Source: Ktedonobacterales bacterium
GTDB taxonomy: Bacteria; Chloroflexota; Ktedonobacteria; Ktedonobacterales; DATBGS01
DNA: 64,000 nucleotides
Direction: 5' to 3'
Assembly: GCA_036557285.1 (NCBI GenBank)
Contig: DATBHW010000076.1
Coordinates: 62,001 to 126,000 of the forward strand
Of the stretch, positions 1 to 64,000 are shown piece after piece. The notes beneath the pieces were generated by a model. It made no database searches. It saw only the letters and a program-made list of their open reading frames with translations, and was not told the origin of the DNA. Each line of letters opens with the position of its first letter. The stretch's first letter is position 1. Position numbers and translations under genes: made by a program.

Positions 1-684
1 AGCTATCGTCTGATTGACATAGTGAAACGACCCCAGGATGCCCTGCTCTTCGGCGTCAAATAACACAAACTTGAGCGTGCGCGCAGGCCAGCTATGGCTG
101 CTGCGCCAGTGGTTCGCCAGCGCCTTTGCCAACCCCAGCATAATCATGCAGCCGCTGGCGTCATCATAGGCGGACTCCGTAGAGTTGGCAAAGCCGTCGT
201 AATGGCAGCCGATCATCACTATTTGTTCTGGATGTGTCGCGCCAGCCACTGTCACCTCTACATTGACCGCCGGAACAACGGCTGGCCTTCCGTCGTACCC
301 CTGGATGGAAAAAGGGTCTTTAGCAACTGTTGGCCCAAAGCCATCCAGTTGCTTCAGGATTTCCGCCGTCCAGGCGTTGGCAAAGTCATCATGTCCTGGC
401 TTTTTATTCCCCTGCCCGGCCTCACGCGCCTGATACCCTATCGCCAGGCGCACAAGCTGACTATAGATATAATCGCAATCCACCGCCAGCGAAGGCGGAA
501 ACCCGGCAATCTGCTGGCTCAGCGGCGCGCAGCTTTGCCCGGTAGGGGGCAGCGGACCAGGAAGGGTAGGTGTTGTGGTTGTCTGGTTCGGCGTACTCTG
601 CGTGCAACTGCCCAGCGCCAGACACAAACAGAACGCCAGGCCCCAACGTCGGCGTGATTTGAGCGAGGTCTTAGACAAGAACAT
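1..684 (-). CDS. M28-family zinc aminopeptidase lipoprotein (3' end outside window)
   Basis: I translated the minus strand from 684 to the left edge: 228 codons, open at position 1, so the C-terminus is missing. A basic N-terminus (KSRRR), a hydrophobic stretch and the lipobox LALGSC (Cys27) predict a lipoprotein exported by Sec. A Thr/Pro-rich linker follows. The M28 hallmarks are HYDGFANST, then YDDASG (bridging Asp) and DAEEQGILGS (catalytic Glu and ligand Glu), so it should be a co-catalytic two-zinc exopeptidase acting outside the membrane on peptides. ATG 684 is preferred over ATG 690 because AAAAGG lies six bases upstream of 684 but touches 690. The second metal-binding half lies outside the window. 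It stands alone, separated from the acyl-CoA ligase by a repeat. Confidence 0.85.
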   Translation of the reverse strand, partial: MFLSKTSLKSRRRWGLAFCLCLALGSCTQSTPNQTTTTPTLPGPLPPTGQSCAPLSQQIAGFPPSLAVDCDYIYSQLVRLAIGYQAREAGQGNKKPGHDDFANAWTAEILKQLDGFGPTVAKDPFSIQGYDGRPAVVPAVNVEVTVAGATHPEQIVMIGCHYDGFANSTESAYDDASGCMIMLGLAKALANHWRSSHSWPARTLKFVLFDAEEQGILGSFHYVNQTIA

Positions 685-796
685 AAGCATCCTTTTCCAA
701 GCACATGAGACACATTGGAGGATTACGTGCGCTCTCTCAAGATATGATTATTTTTTTCAATGCTACCTGACAGCCTCAAGAATATGAACAGGAGAA

Positions 797-914
797 CACA
801 TGCAGCGCCGCCTAGAAGGGACACGCGAGCGACCAACGGGAGCGAGGACCTCTCGCTCGACGAGGCATAGCCGAGGCAAGCGGCCCTCCCCGAAGGGGCG
901 CGGCGCTGCATGTG
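797..914. repeat. short palindromic-ended repeat, diverged member (R1)
   Basis: The ends are inverted: CACATGCAGCGCCGC at the left and GCGGCGCTGCATGTG at the right. The interior carries GCGAGCGACCAACGGGAGCG, the core found in both orientations in the copies near 16500, 20220, 37140 and 48400. This copy is shorter (about 118 bp) and I found no flanking direct repeat. It occupies the 260-bp gap between the M28 gene and the acyl-CoA ligase. Open frames across it are repeat artefacts. Confidence 0.75.
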
Positions 915-950
915 ACCACTGCTGCGCCGTCAAAGTTTTGTGGGCGATTC

Positions 951-2534
951 TTAGCGGCTCTTCGCGCGTAGAATCTTGCGGTCAATTTTGCCGATGGGAT
1001 TGCGCGGCAGCGCCGGGATGAACTCGACAAAGGACGGGGTTTTATAGTTTGCCAGATACTGCCGACTGAAATCCATCACTTCTTCGGCTGTGGCCTGTTT
1101 GCCGTCCTGCAACACGACGTAAGCCAGCACCTCTTCGCCCAGGCGCTCTGATGGCACGCCGATCACCGCGCATTCCAGCACCGCCGGATGGCGCATCAAG
1201 ACCTCTTCTACATCACGCGGATAAATATTGAGGCCGCCGCGAATGATCAGGTCTTTCTTGCGTTCGACAATATAGATGTAGCCCTCTTCATCCAGCTTTG
1301 CCATATCGCCGGTGTGCAGCCAGCCGCCGCGCAGTGCCTGCGCCGTCTCATCCGGCATATTGTAATATTCTTGCATGAGATTGGGGCCGCGCACCAGCAG
1401 TTCGCCCACCTCGCCAACCGGGAGATCGTTGTCGTTATCATCCACCACGCGCACCTCCACCCCCTGCAACGGCTTGCCAACGGAGCCAGGCTTACGCACC
1501 ATATCAACCGCGTGGCCGGAAACCGCCGTTGTCGCCTCGGAAAGACCGTAGCCCTCGCGGATAGGACAGTTGAAACGTTTCTCGAAGCCCTCCAGCACGC
1601 TCACCGGCAGCGGCGCCGAGCCACTGACCACAAACTCCAGGCTGCTGGTATCGTACTTCTCCGCATCGGAGAAATTGAGCATGGCGACAAACATAGCTGG
1701 CACACCGGCGAATCCAGCAACGCGATGCTTCTCAATCAGTTGAAATACCTGCTCAAGCTCGAAGCGAGCCACCATCACAGTTTTCGTGCCGCTCAGATAC
1801 GCGACGTTCGAGACGGTAATGCCAAACGCATGCGCCAGGGGCAGTACCGCCAGCGACGCCCTCCCCCTGGTAATTTCCGTATCATCCCCAGCACCAGCAA
1901 TGGCGTTGGAGATCAGGTTGCGATGGCTGAGCAGCACCCCCTTGGGGCGTCCTGTCGTGCCGGAGGTATAGAGAATGACCGCCCGTTCTTCCGGCTTGAT
2001 CTCCACCGCTGGGAGGGTATCCGGTTGATTGGCAACCAGCGCGTCATAGCCATGTACTTGATAGTCAGCGCCATCAGAAGCAGGCGCATCGCCCTGCTGG
2101 CCCACGACAATCACATGGCGCATGGAGGTCGCCTCTTTCACCCCCTCCTGCACAATATGCAAGACCCAGGTGCTGGTGAGAATGGCTACCGCCTGGGAAT
2201 TGGCGGCAATATAGGCCACCTCCGGCGGCTTCAGCAGGGGCAGAACCGGAATAGTGATCGCGCCGATGCGCGCCAGTGCCTGATAGCCGATCAGCACCTG
2301 CGGGTTATTCTGCATCATCACCATCACCCGATCCCCCTTCTTCACCCCCAGGCCCATCAAGGCATGGGCCAGTTTATTCGCCTCGCGGTCCACCTCCAGG
2401 TTGGTATACTCGCATTCACTGCCAGGGAACTCATAGACCAGCGAGATATATTCGCCAAAACGCTCACGGTTATAGCGGGCCAGGTCAGCCAGGGTTTCAG
2501 GAAGAGGGGGAATGTCCGTGTTTGCGCTGCTCAT
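951..2534 (-). CDS. acyl-CoA synthetase (AMP-forming ligase)
   Basis: This 527-residue ANL-superfamily enzyme would activate a carboxylic acid, probably a fatty acid, to its CoA thioester through an acyl-adenylate in the cytoplasm. The P-loop-like motif YTSGTTGRPKG lies near residue 190, the adenine-binding GYGLSEATT near 330, the GWLHTGDMA hinge region near 405, and the C-terminal lysine motif NPIGKIDRK near the end. Length is normal for the long-chain/medium-chain class. GGAGGACCGC directly precedes the ATG at 2534, so I chose this start over ATG 2546. It lies 99 bp downstream of the mocA-like gene on the same strand and may be read through from the cox operon, but its function has no obvious link to CO oxidation. 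Substrate chain length cannot be read from sequence. Confidence 0.9.
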   Translation of the reverse strand: MSSANTDIPPLPETLADLARYNRERFGEYISLVYEFPGSECEYTNLEVDREANKLAHALMGLGVKKGDRVMVMMQNNPQVLIGYQALARIGAITIPVLPLLKPPEVAYIAANSQAVAILTSTWVLHIVQEGVKEATSMRHVIVVGQQGDAPASDGADYQVHGYDALVANQPDTLPAVEIKPEERAVILYTSGTTGRPKGVLLSHRNLISNAIAGAGDDTEITRGRASLAVLPLAHAFGITVSNVAYLSGTKTVMVARFELEQVFQLIEKHRVAGFAGVPAMFVAMLNFSDAEKYDTSSLEFVVSGSAPLPVSVLEGFEKRFNCPIREGYGLSEATTAVSGHAVDMVRKPGSVGKPLQGVEVRVVDDNDNDLPVGEVGELLVRGPNLMQEYYNMPDETAQALRGGWLHTGDMAKLDEEGYIYIVERKKDLIIRGGLNIYPRDVEEVLMRHPAVLECAVIGVPSERLGEEVLAYVVLQDGKQATAEEVMDFSRQYLANYKTPSFVEFIPALPRNPIGKIDRKILRAKSR

Positions 2535-2633
2535 GCGGTCCTCCATGTAGGAAGCTTGAGGAAAGTTGAGGTGGTCGTATCAGAATGCTACCATTGATGA
2601 CCTTGTGGCGCAAGAGGGAGGCGCGCCAGGTTT

Positions 2634-3227
2634 CTATTCGCTGTCGGCCAATTTGGTGTAATCTGCCCAGGTATCCACGTCGCCGGGCAGCGGGCGGCCC
2701 ATCTCAACAGAGCGCACCCAGTCAGGGCGCTGATCGACCAGTTTCCAGGCAGCTTTGTCGCCATGCAGCGCCGCCAGATCAGGGAAAAGCTGGCGATCAA
2801 ACAGGAGGGGATGCCCAGGCGCGCCCTGATACGAGGCGATGACGATACGCCCCCGTTCAGCGCGCCAGGCAGCGGCCACGCGCCCGATAGCCTCAACGTC
2901 AACGCCTGGCTGGTCGCTGAGCAAGATCATCACACCCTCAGCCCGCTGGTCGGCTGCTGCCAAACCTGCCCGATAAGAAGCGGCGCAGCCCTCGCTGAAC
3001 TCGGTGTTCAGCACAGGCCGCGCGCGCCCCAGGGTCACACTCGCCAGAACGGTATCGCTGGCGTGGCCCAGGATGACCAGCACTTCATCAAGCGCCGGGC
3101 TGGCTTCGGCTTGAGCAATCGTCCAGCTCAGCAGCGTCGTCCCGCGATAGGACAAAAGCTGTTTGGGCTGGCCCAAACGTTTCGAGGAACCCGCCGCCAG
3201 CACCAGCGCGGTCAGAAAGCTATCCAT
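2634..3227 (-). CDS. mocA: MocA/MobA-like molybdenum-cofactor nucleotidyltransferase
   Basis: The 197-residue protein has the NTP-transferase signature LAAGSSKRLGQPKQLL at residues 10-25 and the metal-binding SDQPGV near 100. These are typical of MocA, which makes the cytosine dinucleotide form of molybdopterin (MCD) used by xanthine-dehydrogenase-family hydroxylases. CO dehydrogenase needs MCD, so a MocA at the end of a cox operon makes sense. The start lies two bases after the stop of the XdhC-YHS gene, which implies translational coupling. MobA (GTP-specific) or a different sugar nucleotidyltransferase is less likely in this setting. Confidence 0.85.
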   Translation of the reverse strand: MDSFLTALVLAAGSSKRLGQPKQLLSYRGTTLLSWTIAQAEASPALDEVLVILGHASDTVLASVTLGRARPVLNTEFSEGCAASYRAGLAAADQRAEGVMILLSDQPGVDVEAIGRVAAAWRAERGRIVIASYQGAPGHPLLFDRQLFPDLAALHGDKAAWKLVDQRPDWVRSVEMGRPLPGDVDTWADYTKLADSE

Positions 3228-3229
3228 CC

Positions 3230-4171
3230 CTACGACGCCTCGAACTTCGCCTGGCAGCCAGCGCAGCAGAAATAGTACATCTGCCCGTTGCGCTCGGTCT
3301 TGTAGGTTGCCGTAGCGATGTCCACCGTCATGCCGCAGATCGGGTCTATGGCTTCGGCGCGCGGAGCGGGAAGCTCATCCTGGGAGAGTCCTATTCGTTG
3401 GCGGCGAATATCCAGCAGCGCAGCCATGACGCTAAAAGCGATCTCCCCTGGCTGGAGCGCCCTGCCGGGCAGCCCTTGAGGTCGTTTCAGCCTCAATAGC
3501 TGCTCGGCAGAGACGCCTTGCTCCTCTAAGAACGCCTGGATGGCGGCCATGCGTTTCTTACTGGCAACCAGGCCAACATAGCTGGCCGGACTCTCCAGCG
3601 CGGCCTGGATGGCTGCCTCGTCGTAGGCGCCAAATGTCGCCACAACCACATAATTCCGGGCTGTTAGCTGCGGCTTGAGCGCCTCCAGGCTTTCCACGAG
3701 GCGATCAACCCCAGGGAAAGCCTGCATATCGGCATCAGGATCGCACGCCCAAACCTCAAAGTCGAGGAGGCTCCCCAGGCGGGCCAGCGTCCGGGCCACC
3801 GGAGAAGAGCCAACAACGACCAGTTCGACTTTGGGCAGAAAAGGCTCAACAAAGATTTGCAGTTCCCCCTGCCCTGCGCAGGTCATCGTCACCGGAATGA
3901 TCCCCGATTTGCGCGTGACATCCAGTTCGGCGTCCGGGCCTAATACCACCAGTCGCGGCAAGCCATCTGCCAGAGCGGCCAGGCTCTGGCGAACTACGGT
4001 GGGCTGCGCGCAATGGCCGCCCACCCAGCCCTCGATCTTCGCATCCGACGTAATAATCGCTCGCGCGCCCGGTGTGCCTGAAGTTGGTTGATTGGCGGCT
4101 ACCACCGTCGCCAGCGCGAATGGACGGCGCTCGGCGCGCAGCCTCTGGACTTCATCAAGGATGTCACGCAT
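3230..4171 (-). CDS. XdhC/CoxI-type Mo-cofactor chaperone fused to a YHS metal-binding domain
   Basis: Residues 1 to about 265 are an XdhC-family protein: an N-terminal part with GGHCAQPTV (in place of the usual SGGCVEG) and TCAGQGELQIFVEPF, then a Rossmann part with VVVGSSPVARTLARLG and YVGLVASKKRMAAI. XdhC proteins bind the Mo cofactor and promote its sulfuration and insertion. The last 38 or so residues (nt 3233-3346) form a YHS domain: DPICGMTVD followed by MYYFCCAGCQAKF, giving four cysteines for a metal ion. ATG 4171 is chosen because GAGGG precedes it and because it clears the end of coxG at 4183; the longer frame to 4231 would overlap coxG. CODH carries a Mo-S-Cu centre, so a fused metal-binding domain could serve copper or sulfur delivery; that role is inference. 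Confidence 0.85.
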   Translation of the reverse strand: MRDILDEVQRLRAERRPFALATVVAANQPTSGTPGARAIITSDAKIEGWVGGHCAQPTVVRQSLAALADGLPRLVVLGPDAELDVTRKSGIIPVTMTCAGQGELQIFVEPFLPKVELVVVGSSPVARTLARLGSLLDFEVWACDPDADMQAFPGVDRLVESLEALKPQLTARNYVVVATFGAYDEAAIQAALESPASYVGLVASKKRMAAIQAFLEEQGVSAEQLLRLKRPQGLPGRALQPGEIAFSVMAALLDIRRQRIGLSQDELPAPRAEAIDPICGMTVDIATATYKTERNGQMYYFCCAGCQAKFEAS

Positions 4172-4182
4172 TGGTCTTACCC

Positions 4183-4644
4183 TCAAGAGCTTGCCGTGGA
4201 CGCAGGGGTTTCCACCTTCTGGCGCACGCAATCAAAGAACCTGGCCGTCAGCTTCCGCGCAGTACCCTCCATCAAGCGAGCGCCTACGCTGGCTATCGTC
4301 CCGCTGACGTTGACATCCGCATGCCAATCCATGTGGGTGGCGTCCTCGGATTCAGCGGTCAGGTCCATAGCCCCTGTCAAATCCACCGCGCTGCCAGCGG
4401 CGACACCGTGACCCTTCACCACCGCATGCTCTGGCTCACGAAGCTCGGTGAGCGTCACATCCAGAGTGAAGGTAGCTTTCACCGCGCCGATCCCCACGCC
4501 GACCTTTGGCTTGAAGTGGTCTGGCGCCAGCACTTCCATGGACTGAAAGCCTGGAGCGCAGTTTGCCACCTGATGGGGATCGGTGAAGAACGCATAAATG
4601 GCCTTGATGGGCGCGTTGATTGATAGTTGACCCTCAAAGTGCAT
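4183..4644 (-). CDS. coxG: CoxG-like SRPBCC protein (CO dehydrogenase subunit G family)
   Basis: The 153-residue protein starts [33 protein letters not shown] and is a START/SRPBCC-fold member of the CoxG family from end to end. CoxG proteins accompany aerobic CO dehydrogenases and have been implicated in anchoring the enzyme to the membrane in Oligotropha-type systems. This one lacks a long C-terminal extension or transmembrane helix, so membrane recruitment, if any, would need a partner. GGAGGTATAGCCG precedes the ATG and contains the stop codon of coxL, so translation of the two is coupled. Confidence 0.85.
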
Positions 4645-4647
4645 CGG

Positions 4648-7014
4648 CTATACCTCCGCCAGTCCATGCTCTTCAAGAATCTTATGGACTTTCCAGGGGG
4701 TGATTGGGATGTCCAGGTGCGTTACCCCCAGGTGGCTCAGCGCATCCACGACGGCGTTAGCAATCGCGGGCGGCGCGCCCACGGTGGCCGACTCGCCTAC
4801 GCCCTTGGCCCCAAACGGATGATGGGGCGACGGCGTGCAGGTCTTGTCGGTCTCCCAGGCGGGCGTCTCCATTGACGTTGGCAGCAGATAATCCATGAAC
4901 GTACCCTGCTGGATGTTGCCGTTCTCGTCGTAGGTAATGGCCTCTAACAGAGCCGGGGCCATACCCATCGTCAGGCCGCCGTGAATCTGCCCCTCAACAA
5001 TCATCGGGTTGATGATGTTGCCGCAGTCGTCCACCGCCAGGAAGCGCCGAATCTTGACTTCGCCCGTTCCGCGATCAATATCCACAATACAGATGTACGC
5101 GCCGAAGGGGAAGGTCAGATTGGGCGGATCATAGTAATCAACCGCCTCCAGGCCAGCTTCCATCCCCTGCGGGTGGTTGGTGTAGGCGGCGAACGCCACG
5201 TCGGCCATCGTCTTGGAGCGTGTTGGAGCGCCTTTCACCTGGAACTGATAGTTGCCCCACTCGATGTCATCCGGGCTGGCCTCCAACAGATGCGCGGCGA
5301 TAGCCTTAGCCTTCTCACGAATCTTGCGCGCAGCCATCGCAGTAGCGGCTCCGGCGGTAGGTGTGCTGCGGCTGGCGTAGGTACCCAGGCCATAGGGAGC
5401 CGTGTCGGTATCGCCGTGTTCGACGACGATATTATCAACGGGCAACCCTAACTCTTCGGCCACAATTTGAGCAAAGGTTGTCTCGTGGCCCTGTCCCTGG
5501 CTCTGAACGCCAATGCGAACGATAGCGGAGCCGGTGGGATGAACACGGATTTCAGCACTGTCGAACATCTTGATGCCCAGGATGTCGAAGGTATTCGATG
5601 GCCCAGCGCCGACAATTTCCGTGAAGGTGCAGATGCCGATGCCCATCAACTCGCCCCTGGCGCGCTTCTCGGCCTGCTCGCGGCGCAGGTCCGCATAGCC
5701 AATCTTCTCCATCGCCAGCTTGAGCGCCCCCGCATAGTTCCCGCTGTCATATTCCCAGCCGGTGGGGGACTTGTAGGGGAACTTCTCAGGAGGAATGAAG
5801 TTTTTCATGCGCAGCGCCGCCGGGTCCACCTTCAACTCCTGCGCCATCCTATCCACGATGCGCTCGATGGCATGCACCGCTTCGGTGACACGGAACGAGC
5901 AGCGATAGGCTACGCCACCTGGCGGCTTATTCGTGTAGACCCCATCTACCTCGACGTGCGCCGCCTCCATCGCATACGAGCCGGTACACACGTTAAACAG
6001 CCCGGCGGGGAACTTGGACGGGTTGGCCGCCGCATCAGCCGACCCATGATCGGCCAGCGTCTTGACACGCAGCGCCGTGATGGTGCCGTCACGCTTGCCA
6101 GCCAGTTCCACATCCATATGATAATCGCGGGCAAAGCTATCCGCTTGCAGATTCTCGGAGCGATCTTCGATCCACTTCACCGGATGGCCCGTCAGCACCG
6201 AAGCCGCCGTAGCGATCACGTAGCCTGGATACACCGGCACTTTGCCGCCAAAGCCGCCGCCAATGTCGGGCGAGATGATGCGAATCTTATGCTCAGGAAT
6301 CTGGCCCACTGCCGAGGCAGCCGTCACCAGCGAGAACACGGTGCGGATGGCATGCGGCGCCTGGGTCGTCATCCAGACGGTCAGCTTGCCGCTCACCCTA
6401 TCAAACGAGGCCACGCAGCCGCACGTCTCGATGGAGGAGACGTGGATGCGCGGGAGATACATATGCTCTTTGACGACCACCTCGGCCTCGTTGAAGAGTT
6501 GATCGGTGCGCGCCTTGTCGCCGCTCTCCCAATGCCAGATATGGTTGGTATTTTTGTCAGCGTGGTCCGGGCGAACCAGCGGCGAAGACGGGTCCAGGGC
6601 TTTGTAGGGGTCCACTACCGGCGGCAGCGGCTCGTAGTCCACTTCGACCAGCGCCACCCCATCGGCGGCAATATACCGCTCGGTGGCGATGACCGCCGCC
6701 ACTTCCTGCGCCTGATAGACCACGCGATCTATCGGCAGCACCATCTGCGTATCGCTCATCAGCGTTGGCATCCAGGCCAGCTTATACGCATCCAGGTCTT
6801 TGCCGGTAATGACCGCCAGCACGCCAGGCAGCGCCAGCGCCTTGCTGGCGTCAATGCTCGTTATCTTTGCGTGGGCATAGGGGCTGCGCACGATGTCCAT
6901 ATAAAGCATGCCAGGCAGCTTGAGATCATCAACATAATTGCCCTTGCCGCGAATGAACCGGGGGTCTTCTTTGCGTTTGACGCTACGCCCGTAGCCTCCT
7001 ACGTCAGTTGCCAT
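4648..7014 (-). CDS. coxL: aerobic CO dehydrogenase large subunit, form I (CoxL)
   Basis: The 788-residue molybdopterin-binding subunit carries the form I signature AYRCSFR at residues 369-375. Cys372 would hold the copper of the Mo-S-Cu centre; form II and other homologues have AYRGAGR-type loops instead. The Mo-pterin binding glycines GGGFGGK (252-258), the GQGHETTF segment (507-514) and the catalytic GVGES with Glu741 are all present. The enzyme oxidises CO with water to CO2 and passes electrons through CoxS and CoxM to the respiratory chain. GGAGGTATAAACGC precedes ATG 7014. Gene order coxM-coxS-coxL is the classical one. Nothing is truncated; length is close to the roughly 800 residues of characterised CoxL. 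Confidence 0.96.
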
Positions 7015-7034
7015 TGCGTTTATACCTCCGCTTG

Positions 7035-7529
7035 CTATGCCGTTGGCGCGCCTGTCGCTGCGGGTTCGCGCATCTTCTTGCCAGCCGAATCAATTGCTTT
7101 GACGATGTTGACATAGCCGGTGCAGCGGCAGAGATTGCCCGAAATAGCCCGGCGTATCTCAGCTTCCGAGGGGTTGGGATTCTGCTCCAACAGCGCCTTG
7201 CCAACCAGCATCATGCCTGGAGTGCAGAAGCCGCACTGCAAGCCATGCTCCTCGAAAAAGCCTTGCTGGATGGGATGCAACTGGCCGTTTTGTTCCAAAC
7301 CCTCCACCGTCTGAATCTCGGCCCCATTGACCTGAACCGCCAGCAAGGTGCAGGATTTGGCCGGAGTCCCATTGATCAACACGGTGCAGGCGCCGCAGCT
7401 TGTGGTATCACAGCCGATATGCGTACCCGTCAGGTTGGCAACTTCACGAATGAAATGGACCAGCAGCAGGCGCGGCTCAACTTCCGCCTGATGCGCTTCG
7501 CCATTGATCGTTAGTGTGACGTGGGTCAT
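7035..7529 (-). CDS. coxS: CO dehydrogenase small subunit, two [2Fe-2S] clusters (CoxS)
   Basis: The 164-residue protein has an N-terminal plant-type ferredoxin domain (cysteines 40, 45, 48 and 60, motif [13 protein letters not shown]) and a C-terminal four-helix [2Fe-2S] domain (cysteines 99, 102, 134 and 136, motifs QCGFCTPGM and LCRCTGY). All eight ligands are intact. It transfers electrons from the Mo-Cu site in CoxL to FAD in CoxM. GGGAGGAGCAAATTG precedes ATG 7529, which overlaps the coxM stop by one base (TGATG), so the two are coupled. A TTG three bases upstream is a worse start. Confidence 0.96.
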
Positions 7530-8404
7530 CAATTTGCTCCTCCCGTAGCACGCTGGGCCGCCTTGCGCAGCGCCCGCGCGGTGAGCGCCCGGACCACAGC
7601 CCGCTTGTACTCGGCAGGGCCGCGCAAGTCCGATGTCGGTTCGGCGGCGTCTCCCGCAAGTCGCGCGGCCTCGCGGATGGTCTGGTCGTCCAGACGCTTG
7701 CCGATCAAAAATTGTTGAGCAGCGCCCGCCCGCAGCGACCTGGGGCCGACATTGGTAAGCGCCAGTCCGGCTTGCGCGCAGACATCCCCATTCATCGTGA
7801 CCTGCGCAGCCACAGCGGCAACAGCGTAATCACCCACTTTGCGCTCAAACTTCACATAGGCCGAGCCGCTGTGTGGGGCTGGCTGCGGGACATGAATCTC
7901 TACCAGCACTTCATCGGGGGCCAGGCTCGTCTCGAACGTATCCACCAGAAAATCATCAACTGAAATGCGGCGCTGGCCTCTGGGGCCGATTGCCACCATC
8001 TGCGCGCGCAGGGCCAGCATCATTGCCGGGTGATCGTTCGCCGGGTCAGCATGGGCGAGGTTGCCGCCAAGGGTGGCAAAGTTGCGCACCACTGGGTCGG
8101 CCACCACCTCACTTGCCTCGACAATGCCCGGATAACGCTGTCGGACCAGCGGTGAATGCTCCAGGGTGGCCTCACGCACCATAGCCCCAATGACCAGAGC
8201 GCCGTCGCGTTCTTCCAGAGTGGTCAGGCCAGGCACCTTTTGCAGATCGATCAGGTGGTTGGGGGAAGCCAGGCGCAGCTTCATCAATGGGATGAGACTC
8301 TGGCCTCCGGCCATCAGCTTGCTTTCTGCCCCATGTTGTTGCAGCAGGCTGAGAGCCTCAGACATGCTTGTAGGAGCATAATACTGAAACGGGGGTGGGA
8401 TCAC
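7529..8404 (-). CDS. coxM: CO dehydrogenase FAD-binding medium subunit (CoxM)
   Basis: The 291-residue protein shows both FAD-pyrophosphate signatures of this family, AGGQSLIPL (32-40) and [11 protein letters not shown] (111-121), followed by the C-terminal CO_deh_flav domain. It accepts electrons from CoxS and reduces quinone or another carrier. The start is a GTG at 8404 preceded by a near-perfect Shine-Dalgarno AAAGGAGGTG. It is the first gene of the cox operon; the 173 bp upstream separate it from the response regulator gene on the same strand. Confidence 0.95.
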
Positions 8405-8489
8405 GGGTTGTCACCTCCTTTGGTGTAGAGCGTCGAACCAACACACAACCATAACCGGATGCGACGATTTGGGCTTCTTTGCCTGGGGA

Positions 8490-8507
8490 TATGCTTACAC
8501 TAGCATA
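8490..8507. promoter_or_regulatory. dyad in the coxM leader, candidate regulator site
   Basis: TATGCT-tacact-AGCATA is a perfect 6-bp dyad with a 6-base spacer, about 85 bp upstream of the coxM GTG. A second dyad, GGCTCA-gattt-TGAGCC, lies at 8536-8552, close to the response-regulator stop. I could not recognise a clean sigma-70 promoter here. The dyad is a candidate site for the adjacent NarL-type regulator, but this rests on position alone. Confidence 0.35.
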
Positions 8508-8577
8508 CGCGAATACGATACAGAAAGGGACATCTGGCTCAGATTTTGAGCCGATGGGCGCACGCGCACGCGCCAGA

Positions 8578-9231
8578 TTAGACGAGTCCGCGTCGTACCG
8601 CTTCGGCGGCAGCCTGGGCGCGGGTCATCACCCCCAGTTGATCGAAGATATGCTGAACCTTGCGCTTGATGCTGGCTTTGCTCCAGCCGAGTTCTCTGGC
8701 GATCTCTTCATTGCTGGCCCCCGCCGCCACGCGCTGAAGCACCTGAATATCCTGATCGCTCAGACCGATTTCCTGCTGAATGTGCTGGTAGCGGACCTGG
8801 GCAAACTGGCGCAGCATCCGCTCCAGGAGTTCCGGGCTGATCAGCCGCTCCCCGCGATGAACGGCCCGAATGGTCCAGACCAGCGTTTCATCAGAGACGC
8901 TTTTCAGCAGGTATGCCTGCGCCTCGGCCTGCAACGCGCCTATCAGATACTCGTCGTCGTCATAGCTGGTAAGAATAATGATGCGAATCTGCGGGTACTC
9001 TCGATGAATCTGGCGAGCCATCTCAATGCCCGTAATGCCCGGCAGCCGAATATCGAGCAGCACGATGTCGGGCGTATCCTGCTTCAGTGCAGCGAACGCT
9101 TGCTGCGCGTGGCCTGCTTCCGCGATGATCTGCAAATCGGCGTGGTTGGAGAGCAAACTGCGCAGCCCCTGGCGAACGACTGGATGATCGTCAACGATGA
9201 GGATGCGAATCGGCTGCCTGGATGTGTCCAT
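8578..9231 (-). CDS. NarL/LuxR-family response regulator
   Basis: The 217-residue protein has a receiver domain (ILIVDDHPVVRQGL, phospho-acceptor Asp in IVLLDIRLPG, Lys in YLLKS) and a C-terminal LuxR-type helix-turn-helix (VAAGASNEEIARELGWSKASIKRKVQHIFDQLGV). ATG 9231, with AAGGA eight bases upstream, is preferred to the TTG at 9258. It overlaps the kinase gene by about 41 bp, so the pair is translationally coupled. It lies directly upstream of coxM on the same strand, which makes control of CO oxidation by this system a reasonable inference. Confidence 0.92.
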   Translation of the reverse strand: MDTSRQPIRILIVDDHPVVRQGLRSLLSNHADLQIIAEAGHAQQAFAALKQDTPDIVLLDIRLPGITGIEMARQIHREYPQIRIIILTSYDDDEYLIGALQAEAQAYLLKSVSDETLVWTIRAVHRGERLISPELLERMLRQFAQVRYQHIQQEIGLSDQDIQVLQRVAAGASNEEIARELGWSKASIKRKVQHIFDQLGVMTRAQAAAEAVRRGLV

Positions 9232-10558
9232 TCTGATGGTCCTTATTGAGAGATACAACGGCCTGATAATGATGGCTCAGTGGAACATCCAGCAGCACCC
9301 TGGTCCCTCCCTGCGGCACAGCCTCAATAGTAAGAGCGCCTCCCAGGTTTTGCGCGCGCTCGTTCATGCCCACCAGGCCAAGGTGCCCCTCGCGCCGGGC
9401 CATGACCAGGGACAGATCAAAGCCCTGCCCATCATCCCCAACCTCCAGGTGAATGCTTTCCGGCAAAAAGGTCAGATGGACCCAGGTTTTTGTCGCCTGC
9501 GCGTGGGCAGCAGCGTTCTGAAGGGCTTCTTGCATGACCCGATAAAGACCAATCTCTGTCTCAGGGTCCAGGCGGCGCGGCTGGCCTATAATCTGCGCCT
9601 GGCAGGGTAATCCGGTAAACACTTGATAACGTTCCGCATAGCGCAGAATGGCCGGAGGCAGGCCCAGCGCGTCAAGCGTGGGAGGGCGTAAATCAAGGAT
9701 AATGCGTTTAATCTCGCCATCCACCTGCCCCAACACAGCCCGCACGCGCCGCAACGCCGATTCAACTCGCGCGGGATTACCGCTTGCCAGCCGTTCTCGC
9801 GCCGATTTTACCTCCAGAATAGCCCCGATGATAAGCTGGTTCACCCCATCGTGCATATTGTGGGCGATGCGGGCGCGCTCGCGCTCCTGAATCGTCACCG
9901 TCTGCGCCAGCAAGAGCCGGAGTTGATGGGCCTGCTGCGCCAGCGCCTCGTGGGCCTGGGCCAACTGCTCCGTTCGCTCGGTAACTTTCTGCTCCAGATC
10001 GGCTTTGGCCGCCTTGAGTTCTTCGTAAAGCTGCGCGTTGCGAATAGCGATGGCAACCTGCGCGGCATAGGTCATCAGTAGTTGTTCATGCTCGTCAGTA
10101 TAGGCGTCCGGGCGATTGGCAACGCCAATCATCCCCATTGGCGTACCCTGCACCCGCAGAGGAACGCCCAGGAACGCCTGGACTGGTGGATGCCCTTTAG
10201 GCTGGCCGATGCGCGCGGGATCAGCCATTGCGTCGGAGCTGCGCACAGGCCGATTCTCCAGCACAGCGCGCGCAAAGATGCTTGGGCGCAGTGGGATCAG
10301 GTGGAAGCGTTCATAGAAACGCTCGCTGGCCTGGAACCCCTGAATGGCAACGACATCCATCGCCCTGCCATCGGCAGTATTGAGTCCGATAAAGCCAAAC
10401 TGCGAGTCAGTCAGTTCCAGGCAATAGCGCAGCGCCGTATCGAGAACTTGCTGGAGGTCGTGCAGTTCGGCAATCTCCAGCGCCAGTTGATACAGCGCCT
10501 GTAATTGTTCGCGGCGCTCTTCGGCTTGCAGATACAGGATTTCTGAGGAGATAGGCAT
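9191..10558 (-). CDS. GAF-domain sensor histidine kinase (NarX/DegS type)
   Basis: The 455-residue protein has a GAF domain at about 20-175 (QFGFIGLNTADGR, then AFLGVPLRVQGTPMGMIGVAN), a coiled-coil linker at 178-220, a HisKA_3 dimerisation segment with ARIAHNMHDGVNQ (His236 as phospho-acceptor) and an HATPase domain (MQEALQNAAAHAQAT, DDGQGFD, GHLGLVGMNERA). No transmembrane segment is evident, so it is a soluble sensor; the GAF pocket could bind a gas through haem, a small molecule or neither. GAAGGAGGCGCTG precedes ATG 10558. It is the first gene of the kinase-regulator-cox series. Confidence 0.92.
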   Translation of the reverse strand: MPISSEILYLQAEERREQLQALYQLALEIAELHDLQQVLDTALRYCLELTDSQFGFIGLNTADGRAMDVVAIQGFQASERFYERFHLIPLRPSIFARAVLENRPVRSSDAMADPARIGQPKGHPPVQAFLGVPLRVQGTPMGMIGVANRPDAYTDEHEQLLMTYAAQVAIAIRNAQLYEELKAAKADLEQKVTERTEQLAQAHEALAQQAHQLRLLLAQTVTIQERERARIAHNMHDGVNQLIIGAILEVKSARERLASGNPARVESALRRVRAVLGQVDGEIKRIILDLRPPTLDALGLPPAILRYAERYQVFTGLPCQAQIIGQPRRLDPETEIGLYRVMQEALQNAAAHAQATKTWVHLTFLPESIHLEVGDDGQGFDLSLVMARREGHLGLVGMNERAQNLGGALTIEAVPQGGTRVLLDVPLSHHYQAVVSLNKDHQNGHIQAADSHPHR

Positions 10559-10649
10559 CAGCGCCTCCTTCCATCCCAGGTAGTCATCATTCTACCACAG
10601 GGAAGAGAGAGGCAGAGTCGCGCCTATCCGCTGACCGCATGGAACACCG

Positions 10650-10922
10650 CTAGCGAAAGAGATAGGCAGGGTCGTCGGCGGGAACGACTTCAGGCGGAAT
10701 TGACTCAACAGGCTGGCAGATAAAGCGATCCTGCTGCGGGTGATAGGTCACGCCAATGACAGCTACCCCTCCCAATTCTCCCCTGTAGTGCCCCCCCAGC
10801 CGGACGGTGATATGATATTCTGTTGGACTCTCCTCTTCCACTTTCATCGCCCAGACACCTACACCGCTGCTATCGAGACAGTAATCAACAGCAGCATCTT
10901 CAAACTCGCGCACTGTGGGCAT
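10650..10922 (-). CDS. small hypothetical protein
   Basis: The 90-residue acidic protein begins MPTVREFEDAAVDYCLDSSGVGVWAMKVEEES and ends in SIPPEVVPADDPAYLFR. The pattern suggests one compact beta-rich domain (WAMKVEE, EYHITVRLGG, VAVIGVTYHP). I recognise no family. The ATG at 10922, with GGCGGGG just upstream, fits better than the upstream ATG at 10967. It lies behind the kinase gene's promoter region and reads the same way, with no clear operon partner. Confidence 0.6.
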   Translation of the reverse strand: MPTVREFEDAAVDYCLDSSGVGVWAMKVEEESPTEYHITVRLGGHYRGELGGVAVIGVTYHPQQDRFICQPVESIPPEVVPADDPAYLFR

Positions 10923-11028
10923 ACATCCCCGCCTTTCTTCGTGAACCCTTTCGAGAGCAAACAGCACAGGCGTTCTTTATTACCGAAATGGGGCTGCGTC
11001 TCTCTGCTCAGCAGGCAATCTAGATAGC

Positions 11029-11050
11029 CAGGCGTCTGTATGGACGCCTG
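11029..11050. terminator. perfect 8-bp stem-loop between genes
   Basis: CAGGCGTC-TGTATG-GACGCCTG is a perfect stem with a six-base loop in the 255-bp gap between pgi and the small hypothetical gene. No T-run follows on either strand, so it is at best a weak or factor-dependent terminator, or a protein site. Confidence 0.3.
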
Positions 11051-11125
11051 ATAGTACATAGATGTGCCGCAATTTGCATGCCAGACTATCTCGTACCAGA
11101 CCCTGCTGCATACCTGCGGGTGCTA

Positions 11126-11172
11126 TTTGCAGCGCCGCCTTCCGGGCGGCTAAGCGGCAAGCTGCCCGGAAG
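11126..11172. repeat. repeat remnant forming a hairpin 3' of pgi (R6)
   Basis: TTGCAGCGCCGCC, the inner end of the dispersed repeat family, is followed by CTTCCGGGC (11139-11147) and GCCCGGAAG (11164-11172), a perfect 9-bp stem with a 16-base loop. It starts six bases after the pgi stop codon. It may act as the 3' stem-loop of the pgi transcript; there is no U-tract. Confidence 0.55.
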
Positions 11173-11177
11173 TTCTC

Positions 11178-12833
11178 CTACCCCTGTGATCCGCGCAGCT
11201 TGCGATACCTGTGGATGAGCGCGTTGGTCGAACTATCGTGCTTCAGTTCTGGCTCATGGGCGCTTGAAAGCTCTGGAATGATGCGCTGGGCCAGTACTTT
11301 TCCAAGCTCGACGCCCCACTGGTCGAACGAATTGATATGCCAGATGGTTCCCTGTGTGAAGACCTTGTGTTCATAGAGCGCGATGAGCTTGCCGAGCGTT
11401 TCGGGCGTTAGCCGCTCAGCCAGAATGGTATTGGTCGGGCGATTACCCTCAAACGTGCGATGCGGCACCTGGAAGTCTGGCACGCCATCAGCCTTCACTT
11501 CCTCGGCGGTTTTGCCGAAAGCCAGCGCCTCGGTCTGCGCAAAGAGATTCGCCATCAGCAGATCATGGTGATTGCCCAACGGGTTCAAGGTCTGGCAGAA
11601 GCCAATGAAATCGCAGGGGATCAGTTTGGTCCCCTGGTGGATCAGTTGATAGTAAGCGTGCTGCCCGTTGGTCCCTGGCTGCCCCCAGATAATCGGCCCG
11701 GTCTGGTAATCCACCCGCCTGCCCTCCAGGTCCACATGTTTGCCGTCGCTTTCCATATCAAGCTGCTGAAGATAGGAGGGTAGGCGGCCCAGGTAGTGGT
11801 CATAGGGCAAGATGGCAACGGTTTCAGCGCCGAAGAAGTCGTTATACCAGATGCCGATCAGCCCAAGAAGCGCGGGCAGATTGCGCTCGAACGGCGCGGT
11901 GCGAAAATGCTCGTCCAGCGCGTGAAAGCCCGCCAGCATCTGCGAGAATTGTTCAGGGCCGATGGCGATCATCAGCGAAAGGCCAATCGCCGAATCATAG
12001 GAATAGCGCCCGCCTACCCAGTCCCAGAAGACGAACATGTTTTGCGGGTCAATGCCAAACTTCGCTACCTCTTCCGTGTTGGTGGAGACCGCGACAAAGT
12101 GTTTCGCCACCGCTTGCTCATCGCCAAGAGTGCGCAAGCTCCACTCGCGGGCGGTGCGCGCGTTGGTCATGGTTTCCAGCGTGGTGAACGTCTTGGAGGA
12201 GACGATAAAAAGCGTTTCTTCCGGGTTCAAGTCTCTGGTGGCCTCTACAAAATCGGTCCCATCAATATTGGAGACAAAGCGGAAGGTCATAGAGCGGTCA
12301 CTATAATATTTCAGCGCCTCATAGGCCATGACCGGACCAAGATCGGAGCCGCCAATGCCGATATTAATCACATTGCGGATGCGCTTGCCGGTGTAGCCCT
12401 TCCACTCCCCGCTGCGAACGCGATTGGAGAAATGGGCCATCTTCTCCAGTACTTCATGCACCCTGGGTACCACGTTTTCGCCATCTACCATGATTGACTG
12501 GCCCTTTGGCGCGCGCAACGCCACATGCAAGACGGCGCGCTGCTCGGTGCTGTTGATCTTTTCGCCGCTGAACATGGCGTTGATACGCGCCCGCAGGCCG
12601 CATTCCTCTGCAAGCTGTAAGAACAGCCCTATCGTTTCATCAGTGATGCGATTCTTCGAGTAATCGAGATAGAGACCCACCGCCTCCGCTGTGAACCGCT
12701 CGCCGCGCCGGGGGTCTTGGGCAAAGAGCGCGCGCAGATGCGTGTCGCGGATGCGCTGGTAATGCGCCTCCAGCGCCTTCCACGCCGGGCGCTGGGTGAG
12801 TGGTGTTGCTGGTGCCGGGCCAGTCTTCATCAT
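11178..12833 (-). CDS. pgi: glucose-6-phosphate isomerase
   Basis: The 551-residue protein matches the long-form (E. coli/eukaryote-like) phosphoglucose isomerases along its whole length. Visible landmarks are [12 protein letters not shown] near 155, the sugar-phosphate loop SKTFTTLET near 210, [13 protein letters not shown] near 270, [10 protein letters not shown] near 355 and the C-terminal [11 protein letters not shown]. It interconverts glucose-6-phosphate and fructose-6-phosphate in glycolysis and gluconeogenesis in the cytoplasm. GGGAGGCATAATCT precedes ATG 12833. It appears monocistronic. Confidence 0.97.
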
Positions 12834-12955
12834 AGATTATGCCTCCCGAATGCAACGAACTTAGCCGGAACGCGAGCAGTATGCGCCATCAAAGTCGCAT
12901 CTGGCGCGGCGGTTGTCAAGCAGCGGGACCAGCGTGCGCCAGCCCATGCCCAGTG

Positions 12956-13405
12956 TTATGCTGGTCTTCGCCCGACGAAGTGTACCCCCACAAGCGTCAT
13001 GACGACTTCATCATGTTGATTGAACAGCTCGCATTTGGAGCGCAGAATCCCCATCTGTGGCCTGCTCTTTGATGGCGTACATTCAAGCACCGTGAAGCAG
13101 GCGCGCAGCATATCGCCCGGGCGAACGGGGCGGGGCCAGCGTACCTCATCCACGCCCGGTGATCCTATGCTTATCGTCTCGCGGAGCAGCCCATCAACCA
13201 GCAAGCGCATAAAGAGTCCGGTGGTGTGCCATCCGCTCGCCACCAATCCGCCGAAAATAGAATCCCTGGCTTGTTCCGGGTCCAGATGAAAAGGCTGCGG
13301 ATCAAACTGTTTGGCAAAGGTGATAATTTCCTCTGCCGTTACCTGGGCAGCGCCGAGGACGATGATCTCTCCAACATGAAAATCCTCGAAATAGCGTATG
13401 CTCAT
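12956..13405 (-). CDS. MaoC-like (R)-specific enoyl-CoA hydratase/dehydratase
   Basis: The 149-residue single hot-dog-fold protein contains the hydratase-2 signature FDPQPFHLDPEQA followed by SIFGGLVASGWHT; Asp31 and His36 would be the catalytic pair. Such proteins hydrate trans-2-enoyl-CoA in fatty-acid or polyhydroxyalkanoate metabolism, or act on small branched acyl-CoAs. GAAGAGAG precedes the ATG. No beta-oxidation partner is adjacent, so the substrate is open. Confidence 0.88.
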   Translation of the reverse strand: MSIRYFEDFHVGEIIVLGAAQVTAEEIITFAKQFDPQPFHLDPEQARDSIFGGLVASGWHTTGLFMRLLVDGLLRETISIGSPGVDEVRWPRPVRPGDMLRACFTVLECTPSKSRPQMGILRSKCELFNQHDEVVMTLVGVHFVGRRPA

Positions 13406-13584
13406 CTCTCTTCATCCCCAACTTCGTGAGCCATGCGGGCGTGGTATCAAGCGTCGGCCTATACCATACTATACGATCAACCAGAACCACAGCGACAATG
13501 CGAAGATAGCCGCAGACACGGTACGGCCATTTCGACCTCAACGGCGATTAAACTCGCCGGGTGGTTGAACACCGATTATGGCGC

Positions 13585-13614
13585 TTGACAACCTGGCTAA
13601 GAGGGCGCTAGTAT
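13585..13614 (+). promoter_or_regulatory. sigma-70-type promoter for the 143-aa protein
   Basis: TTGACA at 13585-13590, an 18-base spacer and TAGTAT at 13609-13614 form a good consensus promoter 60 bp upstream of the TTG start at 13674. Confidence 0.55.
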
Positions 13615-13673
13615 GCAAGAAAGCACTCTCTAAGCGCGAGTAGGCGCTCTCAGCGTCAGAAAGGCAGGTCGGC

Positions 13674-14105
13674 TTGAACCACGACCCGGAGCAATGGAGA
13701 AAATACCAGGAAGCCATTCAGCATGCCAGCCAGCATCGGCCCGAAGCCCTCAGCCCTGAGCAGTGGCAAATGGTCCAGACGGCGCTCCAACAGATGCAGC
13801 AAACCGGGGCCACCCAATTCACCTATAGAGTGACGCGGCTCCCCGATGGAACTGTTGTGCAACAGGGAGATCAACCTGCTGGCAATCCTTCTGGCTGGCC
13901 TGGCGAGAAAGCGCCTCCCACAACCGTTCTGCCAGGCCAGCAGCCGACCCCTTCAGCAATTCCCCAGGGCTACCTTGATCCACTCTATCAGAGTGCCGTC
14001 GCGGAATTACAGCGATGGATGGCTCAGTACGAACGCTACCGGACGCAAGGCAGCTTCGCCCGGCTGGAACCGATCTTTCAGATGATTAAGCACATTACTG
14101 GATAG
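13674..14105 (+). CDS. hypothetical Gln/Pro-rich protein
   Basis: The 143-residue protein has an N-terminal helical part rich in Gln and His (EQWRKYQEAIQHASQH), a strand-like middle (ATQFTYRVTRLPDGTVV), a Pro/Gly-rich low-complexity linker and a C-terminal helix (LDPLYQSAVAELQRWMAQYE). There is no signal peptide or membrane segment. The start is a TTG preceded by AAAGGCAGG. Real coding is supported by the promoter upstream and the terminator-like hairpin three bases after the stop. I recognise no family. Confidence 0.65.
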   Translation: MNHDPEQWRKYQEAIQHASQHRPEALSPEQWQMVQTALQQMQQTGATQFTYRVTRLPDGTVVQQGDQPAGNPSGWPGEKAPPTTVLPGQQPTPSAIPQGYLDPLYQSAVAELQRWMAQYERYRTQGSFARLEPIFQMIKHITG

Positions 14106-14107
14106 CC

Positions 14108-14158
14108 GAGAGCCGCCAGGACTTGCATCCAATAACCGGCATGTGTCCTGGCGCTCTC
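14108..14158 (+). terminator. stem-loop terminator between convergent genes
   Basis: GAGAGC-c-GCCAGGAC (14108-14122) pairs with GTCCTGGC-GCTCTC (14145-14158): 14 base pairs with one bulged base and a 22-base loop, followed by CCTTTCTT. It lies between two convergent genes and may serve both. Confidence 0.55.
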
Positions 14159-14181
14159 CCTTTCTTCCGCCAGCTACGCTT

Positions 14182-14772
14182 CTAGCTCTCGACCAGAGAC
14201 GGTTTCTTCTGCCTGCCTATGCTCCCTCCGATGGCTCCCACCGCCATGCCCACCAGCAAGGAGAGCAATAAGGCGACCAGCAGCCCCAACACAATCCCTC
14301 CAAGCAGCATACCCTCTGTGAGATGAACAGTTACCCCCTCTCGCTGGAGCGCCAGGTTCAAGCTGCCGAGGGTGCTTTGCAGTTGCGCCTGGTCCAGCAC
14401 GATAAAAAGAAAGGTGGTTGCCAGGCTAAACAGCGAACTCACCAGGGCCGTCATCACACCAGCGAACGCCCCGCTCTGTGCGCTGCCAGTCTGCCGGGCC
14501 GCCCGCACACCAGCGAGGCCATAGGCTGCCAGGGGGAGGAGCAACGAGAGCGCCGACAGCAGAGGAGCGACAGGCCCAATCGGATTTAGCCAGTGGAGTA
14601 CGATAAAAAGAAGTCCCAGAATGCTTCCGAGGCGTAGACCTTCTCGAAGTGGCGCTCGGTTAGTGGATGTCGTGAGCAAATCTCTCAAACCCGCTTTCGT
14701 GAGAGTGGCGCTTCTTACACTCAGGAGGCGAAAACGGCTTCCGAGCAGGGGAGAGGCGCTGTTCTTGGACAA
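14182..14772 (-). CDS. hypothetical membrane protein, about four TM helices
   Basis: The 196-residue protein has a basic N-terminal 45 residues, then hydrophobic segments at about 48-65 (LGSILGLLFIVLHWL), 70-90 (LLSALSLLLPLAAYGLAGV), 103-127 (AGVMTALVSSLFSLATTFLFIVL) and 153-185 (GGIVLGLLVALLLSLLVGMAVGAIGG). The last contains a small-residue-rich Gly run. The start appears to be a TTG; the Shine-Dalgarno-like GAAGG is very close to it, so the exact start is uncertain. I recognise no family. Confidence 0.6.
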   Translation of the reverse strand: MSKNSASPLLGSRFRLLSVRSATLTKAGLRDLLTTSTNRAPLREGLRLGSILGLLFIVLHWLNPIGPVAPLLSALSLLLPLAAYGLAGVRAARQTGSAQSGAFAGVMTALVSSLFSLATTFLFIVLDQAQLQSTLGSLNLALQREGVTVHLTEGMLLGGIVLGLLVALLLSLLVGMAVGAIGGSIGRQKKPSLVES

Positions 14773-14971
14773 GCCTTCTGCAATGACTGTGCCAGCGCCA
14801 GCGAGGCGTGATGCTCTGTTCCGTTGGCTGGTGAATATGTGGTGAATATATGAAAAAGGCGCGCACCTGAGTGCCTGCGTGATGGCATCCAGAGTATGGA
14901 AATCTGAGGGGTTGTCGTGTATGCTCGCAGTGAAAAATCGTTCTAAAAAATTGCTCTCAGGAGAACCGTCT

Positions 14972-16297
14972 ATGCAGTCATCAATCCCGTCGCCTGAAAG
15001 CTATGGCGAGTTGATTCGCGCGGCGCAAAACGCCCCCGAACAATTGGAGCATCTGTATCAAGCGGCGCGACGAGCGCATCGCGCCGGGCAATTCGCTCAG
15101 GACATAAACGCGCTGTATCAGGAATCATCGGAGAATGTGTTGTATGCCGCCTGGCACTATCGTTTGCAGCAAAGCACGCAAGAAGAGTGGTTTTCACGGA
15201 TAGGAAGTAACTGGCGACTGGCGATCTTGATGAGCGTGCTATTGGGCCTGATCCTATGGGGGTTATCCGATCCCAGCCTGGTAATCAACGCGATCCCCTA
15301 TCTGGCGTTTATAGGAGCGCCCATCATCGCGCTGTTTCTCACCAGCTTTTTCTTCATCATCACCCGTCACAATACGGCCCGGTTGGCGACGGCGCTGCTG
15401 GGATTGGTAGGATTCACCGTCTATGTTCTGGTGATGGTGTCGCGCCTGGACGCAGCGAATGACTATCTGCCGTTGGCGTTTCTTCATCTTGTTTTGTTGG
15501 CCTGGGGTACGATTGCCATCTACCTGGCAGGCTGGCGCTTCCCCACGCGAGACACCTTTGCGTTTTTATTGAAATCGCTGGAAATGCTCGGTACAGCAGG
15601 CGTGTACATCATCGTTGGCGGTATCTTCGTCGGCCTGACCTATGTGATGTTCGAGGCCATTGGCGTTGACCTCAGCAGCCCCATACAGCGCCTGCTTATT
15701 CTAGGCGGCGGGGGATTGATCCCGCTGGTCGCTGTGCTAAGCGTCTACGATCCCAAGGGTGGCCTGACACAGCAGGAGTTTCGGCGGGGATTCGCCCGCA
15801 TTTTGATGATTGGCCTGCACGCCATCTTACCGCTGTCGCTGTTGATCCTGATACTCTTCCTGCTGGCGCTGCCGTTCAATTTTTTCCAGGCGTATGATAA
15901 CCGCGAGACCTTGATTGTGTTCAATGTGCTGCTCTTTGGCATCCTGGGACTCTTGATTGGCGCTATCCCGCTCACCGCCGGGGAGTTTTCATTGACCTAC
16001 CAGAAATGGCTGCGTCTTGAAGTAGGGGCGCTGGCCGGGCTGGTGATCGTCGTCAGCCTCTACGCGCTCTCAGCCATTCTCTACCGGACCGCGCAGGATC
16101 AACTCACTATGAACCGGCTGACGGTAATCGGCTGGAACAGCATTAACATTGTCCTGCTCGGTCTTTTGCTGTATTGGATCATCCGCCCAGGAAACCGCTC
16201 GTGGGGAGAAGCGGCGCAAAAGGTCTTCCGGCCAGGGGCGTATGCGTACCTGGCCTGGGGTGGTTTCCTGATACTCGCCTTGCCGATATTGTTTTAA
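14972..16297 (+). CDS. polytopic membrane protein (DUF4153-like)
   Basis: The 441-residue protein has a soluble, mostly helical N-terminal 80 residues (MQSSIPSPESYGELIRAAQ...), then about eleven to twelve hydrophobic segments from residue 85 to the end. The arrangement and stretches such as GGIFVGLTYVMFEAIGVDLSS resemble DUF4153-type inner-membrane proteins of unknown function; the family assignment is tentative. ATG 14972 has AGGAG seven bases upstream; the longer frame from 14879 lacks such a site. A 32-bp perfect palindrome lies 51 bp downstream. Confidence 0.75.
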   Translation: MQSSIPSPESYGELIRAAQNAPEQLEHLYQAARRAHRAGQFAQDINALYQESSENVLYAAWHYRLQQSTQEEWFSRIGSNWRLAILMSVLLGLILWGLSDPSLVINAIPYLAFIGAPIIALFLTSFFFIITRHNTARLATALLGLVGFTVYVLVMVSRLDAANDYLPLAFLHLVLLAWGTIAIYLAGWRFPTRDTFAFLLKSLEMLGTAGVYIIVGGIFVGLTYVMFEAIGVDLSSPIQRLLILGGGGLIPLVAVLSVYDPKGGLTQQEFRRGFARILMIGLHAILPLSLLILILFLLALPFNFFQAYDNRETLIVFNVLLFGILGLLIGAIPLTAGEFSLTYQKWLRLEVGALAGLVIVVSLYALSAILYRTAQDQLTMNRLTVIGWNSINIVLLGLLLYWIIRPGNRSWGEAAQKVFRPGAYAYLAWGGFLILALPILF

Positions 16298-16348
16298 TCC
16301 CCCATCGCGGGCAAGACCCACCAAACGGTACAGCACGCCCATCAATGC

Positions 16349-16380
16349 GCCAGCCGCCGTGAAGCTTCACGGCGGCTGGC
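16349..16380. terminator. 32-bp perfect palindrome downstream of the membrane protein gene
   Basis: Two 16-bp arms, GCCAGCCGCCGTGAAG and CTTCACGGCGGCTGGC, abut with no loop, so the DNA is perfectly self-complementary. As RNA it would form a long GC-rich hairpin. No T-run follows. It ends two bases before the left 9-bp repeat of the MITE at 16383. Confidence 0.5.
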
Positions 16381-16382
16381 AT

Positions 16383-16673
16383 GTTCTACTGATTACATCA
16401 AATCTCCTCGAATACTTGCAGATACCACTTGTAGCGCCGCCGTCCCGGCGGCTAGCCACCTGTAGCGCCGCCTCCCTTCGGGAAGGGCCGCTTGCCTCGG
16501 CTATGCCTCGGCACTCTCGCTCCCGTTGGTCGCTCGCGCGTCCCTTCCCGGCGGCTCAACGCTGTGCCAGGGCGAGCGTTCGCCCTCCGGGCCACGGCGC
16601 CAGCAGGCCAACGCTGGCCGCCGGGACGGCGGCGCTACAAGTGGCCCCGCTTTTTGGCAGAACCGTTCTACTG
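16383..16673. mobile_element. MITE-like element R2 with 9-bp direct repeats and a nested end
   Basis: GTTCTACTG occurs at 16383-16391 and again at 16665-16673, bounding a 273-bp element. Inside, CCACTTGTAGCGCCGCC (from 16425) and GGCGGCGCTACAAGTGG (to 16644) form inverted inner ends. A second left inner end, CCACCTGTAGCGCCGCC, starts at 16456, so one copy appears nested or internally duplicated. The right outer end is GGCAGAACC; the matching left outer end is not recognisable. The conserved core CTCGCTCCCGTTGGTCGCTC lies near 16515. The rest of the 469-bp gene gap up to 16766 holds no gene I can support. Confidence 0.75.
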
Positions 16674-16766
16674 AGTATATCTTGCTCAGAACTAGCTCAT
16701 GCGATAGTATGGGCAGTGTTGATACTGATGGGCAAGTGAAACATTCTTCTTAGAGGAGCGAACGCT

Positions 16767-18161
16767 ATGAACGAATCGGCCACTGAGAGCGAGCAAGACC
16801 CAACCTTTCGGCAATTGATGGATTACACGGCAGAGACCATGCAGCGCCTGCACGTCCCTGGTGTCGCTATAGGTATTCTCTACGAAGGCAAGGAATATGT
16901 CGGCGGCCTGGGCGTGACGAATGTGGACCATCCGCTGCCGGTTGACGCTGATACGCTCTTCCAGATTGGTTCGACCACCAAAACAATGACCGCGACGGCT
17001 GCTATGCGGCTGGTTGAGCAGGGGAAGCTCGCTCTGGATACGCCTATCCGCGAATATCTGCCCGATCTGCGCCTGGCGGATGAAGATGTCACAGCACGGG
17101 CGACGCTGCGCCACATTTTCACGCATACCGGCGGCTGGGTGGGCGATTATTTTGACGACGTGGGCATGGGCGATGACGCGCTGGCAAAAATTGTCGCAAA
17201 GATGGAAAAGACGCCTCAACTCACCCCGCTTGGTGAAATCTGGTCCTACTGCAATTCCGGCTTCTATCTGGCGGGCCGGGTGATTGAGGTCGTGACGGGC
17301 AAGGTCTATGAAGAGGCTGTGCGGGAACTGGTGTTGGAGCCGCTGGGCTTGAAGCATTCCTTCTTTTTTGCCAACGAGGTGATTACCCATCGGTTTGCGG
17401 TGGGTCATGAAGTGCGCGATGAAAAGCCAGTTGTAGCGCGTCCCTGGGCGTTGCCGCGCAGCGCGAATGCGGCGGGCGGCGTGAGTTCAACGGTCAAGGA
17501 CCAGCTTCGTTATGCCCGCTTCCACCTGGGCGATGGCACAGCGCCAGATGGGACGCACCTGCTTACGCGGGAATCAATGCGGCTGATGCAGTCGCCGCTG
17601 GCGCAGGCGGGGAACCTGGCTGATGAGGTGGGCGTGACCTGGATGCGCAAGAAGGTGGGCGGAGCGCAGATCATCAGGCATGGAGGCGCGACCAATGGGC
17701 AGCTATCGGCATTTTCGATGATCCCTGAGCGTGCTTTTGCCATTACCATCTTGACGAACGCTGATCGCGGCGGAGAATTGAACGATGAAGTGGTGAAATG
17801 GGCGCACCAGCACTATCTGGGGCTAAGCGACCCTGAGCCGGTTCCGCTCGATCTCCCAAAGGAAACGCTTGCGCCTTACCTGGGGCGCTACTCTGCGGCG
17901 ATGGATGACATAGAGCTTAGCCTGGTGGATGGCGCTCTGGTGATGAAAGTGACAGAGCAAAACCCGTTTTCCGAAAAAGACGCCACGCCTCCACCCCCTA
18001 TCCCACCGATACGTCTGGCGTTCTGGAACGAGGACCGCGTAATCGCCCTGGACGCGCCATTAAAGAATGACCAGGGCGAGTTCTTGCGCACCCCTGACGG
18101 CAGCATCGCCTGGCTGCGCTTTGGGGGGCGCATCCATAAACGCGAAGGTCAGTCGGCGTAA
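16767..18161 (+). CDS. serine hydrolase, beta-lactamase class C/S12 family
   Basis: The 464-residue protein has the three active-site elements of S12 enzymes: S69-TT-K72 in FQIGSTTKTM, Y161-C-N163, and H305-GG. A C-terminal lipocalin-like extension (APYLGRYSAAMDDIELSLVDGALVM) follows the catalytic domain. There is no signal peptide, so it should act in the cytoplasm or need another export route. Family members include D-aminopeptidases, esterases and penicillin-binding-like proteins, and the activity cannot be read off. GAGGAGCGAACGCT precedes the ATG. It is followed 41 bp later by an S51 peptidase-like gene on the same strand. Confidence 0.88.
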   Translation: MNESATESEQDPTFRQLMDYTAETMQRLHVPGVAIGILYEGKEYVGGLGVTNVDHPLPVDADTLFQIGSTTKTMTATAAMRLVEQGKLALDTPIREYLPDLRLADEDVTARATLRHIFTHTGGWVGDYFDDVGMGDDALAKIVAKMEKTPQLTPLGEIWSYCNSGFYLAGRVIEVVTGKVYEEAVRELVLEPLGLKHSFFFANEVITHRFAVGHEVRDEKPVVARPWALPRSANAAGGVSSTVKDQLRYARFHLGDGTAPDGTHLLTRESMRLMQSPLAQAGNLADEVGVTWMRKKVGGAQIIRHGGATNGQLSAFSMIPERAFAITILTNADRGGELNDEVVKWAHQHYLGLSDPEPVPLDLPKETLAPYLGRYSAAMDDIELSLVDGALVMKVTEQNPFSEKDATPPPPIPPIRLAFWNEDRVIALDAPLKNDQGEFLRTPDGSIAWLRFGGRIHKREGQSA

Positions 18162-18202
18162 ACCGTCAGGATACGAAGCCAGGTTACGAAGAAAGAAGAA
18201 AT

Positions 18203-18913
18203 ATGGCAGGCTATCTCCTTCTGGAAGGCGGCGCGGAATTTGGCGGCCAGATGGCGGCTGCGGACCAGCAAGCTATCGCGCTGGCTGGCGGCCCCCAGGC
18301 GCGCGTCAGCATCTTGCCTACGGCTGCCGCGCCCGATCACAACAACCAGCGGGCGGGCGCCAATGGGGTACGCTGGTTTCGAGGGCTGGGAGCGCGCCAG
18401 GTAGAAGTCGTGCCGGTCATTGACGCAGCCTCAGCCGGTTCTCCGGCGCTGGCTGAGGCTCTTCGCCAGTCGCGGCTCATCTATCTCCTGGGCGGTTTCC
18501 CTGGGTATCTCGCTCGGATCCTGGCGGGCAGCGCCTGTCTCCAGGCTATGCTGGATGCTTATGCTGCCGGGGCGGTGATCGCCGGAAGCAGCGCGGGCGC
18601 GATGGTCTTGTGTCAGCACTATTTCGACCCGAAACAAGAGCAGGCATCCCCTGGGCTGGGGCTGCTCCCTAACACCTGTGTGCTGCCGCACCACAATACT
18701 TTTGGCAAAAACTGGGCAGCGCGGCTGGAACAGGCGCTGCCCGAAGCCGTCTTGCTGGGCATTGACGAACGAACGGGAATGCTGGATGATGGAGAGGGGG
18801 GCAGAAAAGCCGGATGGCGCGTCTATGGGCAAGGGGCTGTGACCATCTATCGCCGAGGAAAGCCGACGGCGTATCCGGCTGGCACAGGCTTCACGGATTC
18901 ATTTGCCCCATAA
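18203..18913 (+). CDS. S51-family (cyanophycinase/dipeptidase E-like) peptidase
   Basis: The 236-residue protein carries the class-I-amidotransferase-like nucleophile elbow GSSAGAMVL (Ser near residue 132), preceded by YLLGGFPGYL, the layout of peptidase family S51. Cyanophycinases cleave cyanophycin to beta-Asp-Arg; peptidase E removes N-terminal Asp. A downstream His-His (CVLPHHNTFGKN) could supply the base. It lacks a signal peptide. Sharing a direction and a 41-bp gap with the S12 hydrolase suggests co-transcription and a peptide-turnover role. No cyanophycin synthetase is in the window, so calling it a true cyanophycinase would go too far. Confidence 0.82.
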   Translation: MAGYLLLEGGAEFGGQMAAADQQAIALAGGPQARVSILPTAAAPDHNNQRAGANGVRWFRGLGARQVEVVPVIDAASAGSPALAEALRQSRLIYLLGGFPGYLARILAGSACLQAMLDAYAAGAVIAGSSAGAMVLCQHYFDPKQEQASPGLGLLPNTCVLPHHNTFGKNWAARLEQALPEAVLLGIDERTGMLDDGEGGRKAGWRVYGQGAVTIYRRGKPTAYPAGTGFTDSFAP

Positions 18914-19019
18914 GCATTGCCGGAGCGAGGCATATCATGAGTTTCGCCTACCGCCAACGCTGCTGGCGAGATAGGACTACTATGGGATTAACAGGTGGGG
19001 ATTAACAAAGGAGTGTGCT

Positions 19020-20081
19020 ATGCCTCTCGAAGAAACCATTCCCGTTCGCGCCGATGAAGCCTTCAATATTCAGGCTGTCGAAACTTACCTGCGCAGCCAT
19101 CTCACGGAGATTGGCGCCGGGGCGCTGGTGGTGCGGCAGTTCCCGGCGGGGGCTTCCAACTTAACCTACCTGTTGCAGATAGGGGCGTGGGAAGGCGTGC
19201 TGCGCCGCCCGCCGCTGGGTCCGGTACCGCCAAGAGCGCATGACATGGGGCGAGAATGTCGGCTGCTCCAGCGAACCAATCCCGTCTTCCCCCTGGCCCC
19301 TAAACCCTATTTCTTCTGCGACGATCTCAGCGTCATCGGCGCGCCCTTCTACGTCATGGAGCGGCGGCGCGGCGTCGTCCTGAATGATCGATTTCCGCCA
19401 GAGGTCCAACCCACAGAAGCGCGGTGCGCAGGCATCTCTCAGGCGGTGGTAAAGACTCTGGCGCAGATTCACACGATTGACTGGCAGGCGGCTGGGCTGG
19501 GCGATCTGGGGTATCCCGAAGGGTTTCTCGCCCGCCAGGTACGACGCTGGATTGAAGCCTACTCACGCGCCCAGACAGATGATATTCCCCTGGTCGAGCC
19601 GCTTACACGCTGGCTTGCCGATCACATTCCAGCAGAGCAGGCGCCTGCCCTCATTCACAATGACTTCAAGCTCAACAACATGCTGCTCAGCGGCGACGAC
19701 CTGACCACGCCAACAGCGGTGCTGGATTGGGAAATGGCGACGATTGGCGACCCGCTGCTTGATCTGGCGATCACGCTCAGCTATTGGGTCAGCTCGCATG
19801 ACCCCGAAGACCTGCGAACCATGCTGCCAACCGTCACTAACCTGCCAGGGTTTATCAGCCGCGAGGATTTCATGGAGCGTTACGCGCACAAGACGGGCCG
19901 AGACCTGTCAGCCATGCCCTTTTATCTGACCTTTGCCTATTTCCGCATGGTCGTCATTATCCAGCAGATCTATGCCCGCTGGAAACGGGGCCAGACGCAA
20001 GATCAACGCTTCGCCGCCTTTGGGGATCGCGTGCGCGCGGTGGTGGCGCACGCCGCCCAGCGCGCCGGACTGGTGTCCTGA
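19020..20081 (+). CDS. phosphotransferase-family protein (APH/ACAD10-like kinase fold)
   Basis: The 353-residue protein has the protein-kinase-like fold of aminoglycoside phosphotransferases: nucleotide loop region RQFPAGASNLTYLL near 40, the catalytic Brenner motif LIHNDFKLNNML near 220 and the metal motif TAVLDWEMATIGDPLLDLA near 240. This is the subgroup found beside acyl-CoA dehydrogenases (ACAD10/11 N-terminal domain), which phosphorylates hydroxyacyl-CoA-type substrates in the characterised animal homologues. AAAGGAGTGTGCT precedes the ATG. No acyl-CoA dehydrogenase is adjacent, so antibiotic or other small-molecule phosphorylation remains possible. Confidence 0.82.
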   Translation: MPLEETIPVRADEAFNIQAVETYLRSHLTEIGAGALVVRQFPAGASNLTYLLQIGAWEGVLRRPPLGPVPPRAHDMGRECRLLQRTNPVFPLAPKPYFFCDDLSVIGAPFYVMERRRGVVLNDRFPPEVQPTEARCAGISQAVVKTLAQIHTIDWQAAGLGDLGYPEGFLARQVRRWIEAYSRAQTDDIPLVEPLTRWLADHIPAEQAPALIHNDFKLNNMLLSGDDLTTPTAVLDWEMATIGDPLLDLAITLSYWVSSHDPEDLRTMLPTVTNLPGFISREDFMERYAHKTGRDLSAMPFYLTFAYFRMVVIIQQIYARWKRGQTQDQRFAAFGDRVRAVVAHAAQRAGLVS

Positions 20082-20110
20082 CAGGGGCGCGCTCCCGCTC
20101 ATTTCAGAAA

Positions 20111-20378
20111 TATTTCTAGGGTTCCACCACCTATCAGGGGGCGCCACTTGCAGCGCCGCCTCCCTTCGGGAAGGGCCGCTTGCCTCGGCTGGGCCTCGGC
20201 AGTCTCGCTCCCGTTGGTCGCTCGCGCGTCCCTTCCAGGCGGCCACCGCTGCGCCCTGGCGAGCGTGCGCCCTCCAGGCCATCGGACCAGCAGGCCAACG
20301 CTGGCCGCCTGGGAGGCGGCGCTACAAGTGACATGTCTCGCTTGCCAACACCTCATGGTTGGTAGAACCTATTTCTAG
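20111..20378. mobile_element. MITE-like element R3 with 9-bp target duplication
   Basis: TATTTCTAG occurs at 20111-20119 and 20370-20378 and bounds a 250-bp element. The outer ends are inverted: GGTTCCACCA at the left, TTGGTAGAACC at the right. The inner ends CACTTGCAGCGCCGCC (from 20145) and GGCGGCGCTACAAGTG (to 20330) are also inverted. It has no coding capacity of its own. It sits between the phosphotransferase gene and tRNA-Gly. Confidence 0.85.
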
Positions 20379-20420
20379 AAGCGACGTGCGCGCACGACAC
20401 TTGCGTGTTACAATAGTCAG

Positions 20421-20497
20421 GCGGGTGTAGCTCAGGTGGGCAGAGCGCTTCTTTTCCAAAGAAGAGGTCGTAGGTTCAATTCCTGCCGCCCGCTCCA
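20421..20497 (+). tRNA. tRNA-Gly (anticodon UCC)
   Basis: The cloverleaf folds by hand: acceptor GCGGGTG/CGCCCGC with one G-U pair, D stem GCTC/GAGC, anticodon stem CTTCT/AGAAG around loop TTTCCAA, T stem GTAGG/CCTGC around TTCAATT, discriminator T as usual for glycine, and an encoded CCA at 20495-20497. Anticodon TCC reads GGA and probably GGG. A TACAAT -10-like box lies at 20409-20414. The last 22 bases overlap the 3' end of the opposing HD-protein gene. Confidence 0.96.
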
Positions 20498-21348
20498 TCA
20501 TTGGCCTTTGCCCACAGCGCCACTTCCTGCCGTCTTTCCTGCAACAGATGCCTGGCTTTGGCTTTGCCTGGCTCGGTGACAAAATACCCATCTACTTCCT
20601 TCTCAAGCTGGTCGAGATACGCGGGCGGAGTCACGCCTTTTCTCACTGTGTCCTGCCAGAAGTTTTCATGGGTCAACGACCAGAGATGGTCTACGTCGCA
20701 CACCAGCTTGATTTCCAAAGGAAGCTCGCCACGTTTCGCCAGTTCCCAGGGCTTATCATGGTACAGCACCGCCTGGGCAATCCACCCCTTTTGCGTCTCC
20801 GTTAAAGGCGGTGTAAACGAATACGTCTCTAAGAGCTTCACGGCCAGGTCTCTGCCTACCAGAGCATGCTTTTCTTTTGGCCCCTGCGCTGTTTTGGTCA
20901 ACGTTACTCCCGTTGTACTCAGGCTGGCGGCAATCTCGGCTTCACTCAACTGGCTCCAGCCCACATCATGCAGGATAAACGCGACGTAGACGATCTGCTC
21001 ATCCAACGGCGTTGCAGCCGTCTGGATCAACTCGCGCACAAATGGCAGGCATGTTGCTATATGTACGTCGGTGGTGCGGGTATGCAGGTAGGGCAGGACA
21101 AACGTAAAGAAATCTCGGTAGCGCCCATCAACCCGGCTCAGATAGTCCTCGTTCCAGGGGATATAGACCAGGAAGTGTAGCTGGTCTGCGCCAAGGCTGC
21201 TGCGCTCAGGCAGCTTCAATTCCAGATCACCAGGGACGAGCGCCTCGATTCCCGCAGACAGTTCAACTCTTCTGAACGAAGGGGCAGGCGATTGGCCGGC
21301 TGCCACAGAAGCAGGAGCGATTCGATCAGGATCATTGGTGTTCGCCAT
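20476..21348 (-). CDS. HD-domain phosphohydrolase-like protein
   Basis: The 290-residue protein contains a metal-dependent HD pattern: an upstream His in RTTDVHIATCLPF, the doublet HD in VAFILHDVGWSQL, KHALVGRDLA, and VLYHDKPWELA followed by CDVDHLWS. HD proteins hydrolyse nucleotides or other phosphoesters; the substrate is unknown here. ATG 21348 is chosen because AGAGAGGGA precedes it and because upstream residues belong to another frame. It overlaps the previous gene by 17 bp. Its last codons and stop (20476-20478, within the T loop) lie on the strand opposite tRNA-Gly, so the C-terminal seven or so residues are constrained by the tRNA sequence. Confidence 0.78.
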   Translation of the reverse strand: MANTNDPDRIAPASVAAGQSPAPSFRRVELSAGIEALVPGDLELKLPERSSLGADQLHFLVYIPWNEDYLSRVDGRYRDFFTFVLPYLHTRTTDVHIATCLPFVRELIQTAATPLDEQIVYVAFILHDVGWSQLSEAEIAASLSTTGVTLTKTAQGPKEKHALVGRDLAVKLLETYSFTPPLTETQKGWIAQAVLYHDKPWELAKRGELPLEIKLVCDVDHLWSLTHENFWQDTVRKGVTPPAYLDQLEKEVDGYFVTEPGKAKARHLLQERRQEVALWAKANDGAGGRN

Positions 21349-21901
21349 GCCGTTGTTCCCTCTCTTCCTGGCTATAAATGCCCAGCGCGTGACCGCAGGC
21401 GCGATGAAAATGAAACTCAGCACGAGTAATGCCAGGCTCCATCGTCCACCATACATGATAGCCCTGTCTGCGCTGGCTCCCATCTGGCCCTGGTTCCAGC
21501 ACGAGGACGCCGCCACACGCGTCACACGTAAAGGCGCGCAGTTCCGGCGCTGCACCTGTGGGCCAGGAGCCGACAATCTCACGAAAGCGGCTGATCGCCT
21601 CTTGCGTAAAGGGGTACACGTTGCTCGCCGATGGGCGCGCACCTGGCGCCTCAGACCTATGGTCTATGGGCGTCTTGCCCGCCTGGAAAAGCGATTCGCA
21701 GCGTTCATTGCAAAGATGAACAGGGATATGATACTCGTCGGTCTGTAACCAGTGATACCAGGCTTCATTGATTGACGCCTGGCAGAGCGCGCAGCGAAAA
21801 CCGCGATACTCTGGAAAGGCGCTGGGATGCCAGGCACGCACAATGGCAAGAAGCCTTTGTTGTTCTTGTTCCCTCGGAGAGAGGGCGGGACTGGTCTCCA
21901 T
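21332..21901 (-). CDS. hypothetical protein with two zinc-ribbon-like repeats
   Basis: The 189-residue protein has two similar halves. The first has FRCALCQASINEAWYHW...HIPVHLCNERC near 35-75; the second has FTCDACGGVLVLE...YHVWWT...EFHFHRACGH near 123-172. Each half starts with CxxC, contains an aromatic YHxW strand, and closes with an H/C pair, so each could bind one zinc. I do not recognise the family. It lies two bases after the arginase-fold gene and overlaps the HD-protein gene, so the three are surely one operon. Confidence 0.7.
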   Translation of the reverse strand: METSPALSPREQEQQRLLAIVRAWHPSAFPEYRGFRCALCQASINEAWYHWLQTDEYHIPVHLCNERCESLFQAGKTPIDHRSEAPGARPSASNVYPFTQEAISRFREIVGSWPTGAAPELRAFTCDACGGVLVLEPGPDGSQRRQGYHVWWTMEPGITRAEFHFHRACGHALGIYSQEEREQRHGEHQ

Positions 21902-21903
21902 TG

Positions 21904-22779
21904 TTATTGCAAGCCCTCCATAATCGCCGACGCAAGGTCGAGGCCAAACCGCACGCCGCGTCCCGCACTGTCAGCGGCGGGATTGTACACCGCCAGCGAA
22001 AAGACTCGCACCGGAACGGCTCGCGCCGCTGCTCTGGCCGCCTCGATCAGTTGCTCGCGTGGCGCCCAGGAAGGCGCGGGCGTCATACCCCCAGGCGACT
22101 CCTCTGGTCCGGCCACATCCAGGTCCATATGCAGATACCACGATGCCGCTTCCCCGGCGCGTGGCCGCAAGGCGCGCTGGACACGCTCCGCCGCGTCAGC
22201 CCCCAGCAGCGCCTCTGCTCGCAAGTGCAGGATCGGATGCCGTTGAAGCGCGTCTTCTTCGGCTGGATCAAGATCGCTGGTCCCGATGAGGGCAGCAGCC
22301 TCCGGGCGCAGCGGTGGCTCCAATCCCGCTGCCAGCCGCCAGTCGTCCAAGTCCCAGCCCAGCGCCACCGCGTAAGGCATCCCTCCCCAGAAGCCGCTCG
22401 TCGTAGTTGCCCGCGTATTGAGATCGCCATGAGCGTCGAACCAGACCACCCCAGGCGTTCCTGCCACCTGAGCCATGCCGCCAATTGGTCCCAGGGCGTG
22501 CGTACAGTCGCCCTCCAGCATCACCACCAGACTATCGGGCTGCTGGAGCGCCGTTTTCACGGCCTCGGCTGCCCGGCTGGCTAAGTAGCCGATATTCGTC
22601 ACCGTATCGCGGGTTCGTTCGCTTCGGGGAAGTTCGATCCACACTGGCGTATGGACGCGATGCCCAAGCGCCTCCAGGCGTTGGGACAGCCCACGCTCTA
22701 AGAAGGCTTGCGGCCCAAGCGCACAGCCCCAGCGGGCGACATCTCCCTGGTAGGGGACACAAACAATCGTAATATCCAT
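21904..22779 (-). CDS. arginase/agmatinase-fold ureohydrolase-like protein
   Basis: The 291-residue protein follows the arginase fold with metal-binding segments VVWFDAHGDLNT (DAHxD, intact) and LHMDLDVAGPEE (DxD, intact). The first metal motif, normally GGDHS, reads EGDCTHALG, with Cys in place of the expected His; His two residues later might substitute. Arginase, agmatinase, guanidinobutyrase and formimidoylglutamase share this scaffold, so the substrate is unclear and the site may hold its metals differently. AAAGGCGTCCG precedes the ATG. It is the first gene of the three-gene operon with the double-CxxC and HD proteins. Confidence 0.8.
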   Translation of the reverse strand: MDITIVCVPYQGDVARWGCALGPQAFLERGLSQRLEALGHRVHTPVWIELPRSERTRDTVTNIGYLASRAAEAVKTALQQPDSLVVMLEGDCTHALGPIGGMAQVAGTPGVVWFDAHGDLNTRATTTSGFWGGMPYAVALGWDLDDWRLAAGLEPPLRPEAAALIGTSDLDPAEEDALQRHPILHLRAEALLGADAAERVQRALRPRAGEAASWYLHMDLDVAGPEESPGGMTPAPSWAPREQLIEAARAAARAVPVRVFSLAVYNPAADSAGRGVRFGLDLASAIMEGLQ

Positions 22780-23032
22780 CGGACGCCTTTCTTGCCAGGC
22801 TGCTATGCTCCCAATTAGGATAACAGCTTACCAAAGAGCGCGACGCGCAAACAATATCCGCTTGAAGGACTGGCAGTAGCGTATCACTAAACGCTCGCAA
22901 ATGCTACGAGCAACCATAGCCAGTGTAACGTTTGATTTTGCACCGCAGTGGTTGTGGCGCTGTTTTGCAGGTACATTCTGAAGAGGTATTCAGGCAATGT
23001 TTCTGATACAAGAATATCCATCGCTTTCCCGC

Positions 23033-24535
23033 TCATACGTGCTGGGGTGGCCGTTTGGGACCACGAACGGGTCTCCCTGGCAAGGCTTCTCGTACCAGCG
23101 ATTGCTGTTTGATGACGAACTCGCCGTTGACCAGTACATTGTGCATGCCAACCGAGGTCAAACAGGGCTGCTCGTAAGTGGCCCGGTCCATAATAGTCTC
23201 TGGATCAAACACGATAATATCGGCGTCCGCACCCACCTGCACCCGCCCTTTGTATTTCATCTGTGGCGCCGCTTCTTCAAGAATCTGTGCCGGAACAAGC
23301 GAGGCGCGGCGCAGGGCTTCCATCAACGAGATGATCCCCTGCTCTCGGACATATTTCCCCAGCACACGAGCATAGGTTCCGCTGGCACGCGGGTGGCCCA
23401 GCGCGTTTTCAGGCAAAGGCCAGACATCACCCTCCAGTGGCGTACCATCAACACTAAATGGAAGGGCGTCGGTGGCAATCGCTGTGTCGGGAAAGGTCAG
23501 GGCATGTTCTAGCAACACACGTTCTTCTGGCTTGTTCTCGTCCAGAAAGTAGAAGATGCCCAGGTCTGCTGGGTGTTGCGCTCGAACCTGGGCTAACTCT
23601 TCCGCGCTGGCAATCCAGCGACCAGTGCTGACATGAAAAATGTCGGTTGCCTCAATACCAAGTTGAGGGAGCGCCTCCGGGGCGGCAAAGTGGGCGCCCA
23701 GGACGGTACAACCCGCGCCATAGGGATACATTTCGGTGGTGATCTTGAGTCCTTGCCGTTGGGCGCGCCCAATGACATCTAGCACCTGATCCATATGCCG
23801 CAGCGACGTGCTATTGACATGGCAGACGTGCATATGCGCGCCCGTTGCTACCGCCGCAGCGACGACTTCGGCGACGCCCTCGTAAGAACTGCCCGGTTCC
23901 TTAAAATTGCCCCAGCGAACATGTGTAAAGGTGGGGACGTGATACCGAGCCGCCAGTTGTGCCAGCGCGTAATACTCTTCGCGGTTGGTCTGTGGCCCAT
24001 AGCCCAGCAGGATACCGATGCCAATCGCCCCCTCCTGCACCCCTTGCTCGACCAGCGCGAGAACTTGTTGGGATCGCTCTGGCGTCGTTAGTTTGCCCCA
24101 CTGCGGTCCACCTAAGTTCGCCAGCGCCACGCGATACGTGCCATCAAGCTGGACGTTTTCAAGCAGGCTCATACGAGCCAGCGCCCAACTCGCTGAAAAG
24201 CCGAAATTGAGCGGGCGACCCTCTCTGGCAGCCACCTCGTAGGCCAGGCCGATTGGGAGATTGCCAGCTTCTAATTCGAGCGCGGTGGTGACGCCATCAA
24301 AGGCTTGCATCCGCATCGAAGGGATCGTCTGCCCATGCATATGCAGATCGATGAAGCCAGGAGCAATCACCAGCCCGGCGGCATCAATAACTTCCTTGCC
24401 AGCCAGCCGCTCTGGTTCGATGGCGACAATCTTTCCATCTGTGATCCCAACGTGCGCCACCATATCTCGCCCGGTCTCCGGGTCCATGACTCGCCCATTG
24501 AGCAAGACCAGATCATACGCGCCCTGCTGTTCCAT
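23033..24535 (-). CDS. D-aminoacylase-like amidohydrolase
   Basis: The 500-residue member of the N-acyl-D-amino-acid deacylase group of amidohydrolases has the metal motif GFIDLHMHGQ (His65, His67), further ligands in TFTHVRW and MHVCHVNST, and the catalytic Asp in AIATDALPFS near residue 370. A C-terminal beta segment (KGRVQVGADADIIVFDPETI) completes the composite sandwich. It would deacylate an N-acyl-D-amino acid or a related amide in the cytoplasm. AAAGGCGGCAGCAG precedes the ATG. It is the last gene of the peptide operon, 74 bp after the S9 peptidase. Dihydropyrimidinase-like activity is less likely. Confidence 0.85.
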   Translation of the reverse strand: MEQQGAYDLVLLNGRVMDPETGRDMVAHVGITDGKIVAIEPERLAGKEVIDAAGLVIAPGFIDLHMHGQTIPSMRMQAFDGVTTALELEAGNLPIGLAYEVAAREGRPLNFGFSASWALARMSLLENVQLDGTYRVALANLGGPQWGKLTTPERSQQVLALVEQGVQEGAIGIGILLGYGPQTNREEYYALAQLAARYHVPTFTHVRWGNFKEPGSSYEGVAEVVAAAVATGAHMHVCHVNSTSLRHMDQVLDVIGRAQRQGLKITTEMYPYGAGCTVLGAHFAAPEALPQLGIEATDIFHVSTGRWIASAEELAQVRAQHPADLGIFYFLDENKPEERVLLEHALTFPDTAIATDALPFSVDGTPLEGDVWPLPENALGHPRASGTYARVLGKYVREQGIISLMEALRRASLVPAQILEEAAPQMKYKGRVQVGADADIIVFDPETIMDRATYEQPCLTSVGMHNVLVNGEFVIKQQSLVREALPGRPVRGPKRPPQHV

Positions 24536-24609
24536 CTGCTGCCGCCTTTCTTTCTGGCCGATGCCGCATCAGCCGCTTTTTTGGCCGAAGCTCACATTGT
24601 CGTGAGTAG

Positions 24610-26679
24610 TCACGGCATCTGCGTTGACTCGCTCGTGACGGGCGCCTCTTCGTGAACAGTCAGGAGGGTGTTTTCCTTGTGCTTGACGTAGCGTTCGAAC
24701 CAATCCAGCGTCAGCTTCCATTGGAAATAGCGATGGTGCGGACTGGCCGTAGCGGCGATGGCATGGCTGGCGTTGGGAAAGCGAATCAACTCAGCGATCT
24801 GGCGTCGCGCGAGCAGCGAAGCAAACATTTGCTCGCCCTGCTCGATGGGGCAGCGGTAATCGTTTTCCGACTGGAGCAAGAGCAGCGGCGTGGAGATGCG
24901 GTTCACATAGGTGATCGGTGAACGGGAACGGTAGAAATCTTCGTTTTCCCAGGGATGCCCATATTGCTTGCCAAACCAGAGCGCCCCCAGGTCGCTGGTC
25001 CCATAGAAACTCGCATGGTTTGAGACTCCATTGACCGAAACTGCGGCAGCAAATCTGTCTGTGTGTCCGAGCGCCCAATTGGTCATAAACCCACCATAAG
25101 AGATGCCGGTGATGCCCAGTCGCTCCGGGTCAGCCTCCCCTCTCGCCAGCACGGCATCCACGCCAGCCAGCAGATCGAGGTAGTCCTTCTCGCCCCAATC
25201 TGCCGCTTGCGTGAAGGCCAGACCATAGCCTTTGCTGCCACGCGGATTGATATAGAGCGAGGCATACCCAGCGCCTGCCAGCGCCTGGGCCTGGAAGTAG
25301 AAGCTGTGCCCCCACGCGCTGTATGGCCCTCCGTGAATATGGAGAATCAGCGGGTAGGGACGTTCAGCATGCAGTGGCCTGACAAGCCAGCCCTCGATTT
25401 CCCACCCGTCGGGGCCAGTGAAGCTGATGCGCTCGGTCGGCGCGATGCTCACTTCCGCGAGCAAAGTCTGGTTGACGCCAACCAGCGGTTGAAGCTCACC
25501 TCCGCTCCAGGGAAGAGTGAAAAGATCGTAGGGCTGCTCTGACATTGCCGCCACGCCCACGAACATCTGGCAAGCCTCCACACTCTGCAAGGCAACGATG
25601 TCCGCGGCGGTGGATGAAACGCGCCAGCAGTCGCCAGCCTCGACCGCGAGCGTGAAGATCGCATTTGCCCCATGATCGGCGCTCACAAAAGAGAGCCTTT
25701 GCCCATCCGGGGTCCAGACAGGTGTAGCGCCCGCCCCGAAGTAATAGTCGGGTTGTACCGCGGCCAACGAGCGATCAAGATGGCTCATGAGATCGCGCTG
25801 ATCGCCGCCAGAACGCGAAACCAGCCAGATGTGCGCGTCTTCATAGCCGCTCCGGGCGTTCAAGGGGTGTTCCGCGAAGAACGCAATGGTTTCTCCGTTG
25901 GGCGACCAGGCCGGAAACATGGCGCTGAGATCGCCATCAGTAAGGCGTTGCAGTTCACCGCTCTCGACAGCGACCGTCCAGATGTCGCTTGCCAGGCTGG
26001 CATTGGCGTCGTCGGAGCGATTCGCCACAAACGCGATCAGCGCCCCATCGGGCGACCAGGCCGCCTGAGCCGCGTCAAAATCGCCCTGGGTGAGCTGGCG
26101 CGGTTCGGCTTGTGCATCGTCCAGGTTGAGCAAAAAGAGCTGAGCGCGGCGCTCGATGTAGCCGCGCCCGTCGAAACGTGTGAGGAGCGTGGTCTGGCGG
26201 CGCAGACGCGGAGCGTTTTTATCAACCTCGCTGTGTGCCTCGAACCAGGCTGTCTCCTGGGCAACCTTCTGCCGATCCGTGTCCGGCGTTGAGGTGTAGC
26301 AGAGGTGCTTGCTATCGGGCGACCAGAGCGGCGAAGTCGCGCCATCGGCCACGCTGGTGAGGCGTCGCGCCTCTCCGCCAGCCACTTCAATGAGGAAGAG
26401 TTGCGGCTTTCCCTCATGGCGCGTTGAGACAAAAGCCAGCCGCGAGCCATCAGGCGACCAGCGCGGCTGCATATCCTGGCTCTCTCCGCTCGTCAACTGG
26501 CGGCACTGTCCATGCTCCAATGAGGCCAACCAGATCGCCAAGTGAGCCTGATTCTTCCTCTCGTCATAGCTGCCCACCACGTAGGCAACCTGCGTGCCAT
26601 CGGGCGAAGGCTGGGGATCAGCCACCGTCTTGAGTTGCCAGAAATCCTCCAGGGAAAGCGCGCGTTTTTCTTCAGCCAT
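24610..26679 (-). CDS. S9-family prolyl oligopeptidase/acylaminoacyl-peptidase
   Basis: The 689-residue protein has an N-terminal seven-bladed WD40-like propeller with repeated WSPDG motifs (for example PRWSPDGSRLAFVS and AAWSPDGALIAFVA), then an alpha/beta-hydrolase domain. Catalytic residues are Ser527 (GISYGGF), Asp607 (SENDYR) and His639 (NASHAI). Such enzymes trim oligopeptides or acylated peptides in the cytoplasm. There is no signal peptide. AAAGGAGCATACG precedes ATG 26679, 44 bp after the permease gene, so it would process the peptides imported by the neighbouring transporter. Confidence 0.93.
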   Translation of the reverse strand: MAEEKRALSLEDFWQLKTVADPQPSPDGTQVAYVVGSYDERKNQAHLAIWLASLEHGQCRQLTSGESQDMQPRWSPDGSRLAFVSTRHEGKPQLFLIEVAGGEARRLTSVADGATSPLWSPDSKHLCYTSTPDTDRQKVAQETAWFEAHSEVDKNAPRLRRQTTLLTRFDGRGYIERRAQLFLLNLDDAQAEPRQLTQGDFDAAQAAWSPDGALIAFVANRSDDANASLASDIWTVAVESGELQRLTDGDLSAMFPAWSPNGETIAFFAEHPLNARSGYEDAHIWLVSRSGGDQRDLMSHLDRSLAAVQPDYYFGAGATPVWTPDGQRLSFVSADHGANAIFTLAVEAGDCWRVSSTAADIVALQSVEACQMFVGVAAMSEQPYDLFTLPWSGGELQPLVGVNQTLLAEVSIAPTERISFTGPDGWEIEGWLVRPLHAERPYPLILHIHGGPYSAWGHSFYFQAQALAGAGYASLYINPRGSKGYGLAFTQAADWGEKDYLDLLAGVDAVLARGEADPERLGITGISYGGFMTNWALGHTDRFAAAVSVNGVSNHASFYGTSDLGALWFGKQYGHPWENEDFYRSRSPITYVNRISTPLLLLQSENDYRCPIEQGEQMFASLLARRQIAELIRFPNASHAIAATASPHHRYFQWKLTLDWFERYVKHKENTLLTVHEEAPVTSESTQMP

Positions 26680-26723
26680 CGTATGCTCCTTTGAAAGGGA
26701 AAGATGAATTGCAAAAGCGCATA

Positions 26724-27740
26724 TCAGGTGTTTTTCAGTCGAGGGTCAAAGGCTTTTTGTACGCCATCGCCCACATAGGAGAGCGCCAGTACGATGATCG
26801 TGAGTACCAGCGACGGCAACAAAACCCCCCAGGGATGCGTATCAATGAGGTTTGATCCCTGCACAATCATCAGGCCCAGGCTCGAACCAGGCGGCTGTAC
26901 CCCCAATCCTAGCAGGCTAATGCCAGCTTCTCCCACAATGATCCCCCTCAGATCAAGCGTGGCAGTCAGCACAATGATGTTCAGCAGATGGGGGAGGATG
27001 TGGCGTCTGATGATCCGCCCATTGGGGGTTCCGCAGACACGCGCTGCTTCCACAAATGGCTGTTCCTTAATCTGGAGAGCTTGTCCTCGGACATAGCGTG
27101 CCATCAACGGCCACCCGGTAACTGCTAAGGCCAATGAGACGATCACCAGGCGCGCGTTCCCATTGGAGCCAATGAGCGGAATATTCCGCAAATGCGTATC
27201 GGCCCAGGGTCCGAAGATACTGGCAAGCAGGATCACAAATAGAAAGCTGGGAAAAGCAAAGATAAAATCAATGAAACGCGCCAGAACCTGGTCCACCCAG
27301 CCCCCATAGTAACCGGCCAGCACCCCGATAGTTACCCCCAATCCCAGCACGATCAACTCGACCATCATAGCGACAGTAAGCGAGACCAGTACCCCTTGCA
27401 TCAGCCGCGCCAGCAAATCTCGTCCCAGGTCATCGGTTCCCAGCCAGTACTGCGCGGAGATAAATTCATCCTGGTTCTCCAGTTCCTGGTGATAAGGGTT
27501 GTGGTAAATGGTCGCGGGTACAACGCCATTCAGCGCGCTCTGATAGGGACTCCCGATGTGTTGATAGATGAGCGGGCCAAACAGCGCGACAAAAACGAAG
27601 AACAGCAGCAGGTACAGACTGATCATGGCGCGTTTATCGCGGCGGAACGGGCGCAATGGCTCCCGTGTGGCTGAATGTGCTGGCGGAGCGGGGAGTTCGG
27701 TTGAAGCTTGCTCTGCTGGTCTGGTAATTTCTGTACTCAT
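26724..27740 (-). CDS. peptide ABC transporter permease (DppC type)
   Basis: The 338-residue inner-membrane protein has a cytoplasmic N-terminal tail, one hydrophobic segment (ISLYLLLFFVFVALFGPLIY), the LGTDDLGRDLLARLMQGVLVSL motif typical of DppC/OppC, and the C-terminal permease domain with the ATPase-contact loop AARVCGTPNGRIIRRHILPHL. ATG 27740 is favoured; a GTG at 27758 directly abuts the stop of the preceding gene. It pairs with the DppB-type permease upstream. Confidence 0.92.
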   Translation of the reverse strand: MSTEITRPAEQASTELPAPPAHSATREPLRPFRRDKRAMISLYLLLFFVFVALFGPLIYQHIGSPYQSALNGVVPATIYHNPYHQELENQDEFISAQYWLGTDDLGRDLLARLMQGVLVSLTVAMMVELIVLGLGVTIGVLAGYYGGWVDQVLARFIDFIFAFPSFLFVILLASIFGPWADTHLRNIPLIGSNGNARLVIVSLALAVTGWPLMARYVRGQALQIKEQPFVEAARVCGTPNGRIIRRHILPHLLNIIVLTATLDLRGIIVGEAGISLLGLGVQPPGSSLGLMIVQGSNLIDTHPWGVLLPSLVLTIIVLALSYVGDGVQKAFDPRLKNT

Positions 27741-27758
27741 GAAAATCTTCTCTCTCAC

Positions 27759-28718
27759 CTAAGCGAATTTAATGCGTGGATCAACCAGAGAATAGAGGAG
27801 ATCCGAGAGAAGGTTGCCCAGAACCACACCGAAAGCGAGCAGGATAGCCGTTGCCTGGATCACCGGGTAGTCATACGCCATAACCGAGCGAATCGTAATG
27901 TTTGCAATACCGGGAATGTTAAAGATAAACTCGATAAAGAAGGTTCCCGCAATCAGCAAACCCAAAGAGAGGCCCAGGAGAGTTACCAGCGGGATCAAAG
28001 CATTGCGCAGAGCATGCCGATAGATTACCACACGTTCTGATAACCCTTTGCCGCGAGCCGTGCGGATATAATCCTGATGGATAACCTCTAGAAGATTGGA
28101 GCGGGTAAAACGAGCAATGTAGGCGATGCCGCCTAAAGACAGGATCAGGATGGGGGCGATCTTGTATCGTAAATCGCCCCAGTCATAGTGCCAGGGCGCG
28201 CCCCAACCGGCAACCGGCCAGCCAATGTTGGTCTGCTGATCGACCCAGACCACGAGAACCTGCACGAACACGCACGTAATGAAGGTGGGTATGGTATAGG
28301 CTATCAGGAGCGCGCCCGTACTCAGGGTATCGCTCCAGGTACCCGCCCTGGTCGCTGCCAGGATGCCCAGCGGAATGCCAACCAGAAACTCAATCACAAG
28401 CGCCCAGAAGCCCAGTTCAACTGAGATTGGTACGCCCTCTTTGAGAATATCCCAGACAGGACGATTTGTCTGGGTGTAAGAGGTTCCCAGGTTGAAGTGA
28501 AAGAGATTGAAGAGAAAGGTTTCATACTGTTGATACCAGGGCTGATCGAGGCCATACTTATGCCTGAGCAGAGCATACACGGTGGGATTAAATTGCTGCC
28601 CCAGGAGGATGCGAATAGGATCACCTGGAGCCATATACCCCAAAATGAAGGTGACAAAGGTTATTGCCAGAACAATCAAGATCAGGCCAACCAGCCGTTT
28701 TACAAGCATCTGGACCAC
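27759..28718 (-). CDS. peptide ABC transporter permease (DppB type)
   Basis: This DppB/OppB permease begins VQMLVKRLVGLILIVLAITFVTFIL and shows MAPGDPI and FNLGTSYTQTNRPVWDIL, typical of the family, plus the ATPase-contact loop IRTARGKGLSERVVIYRHALRNAL. I place the start at GTG 28718, eight bases after AAAGGGG, since family members begin close to the first helix. The frame is open to an ATG at 28757, but that start falls in the 12-bp inverted repeat at 28756-28793. Confidence 0.88.
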   Translation of the reverse strand: MVQMLVKRLVGLILIVLAITFVTFILGYMAPGDPIRILLGQQFNPTVYALLRHKYGLDQPWYQQYETFLFNLFHFNLGTSYTQTNRPVWDILKEGVPISVELGFWALVIEFLVGIPLGILAATRAGTWSDTLSTGALLIAYTIPTFITCVFVQVLVVWVDQQTNIGWPVAGWGAPWHYDWGDLRYKIAPILILSLGGIAYIARFTRSNLLEVIHQDYIRTARGKGLSERVVIYRHALRNALIPLVTLLGLSLGLLIAGTFFIEFIFNIPGIANITIRSVMAYDYPVIQATAILLAFGVVLGNLLSDLLYSLVDPRIKFA

Positions 28719-28755
28719 AAAATGCCCCTTTTCTCCTTTCATCATCTTGAAACCC

Positions 28756-28793
28756 ATGAGCAATCGCCAGCCGGTGAACTAGCGATTGCTCAT
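28756..28793 (-). promoter_or_regulatory. intercistronic stem-loop between SBP and permease genes
   Basis: ATGAGCAATCGC (28756-28767) and GCGATTGCTCAT (28782-28793) are perfect 12-bp inverted arms with a 14-base loop. Its place just after the SBP gene is where ABC operons often carry hairpins that protect SBP mRNA and lower permease expression. Confidence 0.55.
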
Positions 28794-28841
28794 AGACTCC
28801 CCAGGAGTTCAAGAGATGCGCCTCTGAGCTATCTTCCTGTT

Positions 28842-30515
28842 CTACACCGAGATGTAGACATCGCTCCAGGTCTTGGTAGGACCATTCGCCGCGAGATTCT
28901 GCACCTTCGGATTAATCAATACGTCAAGTCCCCCCTGAATCAGCGGAACCCAGCCCACGTCATTGACGATTTTCTGCTCGGCGTCATTGTATTGTTGCGT
29001 GCGCTGCTCAGCGTTGCTATTCGTCGCTGCCGTCTCCAACTGTTGCTGAACCGCCTGTTGATCAGGGGTTTGCCCATAGTTTCCATCGTTGAGCGATCCC
29101 TCTGTGCCGAAGAAGGTATTCAGCCAGAAGAACGGATCGGCGAGATACGAGTATCCCAGGAACCAGATCTGTAGGGGGCCGTCGTGGCCTTTGGTAGCAG
29201 GCAGGTCTCGCGACACAAAGGTAGCGGGATCCTCTACCTTTAGTTGCACCGTAATACCGAGGGCCGCTTGCCATTGTTGCACAATCGCCTCGGCCACATT
29301 CTGGAAATCCTGACCAAGGTTGGGGAAGGTAAAGGTGATGGCAGATAACGTGCTGGGTGTGTATCCTGCCTCTTCCAATCCCTCATTCAACAGCTGCTTC
29401 GCCCTTGTCGGGTCACCCGCAGTACCGCTTACACCAGCTGGTCCCGTTAATTTCTGATTATAGCCTGGCATACCCTGCGGTAAGAGATGGTTGGTCGGCA
29501 CATACGCGCCGTGCAAGACGTTACTGGCTAGAATATCCTTGTTGATCGCCAGAGCAAAAGCCTGGCGAATCTTGAGGTTGTCGAAAGGCTTCGCCAGGAA
29601 ATTCATCGCCAGGAAATCAATATTCAGAACAGCGGCATGGTGGTAGTCGCTGCGCGATTTGGCTCCAGCGAGATTGGCAAGTGGAATCCCGGCATAGTCA
29701 ATCTGACCTGCCAGATACTCTTTATACACGGTGGCTGGATCACTCGCTGGCAAGAATTCGAGCTTCTGCAAGCGGGCTTTGGCCCCGTAGTAATGAGAAT
29801 TGGGAACCAGAACCATCCCCTGGCTGTGGCTGTAGCTGTCCACTTTGAAAACTCCAGCGCCAGCACCCTCCCCCAGGTGATCCGTCCAGGAGGCGCCATA
29901 TTTGTCAATCAGCGCCTTATTGACCACATGCGTATTGTTTCCTGCCAGTTCTTGCAGGAAATAGGGGGCAGGAGTACTCAAAACGATGGTAATGGTCTGG
30001 GGATCCTTCACAATCAGACTATCGCCAATCAGGGTTGGAATCTGGCCGGTAAGCATGAGGAGAAAATCTTTGATTGCCGACAGAAACGAGGCGGTAGGAG
30101 AGGCCGTCGCTGGCGATAAGGTCCGGTTGATACTATAGGCGACATCCGTCGCTGTCAGGGGTGTGCCATCGCTAAAGGTCAGGTTGGGACGAAGCGTAAA
30201 CGTATAGGACAGCCCATCCGAGGACGCCTGGTAAGAAGACGCCAGGTCGAGTACCACTGAGTTGTCACTGTTGAGTCGCACCAGGCCAGAAAAGATCAAG
30301 CTGACAGCCGTGTAATCTGTCGTTGCGGCGCTCACAGCAGGATCGAGCGACGAGAAATCCGCCGCTCCAATTGGGTACCGTAACACCTGCTTGTCAGGAG
30401 GCGCTGCGTTGCCCTGGGGGTTAGGGGTTGGGCTGCCACAAGCAGCCATCAACAGAACGAGCAGGCACATGAAGATGGAAAACAAGATTGGACGAGTGCG
30501 TGTCTGTTCTTGCAT
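28842..30515 (-). CDS. peptide/oligopeptide ABC substrate-binding lipoprotein
   Basis: The 557-residue SBP_bac_5 family protein has a lipoprotein signal (LLVLLMAACGS, Cys26). The mature part has the DppA/OppA landmarks YTFTLRPNLTFSDGTPLTATDV near 110 and AGQIDYAGIP near 290, and KIRQAFALAINKD. It would capture peptides outside the membrane for the downstream permeases. AAGGAGCTATTCGT precedes the ATG. No ATP-binding subunits (DppD/DppF) follow in the operon, so the ATPase must come from elsewhere. Confidence 0.93.
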   Translation of the reverse strand: MQEQTRTRPILFSIFMCLLVLLMAACGSPTPNPQGNAAPPDKQVLRYPIGAADFSSLDPAVSAATTDYTAVSLIFSGLVRLNSDNSVVLDLASSYQASSDGLSYTFTLRPNLTFSDGTPLTATDVAYSINRTLSPATASPTASFLSAIKDFLLMLTGQIPTLIGDSLIVKDPQTITIVLSTPAPYFLQELAGNNTHVVNKALIDKYGASWTDHLGEGAGAGVFKVDSYSHSQGMVLVPNSHYYGAKARLQKLEFLPASDPATVYKEYLAGQIDYAGIPLANLAGAKSRSDYHHAAVLNIDFLAMNFLAKPFDNLKIRQAFALAINKDILASNVLHGAYVPTNHLLPQGMPGYNQKLTGPAGVSGTAGDPTRAKQLLNEGLEEAGYTPSTLSAITFTFPNLGQDFQNVAEAIVQQWQAALGITVQLKVEDPATFVSRDLPATKGHDGPLQIWFLGYSYLADPFFWLNTFFGTEGSLNDGNYGQTPDQQAVQQQLETAATNSNAEQRTQQYNDAEQKIVNDVGWVPLIQGGLDVLINPKVQNLAANGPTKTWSDVYISV

Positions 30516-30582
30516 ACGAATAGCTCCTTAAATACTGACACGTCCATGTATCAGGTTGCGCAACGAAACACACCAGTGAGTT

Positions 30583-32079
30583 TCATTTTGTTGATAAGTC
30601 TGGCACGCGAGTGAAGACCTGCGCTTTCACCGTCGGCTCCAGCTTGACAGCCAGGCTATCTATCTCTCCTTTCTCGGCAGTAGCAAACGACACTTTTGCT
30701 TTGAACTCAAAGCGTTCGAGGTTCAACTCGAAGATGTCGTAGTGGACGTGAGTCAGGGATGAGGGAATATCGTTATAGGTGCATTGTAAGCGATCTTCGA
30801 CCTGACTGATAGTCACAACACCATAGCCGGGATGCTCATAACGCCCGCAATAGGCGTCAAGCGCGTGCGAGGGTTGGGTATCGGGAATCGCAGGCTCGGC
30901 TTTCTGCATTTCCGCGAGTTGCTTTTCCGCCTGGGCTTTGAGATCCGCGAACTCTTTCTGCAAGCGCCCGTTCCAATCCGTCTTTTCAGCGCCGAGCAAG
31001 CGATCACAGGCAGTGAAGGCGATGATATAAGGGACAAGGGTACCGCCGCGATTCGTGAAGACGGCCACCGCTGTGTTTTCGTCGGGCAAAAGGGCGACCT
31101 CGGCCATAAAGCCGTCAATCGAGCCGCCGTGCTGAACCATGCGATGGCCGCGATACGAGCCAATGAACCAGCCCTGCCCGTAGCACCAGTTGGCAATCTC
31201 TGGGTGTTTGCCCATTGGAATCGCTTCGCCCGCCGGGATGACCGTATGGGGAGTGTGGTTCTGAGCCAGGTGTTCGGCGGCCAGCAGTTGCGTCTCTCCG
31301 TGTTTGCCTTCGTTCAACTGAAAGCGCAGCCAGTATTCCATATCTTCCAGGTTGGTGTTGATGCCACCCGCCGGGCCAATAACCTGGAATTTGCGGTAAA
31401 AAGGGACTTCCTTAATCTCGTCCTTTTTCTCTTGATAGGGCAGCGCGTAATCGCTGGTTGCGAGCGAAGCCTCTACCGCAGTGTTGCTGCTGGTCATGCC
31501 CAGCGGCTTAAAGATGCGCTCTGCAACAAACTCCTCCCAGGTCTGGCCTGTGACACACTCAACCAGATAGCCCGCCGTCGCGTACATCAGGTTCTGGTAC
31601 TGGTAGCGCGCGCGAAAATCGGCGTTAGGTTCGAGATAGGCTAAACGCTCGACGATCTCTTTGCGCGTGAAGTTCGAGCCGTACCAGAGAAATTCGTGGC
31701 GGGGCAGCCCGCTGCGATGGCACAAGAGATCGCGCACCATCATACGCTCGGTCGCAAAGGGATCGTGCAGCGTAAAGGTGGGCAGATAGTGCCGGACCGG
31801 TTTATCCCACTCCAGCTTGCCCTCTTCCACCAACATGGCGATGGCCGCCGCTGTGAAGGCTTTGCCAGAGGAGCCAATCGGGAAAAGCGTGTGCGGCGTC
31901 ACCTCCAGGTTCTCTGCCACGCTGCGCTTGCCAAAGCCCCGCGAGAAGAGCACCTCGCCGTCTTTGATAATAAGCACGGCAGCCCCTGGAACCTTCCCAT
32001 CCTCCATTGCGCTGTATACATCGTCCTCAAAACCCTTGAGTTGCGGGGTAATAGCTGCCGTGTGTACCTGTTGACTCAT
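30583..32079 (-). CDS. serine hydrolase, S12 beta-lactamase-related, tandem copy 1
   Basis: The 498-residue protein has S70-SG-K73 (FPIGSSGKAFTAAA), Y161-Q-N163 and HGG in MVQHGGSIDGF, followed by a C-terminal beta-barrel-like extension (DAYCGRYEHPGYGVVTISQVEDRLQ). No signal peptide is seen. The ATG overlaps the stop of the upstream paralogue by four bases (ATGA), so translation is coupled. Family activities include D-stereospecific aminopeptidase and esterase; beside an oligopeptide transporter, an S9 peptidase and a D-aminoacylase-like enzyme, cleavage of D-residue-containing peptides is a plausible role. Confidence 0.88.
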   Translation of the reverse strand: MSQQVHTAAITPQLKGFEDDVYSAMEDGKVPGAAVLIIKDGEVLFSRGFGKRSVAENLEVTPHTLFPIGSSGKAFTAAAIAMLVEEGKLEWDKPVRHYLPTFTLHDPFATERMMVRDLLCHRSGLPRHEFLWYGSNFTRKEIVERLAYLEPNADFRARYQYQNLMYATAGYLVECVTGQTWEEFVAERIFKPLGMTSSNTAVEASLATSDYALPYQEKKDEIKEVPFYRKFQVIGPAGGINTNLEDMEYWLRFQLNEGKHGETQLLAAEHLAQNHTPHTVIPAGEAIPMGKHPEIANWCYGQGWFIGSYRGHRMVQHGGSIDGFMAEVALLPDENTAVAVFTNRGGTLVPYIIAFTACDRLLGAEKTDWNGRLQKEFADLKAQAEKQLAEMQKAEPAIPDTQPSHALDAYCGRYEHPGYGVVTISQVEDRLQCTYNDIPSSLTHVHYDIFELNLERFEFKAKVSFATAEKGEIDSLAVKLEPTVKAQVFTRVPDLSTK

Positions 32080-33581
32080 TCATTTTCCCTCTCTGCTGGT
32101 TCTGCTTTGCTTGCAACGCGCGTGAAGACGATGGGTTTCACCGCTGGCTCCAGATTGGCTGCCAGGCTCTCGATGGTTCCCGTTTCTCCGGTGGTAAATG
32201 ACACCTTCGCCTTGTATTGAGCGAGCTTAATGAGCATCTCGAAGAGATCGTAGTGGATATGGGTCAATGGGGCGGTCACATCGTTATAGGCGAAGTGCAA
32301 CTGACCATCGTTGAGTGTAACCGTTACGGCACCATAGCCGGGATGCGCGTACTCGCCGGTATACGCCTCCAATGGGTGAGAGGGCGGGGCGTCGGGTACG
32401 CGCTCGACCTTGCCGAGTGCCGCCAGTTGCTGCTCCCCCAGCGTTTTCGCTTTGCCAAACTCTTCTTTCCAGCGCCCATTCCAATCGGATACTTCTGCCC
32501 CCAGCAGGTAATCACAGGCATAGAAGGCGGCGACATAGGGGGCGACTGTGCCGCCAAGATTCGTGAAAACGGCCACTGCTGCCTGGTCGTCGGGCAAGAG
32601 CGCAACCTCGGCGGAGAAGCCATCAATCCCTCCACTATGCTGGAGCATCCGATGCCCACGGAAGGCACTGATTACCCAGCCCATGCCATAGCTGGACGTT
32701 GAGAACTCCTGAAAATTGAGGACCGGCGACGCAGGGATGAGCATCTGAGGGGTATGATTCTGGACGAGGTGCTCGGCGGCCAGCAGTTGTGTCTCTCCGT
32801 GTTTGCCGTTGTTCAGCTGGAACAGCAACCAATGCTTGATGTCTTCCAGGGTGCTGTTTATGCCGCCCGCCGGACCCATAGCCTGCAATCGATCATAGAA
32901 GGGAACCTCTTTGACTTCATCCTCTTCCTCAGCATAAGGCAGCGCGTAATCGTCGGTCTGCTGCGAGTCATGGACGGAGGTATTTGTGCTATCCATGCCC
33001 AGCGGCTTAAAGATGCGCTTTGCAACAAACTCCTCCCAGGTCTGGCCTGTGACACACTCAACCAGATAGCCTGCTGTCGCGTACATCAGGTTCTGGTACT
33101 GGAACATCACGCGAAAGTCTATATTGGGTTCGAGGTACTGTAAGCGTTCGACAGCTTCTTTGCGCGTAAAAAGCGCCTTGTACCACATGATCTCATGGCA
33201 GGGCAGGCCGCTGCGATGGGTCAGCAGATCACGCGGGGTCATGCGCTCGGTCGCAAAGGGATCGTGCAGCGTAAAGGTGGGCAGATAGTGCCGGACCGGT
33301 TTATCCCACTCCAGCTTGCCCTCTTCCACCAACATGGCGATGGCCGCCGCTGTGAAGGCTTTGCCAGAGGAACCAATCGGGAAAAGCGTGTGCGGCGTCA
33401 CCTCCAGGTTCTCTGCCACGCTGCGCTTGCCAAAGCCCCGCGAAAGGACTACTTCACCATCCTTGAGGATCAGCAGGGCCAGGCCAGGCACTTTCCACTC
33501 ATCCAGAACCTTGCCAACCTGGTGTTCCAGGTCTTGCAGGTGGGTGCTTGTCGTCACTATGGGGGCTGGGCGCGCTTTCAC
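32076..33581 (-). CDS. serine hydrolase, S12 beta-lactamase-related, tandem copy 2
   Basis: The 501-residue paralogue of the next gene has the same layout: SxxK at residues 71-74, YQN, and HSG (LQHSGGIDGF) in place of HGG. The start is a GTG at 33581 preceded by AGGGAGGAATCC; the open frame continues upstream without a better start. DNA identity to its paralogue is patchy: it is almost complete for 200 bp around the SxxK motif (33244-33443) and high at 32998-33102, but much lower elsewhere. It is the first gene of the seven-gene peptide operon, 168 bp downstream of the large MalT-like regulator gene. Confidence 0.88.
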   Translation of the reverse strand: MKARPAPIVTTSTHLQDLEHQVGKVLDEWKVPGLALLILKDGEVVLSRGFGKRSVAENLEVTPHTLFPIGSSGKAFTAAAIAMLVEEGKLEWDKPVRHYLPTFTLHDPFATERMTPRDLLTHRSGLPCHEIMWYKALFTRKEAVERLQYLEPNIDFRVMFQYQNLMYATAGYLVECVTGQTWEEFVAKRIFKPLGMDSTNTSVHDSQQTDDYALPYAEEEDEVKEVPFYDRLQAMGPAGGINSTLEDIKHWLLFQLNNGKHGETQLLAAEHLVQNHTPQMLIPASPVLNFQEFSTSSYGMGWVISAFRGHRMLQHSGGIDGFSAEVALLPDDQAAVAVFTNLGGTVAPYVAAFYACDYLLGAEVSDWNGRWKEEFGKAKTLGEQQLAALGKVERVPDAPPSHPLEAYTGEYAHPGYGAVTVTLNDGQLHFAYNDVTAPLTHIHYDLFEMLIKLAQYKAKVSFTTGETGTIESLAANLEPAVKPIVFTRVASKAEPAERENE

Positions 33582-33749
33582 GGATTCCTCCCTGAAAAGT
33601 AAATGTCTGCTCTCTTGCGAGACAGTGTACCTGAGCATCTGAGAGGAACCATCTACCAAAGGATACACCAGGGGGTGGCTTTTTAGGCAGACGAAGGGGT
33701 ACCTCCTGGAATGGATGATGAGATTGCCGCTCAGTGGGGGGGAACGGAA

Positions 33750-36700
33750 TTAGAGGAGACCCAGTGTGTGCGCGTAGGCAACAGCCTGGACCCGGTTGGT
33801 CACTCCCAGCTTCGCGTAGATCGTGTTGATATGGGATTTGACGGTTCCAGTGACCACTACCAACTCTTCAGCAATCTCCCGGTTTTTGCGCCCAGAAGCC
33901 ATCAGCCGCAGCACTTCACGCTCGCGCCAACTCAAGGGATCAAACAGTGGCTGGACCTGCGTTGGGGACGTTGGCAGGGAAGATGTCTCCGGGTGCGCAA
34001 ACACCTTGAGTAAATTGGAGAGATAGACCCGGCTGAGCTTCTGTCCTGTCGTCTTCTGTGTTCGGTACTGCTCTAGCAGTTGCCGCAAAAGCCTGGACAT
34101 CGGCTCTCCCTCGCCCAAAAACAGGCGGATGTACCGTCCTGGCTCGGCGAGAGACACCGCTCGACCCAGCGCCGCGAGAGCGCCTGCATTGTCACCCTGA
34201 AGTTGGAGCGCCAGGGCTTGCAGAGCCAGGGCCTCCAGCAGCGATCTCACCCTTCCTGCTGCCTCGGCGGCGGCGCGCAAACGCTCCAACAGCGCGCGAG
34301 CGCGCTGCACAGCGGATTCATCAGCGCCGACACGACCGACCGCAATGAGTACGCGCGCCAGCGTCAATTGTTCAAACTCGCTACGTGTGTTATTCGGGTC
34401 TTCGAGGAAATCAGCGCGCCCACGCATCCAGATCAGGGCTTCTTCCATACGACCCGCTGCCAGAGAGAGTCTGGCGCGGCCTGCGGCCACAGCAGCAAGA
34501 GACTCAACGTGTCCTGCTTTCTGGCAGATAATCTCGGTTTGTTGCAACCACAAATCTGCTGCTTCTCTATTTCCTTGCGCTTGCGAGACCAGGGCGAGGA
34601 GGAGCGCGCTATTGCTCAGGATATTTCCGCTCTGTATTTGCAGCCCTCTATCCCAGGCTTGCAGCAAATGCTGCCGGGCTGCATCTAAATTATTCCACTC
34701 CCAGAACAAATAGCTCAGGCCAACATGAGCCGCCCCTGTCGCCAAAAGAGAGGGGACATCCTGCTCTGGAGCAAGGGTGAGTACCTGTTGGTAAATCTTC
34801 GCCGCCTGGGAAGTGGAGCCTTGTGCCATAAACAGCTCAGCCTGGAGCGCCAGGCCGTATGGGTACAGGAGTGCGTGGCCCGTGACCTGGAGGCGGCTGC
34901 TCGCCTCCATGATGGCTTTTGTTCCAGCACTCACACTCCCCCCTCTGGAATAGGCAATCCCCAGAATCAGCAAGACCAGACTACGTGGATATAGGCTTTC
35001 TGTCGGCAGATGCTGAAGCGCCTGCCGACAGGTGGCGATGGCGCTGGCAACGTCATTAGACGAAAGCGCATAGATGGCACGCAGCGCGGCGATCTCCCCT
35101 TGCAAAGCGACAGCGGTTGCCAGAGGCAGCGTTTCCTGTCTCACCTGTAGCGCCTGCTCGGCAGCATCTACCCAGGAGAAAAATAGAGCGACTTCGGAGG
35201 TGATAAACGAGAGCCAAGCAGCAGTAATGCAGAGGCGGGGGCTGGCGCGGACCACCGCATTGGGCAATGCGGCCAGCCAATGCTGCAAGGTGGTGATTTC
35301 TCCAATCCTGATAAAACCCTCTGCTGCCTGCTCGATCAGCCCTGCTGCACGCTCGAAATCTCGTGCTTCCAGGGAATGCCTGATGGCGTCTTTGGGGCAG
35401 CCGCGCGCCTCAAACCACTGGCTGGCGCGTGCGTGGAGGATGGGGACCAATTCTGGCTGGGTGCGCTCAAGCTGATGGCGGAGCGCCTCGGCAAAGAGTT
35501 GGTGGTAACGATACCAGCCACCTTGCTCAGCCTGTGGGAAGAGGAACAGGTTCGCTCGCTCCAGATACTCCAGCACGCTCTGTGCATCCTCCTGGTCAGC
35601 TACAGCACAGCACAGCGAGCTATTTAAGCTCTCAAGAATGGATGTATGCAGCAGGAAAGACCGAATGTATGCGGGCTGGGGTTCAAGTATCTCTTCAAGC
35701 AGGTAGGCCAGGACGTACTGATGGTTTCCAGCAAAGCTCGCCACAAAACGGGCAAGGTTATCCTCTTCTTGCAGAGCAACCGCAGCCAGTTGCAAGCCTG
35801 CAATCCAGCCCTCCGTTCGCTGGCGCAGGATAGTAATCTCTGCTGGCCCCAACGCGCGTTCCACCGCAGAGGTGAACCATGTCTCGACCTCCTCATGAGT
35901 AAAACGGAGCGCAGCGGCACTGAGTTCGATGAGCTTTCCAGAGGCGCGTAATCGCGCGAGGGGAAAAGGCGGCTCATGGCGGCTGGCGATCATCAGATGG
36001 ACGTGTGCGGGGAGGTGATCAAGCGCCATCTTAAGCGCGGCGTGGATCGCCTCATGCTCGATGACATGATAATTATCAAGGATGATGGTCACTGCTGTGG
36101 GCAGAGTGGCGAGTTCGTTGAGCAACACCATCATAGCTTCGGTTAGTGAATCCTGCGAAGCAAGGGAGCATGTGTTGCGGATTGTACTGCCCAGCACTGG
36201 ATGTGGCTTCTGGAGCGCCCCAATCAGGTAGGCAAGAAAACGGCGTGGGTCATTATCCTCTTCATCCAGGGAAAGCCAGGCTACTGAACGCCCACGAGCG
36301 ATAGCCCATTCACCTAAGAGAGTCGTTTTGCCAAATCCAGCGGGGGCGCAGACCAGTGTAAGCGACCTCACAGCGCCTTGTTGTAATACCTGTAGCAAGC
36401 GTGGACGTGTGACCAGGTGGGGGGGAGGGGATGGAATCGCTCTCTTCGTCGTGAGCAAGACCATCGGTTGTTCCAGGATCGGGAGATCATCCCCGGTGTT
36501 CCGACCATCTGCTGGCAAGGTGCGGGGCAGAGTGAGTTTTTTGAGGGCTTCAGCCAGGCGTTGCGATGAAAGTTCCTCTGCTTTTCCAAGGTACACCTTG
36601 CCCAGCTTCCCATGCTGAGCGCGGTAGGCATACCAGTACCAGCAGCCATGCCGTAACTCGCGCCGGGCCGTCAATGCGCCAGAGGCAGTATGATAGGCAA

Positions 36701-36836
36701 AGGACTGGCTCTCACAAGCGTTCAGCCAGGTATACCAGGCATCCGTTCCTACGGTAATTTCAGGCAGTTCGCTCCCAGAAGCATCAAGCGGGATGAATTG
36801 ATCGTTAACCACTCGCGCAATCAGATGGCGTGCCAT
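33750..36836 (-). CDS. MalT/LAL-type ATP-dependent LuxR-family regulator
   Basis: The 1028-residue regulator has an N-terminal module of about 100 residues (WYTWLNA..., then WYWYAYRAQHGKLGKVYLGK), an NTPase domain with Walker A APAGFGKTT (164-172) and a Walker-B-like VTIILDNYHVI, a TPR-rich centre (about 500-900) and a C-terminal LuxR helix-turn-helix (LSWREREVLRLMASGRKNREIAEELVVV...). MalT-like proteins bind an inducer through the TPR region and ATP through the NTPase, then activate transcription. AGGAGGATAGACTC precedes the ATG. It is transcribed towards the peptide operon and may control it; the inducer is unknown. Confidence 0.92.
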   Translation of the reverse strand: MARHLIARVVNDQFIPLDASGSELPEITVGTDAWYTWLNACESQSFAYHTASGALTARRELRHGCWYWYAYRAQHGKLGKVYLGKAEELSSQRLAEALKKLTLPRTLPADGRNTGDDLPILEQPMVLLTTKRAIPSPPPHLVTRPRLLQVLQQGAVRSLTLVCAPAGFGKTTLLGEWAIARGRSVAWLSLDEEDNDPRRFLAYLIGALQKPHPVLGSTIRNTCSLASQDSLTEAMMVLLNELATLPTAVTIILDNYHVIEHEAIHAALKMALDHLPAHVHLMIASRHEPPFPLARLRASGKLIELSAAALRFTHEEVETWFTSAVERALGPAEITILRQRTEGWIAGLQLAAVALQEEDNLARFVASFAGNHQYVLAYLLEEILEPQPAYIRSFLLHTSILESLNSSLCCAVADQEDAQSVLEYLERANLFLFPQAEQGGWYRYHQLFAEALRHQLERTQPELVPILHARASQWFEARGCPKDAIRHSLEARDFERAAGLIEQAAEGFIRIGEITTLQHWLAALPNAVVRASPRLCITAAWLSFITSEVALFFSWVDAAEQALQVRQETLPLATAVALQGEIAALRAIYALSSNDVASAIATCRQALQHLPTESLYPRSLVLLILGIAYSRGGSVSAGTKAIMEASSRLQVTGHALLYPYGLALQAELFMAQGSTSQAAKIYQQVLTLAPEQDVPSLLATGAAHVGLSYLFWEWNNLDAARQHLLQAWDRGLQIQSGNILSNSALLLALVSQAQGNREAADLWLQQTEIICQKAGHVESLAAVAAGRARLSLAAGRMEEALIWMRGRADFLEDPNNTRSEFEQLTLARVLIAVGRVGADESAVQRARALLERLRAAAEAAGRVRSLLEALALQALALQLQGDNAGALAALGRAVSLAEPGRYIRLFLGEGEPMSRLLRQLLEQYRTQKTTGQKLSRVYLSNLLKVFAHPETSSLPTSPTQVQPLFDPLSWREREVLRLMASGRKNREIAEELVVVTGTVKSHINTIYAKLGVTNRVQAVAYAHTLGLL

Positions 36837-36920
36837 GAGTCTATCCTCCTGATGTTCCCATAGAGATGCCTTCCTCTTCAGGTTAAGAGATCGCTGAAGT
36901 ATGAAAACAGTGAGAAGGAC

Positions 36921-36972
36921 TGGGTAATAGTTTTACCCAAAGAATTACCCACCTCTCAACAGAAAATACCCA
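36921..36972. promoter_or_regulatory. cluster of TACCCA half-sites upstream of the LAL gene
   Basis: TGGGTA at 36921-36926 faces three forward copies of TACCCA at 36934-36939, 36946-36951 and 36967-36972. The outermost inverted pair, TGGGTAAT and ATTACCCA, is perfect over 8 bp. The cluster lies 85-136 bp upstream of the LAL start. It may be an operator for autoregulation. The rest of the 643-bp gap 36837-37479 holds the MITE at 37029-37295 and no gene I can support. Confidence 0.4.
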
Positions 36973-37028
36973 TGCTAGCAGCATACCTGAGAGAGACGGG
37001 TACGTCAATGTGCTATTCCAGCTCCAGG

Positions 37029-37295
37029 ACGAAGTACAGTTCCACCATCTATCGGGGGTTGCCACTTGTAGCGCCGCCCCCCTTCGGGAAGGGCCGCTTG
37101 CCTCGGCTGGGCCTCGGCAGTCTCGCTCCCGGTGGTCGCTCGCGCGTCCCTCCTGGCGGCTCAACGCTGGCCCGTTGGTGCGGTGGCCCGCAGGGCAACG
37201 CTCGCCCTGGCGCAACGGTGGCCGCCTGGAAGGCGGCGCTACAAGTACCATGCCTCGCTTGCCAACACCTCATGTTTGCTAGAACCACGAAGTAC
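37029..37295. mobile_element. MITE-like element R4 with 9-bp target duplication
   Basis: ACGAAGTAC occurs at 37029-37037 and 37287-37295 and bounds a 249-bp element. Outer ends are AGTTCCACCA (left) and TTGCTAGAACC (right), imperfectly inverted; inner ends CACTTGTAGCGCCGCC (from 37063) and GGCGGCGCTACAAGT (to 37246) are inverted. It aligns with the element at 20120-20369 over its whole length, including TCGCTTGCCAACACCTCATG near the right end. No gene lies in it. Confidence 0.85.
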
Positions 37296-37479
37296 TCCTC
37301 TGGCCGTGCATTCCAGACCTCGACCAGAGCGACCAGGCAGCAGAGGTTGTGAATTCGCTGCTGAGCCGACACGCGCCCTCCTGAGCTGCTTTATTATTCA
37401 GTCTCCTACAACCTGCGAGGGCAAGAAATGGGGTTCCTTACCGCTCTTGCGCGAGACGCGCGCTTCGCAAGCGGAGCAA

Positions 37480-38097
37480 TTAGCGTTTTCCAGGTGTTGT
37501 ATGCTCGCGGCTGCTGGCGCTGAAGTGCTGCTGATGTCGCCAGAAGCGTTTCAGCAGGTCCGCTTCAGCCAGATGATCTCTGACATGGCCCAGGCCGGGC
37601 ATCAGGCAGCGCCAGACGGACGGGTGTTCTGTAACCCAGGGTACTTCAGCTTGCATCGCAGGCGTCAGATATTCTGGATGCGTCTGATAGTGCGCCAGCA
37701 CATCTGGCATCTCATCCAGGGTCTGCTCATCGAGGGCCGACAGCCAGGTAAGTAGCCGCACATGGACCGCATCCCCATAGGCGATCACATCGCCTTTCGT
37801 CACCTGGTGGGCAAGCTGATCGGCTTCTAACTGAGTCATCCCGACACCGATGCCAGGCGTGGTCAACGCGCCTTTGCCTGCCCACTGCGGGTCGCTGATG
37901 ACCTCCGGCACTCCGCAGATCAGGGTGTGCAGCGCCCAGTCCTGGGTTCTGGCAACGTGCCAAAGATCAAAGCCAAGCAGATTCGTCTCTGGCACGATGC
38001 GCGTGGTCCACTCCTCAAGGGAGAGATCATCGGCGACGGCATGGAAGATCGCGTTGACGCTGGCACATTGGCGCAGCAACAACTCTGGCGATTGCAT
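37480..38097 (-). CDS. DinB-superfamily protein
   Basis: The 205-residue four-helix protein has DinB-type metal-ligand positions: His in FDLWHVARTQDWALH near 45-55 and HVRDH near residue 172. The superfamily includes thiol-dependent S-transferases and isomerases (mycothiol- or bacillithiol-linked) as well as many proteins of unknown function. AAGGAGCCAATCGCC precedes the ATG. It is the last gene of an apparent operon behind TusA-like and DsrE-like sulfur carriers, which hints at thiol or sulfur chemistry; the substrate is unknown. Confidence 0.75.
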   Translation of the reverse strand: MQSPELLLRQCASVNAIFHAVADDLSLEEWTTRIVPETNLLGFDLWHVARTQDWALHTLICGVPEVISDPQWAGKGALTTPGIGVGMTQLEADQLAHQVTKGDVIAYGDAVHVRLLTWLSALDEQTLDEMPDVLAHYQTHPEYLTPAMQAEVPWVTEHPSVWRCLMPGLGHVRDHLAEADLLKRFWRHQQHFSASSREHTTPGKR

Positions 38098-38221
38098 GGC
38101 GATTGGCTCCTTGTGGCAGAGATGCTCCCAAGGAGCATCTCTGCTGGCTGTCCTTGTTGTCTGGTCATCGGTTGAAGTTCTCTCAGGCAGAGAGATTATC
38201 TGCGTCCGGCGCAGCGCCTCC

Positions 38222-38581
38222 TCAGAAACTGAGGGACTGTGCTCCGTTGACCAGCGCCTCGACGGCAGTGGCCGCGCCGATGATCTGCGCCCCTTCTACC
38301 AGATGCTCTTGCGTAATCTGGCGTGGCTTCGCGCACGCGCCACAGACCCAGATTTTCCCACCTCTGGTTGTAAATTGCTGAATCAAGTCCTTGAGCGGCT
38401 GGAAATCCTGAGCCTGCACCCCTTCAGCATAGCCCTGGGTGGCGACGCGCACGCCCTCCAGGGTCAGCAGCAGCGTGGCCTCTTGCCTGGAAGAGAGCGC
38501 GGTATTACCGACCACCAGGGCCAGCGACGCCCGCTCAGCGTCTTCTTTCCCACAAGTGTTGTGAACCATAACGTGTCCCAT
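38222..38581 (-). CDS. DsrE-family sulfur-relay protein
   Basis: The 119-residue protein begins MGHVMVHNTCGKEDAERASLAL and contains IWVCGACAKPR near residue 78, the active Cys position of DsrE/DsrF-like proteins, and a C-terminal helix (GAATAVEALVNGAQSLSF). Such proteins accept and pass persulfide sulfur. AGGAGGATACCA precedes ATG 38581, which is better than the upstream frame start at 38623. It follows the TusA-like gene by 58 bp; a TusA-DsrE pair is a recurrent sulfur-transfer module. Confidence 0.85.
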   Translation of the reverse strand: MGHVMVHNTCGKEDAERASLALVVGNTALSSRQEATLLLTLEGVRVATQGYAEGVQAQDFQPLKDLIQQFTTRGGKIWVCGACAKPRQITQEHLVEGAQIIGAATAVEALVNGAQSLSF

Positions 38582-38639
38582 TGGTATCCTCCTGTGCTCT
38601 TGCTGGTGTTCTGAGAGCCACAACGACCCCCAACTCCTC

Positions 38640-38882
38640 TTACTTATGGCGAATGAGATAACGGTCGCCCGCGTGCAGGACCAGGCTATGGCCGGTCAGT
38701 CGGCACCAGGCGGTCAGATCAACCGTCACGCTGGGATCAGTCGCCCGAATCTCCAGGGTCTGGTTGGATGCCAGACGACGCATGCAATCGGCGATGGCGT
38801 CCAGGGCGCCACTGGCACAGCCGCGATCCCCAGCATCATAGAAGGCATCTGCTTGCAAGCTGGAGTCGGCGCGTTCGTTCAT
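38640..38882 (-). CDS. TusA-like sulfur carrier protein
   Basis: The 80-residue protein resembles TusA/SirA: DRGCASGALDAIADCMRRL (Cys22 in the place of the catalytic Cys), TLEIRATDPSVTVDLTAWCRLTGHSLV and a short C-terminal strand. The usual CPxP is CASG here, so the Cys is kept but both prolines are lost. It would carry persulfide sulfur to DsrE or another acceptor. It is the first gene of the TusA-DsrE-DinB operon. The ribosome-binding site is weak or distant (AGGAAAGGAAATG, 6 to 18 bases upstream). Confidence 0.78.
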   Translation of the reverse strand: MNERADSSLQADAFYDAGDRGCASGALDAIADCMRRLASNQTLEIRATDPSVTVDLTAWCRLTGHSLVLHAGDRYLIRHK

Positions 38883-38979
38883 TTGAGGTGCATTTCCTTT
38901 CCTGGCTGTTTGAGCAGGGTTGCCTGAACCCTCAGCACAATCAATTTACCTGGAGGATAACCTTTCCATCTCCCAAAAT

Positions 38980-39000
38980 TCTTACTTTGGTCTTACTTTG
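38980..39000 (-). promoter_or_regulatory. 11-bp-phased direct repeat upstream of tusA-dsrE-dinB
   Basis: On the plus strand TCTTACTTTG occurs at 38980-38989 and again at 38991-39000; read on the minus strand it is CAAAGTAAGA twice with one base between. An 11-bp period puts both copies on one helix face. SARP-type activators and PhoB-like winged-helix regulators use such spacing. It lies about 100 bp upstream of the tusA-like start and just past the terminator of the neighbouring SARP-like gene. Confidence 0.5.
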
Positions 39001-39024
39001 CCCTTCTTTTGTAAAACTCCATAG

Positions 39025-39051
39025 AAAAAGGCCGGAACAGGTGTTCCGGCC
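39025..39051 (-). terminator. intrinsic terminator of the BTAD regulator gene
   Basis: On the minus strand GGCCGGAAC-acct-GTTCCGGCC is a perfect 9-bp stem with a four-base loop followed by TTTTT (AAAAA at 39025-39029 on the plus strand). It lies about 29 bp after the stop at 39080. Confidence 0.9.
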
Positions 39052-39079
39052 TGCAAAATAGAGCGTCTGTGACGAGGGG

Positions 39080-42000
39080 TCAGACGACACCCAATCTCTC
39101 GAAAATCTGCTGTGCTTCCTCCTGAGCTTTCCGGGCTAGTTGGGCATCGCCAGCGGCCCTCCAGGTGAGATGAATGCTTGCAATAGCGGTTAAGCAGCGC
39201 GCGGTCTCATACTCGTTTCCGGCAGAGCGGAAACTGGACAGGGCGTTTGCAAAATCGTTTAAGGCGTCCTGATGTTTTCCCTGGGCCGCCGCCAGTTCGC
39301 CATGCGCTTGATGCGCCATCGCCACCCACATGTGGCTGGCATACTTTGCTGCTGCCTGGTCTAGTTGGAGGCAAAAGCGCAGCGCCTCCTCCAGATTGCC
39401 CTGTGCTATGCGCAGGCTGATCGCCGCCGGAAGCAACAGCGAATAACAGGTGGAGCAATTCCCATGACGCTCGCTCATCGTCAGCCCCAGGTTCAGAGCC
39501 TGGTCGGCAGCCAGAAGGTCGCCCGCAGCCAGGCGGTTGTGCACGAGCGAGGCGTTCACACGGGTGAGGCAATGGGCGCGCAACAGCGCCCGTTTCGCAG
39601 CGTCCAGCCCCTCATAGAGCGTTACCAGTCCTTCGTCTATCCTGCCACTCCCCGTGAGGAGCGCCCCCAACCGCTGGCAAGCTATCGCCTCGCCAAAGGC
39701 GGCGCCGATCTGGCGGAAGAGCTGGATAGAATTGCGCAGCGCCGCCTCTGCGCTGGCCCAATGGCCTGATTGAAACTCAAGCGTTCCATCAAAACAGTGA
39801 CACAGCGCGACCGCCCGCGCCGCGCCCATACGTTGAGCTTGTGTGAGCATCGTCTGTACGGCTTGCTTTATTTCTTTATAGCCCTGATCGCCATACAAAT
39901 GATATTCCCATAGGCACAGGTGAATATCAAAAGCCTCGGTGACATCCAGTTCGGGGCCAGTCAAGCGAGCGCGCTGCTGCTCAAAGTCGAGACCGCGCTG
40001 CCATTCGCCCAGGGAATGACAGACTAACGCCAGCATTTCATAGGCGCGAGCGAGGGAAATTGGCTTCTTGAGGTGTTCCGCAATAGCCAGGCTTTTCTGC
40101 GCGGCCACCAGCGCCTGCTGAAACTCGCCTCGATGCCAGTAGAAGACGGCAAAGTGATAGAGGGCAAAGGCATACTCGTCAGCGTCCTCGTGTTCATCAA
40201 CCATTGCTATCGCCGCCTGTAAGTGGTTTTCCGCCTCTGCTATCTTTCCCGCGTTGAGCAGCAACACCGCCGCCATCTGATGCATACGTGCCTGGTCGCG
40301 GCCTGGCGGCTGCCAATCCGTCGTCGGCAGTGAGGTCAGCGCCTGCTCAAGACGGGTAACGGCGTGGGAGGTATCCCCCAGGATAAGGCCCCACCAGCCG
40401 AGCGCCTTCAGAACGTTCCAACGATGGGCCGGGTCATGTACTCCTAACTCGTCCATGAGCGCCAGCGCACGCTCGAAGCAGCTTACCGCGACCTCGAACG
40501 CGTAGAGGTCTGCTGCTTTCATCCCTGCCTGAAGGAGATATGGGATGGCATGATCACGACAGGCGCTGCGCTCATAGTGAAAGGCCAACGCTTCTACAGA
40601 GGGGAACAGCCCCTCAGACCGGGTTGCATACGCTGCTTCGATGGCCTCAGCGGTGCGTGTATGCAGCAGCACCCGCCGTTCGCGGGTAAGCGCATCATAG
40701 AGAGCACGACGTGTCAACGGATGGTGGAAGGAGTACCCGTCTACCGTCTCCTCAAGCAAGTGGCTATCAAGCGCGGCATCCAGGGCATCAAGCAACTCCC
40801 CTTCGGAGAGAGGAACCAGGCGGCGCAGGAGATCAAACTGAAATTCTCGTCCGACCACCGCAGCCGTCTTGAGCGCCGTTTCGATTGACGCCCCCAAACG
40901 GCTGATGCGCTCGCGCAGTAACCCTGCGAGTCCGCTCGGCACGGGGAGTTCTACGCCTGACTTCAGCCGCCACTGCCCTACACCTTCCTCCACCTGTCCC
41001 GACTTGAGCAGCATGCGGGTAATTTCCTCAACAAAGAACGGGTTTCCCTCGGTGATGGCAAACATGGCCTCCAGCAGAGACAGAGAAATCTGTCCGCCAA
41101 GAAGAAAAGCGATCATACTTGCCACACTGCTCTTTACCAGTGGCGCCAGGTTGAGCGTCTCGCTAAGATGTTCGTGATAAAGGGCGTTCAAGAGGGCGCC
41201 GAAGGGAGTTGTTACCTGAGCGCCTGTATCGCTTCGATAGGTCGCTAGCAGCATCACCGGAGCAGCCCGCGTTTGACGCGCCAGATAATGAAAGAGGTGA
41301 AGGCTCGCCTCATCAGCAGCATGGAGATCATCAATCAGCAGCACAACCGGACCTTGCGCTGCCAGTTTCATCAGGAACGTCAAGGCAGCCTGAAAGAGCG
41401 CCCACTGTTCTTGTTGGGGATCACTCACCCCCAACCGTTGAAAGTGCGTAATGGGATGCTCGCCAGGCCGATGATGGTGCTCAAGGAGATAACGGTCAAA
41501 GGCTTCAATGAACGGGTGGTAGGGCATCTGTCCTTCTTGTTCATAAGCCCGGCTGAAGAGTGTGGTGACGCCTGAGGAGGCGATGGTGCGCAGCGCCTCC
41601 AGAGCCAGGCGTGTCTTGCCTACCCCGGAGTCTCCTGCCAGGAGCAGCACCTGCTCGCGCGGCTTTGTGGCCGAGCGCAATCGTGTCAGGAGCAGATCGA
41701 GTTCGCTCTGGCGCCCGACCAACGGCAGCGCGTGTTCCCCTTCAGGTACGACGGATACAGGAGCTATCCAACCAGTATGGACGGGGAGGGGGGATGAGGC
41801 AAGCTCGCCACTGACAATGCGTGCGTAGAGTGCTGTTGTCTGTGGATCAGGCGACACTGCTAGTTCGGCGGAGAGGGCCTCCACACAGGTTTGATATTGG
41901 CGGAGCGCCTCATGGCGACGACCTGCCAGGGCGTAGAGTCCCATCAACTCACGATGTACCACCTCGTCAGCCGGGTCGCGCGTCAGCAATGGGGTCAGCA

Positions 42001-42535
42001 AGGTGATGGCGTCGCTGTATTCACGCGCCTCGCGGGCATAGGCGGCCAGGCCCAGGCGTACTTCGCGGTGCTGACGGGAGAGCGCGGCGCGTGGTATCAG
42101 CGTCCACTCGGCATAGCGGTCCTCAGGGAGAAAATCACCTGTATAGAGGCGCAAAGCAGCGATCAGGTCAGCCCGATCCCTGGAGTGGGCCAACGACTCG
42201 AATACGGCTGCATCTATCCACACCCCATCTGCCAGGACAAACACGCCATCGTGAAAGGTAAACAGAGCCTCAGCCGTCCCAGCGCCAAGCGCAGTATCAA
42301 GCGTCTGGCGAAGGGCATGGACCGTGCGGTACAGGTTGTTGGCGCCAGCAAGGGGATCCCCCTCCGGCCAGAGTAACTCGATGGCCTGCTCTTTCAAGAG
42401 CCGCTGCTCGGCTGCCAGCCGCTGAAGCAGTGTCGCTGCCTTCCGCCGTGTCCAGGCAGAGGCGGGCACACTTCGCTCCCCATGCGTTACCTCGAAGCGA
42501 CCGAGGAGGAAAATGCAAGGAGAAGGTGATGCCAC
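39080..42535 (-). CDS. SARP/BTAD-type transcriptional regulator with AAA ATPase and TPR domains
   Basis: The protein (about 1151 residues) starts with an OmpR-type winged helix (IFLLGRFEVTHGERSVPASAWTRRKAATLL...), followed by a bacterial transcriptional activator domain (to about 240), an ATPase domain with LLLAGDSGVGKTRLA near 300-310 and Walker-B-like VVLLIDDLHAADEAS, and a long TPR-like C-terminal half. This is the AfsR-like architecture. GTG 42535 is preferred because GGAGGATCACCTCAA precedes it and the winged helix begins just after it; a TTG at 42568 has no ribosome site. A strong terminator follows. The 11-bp repeat 80 bp downstream could be one of its targets. Confidence 0.88.
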   Translation of the reverse strand: MASPSPCIFLLGRFEVTHGERSVPASAWTRRKAATLLQRLAAEQRLLKEQAIELLWPEGDPLAGANNLYRTVHALRQTLDTALGAGTAEALFTFHDGVFVLADGVWIDAAVFESLAHSRDRADLIAALRLYTGDFLPEDRYAEWTLIPRAALSRQHREVRLGLAAYAREAREYSDAITLLTPLLTRDPADEVVHRELMGLYALAGRRHEALRQYQTCVEALSAELAVSPDPQTTALYARIVSGELASSPLPVHTGWIAPVSVVPEGEHALPLVGRQSELDLLLTRLRSATKPREQVLLLAGDSGVGKTRLALEALRTIASSGVTTLFSRAYEQEGQMPYHPFIEAFDRYLLEHHHRPGEHPITHFQRLGVSDPQQEQWALFQAALTFLMKLAAQGPVVLLIDDLHAADEASLHLFHYLARQTRAAPVMLLATYRSDTGAQVTTPFGALLNALYHEHLSETLNLAPLVKSSVASMIAFLLGGQISLSLLEAMFAITEGNPFFVEEITRMLLKSGQVEEGVGQWRLKSGVELPVPSGLAGLLRERISRLGASIETALKTAAVVGREFQFDLLRRLVPLSEGELLDALDAALDSHLLEETVDGYSFHHPLTRRALYDALTRERRVLLHTRTAEAIEAAYATRSEGLFPSVEALAFHYERSACRDHAIPYLLQAGMKAADLYAFEVAVSCFERALALMDELGVHDPAHRWNVLKALGWWGLILGDTSHAVTRLEQALTSLPTTDWQPPGRDQARMHQMAAVLLLNAGKIAEAENHLQAAIAMVDEHEDADEYAFALYHFAVFYWHRGEFQQALVAAQKSLAIAEHLKKPISLARAYEMLALVCHSLGEWQRGLDFEQQRARLTGPELDVTEAFDIHLCLWEYHLYGDQGYKEIKQAVQTMLTQAQRMGAARAVALCHCFDGTLEFQSGHWASAEAALRNSIQLFRQIGAAFGEAIACQRLGALLTGSGRIDEGLVTLYEGLDAAKRALLRAHCLTRVNASLVHNRLAAGDLLAADQALNLGLTMSERHGNCSTCYSLLLPAAISLRIAQGNLEEALRFCLQLDQAAAKYASHMWVAMAHQAHGELAAAQGKHQDALNDFANALSSFRSAGNEYETARCLTAIASIHLTWRAAGDAQLARKAQEEAQQIFERLGVV

Positions 42536-42729
42536 TTGAGGTGATCCTCCGGCAGGAAGCTGCACCAACCGTCATTTACGCCAGCAAAGACTGATAAGGG
42601 TAGTCATTCCACCATCAAGTATAGCATGGCGTGGAAACGCCCAGTGAGTGTTTCCAAATCGGCCTGTACTGCAAAGTCACACGTTACACCTGGCGACCCT
42701 GGCCTTGCCCCTGCTGAACTCCTCACCCA

Positions 42730-43809
42730 TCATTGCCAGCGAAAGGCCCGCCAGGTGAGAAGCAGGGAGCCGATAATCCAGGCCGCCAGAATCAGCACAC
42801 TGGTCTGGATGGCTGCCCAGCCTGCGCCGTTGTTGATGATCTGGCGCAGCGCGTCATCGAGATAGAAGAGCGGCATAGCGCGAATGACGCCTTGCAGGAA
42901 GCCTGTAATCTGGCTGACCGGGAAGTACGAGCCGCCCAGGAACATCATGGGGAAGCTGACCAGCAGAATAGCCGCGTTGGCCGCCTGCGATTTCTTGAAG
43001 AACCCTGCAACGGCAAAGCCAAAGGACAGCATCATCAACGCCCCCAACACAATGACCAATGCCAGTAAGCCAATATTACCGTAGATATGGACGTTGAAAA
43101 TCCAGACCGCCAGGGCGATCAGCACAACCTCCTGAATAACGGAGAGCAGCAGACGGGCCAGCAATTGTGCGCCGATCATGGCAATCGGAGCCAGCGGAGT
43201 AGCCGCCAGGCGCTTCGTGATGCCCTGCTCGCGCCAGAAGACCAGTTGAACGGCAACGCTCAGATTGGCCCACATCAGCAGCATCCCCACCATGCCGGGG
43301 GCGACAAAATCAATGGTGCGCAGGCTTTTCACCGAAACACCCTGCTCATCCAGCGTCACCAGGCCAGGCTGATTGGCAGCAGCGCGATTGATGCCATCAA
43401 CAATGGAACTCACCGCCAGTTTAGTAGAGGCGGCGGTGACGGGATCAGCCTGATTGTAAATGACCTTGAGATGCGCGCCGCCATGCAGCACCCCAGCGCC
43501 GAAGCCAGGAGCCATGATGATAACGGCGTCACGCTTGCCAGCGATCAGGGCTTGCTCTTCTCCAGCCTGGCTGCCTGTATACACCTGGAGTGAGTTGGTC
43601 TTCTGAAGCTCGCTGATGACCTGGGCTGAGGTGGGCGAATGGTCTTGATCGACCACGCCCAACTGGATGCGGGCCGCGCCGTTATCCCCGAACAAAAAGC
43701 CGAAAATCAGCACAGAGATGACCGACAAGCCCAGGCTGGAAATGATAACCGCACGCTGACGCAGCACCATCAGAAAGTTGGCGCGAAACAGCGAGAAAAA
43801 AGTAGCCAT
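42730..43809 (-). CDS. ABC-2 type transporter permease
   Basis: The 359-residue protein has an N-terminal helix (ANFLMVLRQRAVIISSLGLSVISVLIFGFLFG), an extracytoplasmic domain of about 140 residues and five more C-terminal helices, the usual ABC2_membrane layout. LLVSFPMMFLGGSYFPV is the family's typical late motif. It would export a drug, lipid or peptide, or act as a bacitracin-type defence pump. AAAGGGGAACAATC precedes the ATG. It lies 31 bp after its ATPase partner in one operon that diverges from the histidine kinase gene. Confidence 0.92.
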   Translation of the reverse strand: MATFFSLFRANFLMVLRQRAVIISSLGLSVISVLIFGFLFGDNGAARIQLGVVDQDHSPTSAQVISELQKTNSLQVYTGSQAGEEQALIAGKRDAVIIMAPGFGAGVLHGGAHLKVIYNQADPVTAASTKLAVSSIVDGINRAAANQPGLVTLDEQGVSVKSLRTIDFVAPGMVGMLLMWANLSVAVQLVFWREQGITKRLAATPLAPIAMIGAQLLARLLLSVIQEVVLIALAVWIFNVHIYGNIGLLALVIVLGALMMLSFGFAVAGFFKKSQAANAAILLVSFPMMFLGGSYFPVSQITGFLQGVIRAMPLFYLDDALRQIINNGAGWAAIQTSVLILAAWIIGSLLLTWRAFRWQ

Positions 43810-43840
43810 GATTGTTCCCCTTTTGACTATATGAATATCC

Positions 43841-44821
43841 CTACGCCTGCTCAGGACGAAGCTCGCGCCCGGTCAGATCGAGAAAAACGTCTTCCAGTGT
43901 GGGCGTGCGCACTTGCAGATCGGTCAGGGCAATACCTCGCTGCGTGGCATAATCCAGCAGCGCCAGCAGGGTTGGCTCCATCTGGCTGGTCTGAAGGGCA
44001 AAGCGCCCATTGGCCGCGCGCACTTTGCCCACGCCTGGCAGTTCGCCTAGTTCAGCGCCGAGAGCCGCGCCGTCCAGGTGGCAATCAATCGTCGCCCGCG
44101 CGCCCAGGCGTCCAATCAATCCGGCGGCGGTATCCAGCGCGATGATCTGGCCCTCGTCCATAATGGCGATCCGGTCACAGAGGGCTTGAGCCTCATCCAT
44201 ATAGTGAGTCGTAATGATGATCGTCTTCCCACGTTCGCGCAGGTTGAGAACGGTATCCCACAACATGCGGCGGCTCTGAGGGTCCAGGCCAGCGGTAGGC
44301 TCATCCAGAAACACGACCTGCGGGTCGTTCACCAGCGCCAGCGCCAGCGCCAGCCGTTGCCACTGGCCGCCCGAAAGATCGTCTGGAGCGGCTCTGGCTT
44401 TCTCTTCCAGTGCCACCAGGCGCAGCAGGTCTTTGGCCCGCTGCGCCCTGGGATAGAGCGAGCCGAAGAACTGAACGGTTTCCTGCACCGTCAATTCTGG
44501 AAAGAGCGAGGTTGCCTGCAATTGCACGCCAATGATGCGCTGCACAGCGCGCTTCTGGCGGCGGATGTCCAGGCCCGCGATCACCGCCGTACCCTCATCA
44601 GGCGCGCGGATACCTTCGATCATTTCCAGCGTAGTTGTTTTGCCTGCCCCATTTGGGCCAAGCAGCCCAAAGATTTCACCGCGCCGCACACCGAAAGAAA
44701 CACCTCTGACAACGGCTTTCTGTTGATAACGCTTGACCAGATTGCGCACATCTACCATTAGTTCACCAACAGCCGATGTTTCGGCAGCCGATTCCGCTGC
44801 TGCTGCCGTTTCTTGCGACAT
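43841..44821 (-). CDS. ABC transporter ATP-binding protein (CcmA/DrrA type)
   Basis: The 326-residue ATPase has Walker A GPNGAGKTT near 55, Q-loop VQLQATSLF, the signature LSGGQWQRLALAL near 155, Walker B VVFLDEPTAGLDP and the H-loop IIITTHYMDEA. The C-terminal 80 residues (DUF4162-like) are typical of exporters of the DrrA group. It energises the ABC-2 permease encoded next. AAAGGGGCATGAG precedes the ATG. Confidence 0.95.
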   Translation of the reverse strand: MSQETAAAAESAAETSAVGELMVDVRNLVKRYQQKAVVRGVSFGVRRGEIFGLLGPNGAGKTTTLEMIEGIRAPDEGTAVIAGLDIRRQKRAVQRIIGVQLQATSLFPELTVQETVQFFGSLYPRAQRAKDLLRLVALEEKARAAPDDLSGGQWQRLALALALVNDPQVVFLDEPTAGLDPQSRRMLWDTVLNLRERGKTIIITTHYMDEAQALCDRIAIMDEGQIIALDTAAGLIGRLGARATIDCHLDGAALGAELGELPGVGKVRAANGRFALQTSQMEPTLLALLDYATQRGIALTDLQVRTPTLEDVFLDLTGRELRPEQA

Positions 44822-44961
44822 CTCATGCCCCTTTCTGAAAACGGAGGGCGCAGCCCTTCGTGCTTTCTATAGCCGAGTATAGCTGCCCTCTCGTCCAGGC
44901 AGATGTGCGCCTGGTCATCATTCAGGTCATCTCTTTTTGGCAACCCTATTCCCTTCCCCCA

Positions 44962-45001
44962 TGACTCGAGTCACGGGTCATGGTTCCGCGCCTATGACTC
45001 G
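44962..45001. promoter_or_regulatory. TGACTCGAGTCA palindrome plus phased half-site in the divergent control region
   Basis: TGACTCGAGTCA at 44962-44973 is a perfect 12-bp palindrome. The half-site TGACTCG recurs at 44995-45001, 33 bp (three helical turns) from the first. Both lie between the divergent ABC operon and kinase operon. The inner ACTCGAGT fits the ACT-n-AGT pattern reported for VraR/LiaR-type response regulators, relatives of the regulator encoded here. Confidence 0.5.
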
Positions 45002-45051
45002 CCGCTTCAGGCTCTATCTTTCTTCACATCTCAACCGCGCCGCCTTTGGGC

Positions 45052-45057
45052 TATAAT
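45052..45057 (+). promoter_or_regulatory. -10 element of the histidine kinase promoter
   Basis: A perfect TATAAT lies 62 bp upstream of the kinase start. The -35 region at the right distance reads TCTCAA and is poor, which suggests activation, perhaps by a regulator bound at 44962-45001. Confidence 0.5.
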
Positions 45058-45118
45058 AAGCGTGGATGAGGCAGGTACGTGTAGAACGCTTTCCCTCCTC
45101 TCAGTAAGGAGCTTGCTT

Positions 45119-46453
45119 ATGTCCAGCCAGCCAGCCCATAGCGTTTCAGTCCCTTCTGATAAACTGATGAAACTGGTGAACATCACAGCATTTGGCACGC
45201 TTGTAATCGGGTACTTGCTCGCCATTCTGCTGGCAACTCCCCTGACGTTGGGCAACTTTCTCGCTTTCACCGCCTTACAGCTTCTCTACTGCGCCGCATT
45301 CTGGCTGCTGCTGCGGGGGTATAAAACCGATCTGCGTTTCTCGCTGCCCGTCTACGCGCTCATCCTCTCAGCTTTGACAGTGAGCAGTGGCCTGCTGAGC
45401 CGTACCGGCATAGATTGGGATTGGCTCATCTATATGGTGACGGCTTCTATCTTTTTCTCCTTGTTTTCCGCACGCCCGGCCATCACCGCTGCTCTGCTTC
45501 TTTACGGAGCGATCATTCTCAACCTGGCTTTCCTCGATGATTGGCGCTGGTCACTCAACCTGCTGGCAAGTCTGGCTAACCTGCTCGCCGCTCTTAGTTT
45601 CGTAAGCGGGTTCTCGCTGCTGATGAATCTGCTGCTGGCGCAAAAGGAACGCGCCGAGCGGCTGCTGCAAGAGGTGGAACTGTCCAGAGGCCAACTTGAA
45701 GCGGCGCACGCGCAACTGCGCAGCTACTCTACACAGGTGGAGGAATTGACCATTGCCCGCGAGCGCACCCGCGTTGCCCGCGAGATTCACGATACGCTGG
45801 GCCATTACCTGACGATCCTGAATGTACAGCTTGAGACTATCAGCAAGCTGGTGAAGCGCGATCCATCCCGTCTGGAGGCCGAAATCGCTGAAGCCCGCCA
45901 TGTAGCCGCGCAATCCATGCAGGAAGTGCGCAACGCTGTGGCGACGCTCCGTCCGGCTGGAATAGCCACGCTCACTCTGGCCCAGGCACTGACCCAGTTG
46001 GGGAACGAGTTTAAGCACGCCGCGCCGGGGACAGCGTTAACGCTTGATCTTGAGGCTGAACTGCCGCCGCTCTCGCCGGATGTTCAGTTGACGCTCTATC
46101 GAGCAGCACAGGAAGCACTCACAAACGTGCGCAAGCACGCGCAGGCCAGCAAAGCACTGGTGCGCCTGCGCTATGAGGATGGCTGGCTGGAACTGCTGGC
46201 GCTGGATAATGGACGTGGCCCTCTCGCCGTTCCTGACAATGCTGGCGACGCTGAGCAGGGCAGCGCCGCGCAGAAATCAGGTGGATTTGGCTTGCCAGGT
46301 CTCTGTGAGCGCGTTGAACTCCTGGGCGGCCAGGTGACATACGGCCCGGCGACACCGGCTGGCTATCGGGTCACGGTCAGGATACAGGTATTATCAACGC
46401 AGAGCGCGAACACCTCGGCGCGCCTGGAGTCCATGCAAGGAGCGCGAGGATGA
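45119..46453 (+). CDS. membrane sensor histidine kinase (DesK/LiaS-like)
   Basis: The 444-residue protein has about five to six transmembrane helices in its first 170 residues with almost no extracytoplasmic domain, a coiled-coil linker, HisKA_3 with VAREIHDTLGHYLTILNVQLE (phospho-His near 225) and HATPase (AAQEALTNVRKHAQAS, DNGRG, GGFGLPGLCERVE). This intramembrane-sensing design is typical of kinases that respond to membrane or cell-wall stress. AAGGAG lies eight bases upstream of ATG 45119; the frame is open to 44903 but without a site. It overlaps the regulator gene by four bases and diverges from an ABC-2 exporter, its likely target. Confidence 0.92.
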   Translation: MSSQPAHSVSVPSDKLMKLVNITAFGTLVIGYLLAILLATPLTLGNFLAFTALQLLYCAAFWLLLRGYKTDLRFSLPVYALILSALTVSSGLLSRTGIDWDWLIYMVTASIFFSLFSARPAITAALLLYGAIILNLAFLDDWRWSLNLLASLANLLAALSFVSGFSLLMNLLLAQKERAERLLQEVELSRGQLEAAHAQLRSYSTQVEELTIARERTRVAREIHDTLGHYLTILNVQLETISKLVKRDPSRLEAEIAEARHVAAQSMQEVRNAVATLRPAGIATLTLAQALTQLGNEFKHAAPGTALTLDLEAELPPLSPDVQLTLYRAAQEALTNVRKHAQASKALVRLRYEDGWLELLALDNGRGPLAVPDNAGDAEQGSAAQKSGGFGLPGLCERVELLGGQVTYGPATPAGYRVTVRIQVLSTQSANTSARLESMQGARG

Positions 46454-47148
46454 ATCAACGGCTGCGTGTGCTGATTGTAGACGACCAGGCGCTGCTGCGC
46501 GAAGGCTTTCGCAAGCTCCTCGAATTAGAGCCAGATATAGAAGTGGTGGGTATGGCTGGCGATGGCGAGAGCGCGCTGGCCTTTGTCGAACGGTTGCACA
46601 CCAGCCAGACACCGCCAGATGTCATCCTGATGGATATTCGCATGCCGCGCATGGATGGCATCGCGGCCATTCACGCCCTGAAGGCACGCTGGCCTGAAAC
46701 CCATATCGTGATCCTGACAACCTTTGATGATGACGACCTGATCTATCAGGGTTTGCGCGCGGGCGCATTGGGTTATCTGCTCAAGGACAGCAGTTCCGAA
46801 CAGCTCATCAACGCCATTCGCGCCGCCGCGCGTGGTGAGGTACTGCTCCAGCCACATATCGCGGGCAAAGTCTTTGCGGCGCTGGCCCAGCCAGCGGCGC
46901 CCAAGTCACCGCCCTCCGCCGCCACTTCGGCGGCGCTGGCTTATGTCGAAGACCTCACGGAACGCGAGCGCGAGATTCTCAAGCTGGTTGCCACAGGCGC
47001 GTCTAACCGCGAGATTGGCGAAGCTCTGTTTATCACCGAGGGTACGGTTAAAAACCATATGACAAATATTCTCTCGAAACTTGGGCTGAGAGATCGCACC
47101 CAGGCAGCCCTCTACGCGCGCGAGCATCTTCCGCCGCATTATTCCTAG
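46450..47148 (+). CDS. NarL/LiaR-family response regulator
   Basis: The 232-residue protein has a receiver domain (VLIVDDQALLREGF, phospho-acceptor Asp in VILMDIRMPRMDG, Lys in YLLKDSS) and a LuxR-type helix-turn-helix (LTEREREILKLVATGASNREIGEALFITEGTVKNHMTNILSKLGLRDR). An Ala/Pro linker at about 143-160 is slightly longer than usual. Its ATG overlaps the kinase stop (ATGA). It is likely to control the divergent exporter and its own operon. Confidence 0.95.
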   Translation: MNQRLRVLIVDDQALLREGFRKLLELEPDIEVVGMAGDGESALAFVERLHTSQTPPDVILMDIRMPRMDGIAAIHALKARWPETHIVILTTFDDDDLIYQGLRAGALGYLLKDSSSEQLINAIRAAARGEVLLQPHIAGKVFAALAQPAAPKSPPSAATSAALAYVEDLTEREREILKLVATGASNREIGEALFITEGTVKNHMTNILSKLGLRDRTQAALYAREHLPPHYS

Positions 47149-47290
47149 CTTTGTGGTAACAGGAGCCTCCAAAGAACTCCTGGTATTGACGTTATCTCTC
47201 CAGGACTGTGCTACAGCTTCACTCCCTTCCGATTGACAGGTGAGCAAGAAAGGATCTGATTGCTAGACTGGAAAGAAACTAACAAAACTC

Positions 47291-47319
47291 TTGACAATGT
47301 ACCCGGTTGCTGCTATACT
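47291..47319 (+). promoter_or_regulatory. strong sigma-70 promoter with extended -10
   Basis: TTGACA at 47291-47296, a 17-base spacer, and TATACT at 47314-47319 preceded by TGC (TGn extension). It would give a leader of about 110 bases before the small peptide ORF at 47435. The leader contains AAAGGAGGAG at 47365-47374 with no start codon at a usable distance. Confidence 0.75.
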
Positions 47320-47434
47320 TCCTCTAGATTAAAAGGCTGCTTTGTTCTCTTGAGATTATTGGAGAAAGGAGGAGCGCGCCAGGCAGGACCAAGACTTCAG
47401 GATAGTGAGACTTACACGGAAGGATATCGTTGAT

Positions 47435-47590
47435 ATGCGCCACAAGCACTCGGATAGGATTGCTGTACCTCTGCTACCCCTCGTTGCCCTGTTCGCCATA
47501 AGCATCGCCCTTCTCCCCCTGCATACAGCACACGCCGCCCCGCAACGCCCATATGACCTGTGTCTATACTACTATCACGACATCATCTAA
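47435..47590 (+). CDS. small secreted peptide precursor (51 aa)
   Basis: ATG 47435, with AAGGAT about ten bases upstream, opens a 51-codon frame. The product has a basic N-terminus (MRHKHSDR), a hydrophobic core of about 20 residues and a signal-peptidase-I-like site TAHA/APQ, leaving a 17-residue tail APQRPYDLCLYYYHDII. That tail is rich in Tyr with one Cys. The frame is the first ORF behind the strong promoter at 47291-47319 and ends 29 bp before the next secreted protein. It could be a secreted signal or antimicrobial-type peptide, or a decayed protein N-terminus. The size makes the call uncertain. Confidence 0.45.
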   Translation: MRHKHSDRIAVPLLPLVALFAISIALLPLHTAHAAPQRPYDLCLYYYHDII

Positions 47591-47619
47591 TACCCCAGCG
47601 TGCAGAAAGGAGGCAAGAT

Positions 47620-48213
47620 GTGATTTTTATTCGACGCCGCTATCTTGTGATCGGATTAGCCGCCCTGCTCCTGGCACTGGCCGGGGGTACCACCTTTGCC
47701 GCGACAGGGCTAGTAGGAATTATCAATCCTACTCCCATCGTTACCCGCTATACTCCCCAACCTTCTGGGATGGGCGCAACGCAAACCACCGATGAGGGGA
47801 TGGCAGTCACGCTGGTCCAGATCATCAAGAACGGGCCACGCTGGCTGTTCCATTTCAAGATCGAGAATACCGCGAAGACGGCTCTCACCATCCGAGGCAC
47901 GAGCGATGTGCATCAATTCATCGTCAGTGGCAACAGACAGGCTGCGCCACCAAACAATATTGGGATAGCCCAACTCGGCTCGCCATCGGCCAGCGAGATC
48001 GCAATGAACTATTCCGACCTGGCGACCACGCTCCCCTCCGGTGGCGGCGCTGAAGGCTGGCTGGCAGTCGATACCACGAATCTGGACTTTACGCCAACAA
48101 CAGTCCTCTATCGCTACAAGGCCGTCCCTACGACTGCGTGCGCTAACCTTCACGACCAATCAACCTGCTACCCGGATACTCTTTATCAGGCGCTTATCTG
48201 GTATCCTATCTGA
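47620..48213 (+). CDS. hypothetical secreted or membrane-anchored protein
   Basis: A GTG at 47620 with AAAGGAGG five to six bases upstream starts a 197-residue protein; the frame is open further upstream but that part lacks a ribosome site. It begins MIFIRRRYLVIGLAALLLALAGGTTFA, a signal peptide or anchor, with ATGLVG after the likely cleavage site. The exported part has two predicted beta regions (MAVTLVQIIKNGPRWLFHFKIENTAKTALTIRG and EGWLAVDTTNLDFTPTTVLYRYKAV) like a small Ig-type domain, and two Cys near the end (TTACANLHDQSTCYP) that could pair. I recognise no family. It shares a transcript with the small peptide ORF. Confidence 0.7.
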   Translation: MIFIRRRYLVIGLAALLLALAGGTTFAATGLVGIINPTPIVTRYTPQPSGMGATQTTDEGMAVTLVQIIKNGPRWLFHFKIENTAKTALTIRGTSDVHQFIVSGNRQAAPPNNIGIAQLGSPSASEIAMNYSDLATTLPSGGGAEGWLAVDTTNLDFTPTTVLYRYKAVPTTACANLHDQSTCYPDTLYQALIWYPI

Positions 48214-48349
48214 CGGAGAGCCAGCGCGGGCGCTGGGGCGAGTGTGACTGGAGGCTCAATCCTTCGGCGCACCGCTAGAGTACCGAATCTGCGTGTACCG
48301 CCAGGCTCCGTGCTGGCGAATCGGTGGGCTGCTGGAACATGGGGCTTCA

Positions 48350-48640
48350 GAGGGCAAGGTTTGTCCTGGCACACCGTTGCGCCGCCAGGGAGGGACGCGC
48401 GAGCGACCAACGGGAGCGAGAATGCCGAGGCAGAGCAGTGGCCCGCGACCGAGCGCAGCGAGGGAGAGTGCGGGAACCCAGTTCCCGCAAGGGCCGCTCC
48501 CCGCAGGGGGAGGCAAGCGGCAGAGACGCGCGAGCGACCAACGGGAGCGAGAATGGCCGCGCCCAGCGCGGTCAAGCGGCTCTGGCGAAGCCCTTCCCGA
48601 AGGGACGTCGGCGGTACCGGCAGCGTCGAGCACGATGTAG
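48350..48640. repeat. degenerate, tandemly duplicated repeat-family member (R5)
   Basis: The conserved core GCGAGCGACCAACGGGAGCG lies twice, within 48393-48420 and 48525-48551, 132 bp apart and in the same orientation, surrounded by related fragments (GCCGCTCCCCGCAGGGGGAGGCAAGCGG, abbreviated here to GCCGCTCCCC...GGCAAGCGG). No clear terminal repeats or flanking duplication are visible. It fills most of the 498-bp gap between the secreted protein and the glycosidase gene; no gene in the gap can be supported. Confidence 0.65.
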
Positions 48641-48644
48641 CGCC

Positions 48645-48700
48645 AAAACGATGCGGCCAGGCGCTTGAAGGAATGATCCTCTCAGCGCCTGGCCGCATCG
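48645..48700 (-). terminator. intrinsic terminator of the oligosaccharide operon
   Basis: CGATGCGGCCAGGCGCT (48649-48665) and AGCGCCTGGCCGCATCG (48684-48700) form a perfect 17-bp stem with an 18-base loop, 11 bp after the stop at 48712. On the minus strand it is followed by TTTT. This is the strongest terminator in the window. Confidence 0.9.
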
Positions 48701-48711
48701 CAAGGAAGGGG

Positions 48712-50037
48712 TCAGAGCAGGGGTATGGCGAGCAACTGGGCAGCAAACAAGATCAACGCCGCAGCACTCCATGCCTGGACGGCACAGGCATGTGGATACT
48801 CTGCCAGCGCCTCTGAACCGTTCAGATTCGGCGCATGCCCTCCCGAAGCAGGCAAAACACAATACAGTTCCACCGGGGCGCCAAAATGCTCGATAGCAGC
48901 TATGCCCCGCCGCGCAATCAGCCGAGCATCGTCGTATTTGCCCATGCGCCAGAGCGCCACAGCAGTGATAGCATTATCGAACGGCCAGACGCTGCCGCGA
49001 TGATAAGACATGGGATCAAAAGCATAGGAGCGCGACGACAGCGTGCGCAGCCCCCAGGTGGTCAGCAGATCGTCACACAGCAACCGATTCGCCAGCGACT
49101 CAGCCGCCGTCGTATCGCGTATTCCGCCACACCAGAGGACATGCCCGGCGTTGGATGATACCAGCGGAACAGGCCGTTTCTCTCGCGTCAAAGCCATCGC
49201 CAGGCAATCTTCTTCAGGCAGCCAGAACTGCATCAGGCGCTCTTCAATCTGCGCAATGCGCGCAGACATCCTGGCTTGCAGCGCCTGCTCCACTCCTCGC
49301 GCCCGAAAGATGGCGAGCGCGCGGCGAAAGGCGGCAACCGCATACCCCTGCACCTCCACCCACGCGACGGGCGGCTCCGGCCAGCTTCCATCTTCCTGTA
49401 TCAGCGAATCGCTGCTATCTTTCCAGACCTGATTACGCAGCCCCAGGCCGCGCGGCTGGCGCGGCTGCGCCTCGATCAATCCATCCCCATCAACATCGCC
49501 GTACTCCAATGCCCAATGCGCAGCGGCCAGCACATGCTCCCACAGGCTTGCTATAAGGTCGCGTCCCTCTGGCGCCTGTTCCCAGACCATGCCAACAGCC
49601 ATGAGATAGAGGTAGGTACTATCTACCGCGCCATAGTAGCGGCCATCATATAACGGCCAGTGGCTCCCGGCATCAGCGCCCTGGAGACGGGCCGGGACTT
49701 CCGGCCAGCATTCATGAACGATCTTGCCCGGCTGCTCCTCATTCTCGTCACGCTCCTGCGTTCCCTGCGTCGCGGAGAGCTTGCGCAGATTGCTGACGGC
49801 AAGATTCGCCGCCCAGTGGCCCAGGGATTTGTCCCCAGGCCGCAGCCGCGCCGCCTCCAGAACTAGCATCACCGTCAAGAGCGTATCGCGCCCAAACAGC
49901 GCGTGGTAACGTCCTGCCGCGCTGCTGGCGCGCAAGCCAATCGGTGTCTGCAACTCATCCAACCAGGCCCGCCCGCGATGCAACCACTCCTCAAGGGGCT
50001 GATCGGCGTGGGGCGAGCGTGCCTCAAAAGTGGTCAT
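48712..50037 (-). CDS. amylo-alpha-1,6-glucosidase-like glycosidase (six-hairpin)
   Basis: The 441-residue protein resembles the C-terminal glucosidase half of glycogen-debranching enzymes: YHALFGRDTLLTVMLVLEAARL near 45, DGDGLIEAQPRQPRGLGLRNQVWKDSSDS near 190 and FDPMSYHRGSVWPFDNAITAVALW near 350, the usual acidic-residue motifs of this alpha/alpha-barrel group. There is no signal peptide, so it acts on imported oligosaccharides in the cytoplasm. AAAGGGTAGCGAAAG precedes the ATG. It is the last gene of the LacI-led operon. Confidence 0.87.
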   Translation of the reverse strand: MTTFEARSPHADQPLEEWLHRGRAWLDELQTPIGLRASSAAGRYHALFGRDTLLTVMLVLEAARLRPGDKSLGHWAANLAVSNLRKLSATQGTQERDENEEQPGKIVHECWPEVPARLQGADAGSHWPLYDGRYYGAVDSTYLYLMAVGMVWEQAPEGRDLIASLWEHVLAAAHWALEYGDVDGDGLIEAQPRQPRGLGLRNQVWKDSSDSLIQEDGSWPEPPVAWVEVQGYAVAAFRRALAIFRARGVEQALQARMSARIAQIEERLMQFWLPEEDCLAMALTREKRPVPLVSSNAGHVLWCGGIRDTTAAESLANRLLCDDLLTTWGLRTLSSRSYAFDPMSYHRGSVWPFDNAITAVALWRMGKYDDARLIARRGIAAIEHFGAPVELYCVLPASGGHAPNLNGSEALAEYPHACAVQAWSAAALILFAAQLLAIPLL

Positions 50038-50090
50038 CTTTCGCTACCCTTTGCTAACCTTGCCAGTACGGTTGGTTCTCACGATGAGAG

Positions 50091-50987
50091 CTATCGCCCG
50101 GCCAATCCAGAGGTCGAAATCCCCCTGATAAAATATCGCTGGAAGAAAAAGAAGACGAAGACCAGCGGAAGGAGATTGATTGCAGCGCCTGCCAGCAGCA
50201 GATTGTAGGCAATGTAGTTCTGGCGGCCAAAGAAGGCCAGCCCCACTGTCAACGTGTAGTTCTGCTGGTGGGACTGAACGATCAGCGGCCAGAGGAAATC
50301 GTTCCACGCGCCCTGGAAGGAGAGAATCGCCACTGCTGTCATCGCCGGACGCGCCAGCGGCAAAATGATTTGCCAGAAGATGCGCAAGCGCGAAGCGCCA
50401 TCAATCATCGCCGACTCTTCTAATTCCCTTGGAAGGCTCTTGAGAAATTGGGTCATGAGAAAGACCATCGTTGGCTGGACCATTGCTGGAACAATCAGCG
50501 CGGCGAGATTATCGGTCAGTCCCAGCGAATTTGCCACCAGGAACTTGGGAATCAGGATAAGCTGCGAGGGAATCATGAGCACCGCCAGCGTCAGCGCAAA
50601 GAGGACGTTCTTGCCAAAGAACTCCATGCGGCCAAACGCATAGCCTGCCATCGAAGCCAGAAGGACGTTGAGCGCCGCTGTTCCCCCCGCGTAAATGAGC
50701 GAGTTCACAATATAGCGCGGGAACAGATTGGCTCCGCTAAAAATCTCCTGGTAATTGGCAAACGTGACCGGATGTGGAATCAGGCTGGGCGATAATATGT
50801 CTGCATAGGTCTTGAAGGACGAAATCAACGCGAACAGAAATGGCCCCAGCGAAAACAAGCTGTAGAAGATCAAGATCGCATACAGGAGAACATGCCAGGT
50901 CCGCTGCGGCGCTGGAGGCTTTTTATCTTCGCTGGCGAACGTTCGCGTCCTCGCTTGAGCAGCGGGCGGGCTGATGGTTGTCGCCAT
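50091..50987 (-). CDS. sugar ABC transporter permease (MalG type)
   Basis: The 298-residue CUT1-family permease has an N-terminal helix (WHVLLYAILIFYSLFSLGPFLFALISSF), five more helices and the EAA loop LPRELEESAMIDGASRLRIFWQIILPLARPA, which contacts the ATPase. AGCAGGCGCCAC precedes the ATG. It follows the MalF-type gene by 17 bp. Confidence 0.95.
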   Translation of the reverse strand: MATTISPPAAQARTRTFASEDKKPPAPQRTWHVLLYAILIFYSLFSLGPFLFALISSFKTYADILSPSLIPHPVTFANYQEIFSGANLFPRYIVNSLIYAGGTAALNVLLASMAGYAFGRMEFFGKNVLFALTLAVLMIPSQLILIPKFLVANSLGLTDNLAALIVPAMVQPTMVFLMTQFLKSLPRELEESAMIDGASRLRIFWQIILPLARPAMTAVAILSFQGAWNDFLWPLIVQSHQQNYTLTVGLAFFGRQNYIAYNLLLAGAAINLLPLVFVFFFFQRYFIRGISTSGLAGR

Positions 50988-51004
50988 GTGGCGCCTGCTT
51001 TCTG

Positions 51005-51955
51005 CTAATACTGGATATTCGTATCAATAAAACGCCGCTGAAGGATGGTAAAGAGAAAAATCACCGCAAACAACACCACCGCCTCAGCGCAAGCAAGGCC
51101 CATCCTTGGGTTAGAGCCAGCAAACGCCGTATTGTAAATCTCCAGCACAGGGGTAAGCAAGCTCTTGAGCGGGCCGCCATCGGCCCCGCCCATGATATAC
51201 GCCTGATCGAACATCTGGAAAGACCCAATCGTACCCAGCGCCGTGACCAGAAATGTTGTCGGGCGCAGCAGCGGTATCGTAATCTTGCGCAGAATGTCCC
51301 ACGAACTGGCCCCATCCACTCGCGCGGCCTCATAGAGGTGGTCGGGAATATCCTGCAAGGCCGCCAGATAGAGCAGCATAAAGGTTGGCGCTGTCGTCCA
51401 GACATTCAGCAGCATGACCGAAGGGAGCGCGGTAGTTGGGTCGTAGAGCCAGGCCCGCCCTTGAATGCCCACCAGCGAGAGGAGATAATTGATGACGCCC
51501 TGCGAGTTATACAGCCAGATGAAGATCAACGAAATAGCAACCGAAGAAGTCAACGACGGAAGAAAAAATGACGTTCTGAAAATGCTGCGACCACGTACCT
51601 TCTGGTTGAGCAGCAGCGCCAGCGCCAGCGCCAGAATGGTCTGGAGGATGACCACCCCAACGGTGTAAAAGAGAATGTTCTTCAGGCTGATGAGAAAATC
51701 GCCGTTGTGCGTCAAATCGTACCAGATAAGCTGATAATTCTTCGTGCCGTAAAACTCTGGCTCGGTGAAGCCGAAGTCTACGAAAAAGAAACTGAGATAA
51801 AAAGCGTAGACGGTGGCAATCAGCGTAAACGTGGCGAGGATCAACAGATAAGGACTGAGAAACCCGTAAGCGGCAAGCGTCTCGCGCAGCTTGCGGCTCA
51901 TGCCTTTCCCGCGCTCGCCTTTGACGGCTCCTGGCACACGCAATGCCCCCTGCAT
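51005..51955 (-). CDS. sugar ABC transporter permease (MalF type)
   Basis: The 316-residue CUT1-family permease has six helices and the EAA loop IPDHLYEAARVDGASSWDILRKITIPLLRP. ATG 51955 is chosen because AAAGGAGGACCGAAC precedes it; the frame open to 52018 has no site. It lies between the SBP and MalG-type genes. No ATPase is encoded in the operon; CUT1 systems often borrow a shared MsmK/MsiK-like ATPase. Confidence 0.94.
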   Translation of the reverse strand: MQGALRVPGAVKGERGKGMSRKLRETLAAYGFLSPYLLILATFTLIATVYAFYLSFFFVDFGFTEPEFYGTKNYQLIWYDLTHNGDFLISLKNILFYTVGVVILQTILALALALLLNQKVRGRSIFRTSFFLPSLTSSVAISLIFIWLYNSQGVINYLLSLVGIQGRAWLYDPTTALPSVMLLNVWTTAPTFMLLYLAALQDIPDHLYEAARVDGASSWDILRKITIPLLRPTTFLVTALGTIGSFQMFDQAYIMGGADGGPLKSLLTPVLEIYNTAFAGSNPRMGLACAEAVVLFAVIFLFTILQRRFIDTNIQY

Positions 51956-52071
51956 GTTCGGTCCTCCTTTGTAGGTTGGCGAGAGCAGCGGATTGCGCCG
52001 CTGCTCTCGCCAGCACATCAGGTTACTGCTCTCGCATAGACTGGTTGATACCGGGCTGTGGTATCAGCGAA

Positions 52072-53433
52072 CTATGGACCAACGTTTTGCTGAATCCAGG
52101 TATTCACGTTCTGCGCCGCCGTATTGAAGGCATCCTGCACCGATGATCTGCCAAGCATGACGGCTAGCAGCGCGTTGGCAACCTCGGAATGGACCTTGCT
52201 GTCCGCCGCGCCATAGAAGTCAGCATGCCCGTAATCCGCGCCCTGCTGCAACACCGCCACGCCGGGGTTTTGCTGGAAGTAGGGGTCTTTCTCCAGCGAT
52301 TTGACCGTCGGCAGCGCGAACCCATCGTGCAGCACGTCGCCCTGATGCCCGGCGCCTGTCAGGAACTGAATGAGCTTCCAGGCCGCATCAGGATGCGCCG
52401 TCCCGGAATACGCTGCCCAGGCGTTGGTATAGAGCAGGTTGCCGCGCTTGCCATTGGGAGCCGAGGGAACCGGCGCAATGCCATACTGGACATCGGGGAA
52501 CGTCTGGCTCATGAAGGGGATCATCCAGCCGCCCTCAAAGGTCATTGCCACCTGCTGCTTGCCAAATGCATCACCATCCCAGCCCGCGCCAACATCACCA
52601 GGCTGCACGCCAGTCTTGTTCAGTTGGAACGACGTATAGAATGTCGCCGCGTCAATGCCCTGCTGGCTGGCGAATGCCGCCTGCTTTCCATCGTTGGACA
52701 GCATCTGGCCGCCATTGGCAAAGAGGAACGCGCCCCAGCGAGAAGTATCGGCTGGCAGCGCAATGCCATGCGTGTTGCCCTGGGTCAGCGTCTTGGCAGC
52801 GTTCTGCAAATCGCTCCACGTCCAGTTAGAAGGATCGCCCAGGCCCGCCTGCTGGAACATCGTCTTATTATAGAACAGGCCCAACGAGTTCCAGTCCTTG
52901 GCAATGCCGTAAACTGTGCCATCGGCGCAGTCAAACGGCTGCATCAGCGAGGCATAGAAATCAGAGGCGGAAACGTTATCCCGCGCCATATAAGGGCTGA
53001 GGTTCAACAGCTTGCCCGCTTTGATGTACTCCTGGGCCATACCGGGCTGGAGGTAGAAGACATCAGGCACGTTGTTACTGGCAACGTTCGCGCGCATCTT
53101 GGTTGGGTAATCACCGGGGATCACTTGCCAGGTAACTTTGATGTTCGAGTTCTGCTGCATGAACTGATTCAGCGCCTGCTGAACCAGCGCATCCTCCGCC
53201 GGGCTGGACGACCACCCTGCAACGGTCAGATTGATCTGTCCACTCTCAGAGTTGGCAGGCGAGGTATTGGTGTTTTTCGGGCAGGCATTCAGAGCATTGG
53301 CCGGACCTTTTCCGCCGCTGCCTGTACCCGAAGGCCCCCCACCGCCGCCACATGCTGCCAGCAGAACGACGAGGCTGAGCATGCCAATCATGCTCCATAC
53401 ACGCCAGAAACGCTTTTTCCGAGGCAGTCTCAT
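52072..53433 (-). CDS. sugar ABC substrate-binding lipoprotein
   Basis: The 453-residue SBP_bac_1-type protein has a lipoprotein signal (MLSLVVLLAACGG, Cys28) and a Gly-rich linker. The mature part shows INLTVAGWSSSPAEDALVQQALNQF and GDYPTKMRANVASNNVPDVFYL, and KQQVAMTFEGGWMIP, common in oligosaccharide-binding proteins. AAAGGAGCAAAACAC precedes the ATG. It captures a sugar for the MalF/MalG-type permeases; the flanking glycosidases point to a gluco-oligosaccharide. Confidence 0.94.
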   Translation of the reverse strand: MRLPRKKRFWRVWSMIGMLSLVVLLAACGGGGGPSGTGSGGKGPANALNACPKNTNTSPANSESGQINLTVAGWSSSPAEDALVQQALNQFMQQNSNIKVTWQVIPGDYPTKMRANVASNNVPDVFYLQPGMAQEYIKAGKLLNLSPYMARDNVSASDFYASLMQPFDCADGTVYGIAKDWNSLGLFYNKTMFQQAGLGDPSNWTWSDLQNAAKTLTQGNTHGIALPADTSRWGAFLFANGGQMLSNDGKQAAFASQQGIDAATFYTSFQLNKTGVQPGDVGAGWDGDAFGKQQVAMTFEGGWMIPFMSQTFPDVQYGIAPVPSAPNGKRGNLLYTNAWAAYSGTAHPDAAWKLIQFLTGAGHQGDVLHDGFALPTVKSLEKDPYFQQNPGVAVLQQGADYGHADFYGAADSKVHSEVANALLAVMLGRSSVQDAFNTAAQNVNTWIQQNVGP

Positions 53434-53610
53434 GTGTTTTGCTCCTTTGTCTGGTGCGCCGCCAGCATCGCCGGGCGCTCCTGCATATGCATGTCCTTGG
53501 GATGAGTGCTAGAGCCTTGATCTTTTCGCGTGCATCACCTCTCTTCACCTCGCCCGCCTGGAACGCAGGACACCGGGCGAGCCGCTGTTGCTGGGACGAC
53601 ATCACAACCA

Positions 53611-56073
53611 TCAGGAATATCTACACTGCCCATCCGCAGACCAGGAAACGCGCAGGTCATAATGAGTTGTTCTGCGCCTGGTTGGGGCGAGCCAGGTCTC
53701 CCGTCCTTCATATTCCGCCAGCCGCGCTGGCCGCAGGGCTACCGCTTCGCCATTCAACGTGGCATTGATGACAGAGGCTCCAACGGGTAAGACCGCGCCT
53801 AGAGAAACCTCCCAATCCGCCGCTCCAATCTCCAGGCGCACACGCAAGCCATCTGGCTCGGCCACAAGCTCAACATCCACCTCTGTATCCCCCAGAGGGA
53901 CGGCGCTCAAACGCGCTGAGGGCCAGGCGTCCGGCAGTTGTGGTACGCACATGAGATGCCGATTCGCCACATCCGGGCGCAGCCCAAAGAAGTAATGGAC
54001 AACGGGCCAGACAATACCGTAGTTCGACCAGAGCTGCAAGAAGCAGCCGCCATCGGCCCCAGCGCCCTCGTCGGTGGCATATTCGCTCAGCGTCCCTGGC
54101 ATCTGCGCGCCAAACGCCGCCATCATCCGCTGCATTGTCACCAGCGCCTCATTCGCCCGCCCATAACGCGCTTCCCCAACGGCAAGCGCGCCGGTTGGCA
54201 GGGTCATGACGCGCCGGTTCGCTGCGGCATTCAAGACCACGCCATAGGTCTCTGTCCATTCCGGCGTCTCCAAACGATCAAGCAGTTCTGCGGCCTGCGC
54301 TCGATCTGGCAGCCCGGCATCTGCCGCCAGCGCCTGCGTCATATGAAACAGCAGCCAGGGTCGGCGCAGATGCGGATCGGCCTCTGGCTGGCGATCTTCT
54401 GCCAGCGCCCGACATAGTAATGCGCTGCTGCTGCGCGCTGATGAATCAAGATTCGGCAGCGACTCAAGCCGCTGCTGAAGTGTTTCTAATTCAATGCGCG
54501 AGGCGCGCACGTCGCCAAACAGCCGTTCTGTAGGCAGCAGCCAATCTTCGCGCAGATGCCGACGCAAAGCGTCTGCCTGTGCATGCAGCCGTTTCGCCGT
54601 CTCGCTCTGGCTCAGTTCATCGGCAAGTGATCCGAGCAGGTCAAGCGCCTCCACCAGATAGGCAGCCACGTCAAGCGCCTGGAAGCCAGCAGCCATTTCA
54701 GGCGTTTCAACAATGCTGGAACCCTGCGGCGCGCGCTCGCCTGGCTCCAGGCACGCGCCTAGCGCCCACTGTTCGATGCCCTGTAAACAGAACGGGAAGA
54801 GTTCTTCAAGCAGAGCGCGATTACCAGTCCAGCGGTAGGTATGGTAGAGGGCGCGCACGAAGAGCGGCGTCTCAACCAGATTGCCGCGATGCGCCACCAG
54901 CCCATGCGAAACAATCTCATGCGCCACCGCGCCGCTCTTGTTTGCCTGCTGACTGAGCGCGGCAAGCGTGCGCAGGCTGGCGTCCGCTTCGTCGGCCTGC
55001 CCGGCGGGCAGCATGGGTAGTACGCCATAGGCCAGGTCACAGCCAAACCACCAGGGAAACTCCGGCAACCCAGCCATCGCCGCGCGGCCCACGCCAGGCA
55101 CGTCCAGCATCAACATCGAAGCCCAGGCTTTGGCCCAGGCAAACACAGCATTGAGATGCGCGTCGGGGGATTGAAGGAGACAGCGCGTAAAGGGCGCGTG
55201 GAAACGCTCTTTTGCTGCGCACTCCGCCTGCCTCAGCGAACGAGCGACGTCAGCGGTATCATCTGCGCTGCCTGAACTGGCAGCATTGCTGCCGGGCCAC
55301 GCCAGCCTGGCGAAAACCGACGACGCAGAGGTAGTATCATTGGCAGCGCCAGCGATCACAAAACGCATCTGCTTCGGATGCGTCGGCATCATCCGACAGC
55401 GATATGAGAGCGACGCGCCAATGCCGCGACCGCTGGTGCGTTCCGGCCCCCACACGTCGGCGCCAGCTCTCCAGGCTATCGGCAGTTGTGTCGCGCCAAC
55501 GCAGACCTCCCACCTGGGGTGCAGCACGTCAAGCAAGAGAACAGCGCCTGATGACGTATCATAGATCGCGGCATCACCCCCATCCGCCCAACCCAGACGC
55601 TCTTCAGCCAGCCAGGCTCCATGCAAGTCGCTGCGCATCGCCAGGCAACAAGTCAGGGTGAGCGTGTCTTTCCAGGTGGCAGTGGGCTGCCGACTCAGAG
55701 TGACATCCACGATAAGGGCAGGCTCATCAGGCACAATCCATTCGCGTCGCTCCACTGCAATGCCCAGGGCTGGCAGCGCGTAGCTGAGCGTCACGCCATC
55801 CGTAGACATCCGCCAGGTATCAGGAGCCGTGAGCCACTGCACAGTCTGCCCACGCGCCCGCAGCCCCAGCCAGTATCCATCCAGCAGCTTGAGCGGCGGC
55901 GACCAGACACCGCCCATCTCCTGGGGCTGATGCGACCCGTGATCGGGAAATCCCCCGGCCAGCGTCGCCACGCTGTACAGGCGTGTGCCGCAGACAGCGT
56001 ACCAGCGCCGACTATCAACGGGCGTCTCAAGATATGGCTGAGCGGCGTCTCCGCAAAGGGACGTACCGGCCAT
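53611..56073 (-). CDS. six-hairpin glycosidase (debranching/trehalase-like)
   Basis: The 820-residue protein has an N-terminal beta-sandwich of about 280 residues, then an alpha/alpha-barrel domain (GLPEFPWWFGCDLAYGVLPML near 360, VETPLFVRALYHTYRWTGN near 430, GTLSEYATDEGAGADGGCFLQLWSNYGIVWPV near 715) and a small C-terminal beta domain. The Asp in GCDLAYG and the Glu in GTLSEYA are candidate catalytic acids. It resembles debranching-type alpha-glycosidases rather than a specific GH family that I can name. AGGAGATACT precedes ATG 56073; the longer frame from 56166 lacks a site. It follows LacI by 110 bp and precedes the SBP gene. Confidence 0.8.
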   Translation of the reverse strand: MAGTSLCGDAAQPYLETPVDSRRWYAVCGTRLYSVATLAGGFPDHGSHQPQEMGGVWSPPLKLLDGYWLGLRARGQTVQWLTAPDTWRMSTDGVTLSYALPALGIAVERREWIVPDEPALIVDVTLSRQPTATWKDTLTLTCCLAMRSDLHGAWLAEERLGWADGGDAAIYDTSSGAVLLLDVLHPRWEVCVGATQLPIAWRAGADVWGPERTSGRGIGASLSYRCRMMPTHPKQMRFVIAGAANDTTSASSVFARLAWPGSNAASSGSADDTADVARSLRQAECAAKERFHAPFTRCLLQSPDAHLNAVFAWAKAWASMLMLDVPGVGRAAMAGLPEFPWWFGCDLAYGVLPMLPAGQADEADASLRTLAALSQQANKSGAVAHEIVSHGLVAHRGNLVETPLFVRALYHTYRWTGNRALLEELFPFCLQGIEQWALGACLEPGERAPQGSSIVETPEMAAGFQALDVAAYLVEALDLLGSLADELSQSETAKRLHAQADALRRHLREDWLLPTERLFGDVRASRIELETLQQRLESLPNLDSSARSSSALLCRALAEDRQPEADPHLRRPWLLFHMTQALAADAGLPDRAQAAELLDRLETPEWTETYGVVLNAAANRRVMTLPTGALAVGEARYGRANEALVTMQRMMAAFGAQMPGTLSEYATDEGAGADGGCFLQLWSNYGIVWPVVHYFFGLRPDVANRHLMCVPQLPDAWPSARLSAVPLGDTEVDVELVAEPDGLRVRLEIGAADWEVSLGAVLPVGASVINATLNGEAVALRPARLAEYEGRETWLAPTRRRTTHYDLRVSWSADGQCRYS

Positions 56074-56182
56074 AGTATCTCCTGCATTACTCAAGGTGCT
56101 ATCGGCAGAAACAGATCGTTCGTCTTCCGGTTTCGCTGGCCCGCCACAAGGCCAAAGGGTACGCAAGAGTCTGGTTGAGCAG

Positions 56183-57265
56183 TCAGGAGCCTTGGGTTGA
56201 GGCTCGCACCATCAGTTCGGGTTGCAATAAAAGATGCTTTTCTGTCAGCGGCGCTCCTGCCAGCAGGTCTATGAGCAACTGCACTAACAAATGCCCGACG
56301 TAATTAATCGGCTGTCGCAAAGTCGTCAGAGGTGGCGTCAGATAGGTTCCCAGGCCCACACCGTCAAAGCCCATCACCGCAAAGTCCCGCCCAATGGTCT
56401 GGCCCGCATCGCTGGCCGCGCGCATTGCGCCGACAGCCAGCACATCGCTGATAGCGAAAACGGCTGTGGGAGGCATCTCCTGCCTCAGCAAATGCTGAAT
56501 AAGCGCGTAGCCATCTTCTTGAGACAGCCCGCCGGGCAGACACAGCCCTGGATCATACGGGATATTCGCTTTTTCGAGGGCATCGCGGTAGCCAGCGCGG
56601 CGATCTTGCTCCCAGAAATAGGTATTGCCGCCCCCAATAAACGCGATGCGCCGATGGCCCAGGCTGATCAGATGCTCTGTCCCAATCAGCGCGCCCATGC
56701 GGTTATCAACCTCCACCCAGGGATGGGGATAGCGGCGCGCGTCACGCAGTTCTTCAGCAGGCCGCCCGAACAAGACATGCGGATAGCGGCGCGCGCTCAG
56801 ATAGTCCAGGCGTGGGTCGCTAGGGCGCAGATCGGTCAGGATAAAGCCGTCGGCGTGATGCCCACCTAGAATGCGCTTGTAGACGTTGAGTTCAAACTCA
56901 CCCTCTTCAGCGCGCGCCAGCAGCACATCATAATGGCGGCTGGCCGCCTCACTGGTAATACCTGCCAGCAGTTCAACAAGAAAAGGGTCGGTTCCCCCAG
57001 CACTCAAATTGAGGGCGCGCAAGGAAAGAGCAATGGTATCGGTCTGCGCTCGATTCAATCGCCTGGCGCTGGCATTAGGTACGTAGTTGAGCTGCGCAGC
57101 CAGCCGCTGAATGCGCTGGCTGGTCACGCTGCCGATGGCTGGATCGCCACGCAAAGCGCGAGAAGCAGTTGATTTATTCACGCCAGCGGCGTGCGCAATT
57201 TGCGCCAGGGTTGGTCGTGCAACCAGTTGCTTTGCATCTGGTGGGCTGGAGACCTTGTTTGTCAT
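56183..57265 (-). CDS. LacI-family transcriptional repressor
   Basis: The 360-residue protein begins with a LacI helix-turn-helix (PTLAQIAHAAGVNKSTASRALRGD) and hinge helix (NYVPNASARRLNRAQ), then the periplasmic-binding-protein-like sensor (LGHRRIAFIGGGNTYFWEQDRRAGYRDAL, and FAVMGFDGVGLGTYLTPPLTT). GCAGGAGCGACGCC precedes ATG 57265; a longer frame runs into the operator. A LacI-type operator overlaps its own promoter, so it autoregulates. It leads the oligosaccharide operon and probably senses the transported sugar. Confidence 0.94.
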   Translation of the reverse strand: MTNKVSSPPDAKQLVARPTLAQIAHAAGVNKSTASRALRGDPAIGSVTSQRIQRLAAQLNYVPNASARRLNRAQTDTIALSLRALNLSAGGTDPFLVELLAGITSEAASRHYDVLLARAEEGEFELNVYKRILGGHHADGFILTDLRPSDPRLDYLSARRYPHVLFGRPAEELRDARRYPHPWVEVDNRMGALIGTEHLISLGHRRIAFIGGGNTYFWEQDRRAGYRDALEKANIPYDPGLCLPGGLSQEDGYALIQHLLRQEMPPTAVFAISDVLAVGAMRAASDAGQTIGRDFAVMGFDGVGLGTYLTPPLTTLRQPINYVGHLLVQLLIDLLAGAPLTEKHLLLQPELMVRASTQGS

Positions 57266-57332
57266 GGCGTCGCTCCTGCAAAAATGAGGGTCGCAGGGAA
57301 TGACAGGGCGCATTCGTTTGTTACGGTACTTA

Positions 57333-57378
57333 TGCAACCGGTTGCACTATTTATAACATGGCAGAGTCGTTCTGTCAA
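57333..57378 (-). promoter_or_regulatory. LacI promoter with overlapping LacI-type operator
   Basis: On the minus strand TTGACA (57378-57373), a 17-base spacer and TATAAA (57355-57350) form a near-consensus promoter. The perfect palindrome TGCAACCGGTTGCA (57333-57346) covers the expected start of transcription. It has the CG-centred form bound by LacI/GalR-family proteins. I found no second copy near the other genes of the operon. Confidence 0.88.
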
Positions 57379-57479
57379 GGGGTCTTCAATCCACATGATG
57401 GCCTGGATATGGTAGGCTGATGATGCTCCTCATCCAGAAGCGAACACACACACCTGATAAGAGGAACCAGGAGGCGCCT

Positions 57480-58565
57480 ATGGCGGAAACGCTGCGACTA
57501 CGGGACATGGGCGTGAGTATTGGAAGTCTGCCAATCGGCCCATCAAACACCTTGACCGACGTGCCGGGCGTGCGCGTTGGACATCGGACACTGATCCAGG
57601 GCCAGAATGTGCGCACTGGCGTCACAGCTATCTGGCCCCATGATGGCAACTCGCTCTCTGAGAGAGTCTATGCAGGTATTCACGCGCTCAATGGCTATGG
57701 TGAAATGACCTGCCGCTCGGTCATCGAGGAATGGGGATTGCTCTCCACGCCTATTGTCCTGACCGGCACATCTGGCGTGGGCATGGCTCAGCACGCCACA
57801 ACCCGCTACCTCGCGCAACGCTATCCAGAGCAAGCGCGAGATGAAATCCCTCTGGCCGTTGTGGCCGAGTGCGACGATGGCTTTCTGCATGACCACCTGA
57901 CCTTCGCCGTCAGCGAAGCCGATGTCTGGTCCGCGCTGGATGAGGCCAGTACCGCTCCAGTGGTTGAGGGCTGTGTCGGCGCGGGTACGGGCATGCAGCT
58001 TTTCCAGTTCAAGGGCGGCATCGGCTCTTCTTCGCGGGTCGTCGTCACTGCGGCGGGAACGTTTACCGTTGGCGTGCTGGTGGAAACCAACTTCGGCACA
58101 CGCCCGCGCCTGACTGTCGCTGGTGTGCGCGTCGGGCCGACACTCACCGATATGCTGCCAGAAACGCCAGAGGCCGATGGCTCCTGTATCGTCATTGTTG
58201 CCACCGACGCGCCCCTGCACGCCCACACGCTGCGCCGCATGGCCCAGCGCGCTGGCCTGGGTCTGGCGCGCACCGGATCGGTGGCAGGCGATGGCAGCGG
58301 CGAAATCATCCTGGCCTTCTCAACGGCCCAGCGCATCCCATACCACGTACCAGAAGGCCGCCTTCAGATCAGCGTCCTGGCCGAAGGAAGCTATGGTAAC
58401 ATCGGGCTGAATACTCTCTTCGGCGCGGTGGTTGATGCCACCGAGGAGGCGGTTCTCAACGCGCTGCTCATGGCAACCACCATGACCGGGCGCAGCGACC
58501 ATATCGTTCACGCCGTCCCCCATGACCGTCTGCGAGGGTTGCTCAAAGGTATCACCCAGGCATAA
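57480..58565 (+). CDS. P1-family (DmpA/S58) aminopeptidase
   Basis: The 361-residue Ntn-hydrolase-like protein shows TDVPGVRVGH near residue 23, TGTSGVGMAQHA near 99 and GGIGSSSRVV near 180, where DmpA-type proenzymes cut themselves and expose the Ser nucleophile. The family includes L-aminopeptidase/D-esterase and beta-peptidyl aminopeptidases. AGGAGGCGCCT precedes ATG 57480. It starts 100 bp from the LacI operator on the other strand and is followed 20 bp later by a nitroreductase gene. No signal peptide. Confidence 0.9.
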   Translation: MAETLRLRDMGVSIGSLPIGPSNTLTDVPGVRVGHRTLIQGQNVRTGVTAIWPHDGNSLSERVYAGIHALNGYGEMTCRSVIEEWGLLSTPIVLTGTSGVGMAQHATTRYLAQRYPEQARDEIPLAVVAECDDGFLHDHLTFAVSEADVWSALDEASTAPVVEGCVGAGTGMQLFQFKGGIGSSSRVVVTAAGTFTVGVLVETNFGTRPRLTVAGVRVGPTLTDMLPETPEADGSCIVIVATDAPLHAHTLRRMAQRAGLGLARTGSVAGDGSGEIILAFSTAQRIPYHVPEGRLQISVLAEGSYGNIGLNTLFGAVVDATEEAVLNALLMATTMTGRSDHIVHAVPHDRLRGLLKGITQA

Positions 58566-58585
58566 TCTTATTTTAGGAGCAAGAT

Positions 58586-59176
58586 ATGGAATTAAGTGAA
58601 GTAGTGCGCAAGCGGCGCATGGTGCGCCATTTCACCCCTGAGCCTGTCACGCCTGAAGTCATCGAGCGCATGCTCGATCTGGCGCGGCATGCTCCCAGCG
58701 CCGGGTTCACGCAAGGCCAATCGTTCATCATCGTCACGCGCCCCGAATTGAAACGCGAGATCGCCCGGCTCTGTGGCGAGGAGGGATATGTCGCGGGCGG
58801 CTTCCACCCGTTCATCTCCGAAGCGCCGGTGCTGGTGATCGCCTGCACCAGCGAGGCCACCTATCATCGGCGCTATCAGGCCGCTGATAAGCTCCAAGAG
58901 GATGGCACAGAGATCGAATGGCCTGTACCCTACTGGCATATGGACATTGGCTGCGCCGTCATGATTCTGCTGCTGGCAGCCGTCAATGAAGGGCTGGCGG
59001 CAGGCTTTGCGGGCAGCCACGACCTGGATGCCCTGCGCCGCCTGCTGGATATGCCCGCCGCAGTCACGCCAGTAGGCGTCATTCCCATCGGCCATCGCGC
59101 GCCGGATGTGCCTTCGCCCTCGCTCAAACGAGGCCGCACTCCCGACGCCGACTACATCCACCGCGAGCAGTGGTGA
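58586..59176 (+). CDS. nitroreductase-family FMN oxidoreductase
   Basis: The 196-residue protein has the family's N-terminal VVRKRRMVRHFTPEPVTPE with FMN-binding Arg residues, APSAGFTQGQSF near 40, and the C-terminal PVGVIPIGHRAPDVPSPSLKRG. It would reduce a nitro compound, quinone or unsaturated carbonyl with NAD(P)H. Most family members are dimers with FMN at the interface. AGGAGCAAGAT precedes the ATG. It is between a peptidase and a threonine-synthase-like gene in a probable operon. Confidence 0.9.
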   Translation: MELSEVVRKRRMVRHFTPEPVTPEVIERMLDLARHAPSAGFTQGQSFIIVTRPELKREIARLCGEEGYVAGGFHPFISEAPVLVIACTSEATYHRRYQAADKLQEDGTEIEWPVPYWHMDIGCAVMILLLAAVNEGLAAGFAGSHDLDALRRLLDMPAAVTPVGVIPIGHRAPDVPSPSLKRGRTPDADYIHREQW

Positions 59177-59187
59177 TTGCTTGTACC

Positions 59188-60336
59188 ATGCGTGTTCACC
59201 TGCTTTGCAGCGCCTGCGGGCGCGAACATGATCCCGCCAGCCTGATCTGGCGCTGCCCCTGCGGCGGTCTGCTCGACCTGCCGGAGTTTGAGGCGCGTTT
59301 CCTACTGGAGCGCATCCAATCGCGCCCGCCGAGCTTGTGGCGCTATCGTGAAGCCCTCCCGTTCGCGCCTGACTCTACCGGCTGGCAAGATGTAACGATG
59401 GGCGAAGGCTTCACGCCGCTGATCCCCATGACGCCCGAAACGCCAGGCGTCCTCCTGAAAGTGGAATATCAGATGCCGACGCTCTCATTCAAGGATCGCG
59501 GCGCGGCGGTGCTGGTCGCCAGAGCCAGAGAGCTAGGGGTGAAGCGGATGATAGCCGACAGCAGCGGCAACGCTGGAACCGCTATCGCCGCCTATGCTGC
59601 CCGCGCCGGAATTGCCTGCGACGTGTACGTGCCTGCCAGCGCCTCAACCAAAAAGCTCCGACAGATCGCGGCGCATGGCGCTGCCGTTCATGCCATCCCC
59701 GGTAGCCGCGAAGATACCGCAGCGGCGGCCATCGCGGCAGTGGAACGCGAGCAGGTCTTTTACGCCAGCCACGTCTATCAGCCCTTCTTCTTCCAGGGCA
59801 CGAAAACCTACGCCTTCGAGATTTGGGAGCAGCTTGGCGGCAGCGCCCCCGATACGCTGGTCCTGCCAGTGGGCAACGGCACGCTCGTCCTGGGGGTGTA
59901 TTACGGTTTCAGAGACTTGTTGCGCGCCGGGCTGATCGAGCGCCTGCCGCGCATTCTCGCTGTTCAGGCGGCTGGCTGCGCGCCGCTGGCGCAAGCCTTT
60001 GCGCGAGGCGAAGACACAGCCGCGCCGGTCATCAATACCGGAACCGAAGCCGAGGGCATCGCCATTGCCGCGCCCGCTCGCAGCCGCCAGATTCTGGCCG
60101 CCGTCCGCGAGACGCGCGGCCTCATCATCACCGTTTCAGACGCCGCTATCGAACAGGCCAGAAGCGCCCTGGCGCTGCGCGGCTTCTACGTCGAGCCAAC
60201 CGCCGCCGCGCCCTACGCGGGCCTGGTGGAATATATCAGCAGCAATCTGCTCAGCGTGGCATCCAGCAGCAGCCTGCTCCCCAAAGGGGAGCAGGTGATC
60301 GTTCCGCTCTGCGGCGCAGGGCTGAAGACTGGTTGA
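59188..60336 (+). CDS. threonine-synthase-like PLP enzyme
   Basis: The 382-residue fold-type II PLP protein has an N-terminal zinc-ribbon-like segment (LLCSACGREHD, then RCPCGG), the PLP lysine in LSFKDRGAAVL near 110 and the glycine/asparagine loop DSSGNAGTAIAAYAARAG near 133. These fit bacterial threonine synthase (O-phosphohomoserine to threonine); related beta-replacing enzymes are possible. ATG 59188 has no good ribosome site; GTG codons at 59170 and 59173 are alternatives overlapping the nitroreductase stop. No other threonine-pathway gene is near, and the downstream neighbour is convergent. Confidence 0.85.
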   Translation: MRVHLLCSACGREHDPASLIWRCPCGGLLDLPEFEARFLLERIQSRPPSLWRYREALPFAPDSTGWQDVTMGEGFTPLIPMTPETPGVLLKVEYQMPTLSFKDRGAAVLVARARELGVKRMIADSSGNAGTAIAAYAARAGIACDVYVPASASTKKLRQIAAHGAAVHAIPGSREDTAAAAIAAVEREQVFYASHVYQPFFFQGTKTYAFEIWEQLGGSAPDTLVLPVGNGTLVLGVYYGFRDLLRAGLIERLPRILAVQAAGCAPLAQAFARGEDTAAPVINTGTEAEGIAIAAPARSRQILAAVRETRGLIITVSDAAIEQARSALALRGFYVEPTAAAPYAGLVEYISSNLLSVASSSSLLPKGEQVIVPLCGAGLKTG

Positions 60337-60351
60337 TATACTCAAGCGGCC

Positions 60352-61398
60352 TTAGCGCAGCCGGGCCTCAGCAACGCTGCGCGCAGCAGCGGCAGTACTA
60401 ATGTTCTGTTCCGCTGCCAAAGCAAAGATCTGACGCAGGGCTTGCTCGATGCCCTGAATCACGCGGTCGTTGGCTTCGGCCTCGGACCAGCCCATCGTTT
60501 CCATGCCGACAATCGCCAGCGCGCCGCCCACGTTCACAACAAAATCAGGCGCGTAGAGAATCTGCCGCTCCCGCAGCAGTTCGCCGTCTTCCGGGCGGGC
60601 AAGCTGATTATTGGCCGAGCCAACCACCGCCCCACACTTCAGGCGCGGAATCGTCTGCTGATTCAGGATGCCGCCCAACGCGCAGGGGGCAAAAATATCG
60701 CAGGGCGTCTCATAGGCCGCGTCAGCAGGAACATAGGGGATATTCACCTCATCGCGGAAATGGCGAATGGCTGTCTCGTCTACATCGCTGAACAGCGCCT
60801 CTGCTCCAGCCTCGCGCAGCAGATGAATCAGCCGCCCGCCGACGCTCCCCGCGCCCTGCACCAACACGCGCCTGCCCGCCAGCGAAGCATTGCCGAAGAG
60901 CCGCTCGCAGACGACACCCATACCATGCAGCACGCCAAGGGCCGTTGCCGGTCCAGAATCGCCAGCGCCGCCTGCCTGAACAGTCCTCCCGAACACGTAG
61001 GGCGCGCCAGTTTCGGCGATGATGTCCATATCGGCTGATGATGTGCCGACATCCGGCCCTGTTACGAACATCCCTCCAAGCTGAGAAATGAGCGTTCCAT
61101 AGCGCCGCAGCAGGTCTGCTCGCGCCTGCGGGGCAAGGCCCGGCGGGACAGCGATCACCGCTTTGCCGCCGCCACGCGACATATCGGCGCAGGCAAACTT
61201 GTAGCTCATCCCCCTGGCAAGCTCCAGCGCGTCAGCCAGCGCAGCTTCCATCGTGGGATACGACTTCATGCGCGTTCCGCCGCCCGCTGGCCCTCGGCGC
61301 GTCGAGTGAATCGCAATCATCATCCAGGCTCCCGTAGGCTGGTCAAACTCGATAATGACCCGCTCGCCATCCCAGGCTTTGAGCAAAGCTTCCATCAT
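60352..61398 (-). CDS. leucine/phenylalanine dehydrogenase-like amino-acid dehydrogenase
   Basis: The 348-residue Glu/Leu/Phe/Val dehydrogenase has the substrate lysine region ELARGMSYKFACADMSRGGGKAVI with Lys67 and catalytic Lys79, TGPDVGTSSADMD near 114 and the NAD-binding VLVQGAGSVGGRLI near 178. The size and motif order match leucine dehydrogenase, which deaminates branched-chain amino acids to 2-oxo acids. AGGAGGTA directly precedes two adjacent ATGs; the second (61395) has better spacing. It diverges from a Rieske oxygenase gene. Confidence 0.92.
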   Translation of the reverse strand: MMEALLKAWDGERVIIEFDQPTGAWMMIAIHSTRRGPAGGGTRMKSYPTMEAALADALELARGMSYKFACADMSRGGGKAVIAVPPGLAPQARADLLRRYGTLISQLGGMFVTGPDVGTSSADMDIIAETGAPYVFGRTVQAGGAGDSGPATALGVLHGMGVVCERLFGNASLAGRRVLVQGAGSVGGRLIHLLREAGAEALFSDVDETAIRHFRDEVNIPYVPADAAYETPCDIFAPCALGGILNQQTIPRLKCGAVVGSANNQLARPEDGELLRERQILYAPDFVVNVGGALAIVGMETMGWSEAEANDRVIQGIEQALRQIFALAAEQNISTAAAARSVAEARLR

Positions 61399-61556
61399 TA
61401 CCTCCTATATTACTTGCTCTGTGTCGCAGAACAGGTTATATTCCCGCTGCCGCTTCAGGCAGAGCCAACCCTGTATCCGGCCCATGCTTGCCCTTGCAAG
61501 AGCCGCCAGAAAAAGATACCATACACCATAACCGGACTTTATTGGAAGGGGGAGAC

Positions 61557-62714
61557 ATGGGCCGCACACACCCTCTCATCACCAACGGCGCTCATTTACA
61601 CGCCGCGCTTGAGCAAGGCTACACCCTTCCCGGCGCGTGGTATACCGACCCGAAAGTCTTCAAGCGCGAGCAGAAGCGCATCTTTCGCCGCACCTGGCAA
61701 TACGTCGGGCTGGCCGAGCAGGTCGCCCGGCCAGGCGATTTCTTCACTTGTAGTATTGACGCCGTTCCGCTCGTCATCGTGCGCGACGAAGACGGCCAGC
61801 TACATGCCCATGTGAATGTCTGCCGCCATCGCGGCTCCCAGCTCGTACCCGATGGCTGCGGCAACCGCAAAACGCTGCAATGCCTCTATCACGCCTGGAC
61901 CTATAATCTCGATGGCTCGCTGCGCGCCGCCCCTGGCTCCAAAGATGAGCCAGGCTTCAAGCACGATGAGCTTGGGCTGCTGCCCGTTCAGATTGAGTGT
62001 TGGGGGCCGTTCATTTTTGTCAACCTGGACCCGCAAGCCCCCCCGCTCAAAGAAATACTGGGCGAACTCCCGCAGCTTGTCGAGGCAACTGGCCTACCCC
62101 TCAACGCCATCACGCGCCGCGTCAGCCGCACCTATGACATCAAAGCTAACTGGAAGGTCGTCGTTGACAACTACCTGGAATGCTACCACTGCCCCATCGC
62201 GCACAAAGCCTTCAGCGACCTGATCGATCTAAATAACTATCAGGTAACTGAGTACGAATATTTCTCGGCCCAAACCGGGCCGGTGCGCGACTCCGCCAAA
62301 GCGGGCAAAGAGAACCTTTATGAGATCGGCGCGGGCGTGCAGGCGGGCTTTTACGCCTATCTCTGGCCGAACTTCACGCTCAACATCTATCCGGGGCCGG
62401 GCAACGTCTCGCTTAACCTCTTCATCCCCATAGACCCGCAGCGCACGCTCGCCATCTATGAATACTGCTTTGTTGATGCCGTTGGCGAAGAGGAAGAGCG
62501 CGACTTTGTGAAGTTTATCGATCAGGTACAGGAAGAAGATGTCATTCTCTGCGAATCGGTGCAGCGCGGTCTGCGCTCCGGCTATTTCAATCAGGGCAAG
62601 CTGATGCTCAGCCGCGAAAACGCGCTGCGCCACTTCCAAAAACTGGTGCATCGCTTTCTTGCCGATGACATTCATCCCAACGTATCTGCCCAGCAGCGCA
62701 CAGAACGCACATAG
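61557..62714 (+). CDS. Rieske non-heme iron oxygenase, alpha-subunit type
   Basis: The 385-residue protein has the Rieske ligands C89-x-H91 (NVCRHRGSQL) and C109-x2-H112 (QCLYHAWTY) and the mononuclear iron site with N205, E208, H211 and H216 (VVVDNYLECYHCPIAHKAF). It is closest in layout to aromatic-ring or carnitine-type oxygenases acting without a beta subunit. No ferredoxin or reductase gene is adjacent. GGAAGGGGGAGAC precedes ATG 61557. It leads a two-gene unit with an LLM oxidoreductase 28 bp downstream. The substrate is unknown. Confidence 0.9.
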   Translation: MGRTHPLITNGAHLHAALEQGYTLPGAWYTDPKVFKREQKRIFRRTWQYVGLAEQVARPGDFFTCSIDAVPLVIVRDEDGQLHAHVNVCRHRGSQLVPDGCGNRKTLQCLYHAWTYNLDGSLRAAPGSKDEPGFKHDELGLLPVQIECWGPFIFVNLDPQAPPLKEILGELPQLVEATGLPLNAITRRVSRTYDIKANWKVVVDNYLECYHCPIAHKAFSDLIDLNNYQVTEYEYFSAQTGPVRDSAKAGKENLYEIGAGVQAGFYAYLWPNFTLNIYPGPGNVSLNLFIPIDPQRTLAIYEYCFVDAVGEEEERDFVKFIDQVQEEDVILCESVQRGLRSGYFNQGKLMLSRENALRHFQKLVHRFLADDIHPNVSAQQRTERT

Positions 62715-62742
62715 CGTAGATGATGCAGAGTAAGGAGCATTC

Positions 62743-63618
62743 ATGCGTATTGGAGCTATCTTTCCCCAGACAGAGTTTGGCAACGACCCCATTGCTATCC
62801 GCGACTACGCTCAGGCCGTCGAAGAGATGGGCTATCAGCACATCCTGGTCTATGACCATGTGCTGGGCGCGAGTACCGCCACGCGCCCCGACTGGCGCGG
62901 CCCCTACACCAGTGAGACGCCCTTCCACGAGCCATTCATCCTCTTTGGCTATCTGGCGGGCCTCACGCGCCAGGTTGAACTGGTCACAGGCGTCATCATC
63001 CTGCCGCAGCGGCAGACGGCGCTGGTCGCCAAGCAGACCGCTGAAGTAGATGTCCTCAGCGGCGGGCGGCTGCGCCTGGGCATTGGCGTGGGCTGGAACG
63101 AGGTTGAGTTTGAGGGGCTGAACGAAGATTTTCATAATCGCGGCGCGCGCAGCGAAGAACAGGTGGCCGTCTTGCGCGCGCTATGGACCGAGCCAGTCGT
63201 CACCTTCCAGGGGCGCTGGCATCATCTCGACGCGGCGGGCATCAATCCGCTGCCCGTCCAGCGGCCCATCCCCATCTGGTTTGGCGGCAACCCCACCGAG
63301 CAAATCCTCCGGCGCATCAGCCGCCTTGGCGATGGCTGGCTGCCCCAATTTCCCGACCCACGCAAAGACGAGCCGCGCCAGGCCATCGAACACCTGCGCG
63401 CCTATACCCAGGAGGCCGGGCGTCCACTCGAAGCCGTTGGCATCGAGGCGCGCCTGACTATCAGCCGTGCCTCCCAGGATTTGTGGGCGCCCTTCGCGGA
63501 AGGCTGGCGAAATCTCGGCGCGACACATCTCGGCGTCAACACCATGAGCGCCGGTCTGGACTCGCCCCAGGCGCACATAGATATGCTGCGCCGCGTCAAA
63601 GAAACGCTGGGATTCTAG
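62743..63618 (+). CDS. LLM-class F420-dependent oxidoreductase
   Basis: The 291-residue luciferase-like TIM-barrel protein shows MRIGAIFPQTEFGNDP at the N-terminus, HILVYDHVLGAS, TGVIILPQRQTALVAKQTAEVDVLSGGRLRLGIGVGWNEVEFEGL, and IPIWFGGNPTEQILRRISRLGDGWLP, the typical order for TIGR03619-like F420 enzymes. It would move hydride between F420H2 (or FMNH2) and an unknown substrate. AAGGAGCATTC precedes the ATG. Co-transcription with the Rieske oxygenase suggests a shared degradation step. Confidence 0.9.
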   Translation: MRIGAIFPQTEFGNDPIAIRDYAQAVEEMGYQHILVYDHVLGASTATRPDWRGPYTSETPFHEPFILFGYLAGLTRQVELVTGVIILPQRQTALVAKQTAEVDVLSGGRLRLGIGVGWNEVEFEGLNEDFHNRGARSEEQVAVLRALWTEPVVTFQGRWHHLDAAGINPLPVQRPIPIWFGGNPTEQILRRISRLGDGWLPQFPDPRKDEPRQAIEHLRAYTQEAGRPLEAVGIEARLTISRASQDLWAPFAEGWRNLGATHLGVNTMSAGLDSPQAHIDMLRRVKETLGF

Positions 63619-63628
63619 CGGCCAGGCT

Positions 63629-64000
63629 TTAGCTTCTGGCCGCCGCTGTGCCGGTGAGCGCCTGCGCAAGCCGGTTCAGCATCTCGGTATAGATGCCGCG
63701 CAGCCCCATAGGCGCAAACGTGCGCTCAAAGAAGCCGCCCATACCGCTCCCGCCTTCCCAGTCGCTTGTCACCACGACCTTGCTTTGCTCAGGATTCGCC
63801 CCCTGATTCACCGTCCAGACCGTCACAAGCGATGAGTTGGCGTCGCGCTCGCGCAGCGCCCTGCCCTTCTCAGGCTCGTCAATCTCCATCTGATAGGGGC
63901 GCTCGCGCCCGCCCGCGTGCAGCCGATAGTGCATCACCGTCCCCGTGCCGACCCCTCCTTGTTCGACAGCGTAACCAAGAAAGTTTGGGGTCAGGATGAT
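63629..64000 (-). CDS. SRPBCC-family protein (5' end outside window)
   Basis: The minus-strand frame is open from the right edge to the stop at 63629, so the N-terminus is missing; 123 residues are visible, starting IILTPNFLGYAVEQGGVGTGTVMHYRLHAGGRERPY. This is the polyketide-cyclase/SRPBCC pattern, with a strand-rich sheet and a long C-terminal helix (GIYTEMLNRLAQAL). These proteins bind hydrophobic ligands. An internal GTG at 63937 is not the real start because the upstream codons clearly belong to the same domain. Confidence 0.78.
   Translation of the reverse strand: MILTPNFLGYAVEQGGVGTGTVMHYRLHAGGRERPYQMEIDEPEKGRALRERDANSSLVTVWTVNQGANPEQSKVVVTSDWEGGSGMGGFFERTFAPMGLRGIYTEMLNRLAQALTGTAAARS

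What the first reader, a model, noticed from the sequence alone, without database searches (positions are those of the whole stretch)
47291..48213. Strong promoter, orphan Shine-Dalgarno and a 51-residue secreted peptide next to a two-component system
A consensus promoter with an extended -10 drives a 110-base leader containing AAAGGAGGAG with no start codon in reach, then a 51-codon ORF with a signal peptide and the 17-residue tail APQRPYDLCLYYYHDII, then a secreted beta-rich protein. The whole unit follows the membrane kinase/regulator pair. It could encode a secreted signal, an immunity or effector pair, or an envelope-stress output.
Basis: partly seen in the sequence, partly recalled or inferred. 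Interest (0 to 1): 0.6.

Follow-up and report, generated by a model that had tools for sequence, protein, structure and literature searches.

The report
Promoter, stub ORF and secreted-protein gene
A strong, ordinary promoter in a soil bacterium (order Ktedonobacterales) drives a rare secreted-protein gene preceded by a short signal-peptide ORF that is most likely the leftover of a lost partner gene; the neighbouring sensor-kinase system appears to be an unrelated neighbour.

Summary
The sequence observations hold. TTGACA-17-TATACT with extended -10 (TGC) at 47291-47319 is the only 11/12 promoter match in the 64 kb. The AAAGGAGGAG at 47365 has no ATG/GTG/TTG in reach. The 51-codon signal-peptide ORF and the secreted beta-rich protein are both present.

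The interpretation mostly fails. The kinase/regulator plus a divergent ABC transporter is a module conserved in relatives without the secreted genes. No relative of the secreted protein whose neighbourhood I could read sits next to a kinase. The CATGAC/GTCATG half-sites found upstream of the kinase in several genomes are absent from this promoter region.

The secreted protein (47620-48213) belongs to a small family found only in Ktedonobacterales (5 loci, 4 genomes). In three of the other four loci a second secreted, six-cysteine protein occupies the slot just upstream: intact once, fused once, decayed to a C-terminal relic once. In the window that slot holds the 51-codon ORF. The best reading is a truncated stub of that partner, with the orphan Shine-Dalgarno possibly its old ribosome site. 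Sequence similarity does not prove this (not significant), and a real small secreted peptide stays possible.

The parts
47291..47319 (+). sigma-70-type promoter TTGACA-17-TATACT with extended -10 (TGC)
   Evidence: 11/12, the best in the window; TTGACA-17-TAnnnT also lies upstream of the gene-1 slot in L061 and L062
47326..47434 (+). about 109-nt untranslated leader, not structured
   Evidence: fold z-scores +1.2 and +3.6, less stable than shuffles; no Rfam match in this stretch
47363..47374 (+). orphan Shine-Dalgarno AGAAAGGAGGAG (AAAGGAGGAG at 47365) without start codon in reach; in-frame AGG at 47381, reading frame open from 47354
   Evidence: the same AGAAAGGAGG recurs before the next gene
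47435..47590 (+). 51-codon ORF: signal peptide plus 17-residue tail APQRPYDLCLYYYHDII; probable stub of the upstream partner gene ('gene 1')
   Evidence: position equals the gene-1 slot in L060, L061, L062
47606..47613 (+). Shine-Dalgarno AAAGGAGG of the secreted-protein gene
47620..48213 (+). secreted beta-rich protein, 197 aa, GTG start, C-terminal signature AC.N..D.STC....YQALIW ('gene 2')
   Evidence: family of 5 loci in Ktedonobacterales; AF2/Foldseek
45120..46453 (+). HisKA_3 membrane histidine kinase (neighbour, not part of the unit)
   Evidence: orthologues
46450..47148 (+). NarL/LuxR-type response regulator (neighbour, not part of the unit)
42730..44821 (-). ABC-2 permease and DrrA-like ATPase, divergent from the kinase; conserved partner of the TCS (neighbour, not part of the unit)

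Best explanation
This is an ordinary operon for an extracytoplasmic protein of a lineage-restricted family, read from its own strong housekeeping-type promoter and independent of the preceding two-component system. The family's typical arrangement is gene 1 (secreted, about 160 aa, six cysteines) followed by gene 2 (secreted, Ig/DUF4352-like beta protein), sometimes fused. In the window gene 2 is intact, and gene 1 is most likely reduced to a stub: its signal peptide and a few residues survive as the 51-codon ORF. The orphan Shine-Dalgarno would be the former ribosome site of gene 1, whose start codon has been lost. If the stub is still translated, from the weaker site before 47435, it only yields an exported 17-residue remnant, and gene 2 is translated from its own strong site. 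Shown: promoter-like sequence, ORFs, family, the gene-1/gene-2 linkage elsewhere, and lack of conserved TCS linkage. Inferred: that the 51-codon ORF descends from gene 1, that the orphan site was its start, and that gene 2 works outside the cell (envelope binding or protection).
For: Gene 2 has relatives only in Ktedonobacterales: 5 loci in 4 of 47 genomes of the order, none convincing among 400 genomes drawn across the phylum. Gene 1 lies directly upstream of the paralogue in the same genome (L060:4650-5168), is fused in frame in G034 (L062), and survives as a C-terminal relic just upstream in G006, where it aligns with score 82 and no shuffle in 5000 reached it. Gene 1 therefore decays. The window ORF occupies the same slot, with a signal peptide ending HT..AHA as in L002/L060 and a C..YY start. 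The orphan SD lies about 26 codons plus a normal spacer before the hydrophobic core, as in the paralogue, where SD plus ATG lie about 25 codons before it. A TTGACA-17-TAnnnT promoter also precedes the slot in L061 and L062. The TCS with its ABC transporter is conserved without these genes. CATGAC/GTCATG half-sites occur 2-4 times upstream of the kinase in the window, L056, L057 and L059, and 0 times in 47149-47434.
Against: Similarity of the 51 residues to gene 1 is not significant: other signal peptides score as high, and the tail gives p 0.17-0.9 against N-termini and 0.4-0.85 against C-termini. The stretch between orphan SD and ATG shows no coding signal. Only three other loci carry gene 1 or a trace of it. 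No close relative of this genome is held, so decay cannot be watched directly.
Confidence: 0.5

Rival explanations
1. The 51-codon ORF is a genuine small secreted peptide gene; the 17-residue tail is released by signal peptidase and acts outside (signal, antimicrobial or partner of gene 2).
For: A signal-peptide-like ORF of this length arises in only 0.15% of shuffles; strong promoter; clean AHA-A cleavage site; directly upstream of a secreted protein.
Against: No relative at any useful E-value in 61 genomes. Neither the paralogous locus in the same genome nor the other loci carry such a peptide. No peptide receptor, exporter or processing protease next to it. Codon use is uninformative.
Confidence: 0.25
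2. The ORF is a leader or translational-coupling ORF whose translation only serves to load ribosomes for gene 2; the peptide itself has no role.
For: Only about 30 nt separate its stop from the gene-2 start.
Against: Gene 2 has its own strong SD; a leader ORF has no need of a signal peptide; the leader RNA is unstructured, with no attenuator.
Confidence: 0.15
3. The unit is an envelope-stress output of the adjacent kinase/regulator pair.
For: It is adjacent and on the same strand, 142 bp downstream of the regulator; the kinase matches LiaS-type sensor models in its catalytic domains, below their cut-offs.
Against: No conserved linkage either way; putative regulator half-sites absent; the promoter already has a consensus -35 and an extended -10, so it should not need an activator.
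Confidence: 0.1

Closest known systems
DUF4352 / YjhA-like extracellular Ig-fold proteins (PDB 3cfu, 4les)
   Same: gene 2 is exported and predicted to be all-beta; best Foldseek match is 3cfu with E 5e-4
   Different: no Pfam match to DUF4352 for the gene-2 proteins tested; TM-scores below 0.5; its own C-terminal two-cysteine signature
LnrJK-LnrLMN type two-component system with ABC transporter (B. subtilis; PMC7472640)
   Same: HisKA_3 kinase, NarL/LuxR regulator and a drug-type ABC transporter side by side
   Different: concerns the neighbours, not the finding; no equivalent of the secreted unit; divergent arrangement
Short exported peptide precursors such as Bacillus Phr peptides (own knowledge)
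   Same: signal peptide plus short C-terminal tail
   Different: no cognate Rap/RNPP receptor nearby, no relatives, gene slot shared with a larger protein

Membership tests
Ktedonobacterales gene-2 secreted family (defined here) | full-length similarity and C-terminal AC.N..D.STC....Y.A[LI][VI]W signature | tested here: met
   pairwise E 1e-21 to 2e-15 against the relatives; invariant C174, N176, D179, C183, W194
Ktedonobacterales gene-2 secreted family (defined here) | gene 1 immediately upstream or fused | tested here: inconclusive
   present in L060, L062, relic in L061; absent in L003; in the window only the 51-codon ORF, no significant similarity
DUF4352 | match to the Pfam model | tested here: not met
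   not listed at E up to 1
DUF4352 | same Ig-like fold as 3cfu/4les (TM-score of at least 0.5) | tested here: inconclusive
   TM 0.33-0.49 on a model with mean pLDDT only 65
Output operon of the adjacent TCS | shared operator with the TCS/ABC promoter region | tested here: not met
   candidate half-sites CATGAC/GTCATG 2 at the kinase, 0 at 47149-47434 (the operator itself is inferred)
Output operon of the adjacent TCS | conserved gene neighbourhood | tested here: not met
Phr/quorum peptide precursor | cognate receptor next to it | tested here: not met
   ORF list of 42000-54000 and Pfam on the neighbours show none
Phr/quorum peptide precursor | processed and imported mature peptide | not testable with these tools
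   needs mass spectrometry and import assays

The most novel reading that the evidence does not exclude
The 51-codon ORF is a working gene for a Tyr-rich 17-residue exported peptide that arose by reducing a larger six-cysteine secreted partner, and it still acts together with gene 2 outside the cell.
Probability: 0.1. Interest if true: 0.45.

Novelty: new member of a known kind. Interest (0 to 1): 0.18.

Why it matters
Little, beyond annotation. It defines a small, apparently undescribed pair of secreted proteins in Ktedonobacterales (separate, fused or half-decayed) and shows that closeness to a sensor-kinase operon is here not evidence of regulation. If the short ORF were functional, it would be a case of a secreted peptide evolving by gene reduction.

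Tried and rejected
Riboswitch or attenuator in the leader: no Rfam family in the leader, and folding weaker than shuffles. Orphan SD serving an alternative ATG/GTG/TTG: none in reach; the in-frame GTG at 47405 is about 30 nt away. Hits to the 51-residue ORF in other genomes are E 0.01 or worse and look like generic signal peptides. Proof that the ORF descends from gene 1 by local alignment of either end failed. A palindrome TGACTCGAGTCA upstream of the kinase has no second copy in the window. Pfam, NCBIfam and PDB sequence searches gave no family for gene 1 or gene 2. The gene-1 fold prediction was unusable (mean pLDDT 40). Paper search found nothing on small secreted proteins of Ktedonobacter.

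Full report
Setting. The window lies in contig C76 of an 82-contig, 5.1-Mb genome (97% complete). The relatives that share its order are Ktedonobacterales by record title. It is the only genome held of its family, which limits comparison.

Observation. The promoter is the only 11/12 match in the window. AAAGGAGGAG occurs once. The frame of the 51-codon ORF is open from 47354, through the orphan site, and carries an AGG codon at 47381, 8 nt after AAAGGAGG, where a start would be expected. An ORF of this length is common in shuffles (36%), but one with a signal-peptide-like start is not (0.15%).

The secreted protein. Gene 2 has one paralogue in the same genome and single relatives in three others, all about 31% identical, and no match above cut-off in Pfam or NCBIfam. 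A 400-genome sample of the phylum adds nothing convincing. The AlphaFold model (mean pLDDT 65, core strands 85-90) has YjhA 3cfu as its best match and 4les among the closest solved structures. From my own knowledge that these are DUF4352-type extracellular proteins, I read gene 2 as an envelope-associated Ig-like protein; this is inference.

The upstream slot. In the paralogous locus (L060) a secreted protein of about 172 aa (183 from the first possible start) with six cysteines in the mature part precedes gene 2. In G034 the same domain is fused to gene 2 in one 321-aa protein. In G006 only its C-terminal end remains (about 35-40 residues), without a start codon, right behind a promoter-like sequence. 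In G024 (L003) the slot is empty. So gene 1 is a partner that is lost more than once. The 51-codon ORF sits in this slot, 30 nt before gene 2. Its signal peptide and the spacing from the Shine-Dalgarno to the hydrophobic core resemble gene 1 of L060, but the sequence match itself is not significant. I therefore hold the stub reading at about one half.

The two-component system. Kinase, regulator and ABC transporter recur together, in the same divergent order, in G018 and G009, and the kinase/regulator pair without the transporter in G044 and G022; no relatives of the secreted genes are attached. CATGAC/GTCATG half-sites occur 31 times in 64 kb, but twice in the 299 bp before the window's kinase and 3-4 times in the corresponding stretches of L056, L059 and L057. 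None lies in 47149-47434. This is a candidate operator only, but it speaks against the secreted unit being in the regulon. In B. subtilis the comparable LnrJK system has its transporter operon as sole target (PMC7472640).

Verdict. It is a lineage-restricted secreted-protein operon with a probable gene remnant in front, next to an unrelated TCS/ABC module.

Noticed in passing
48290-48640: Intergenic DNA made of a genome-wide interspersed repeat (core ..GGGACGCGCGAGCGACCAACGGGAGCGAGAATG..); 48 matches listed in this genome, two copies here.
   Followed up: partly
48649-48700: Long near-perfect inverted repeat (GATGCGGCCAGGCGCT/AGCGCCTGGCCGCATC, -44.8 kcal/mol) between convergent genes, without T-run; possibly a two-way terminator.
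   Followed up: partly
44959-44983: Candidate operator of the NarL-type regulator (CATGACTCGAGTCACGGGTCATG) between kinase and ABC genes; half-sites also in L056, L057, L059.
   Followed up: partly
L062:5251-6216: Gene 1 and gene 2 fused into one 321-aa secreted protein, suggesting the two products interact.
   Followed up: yes
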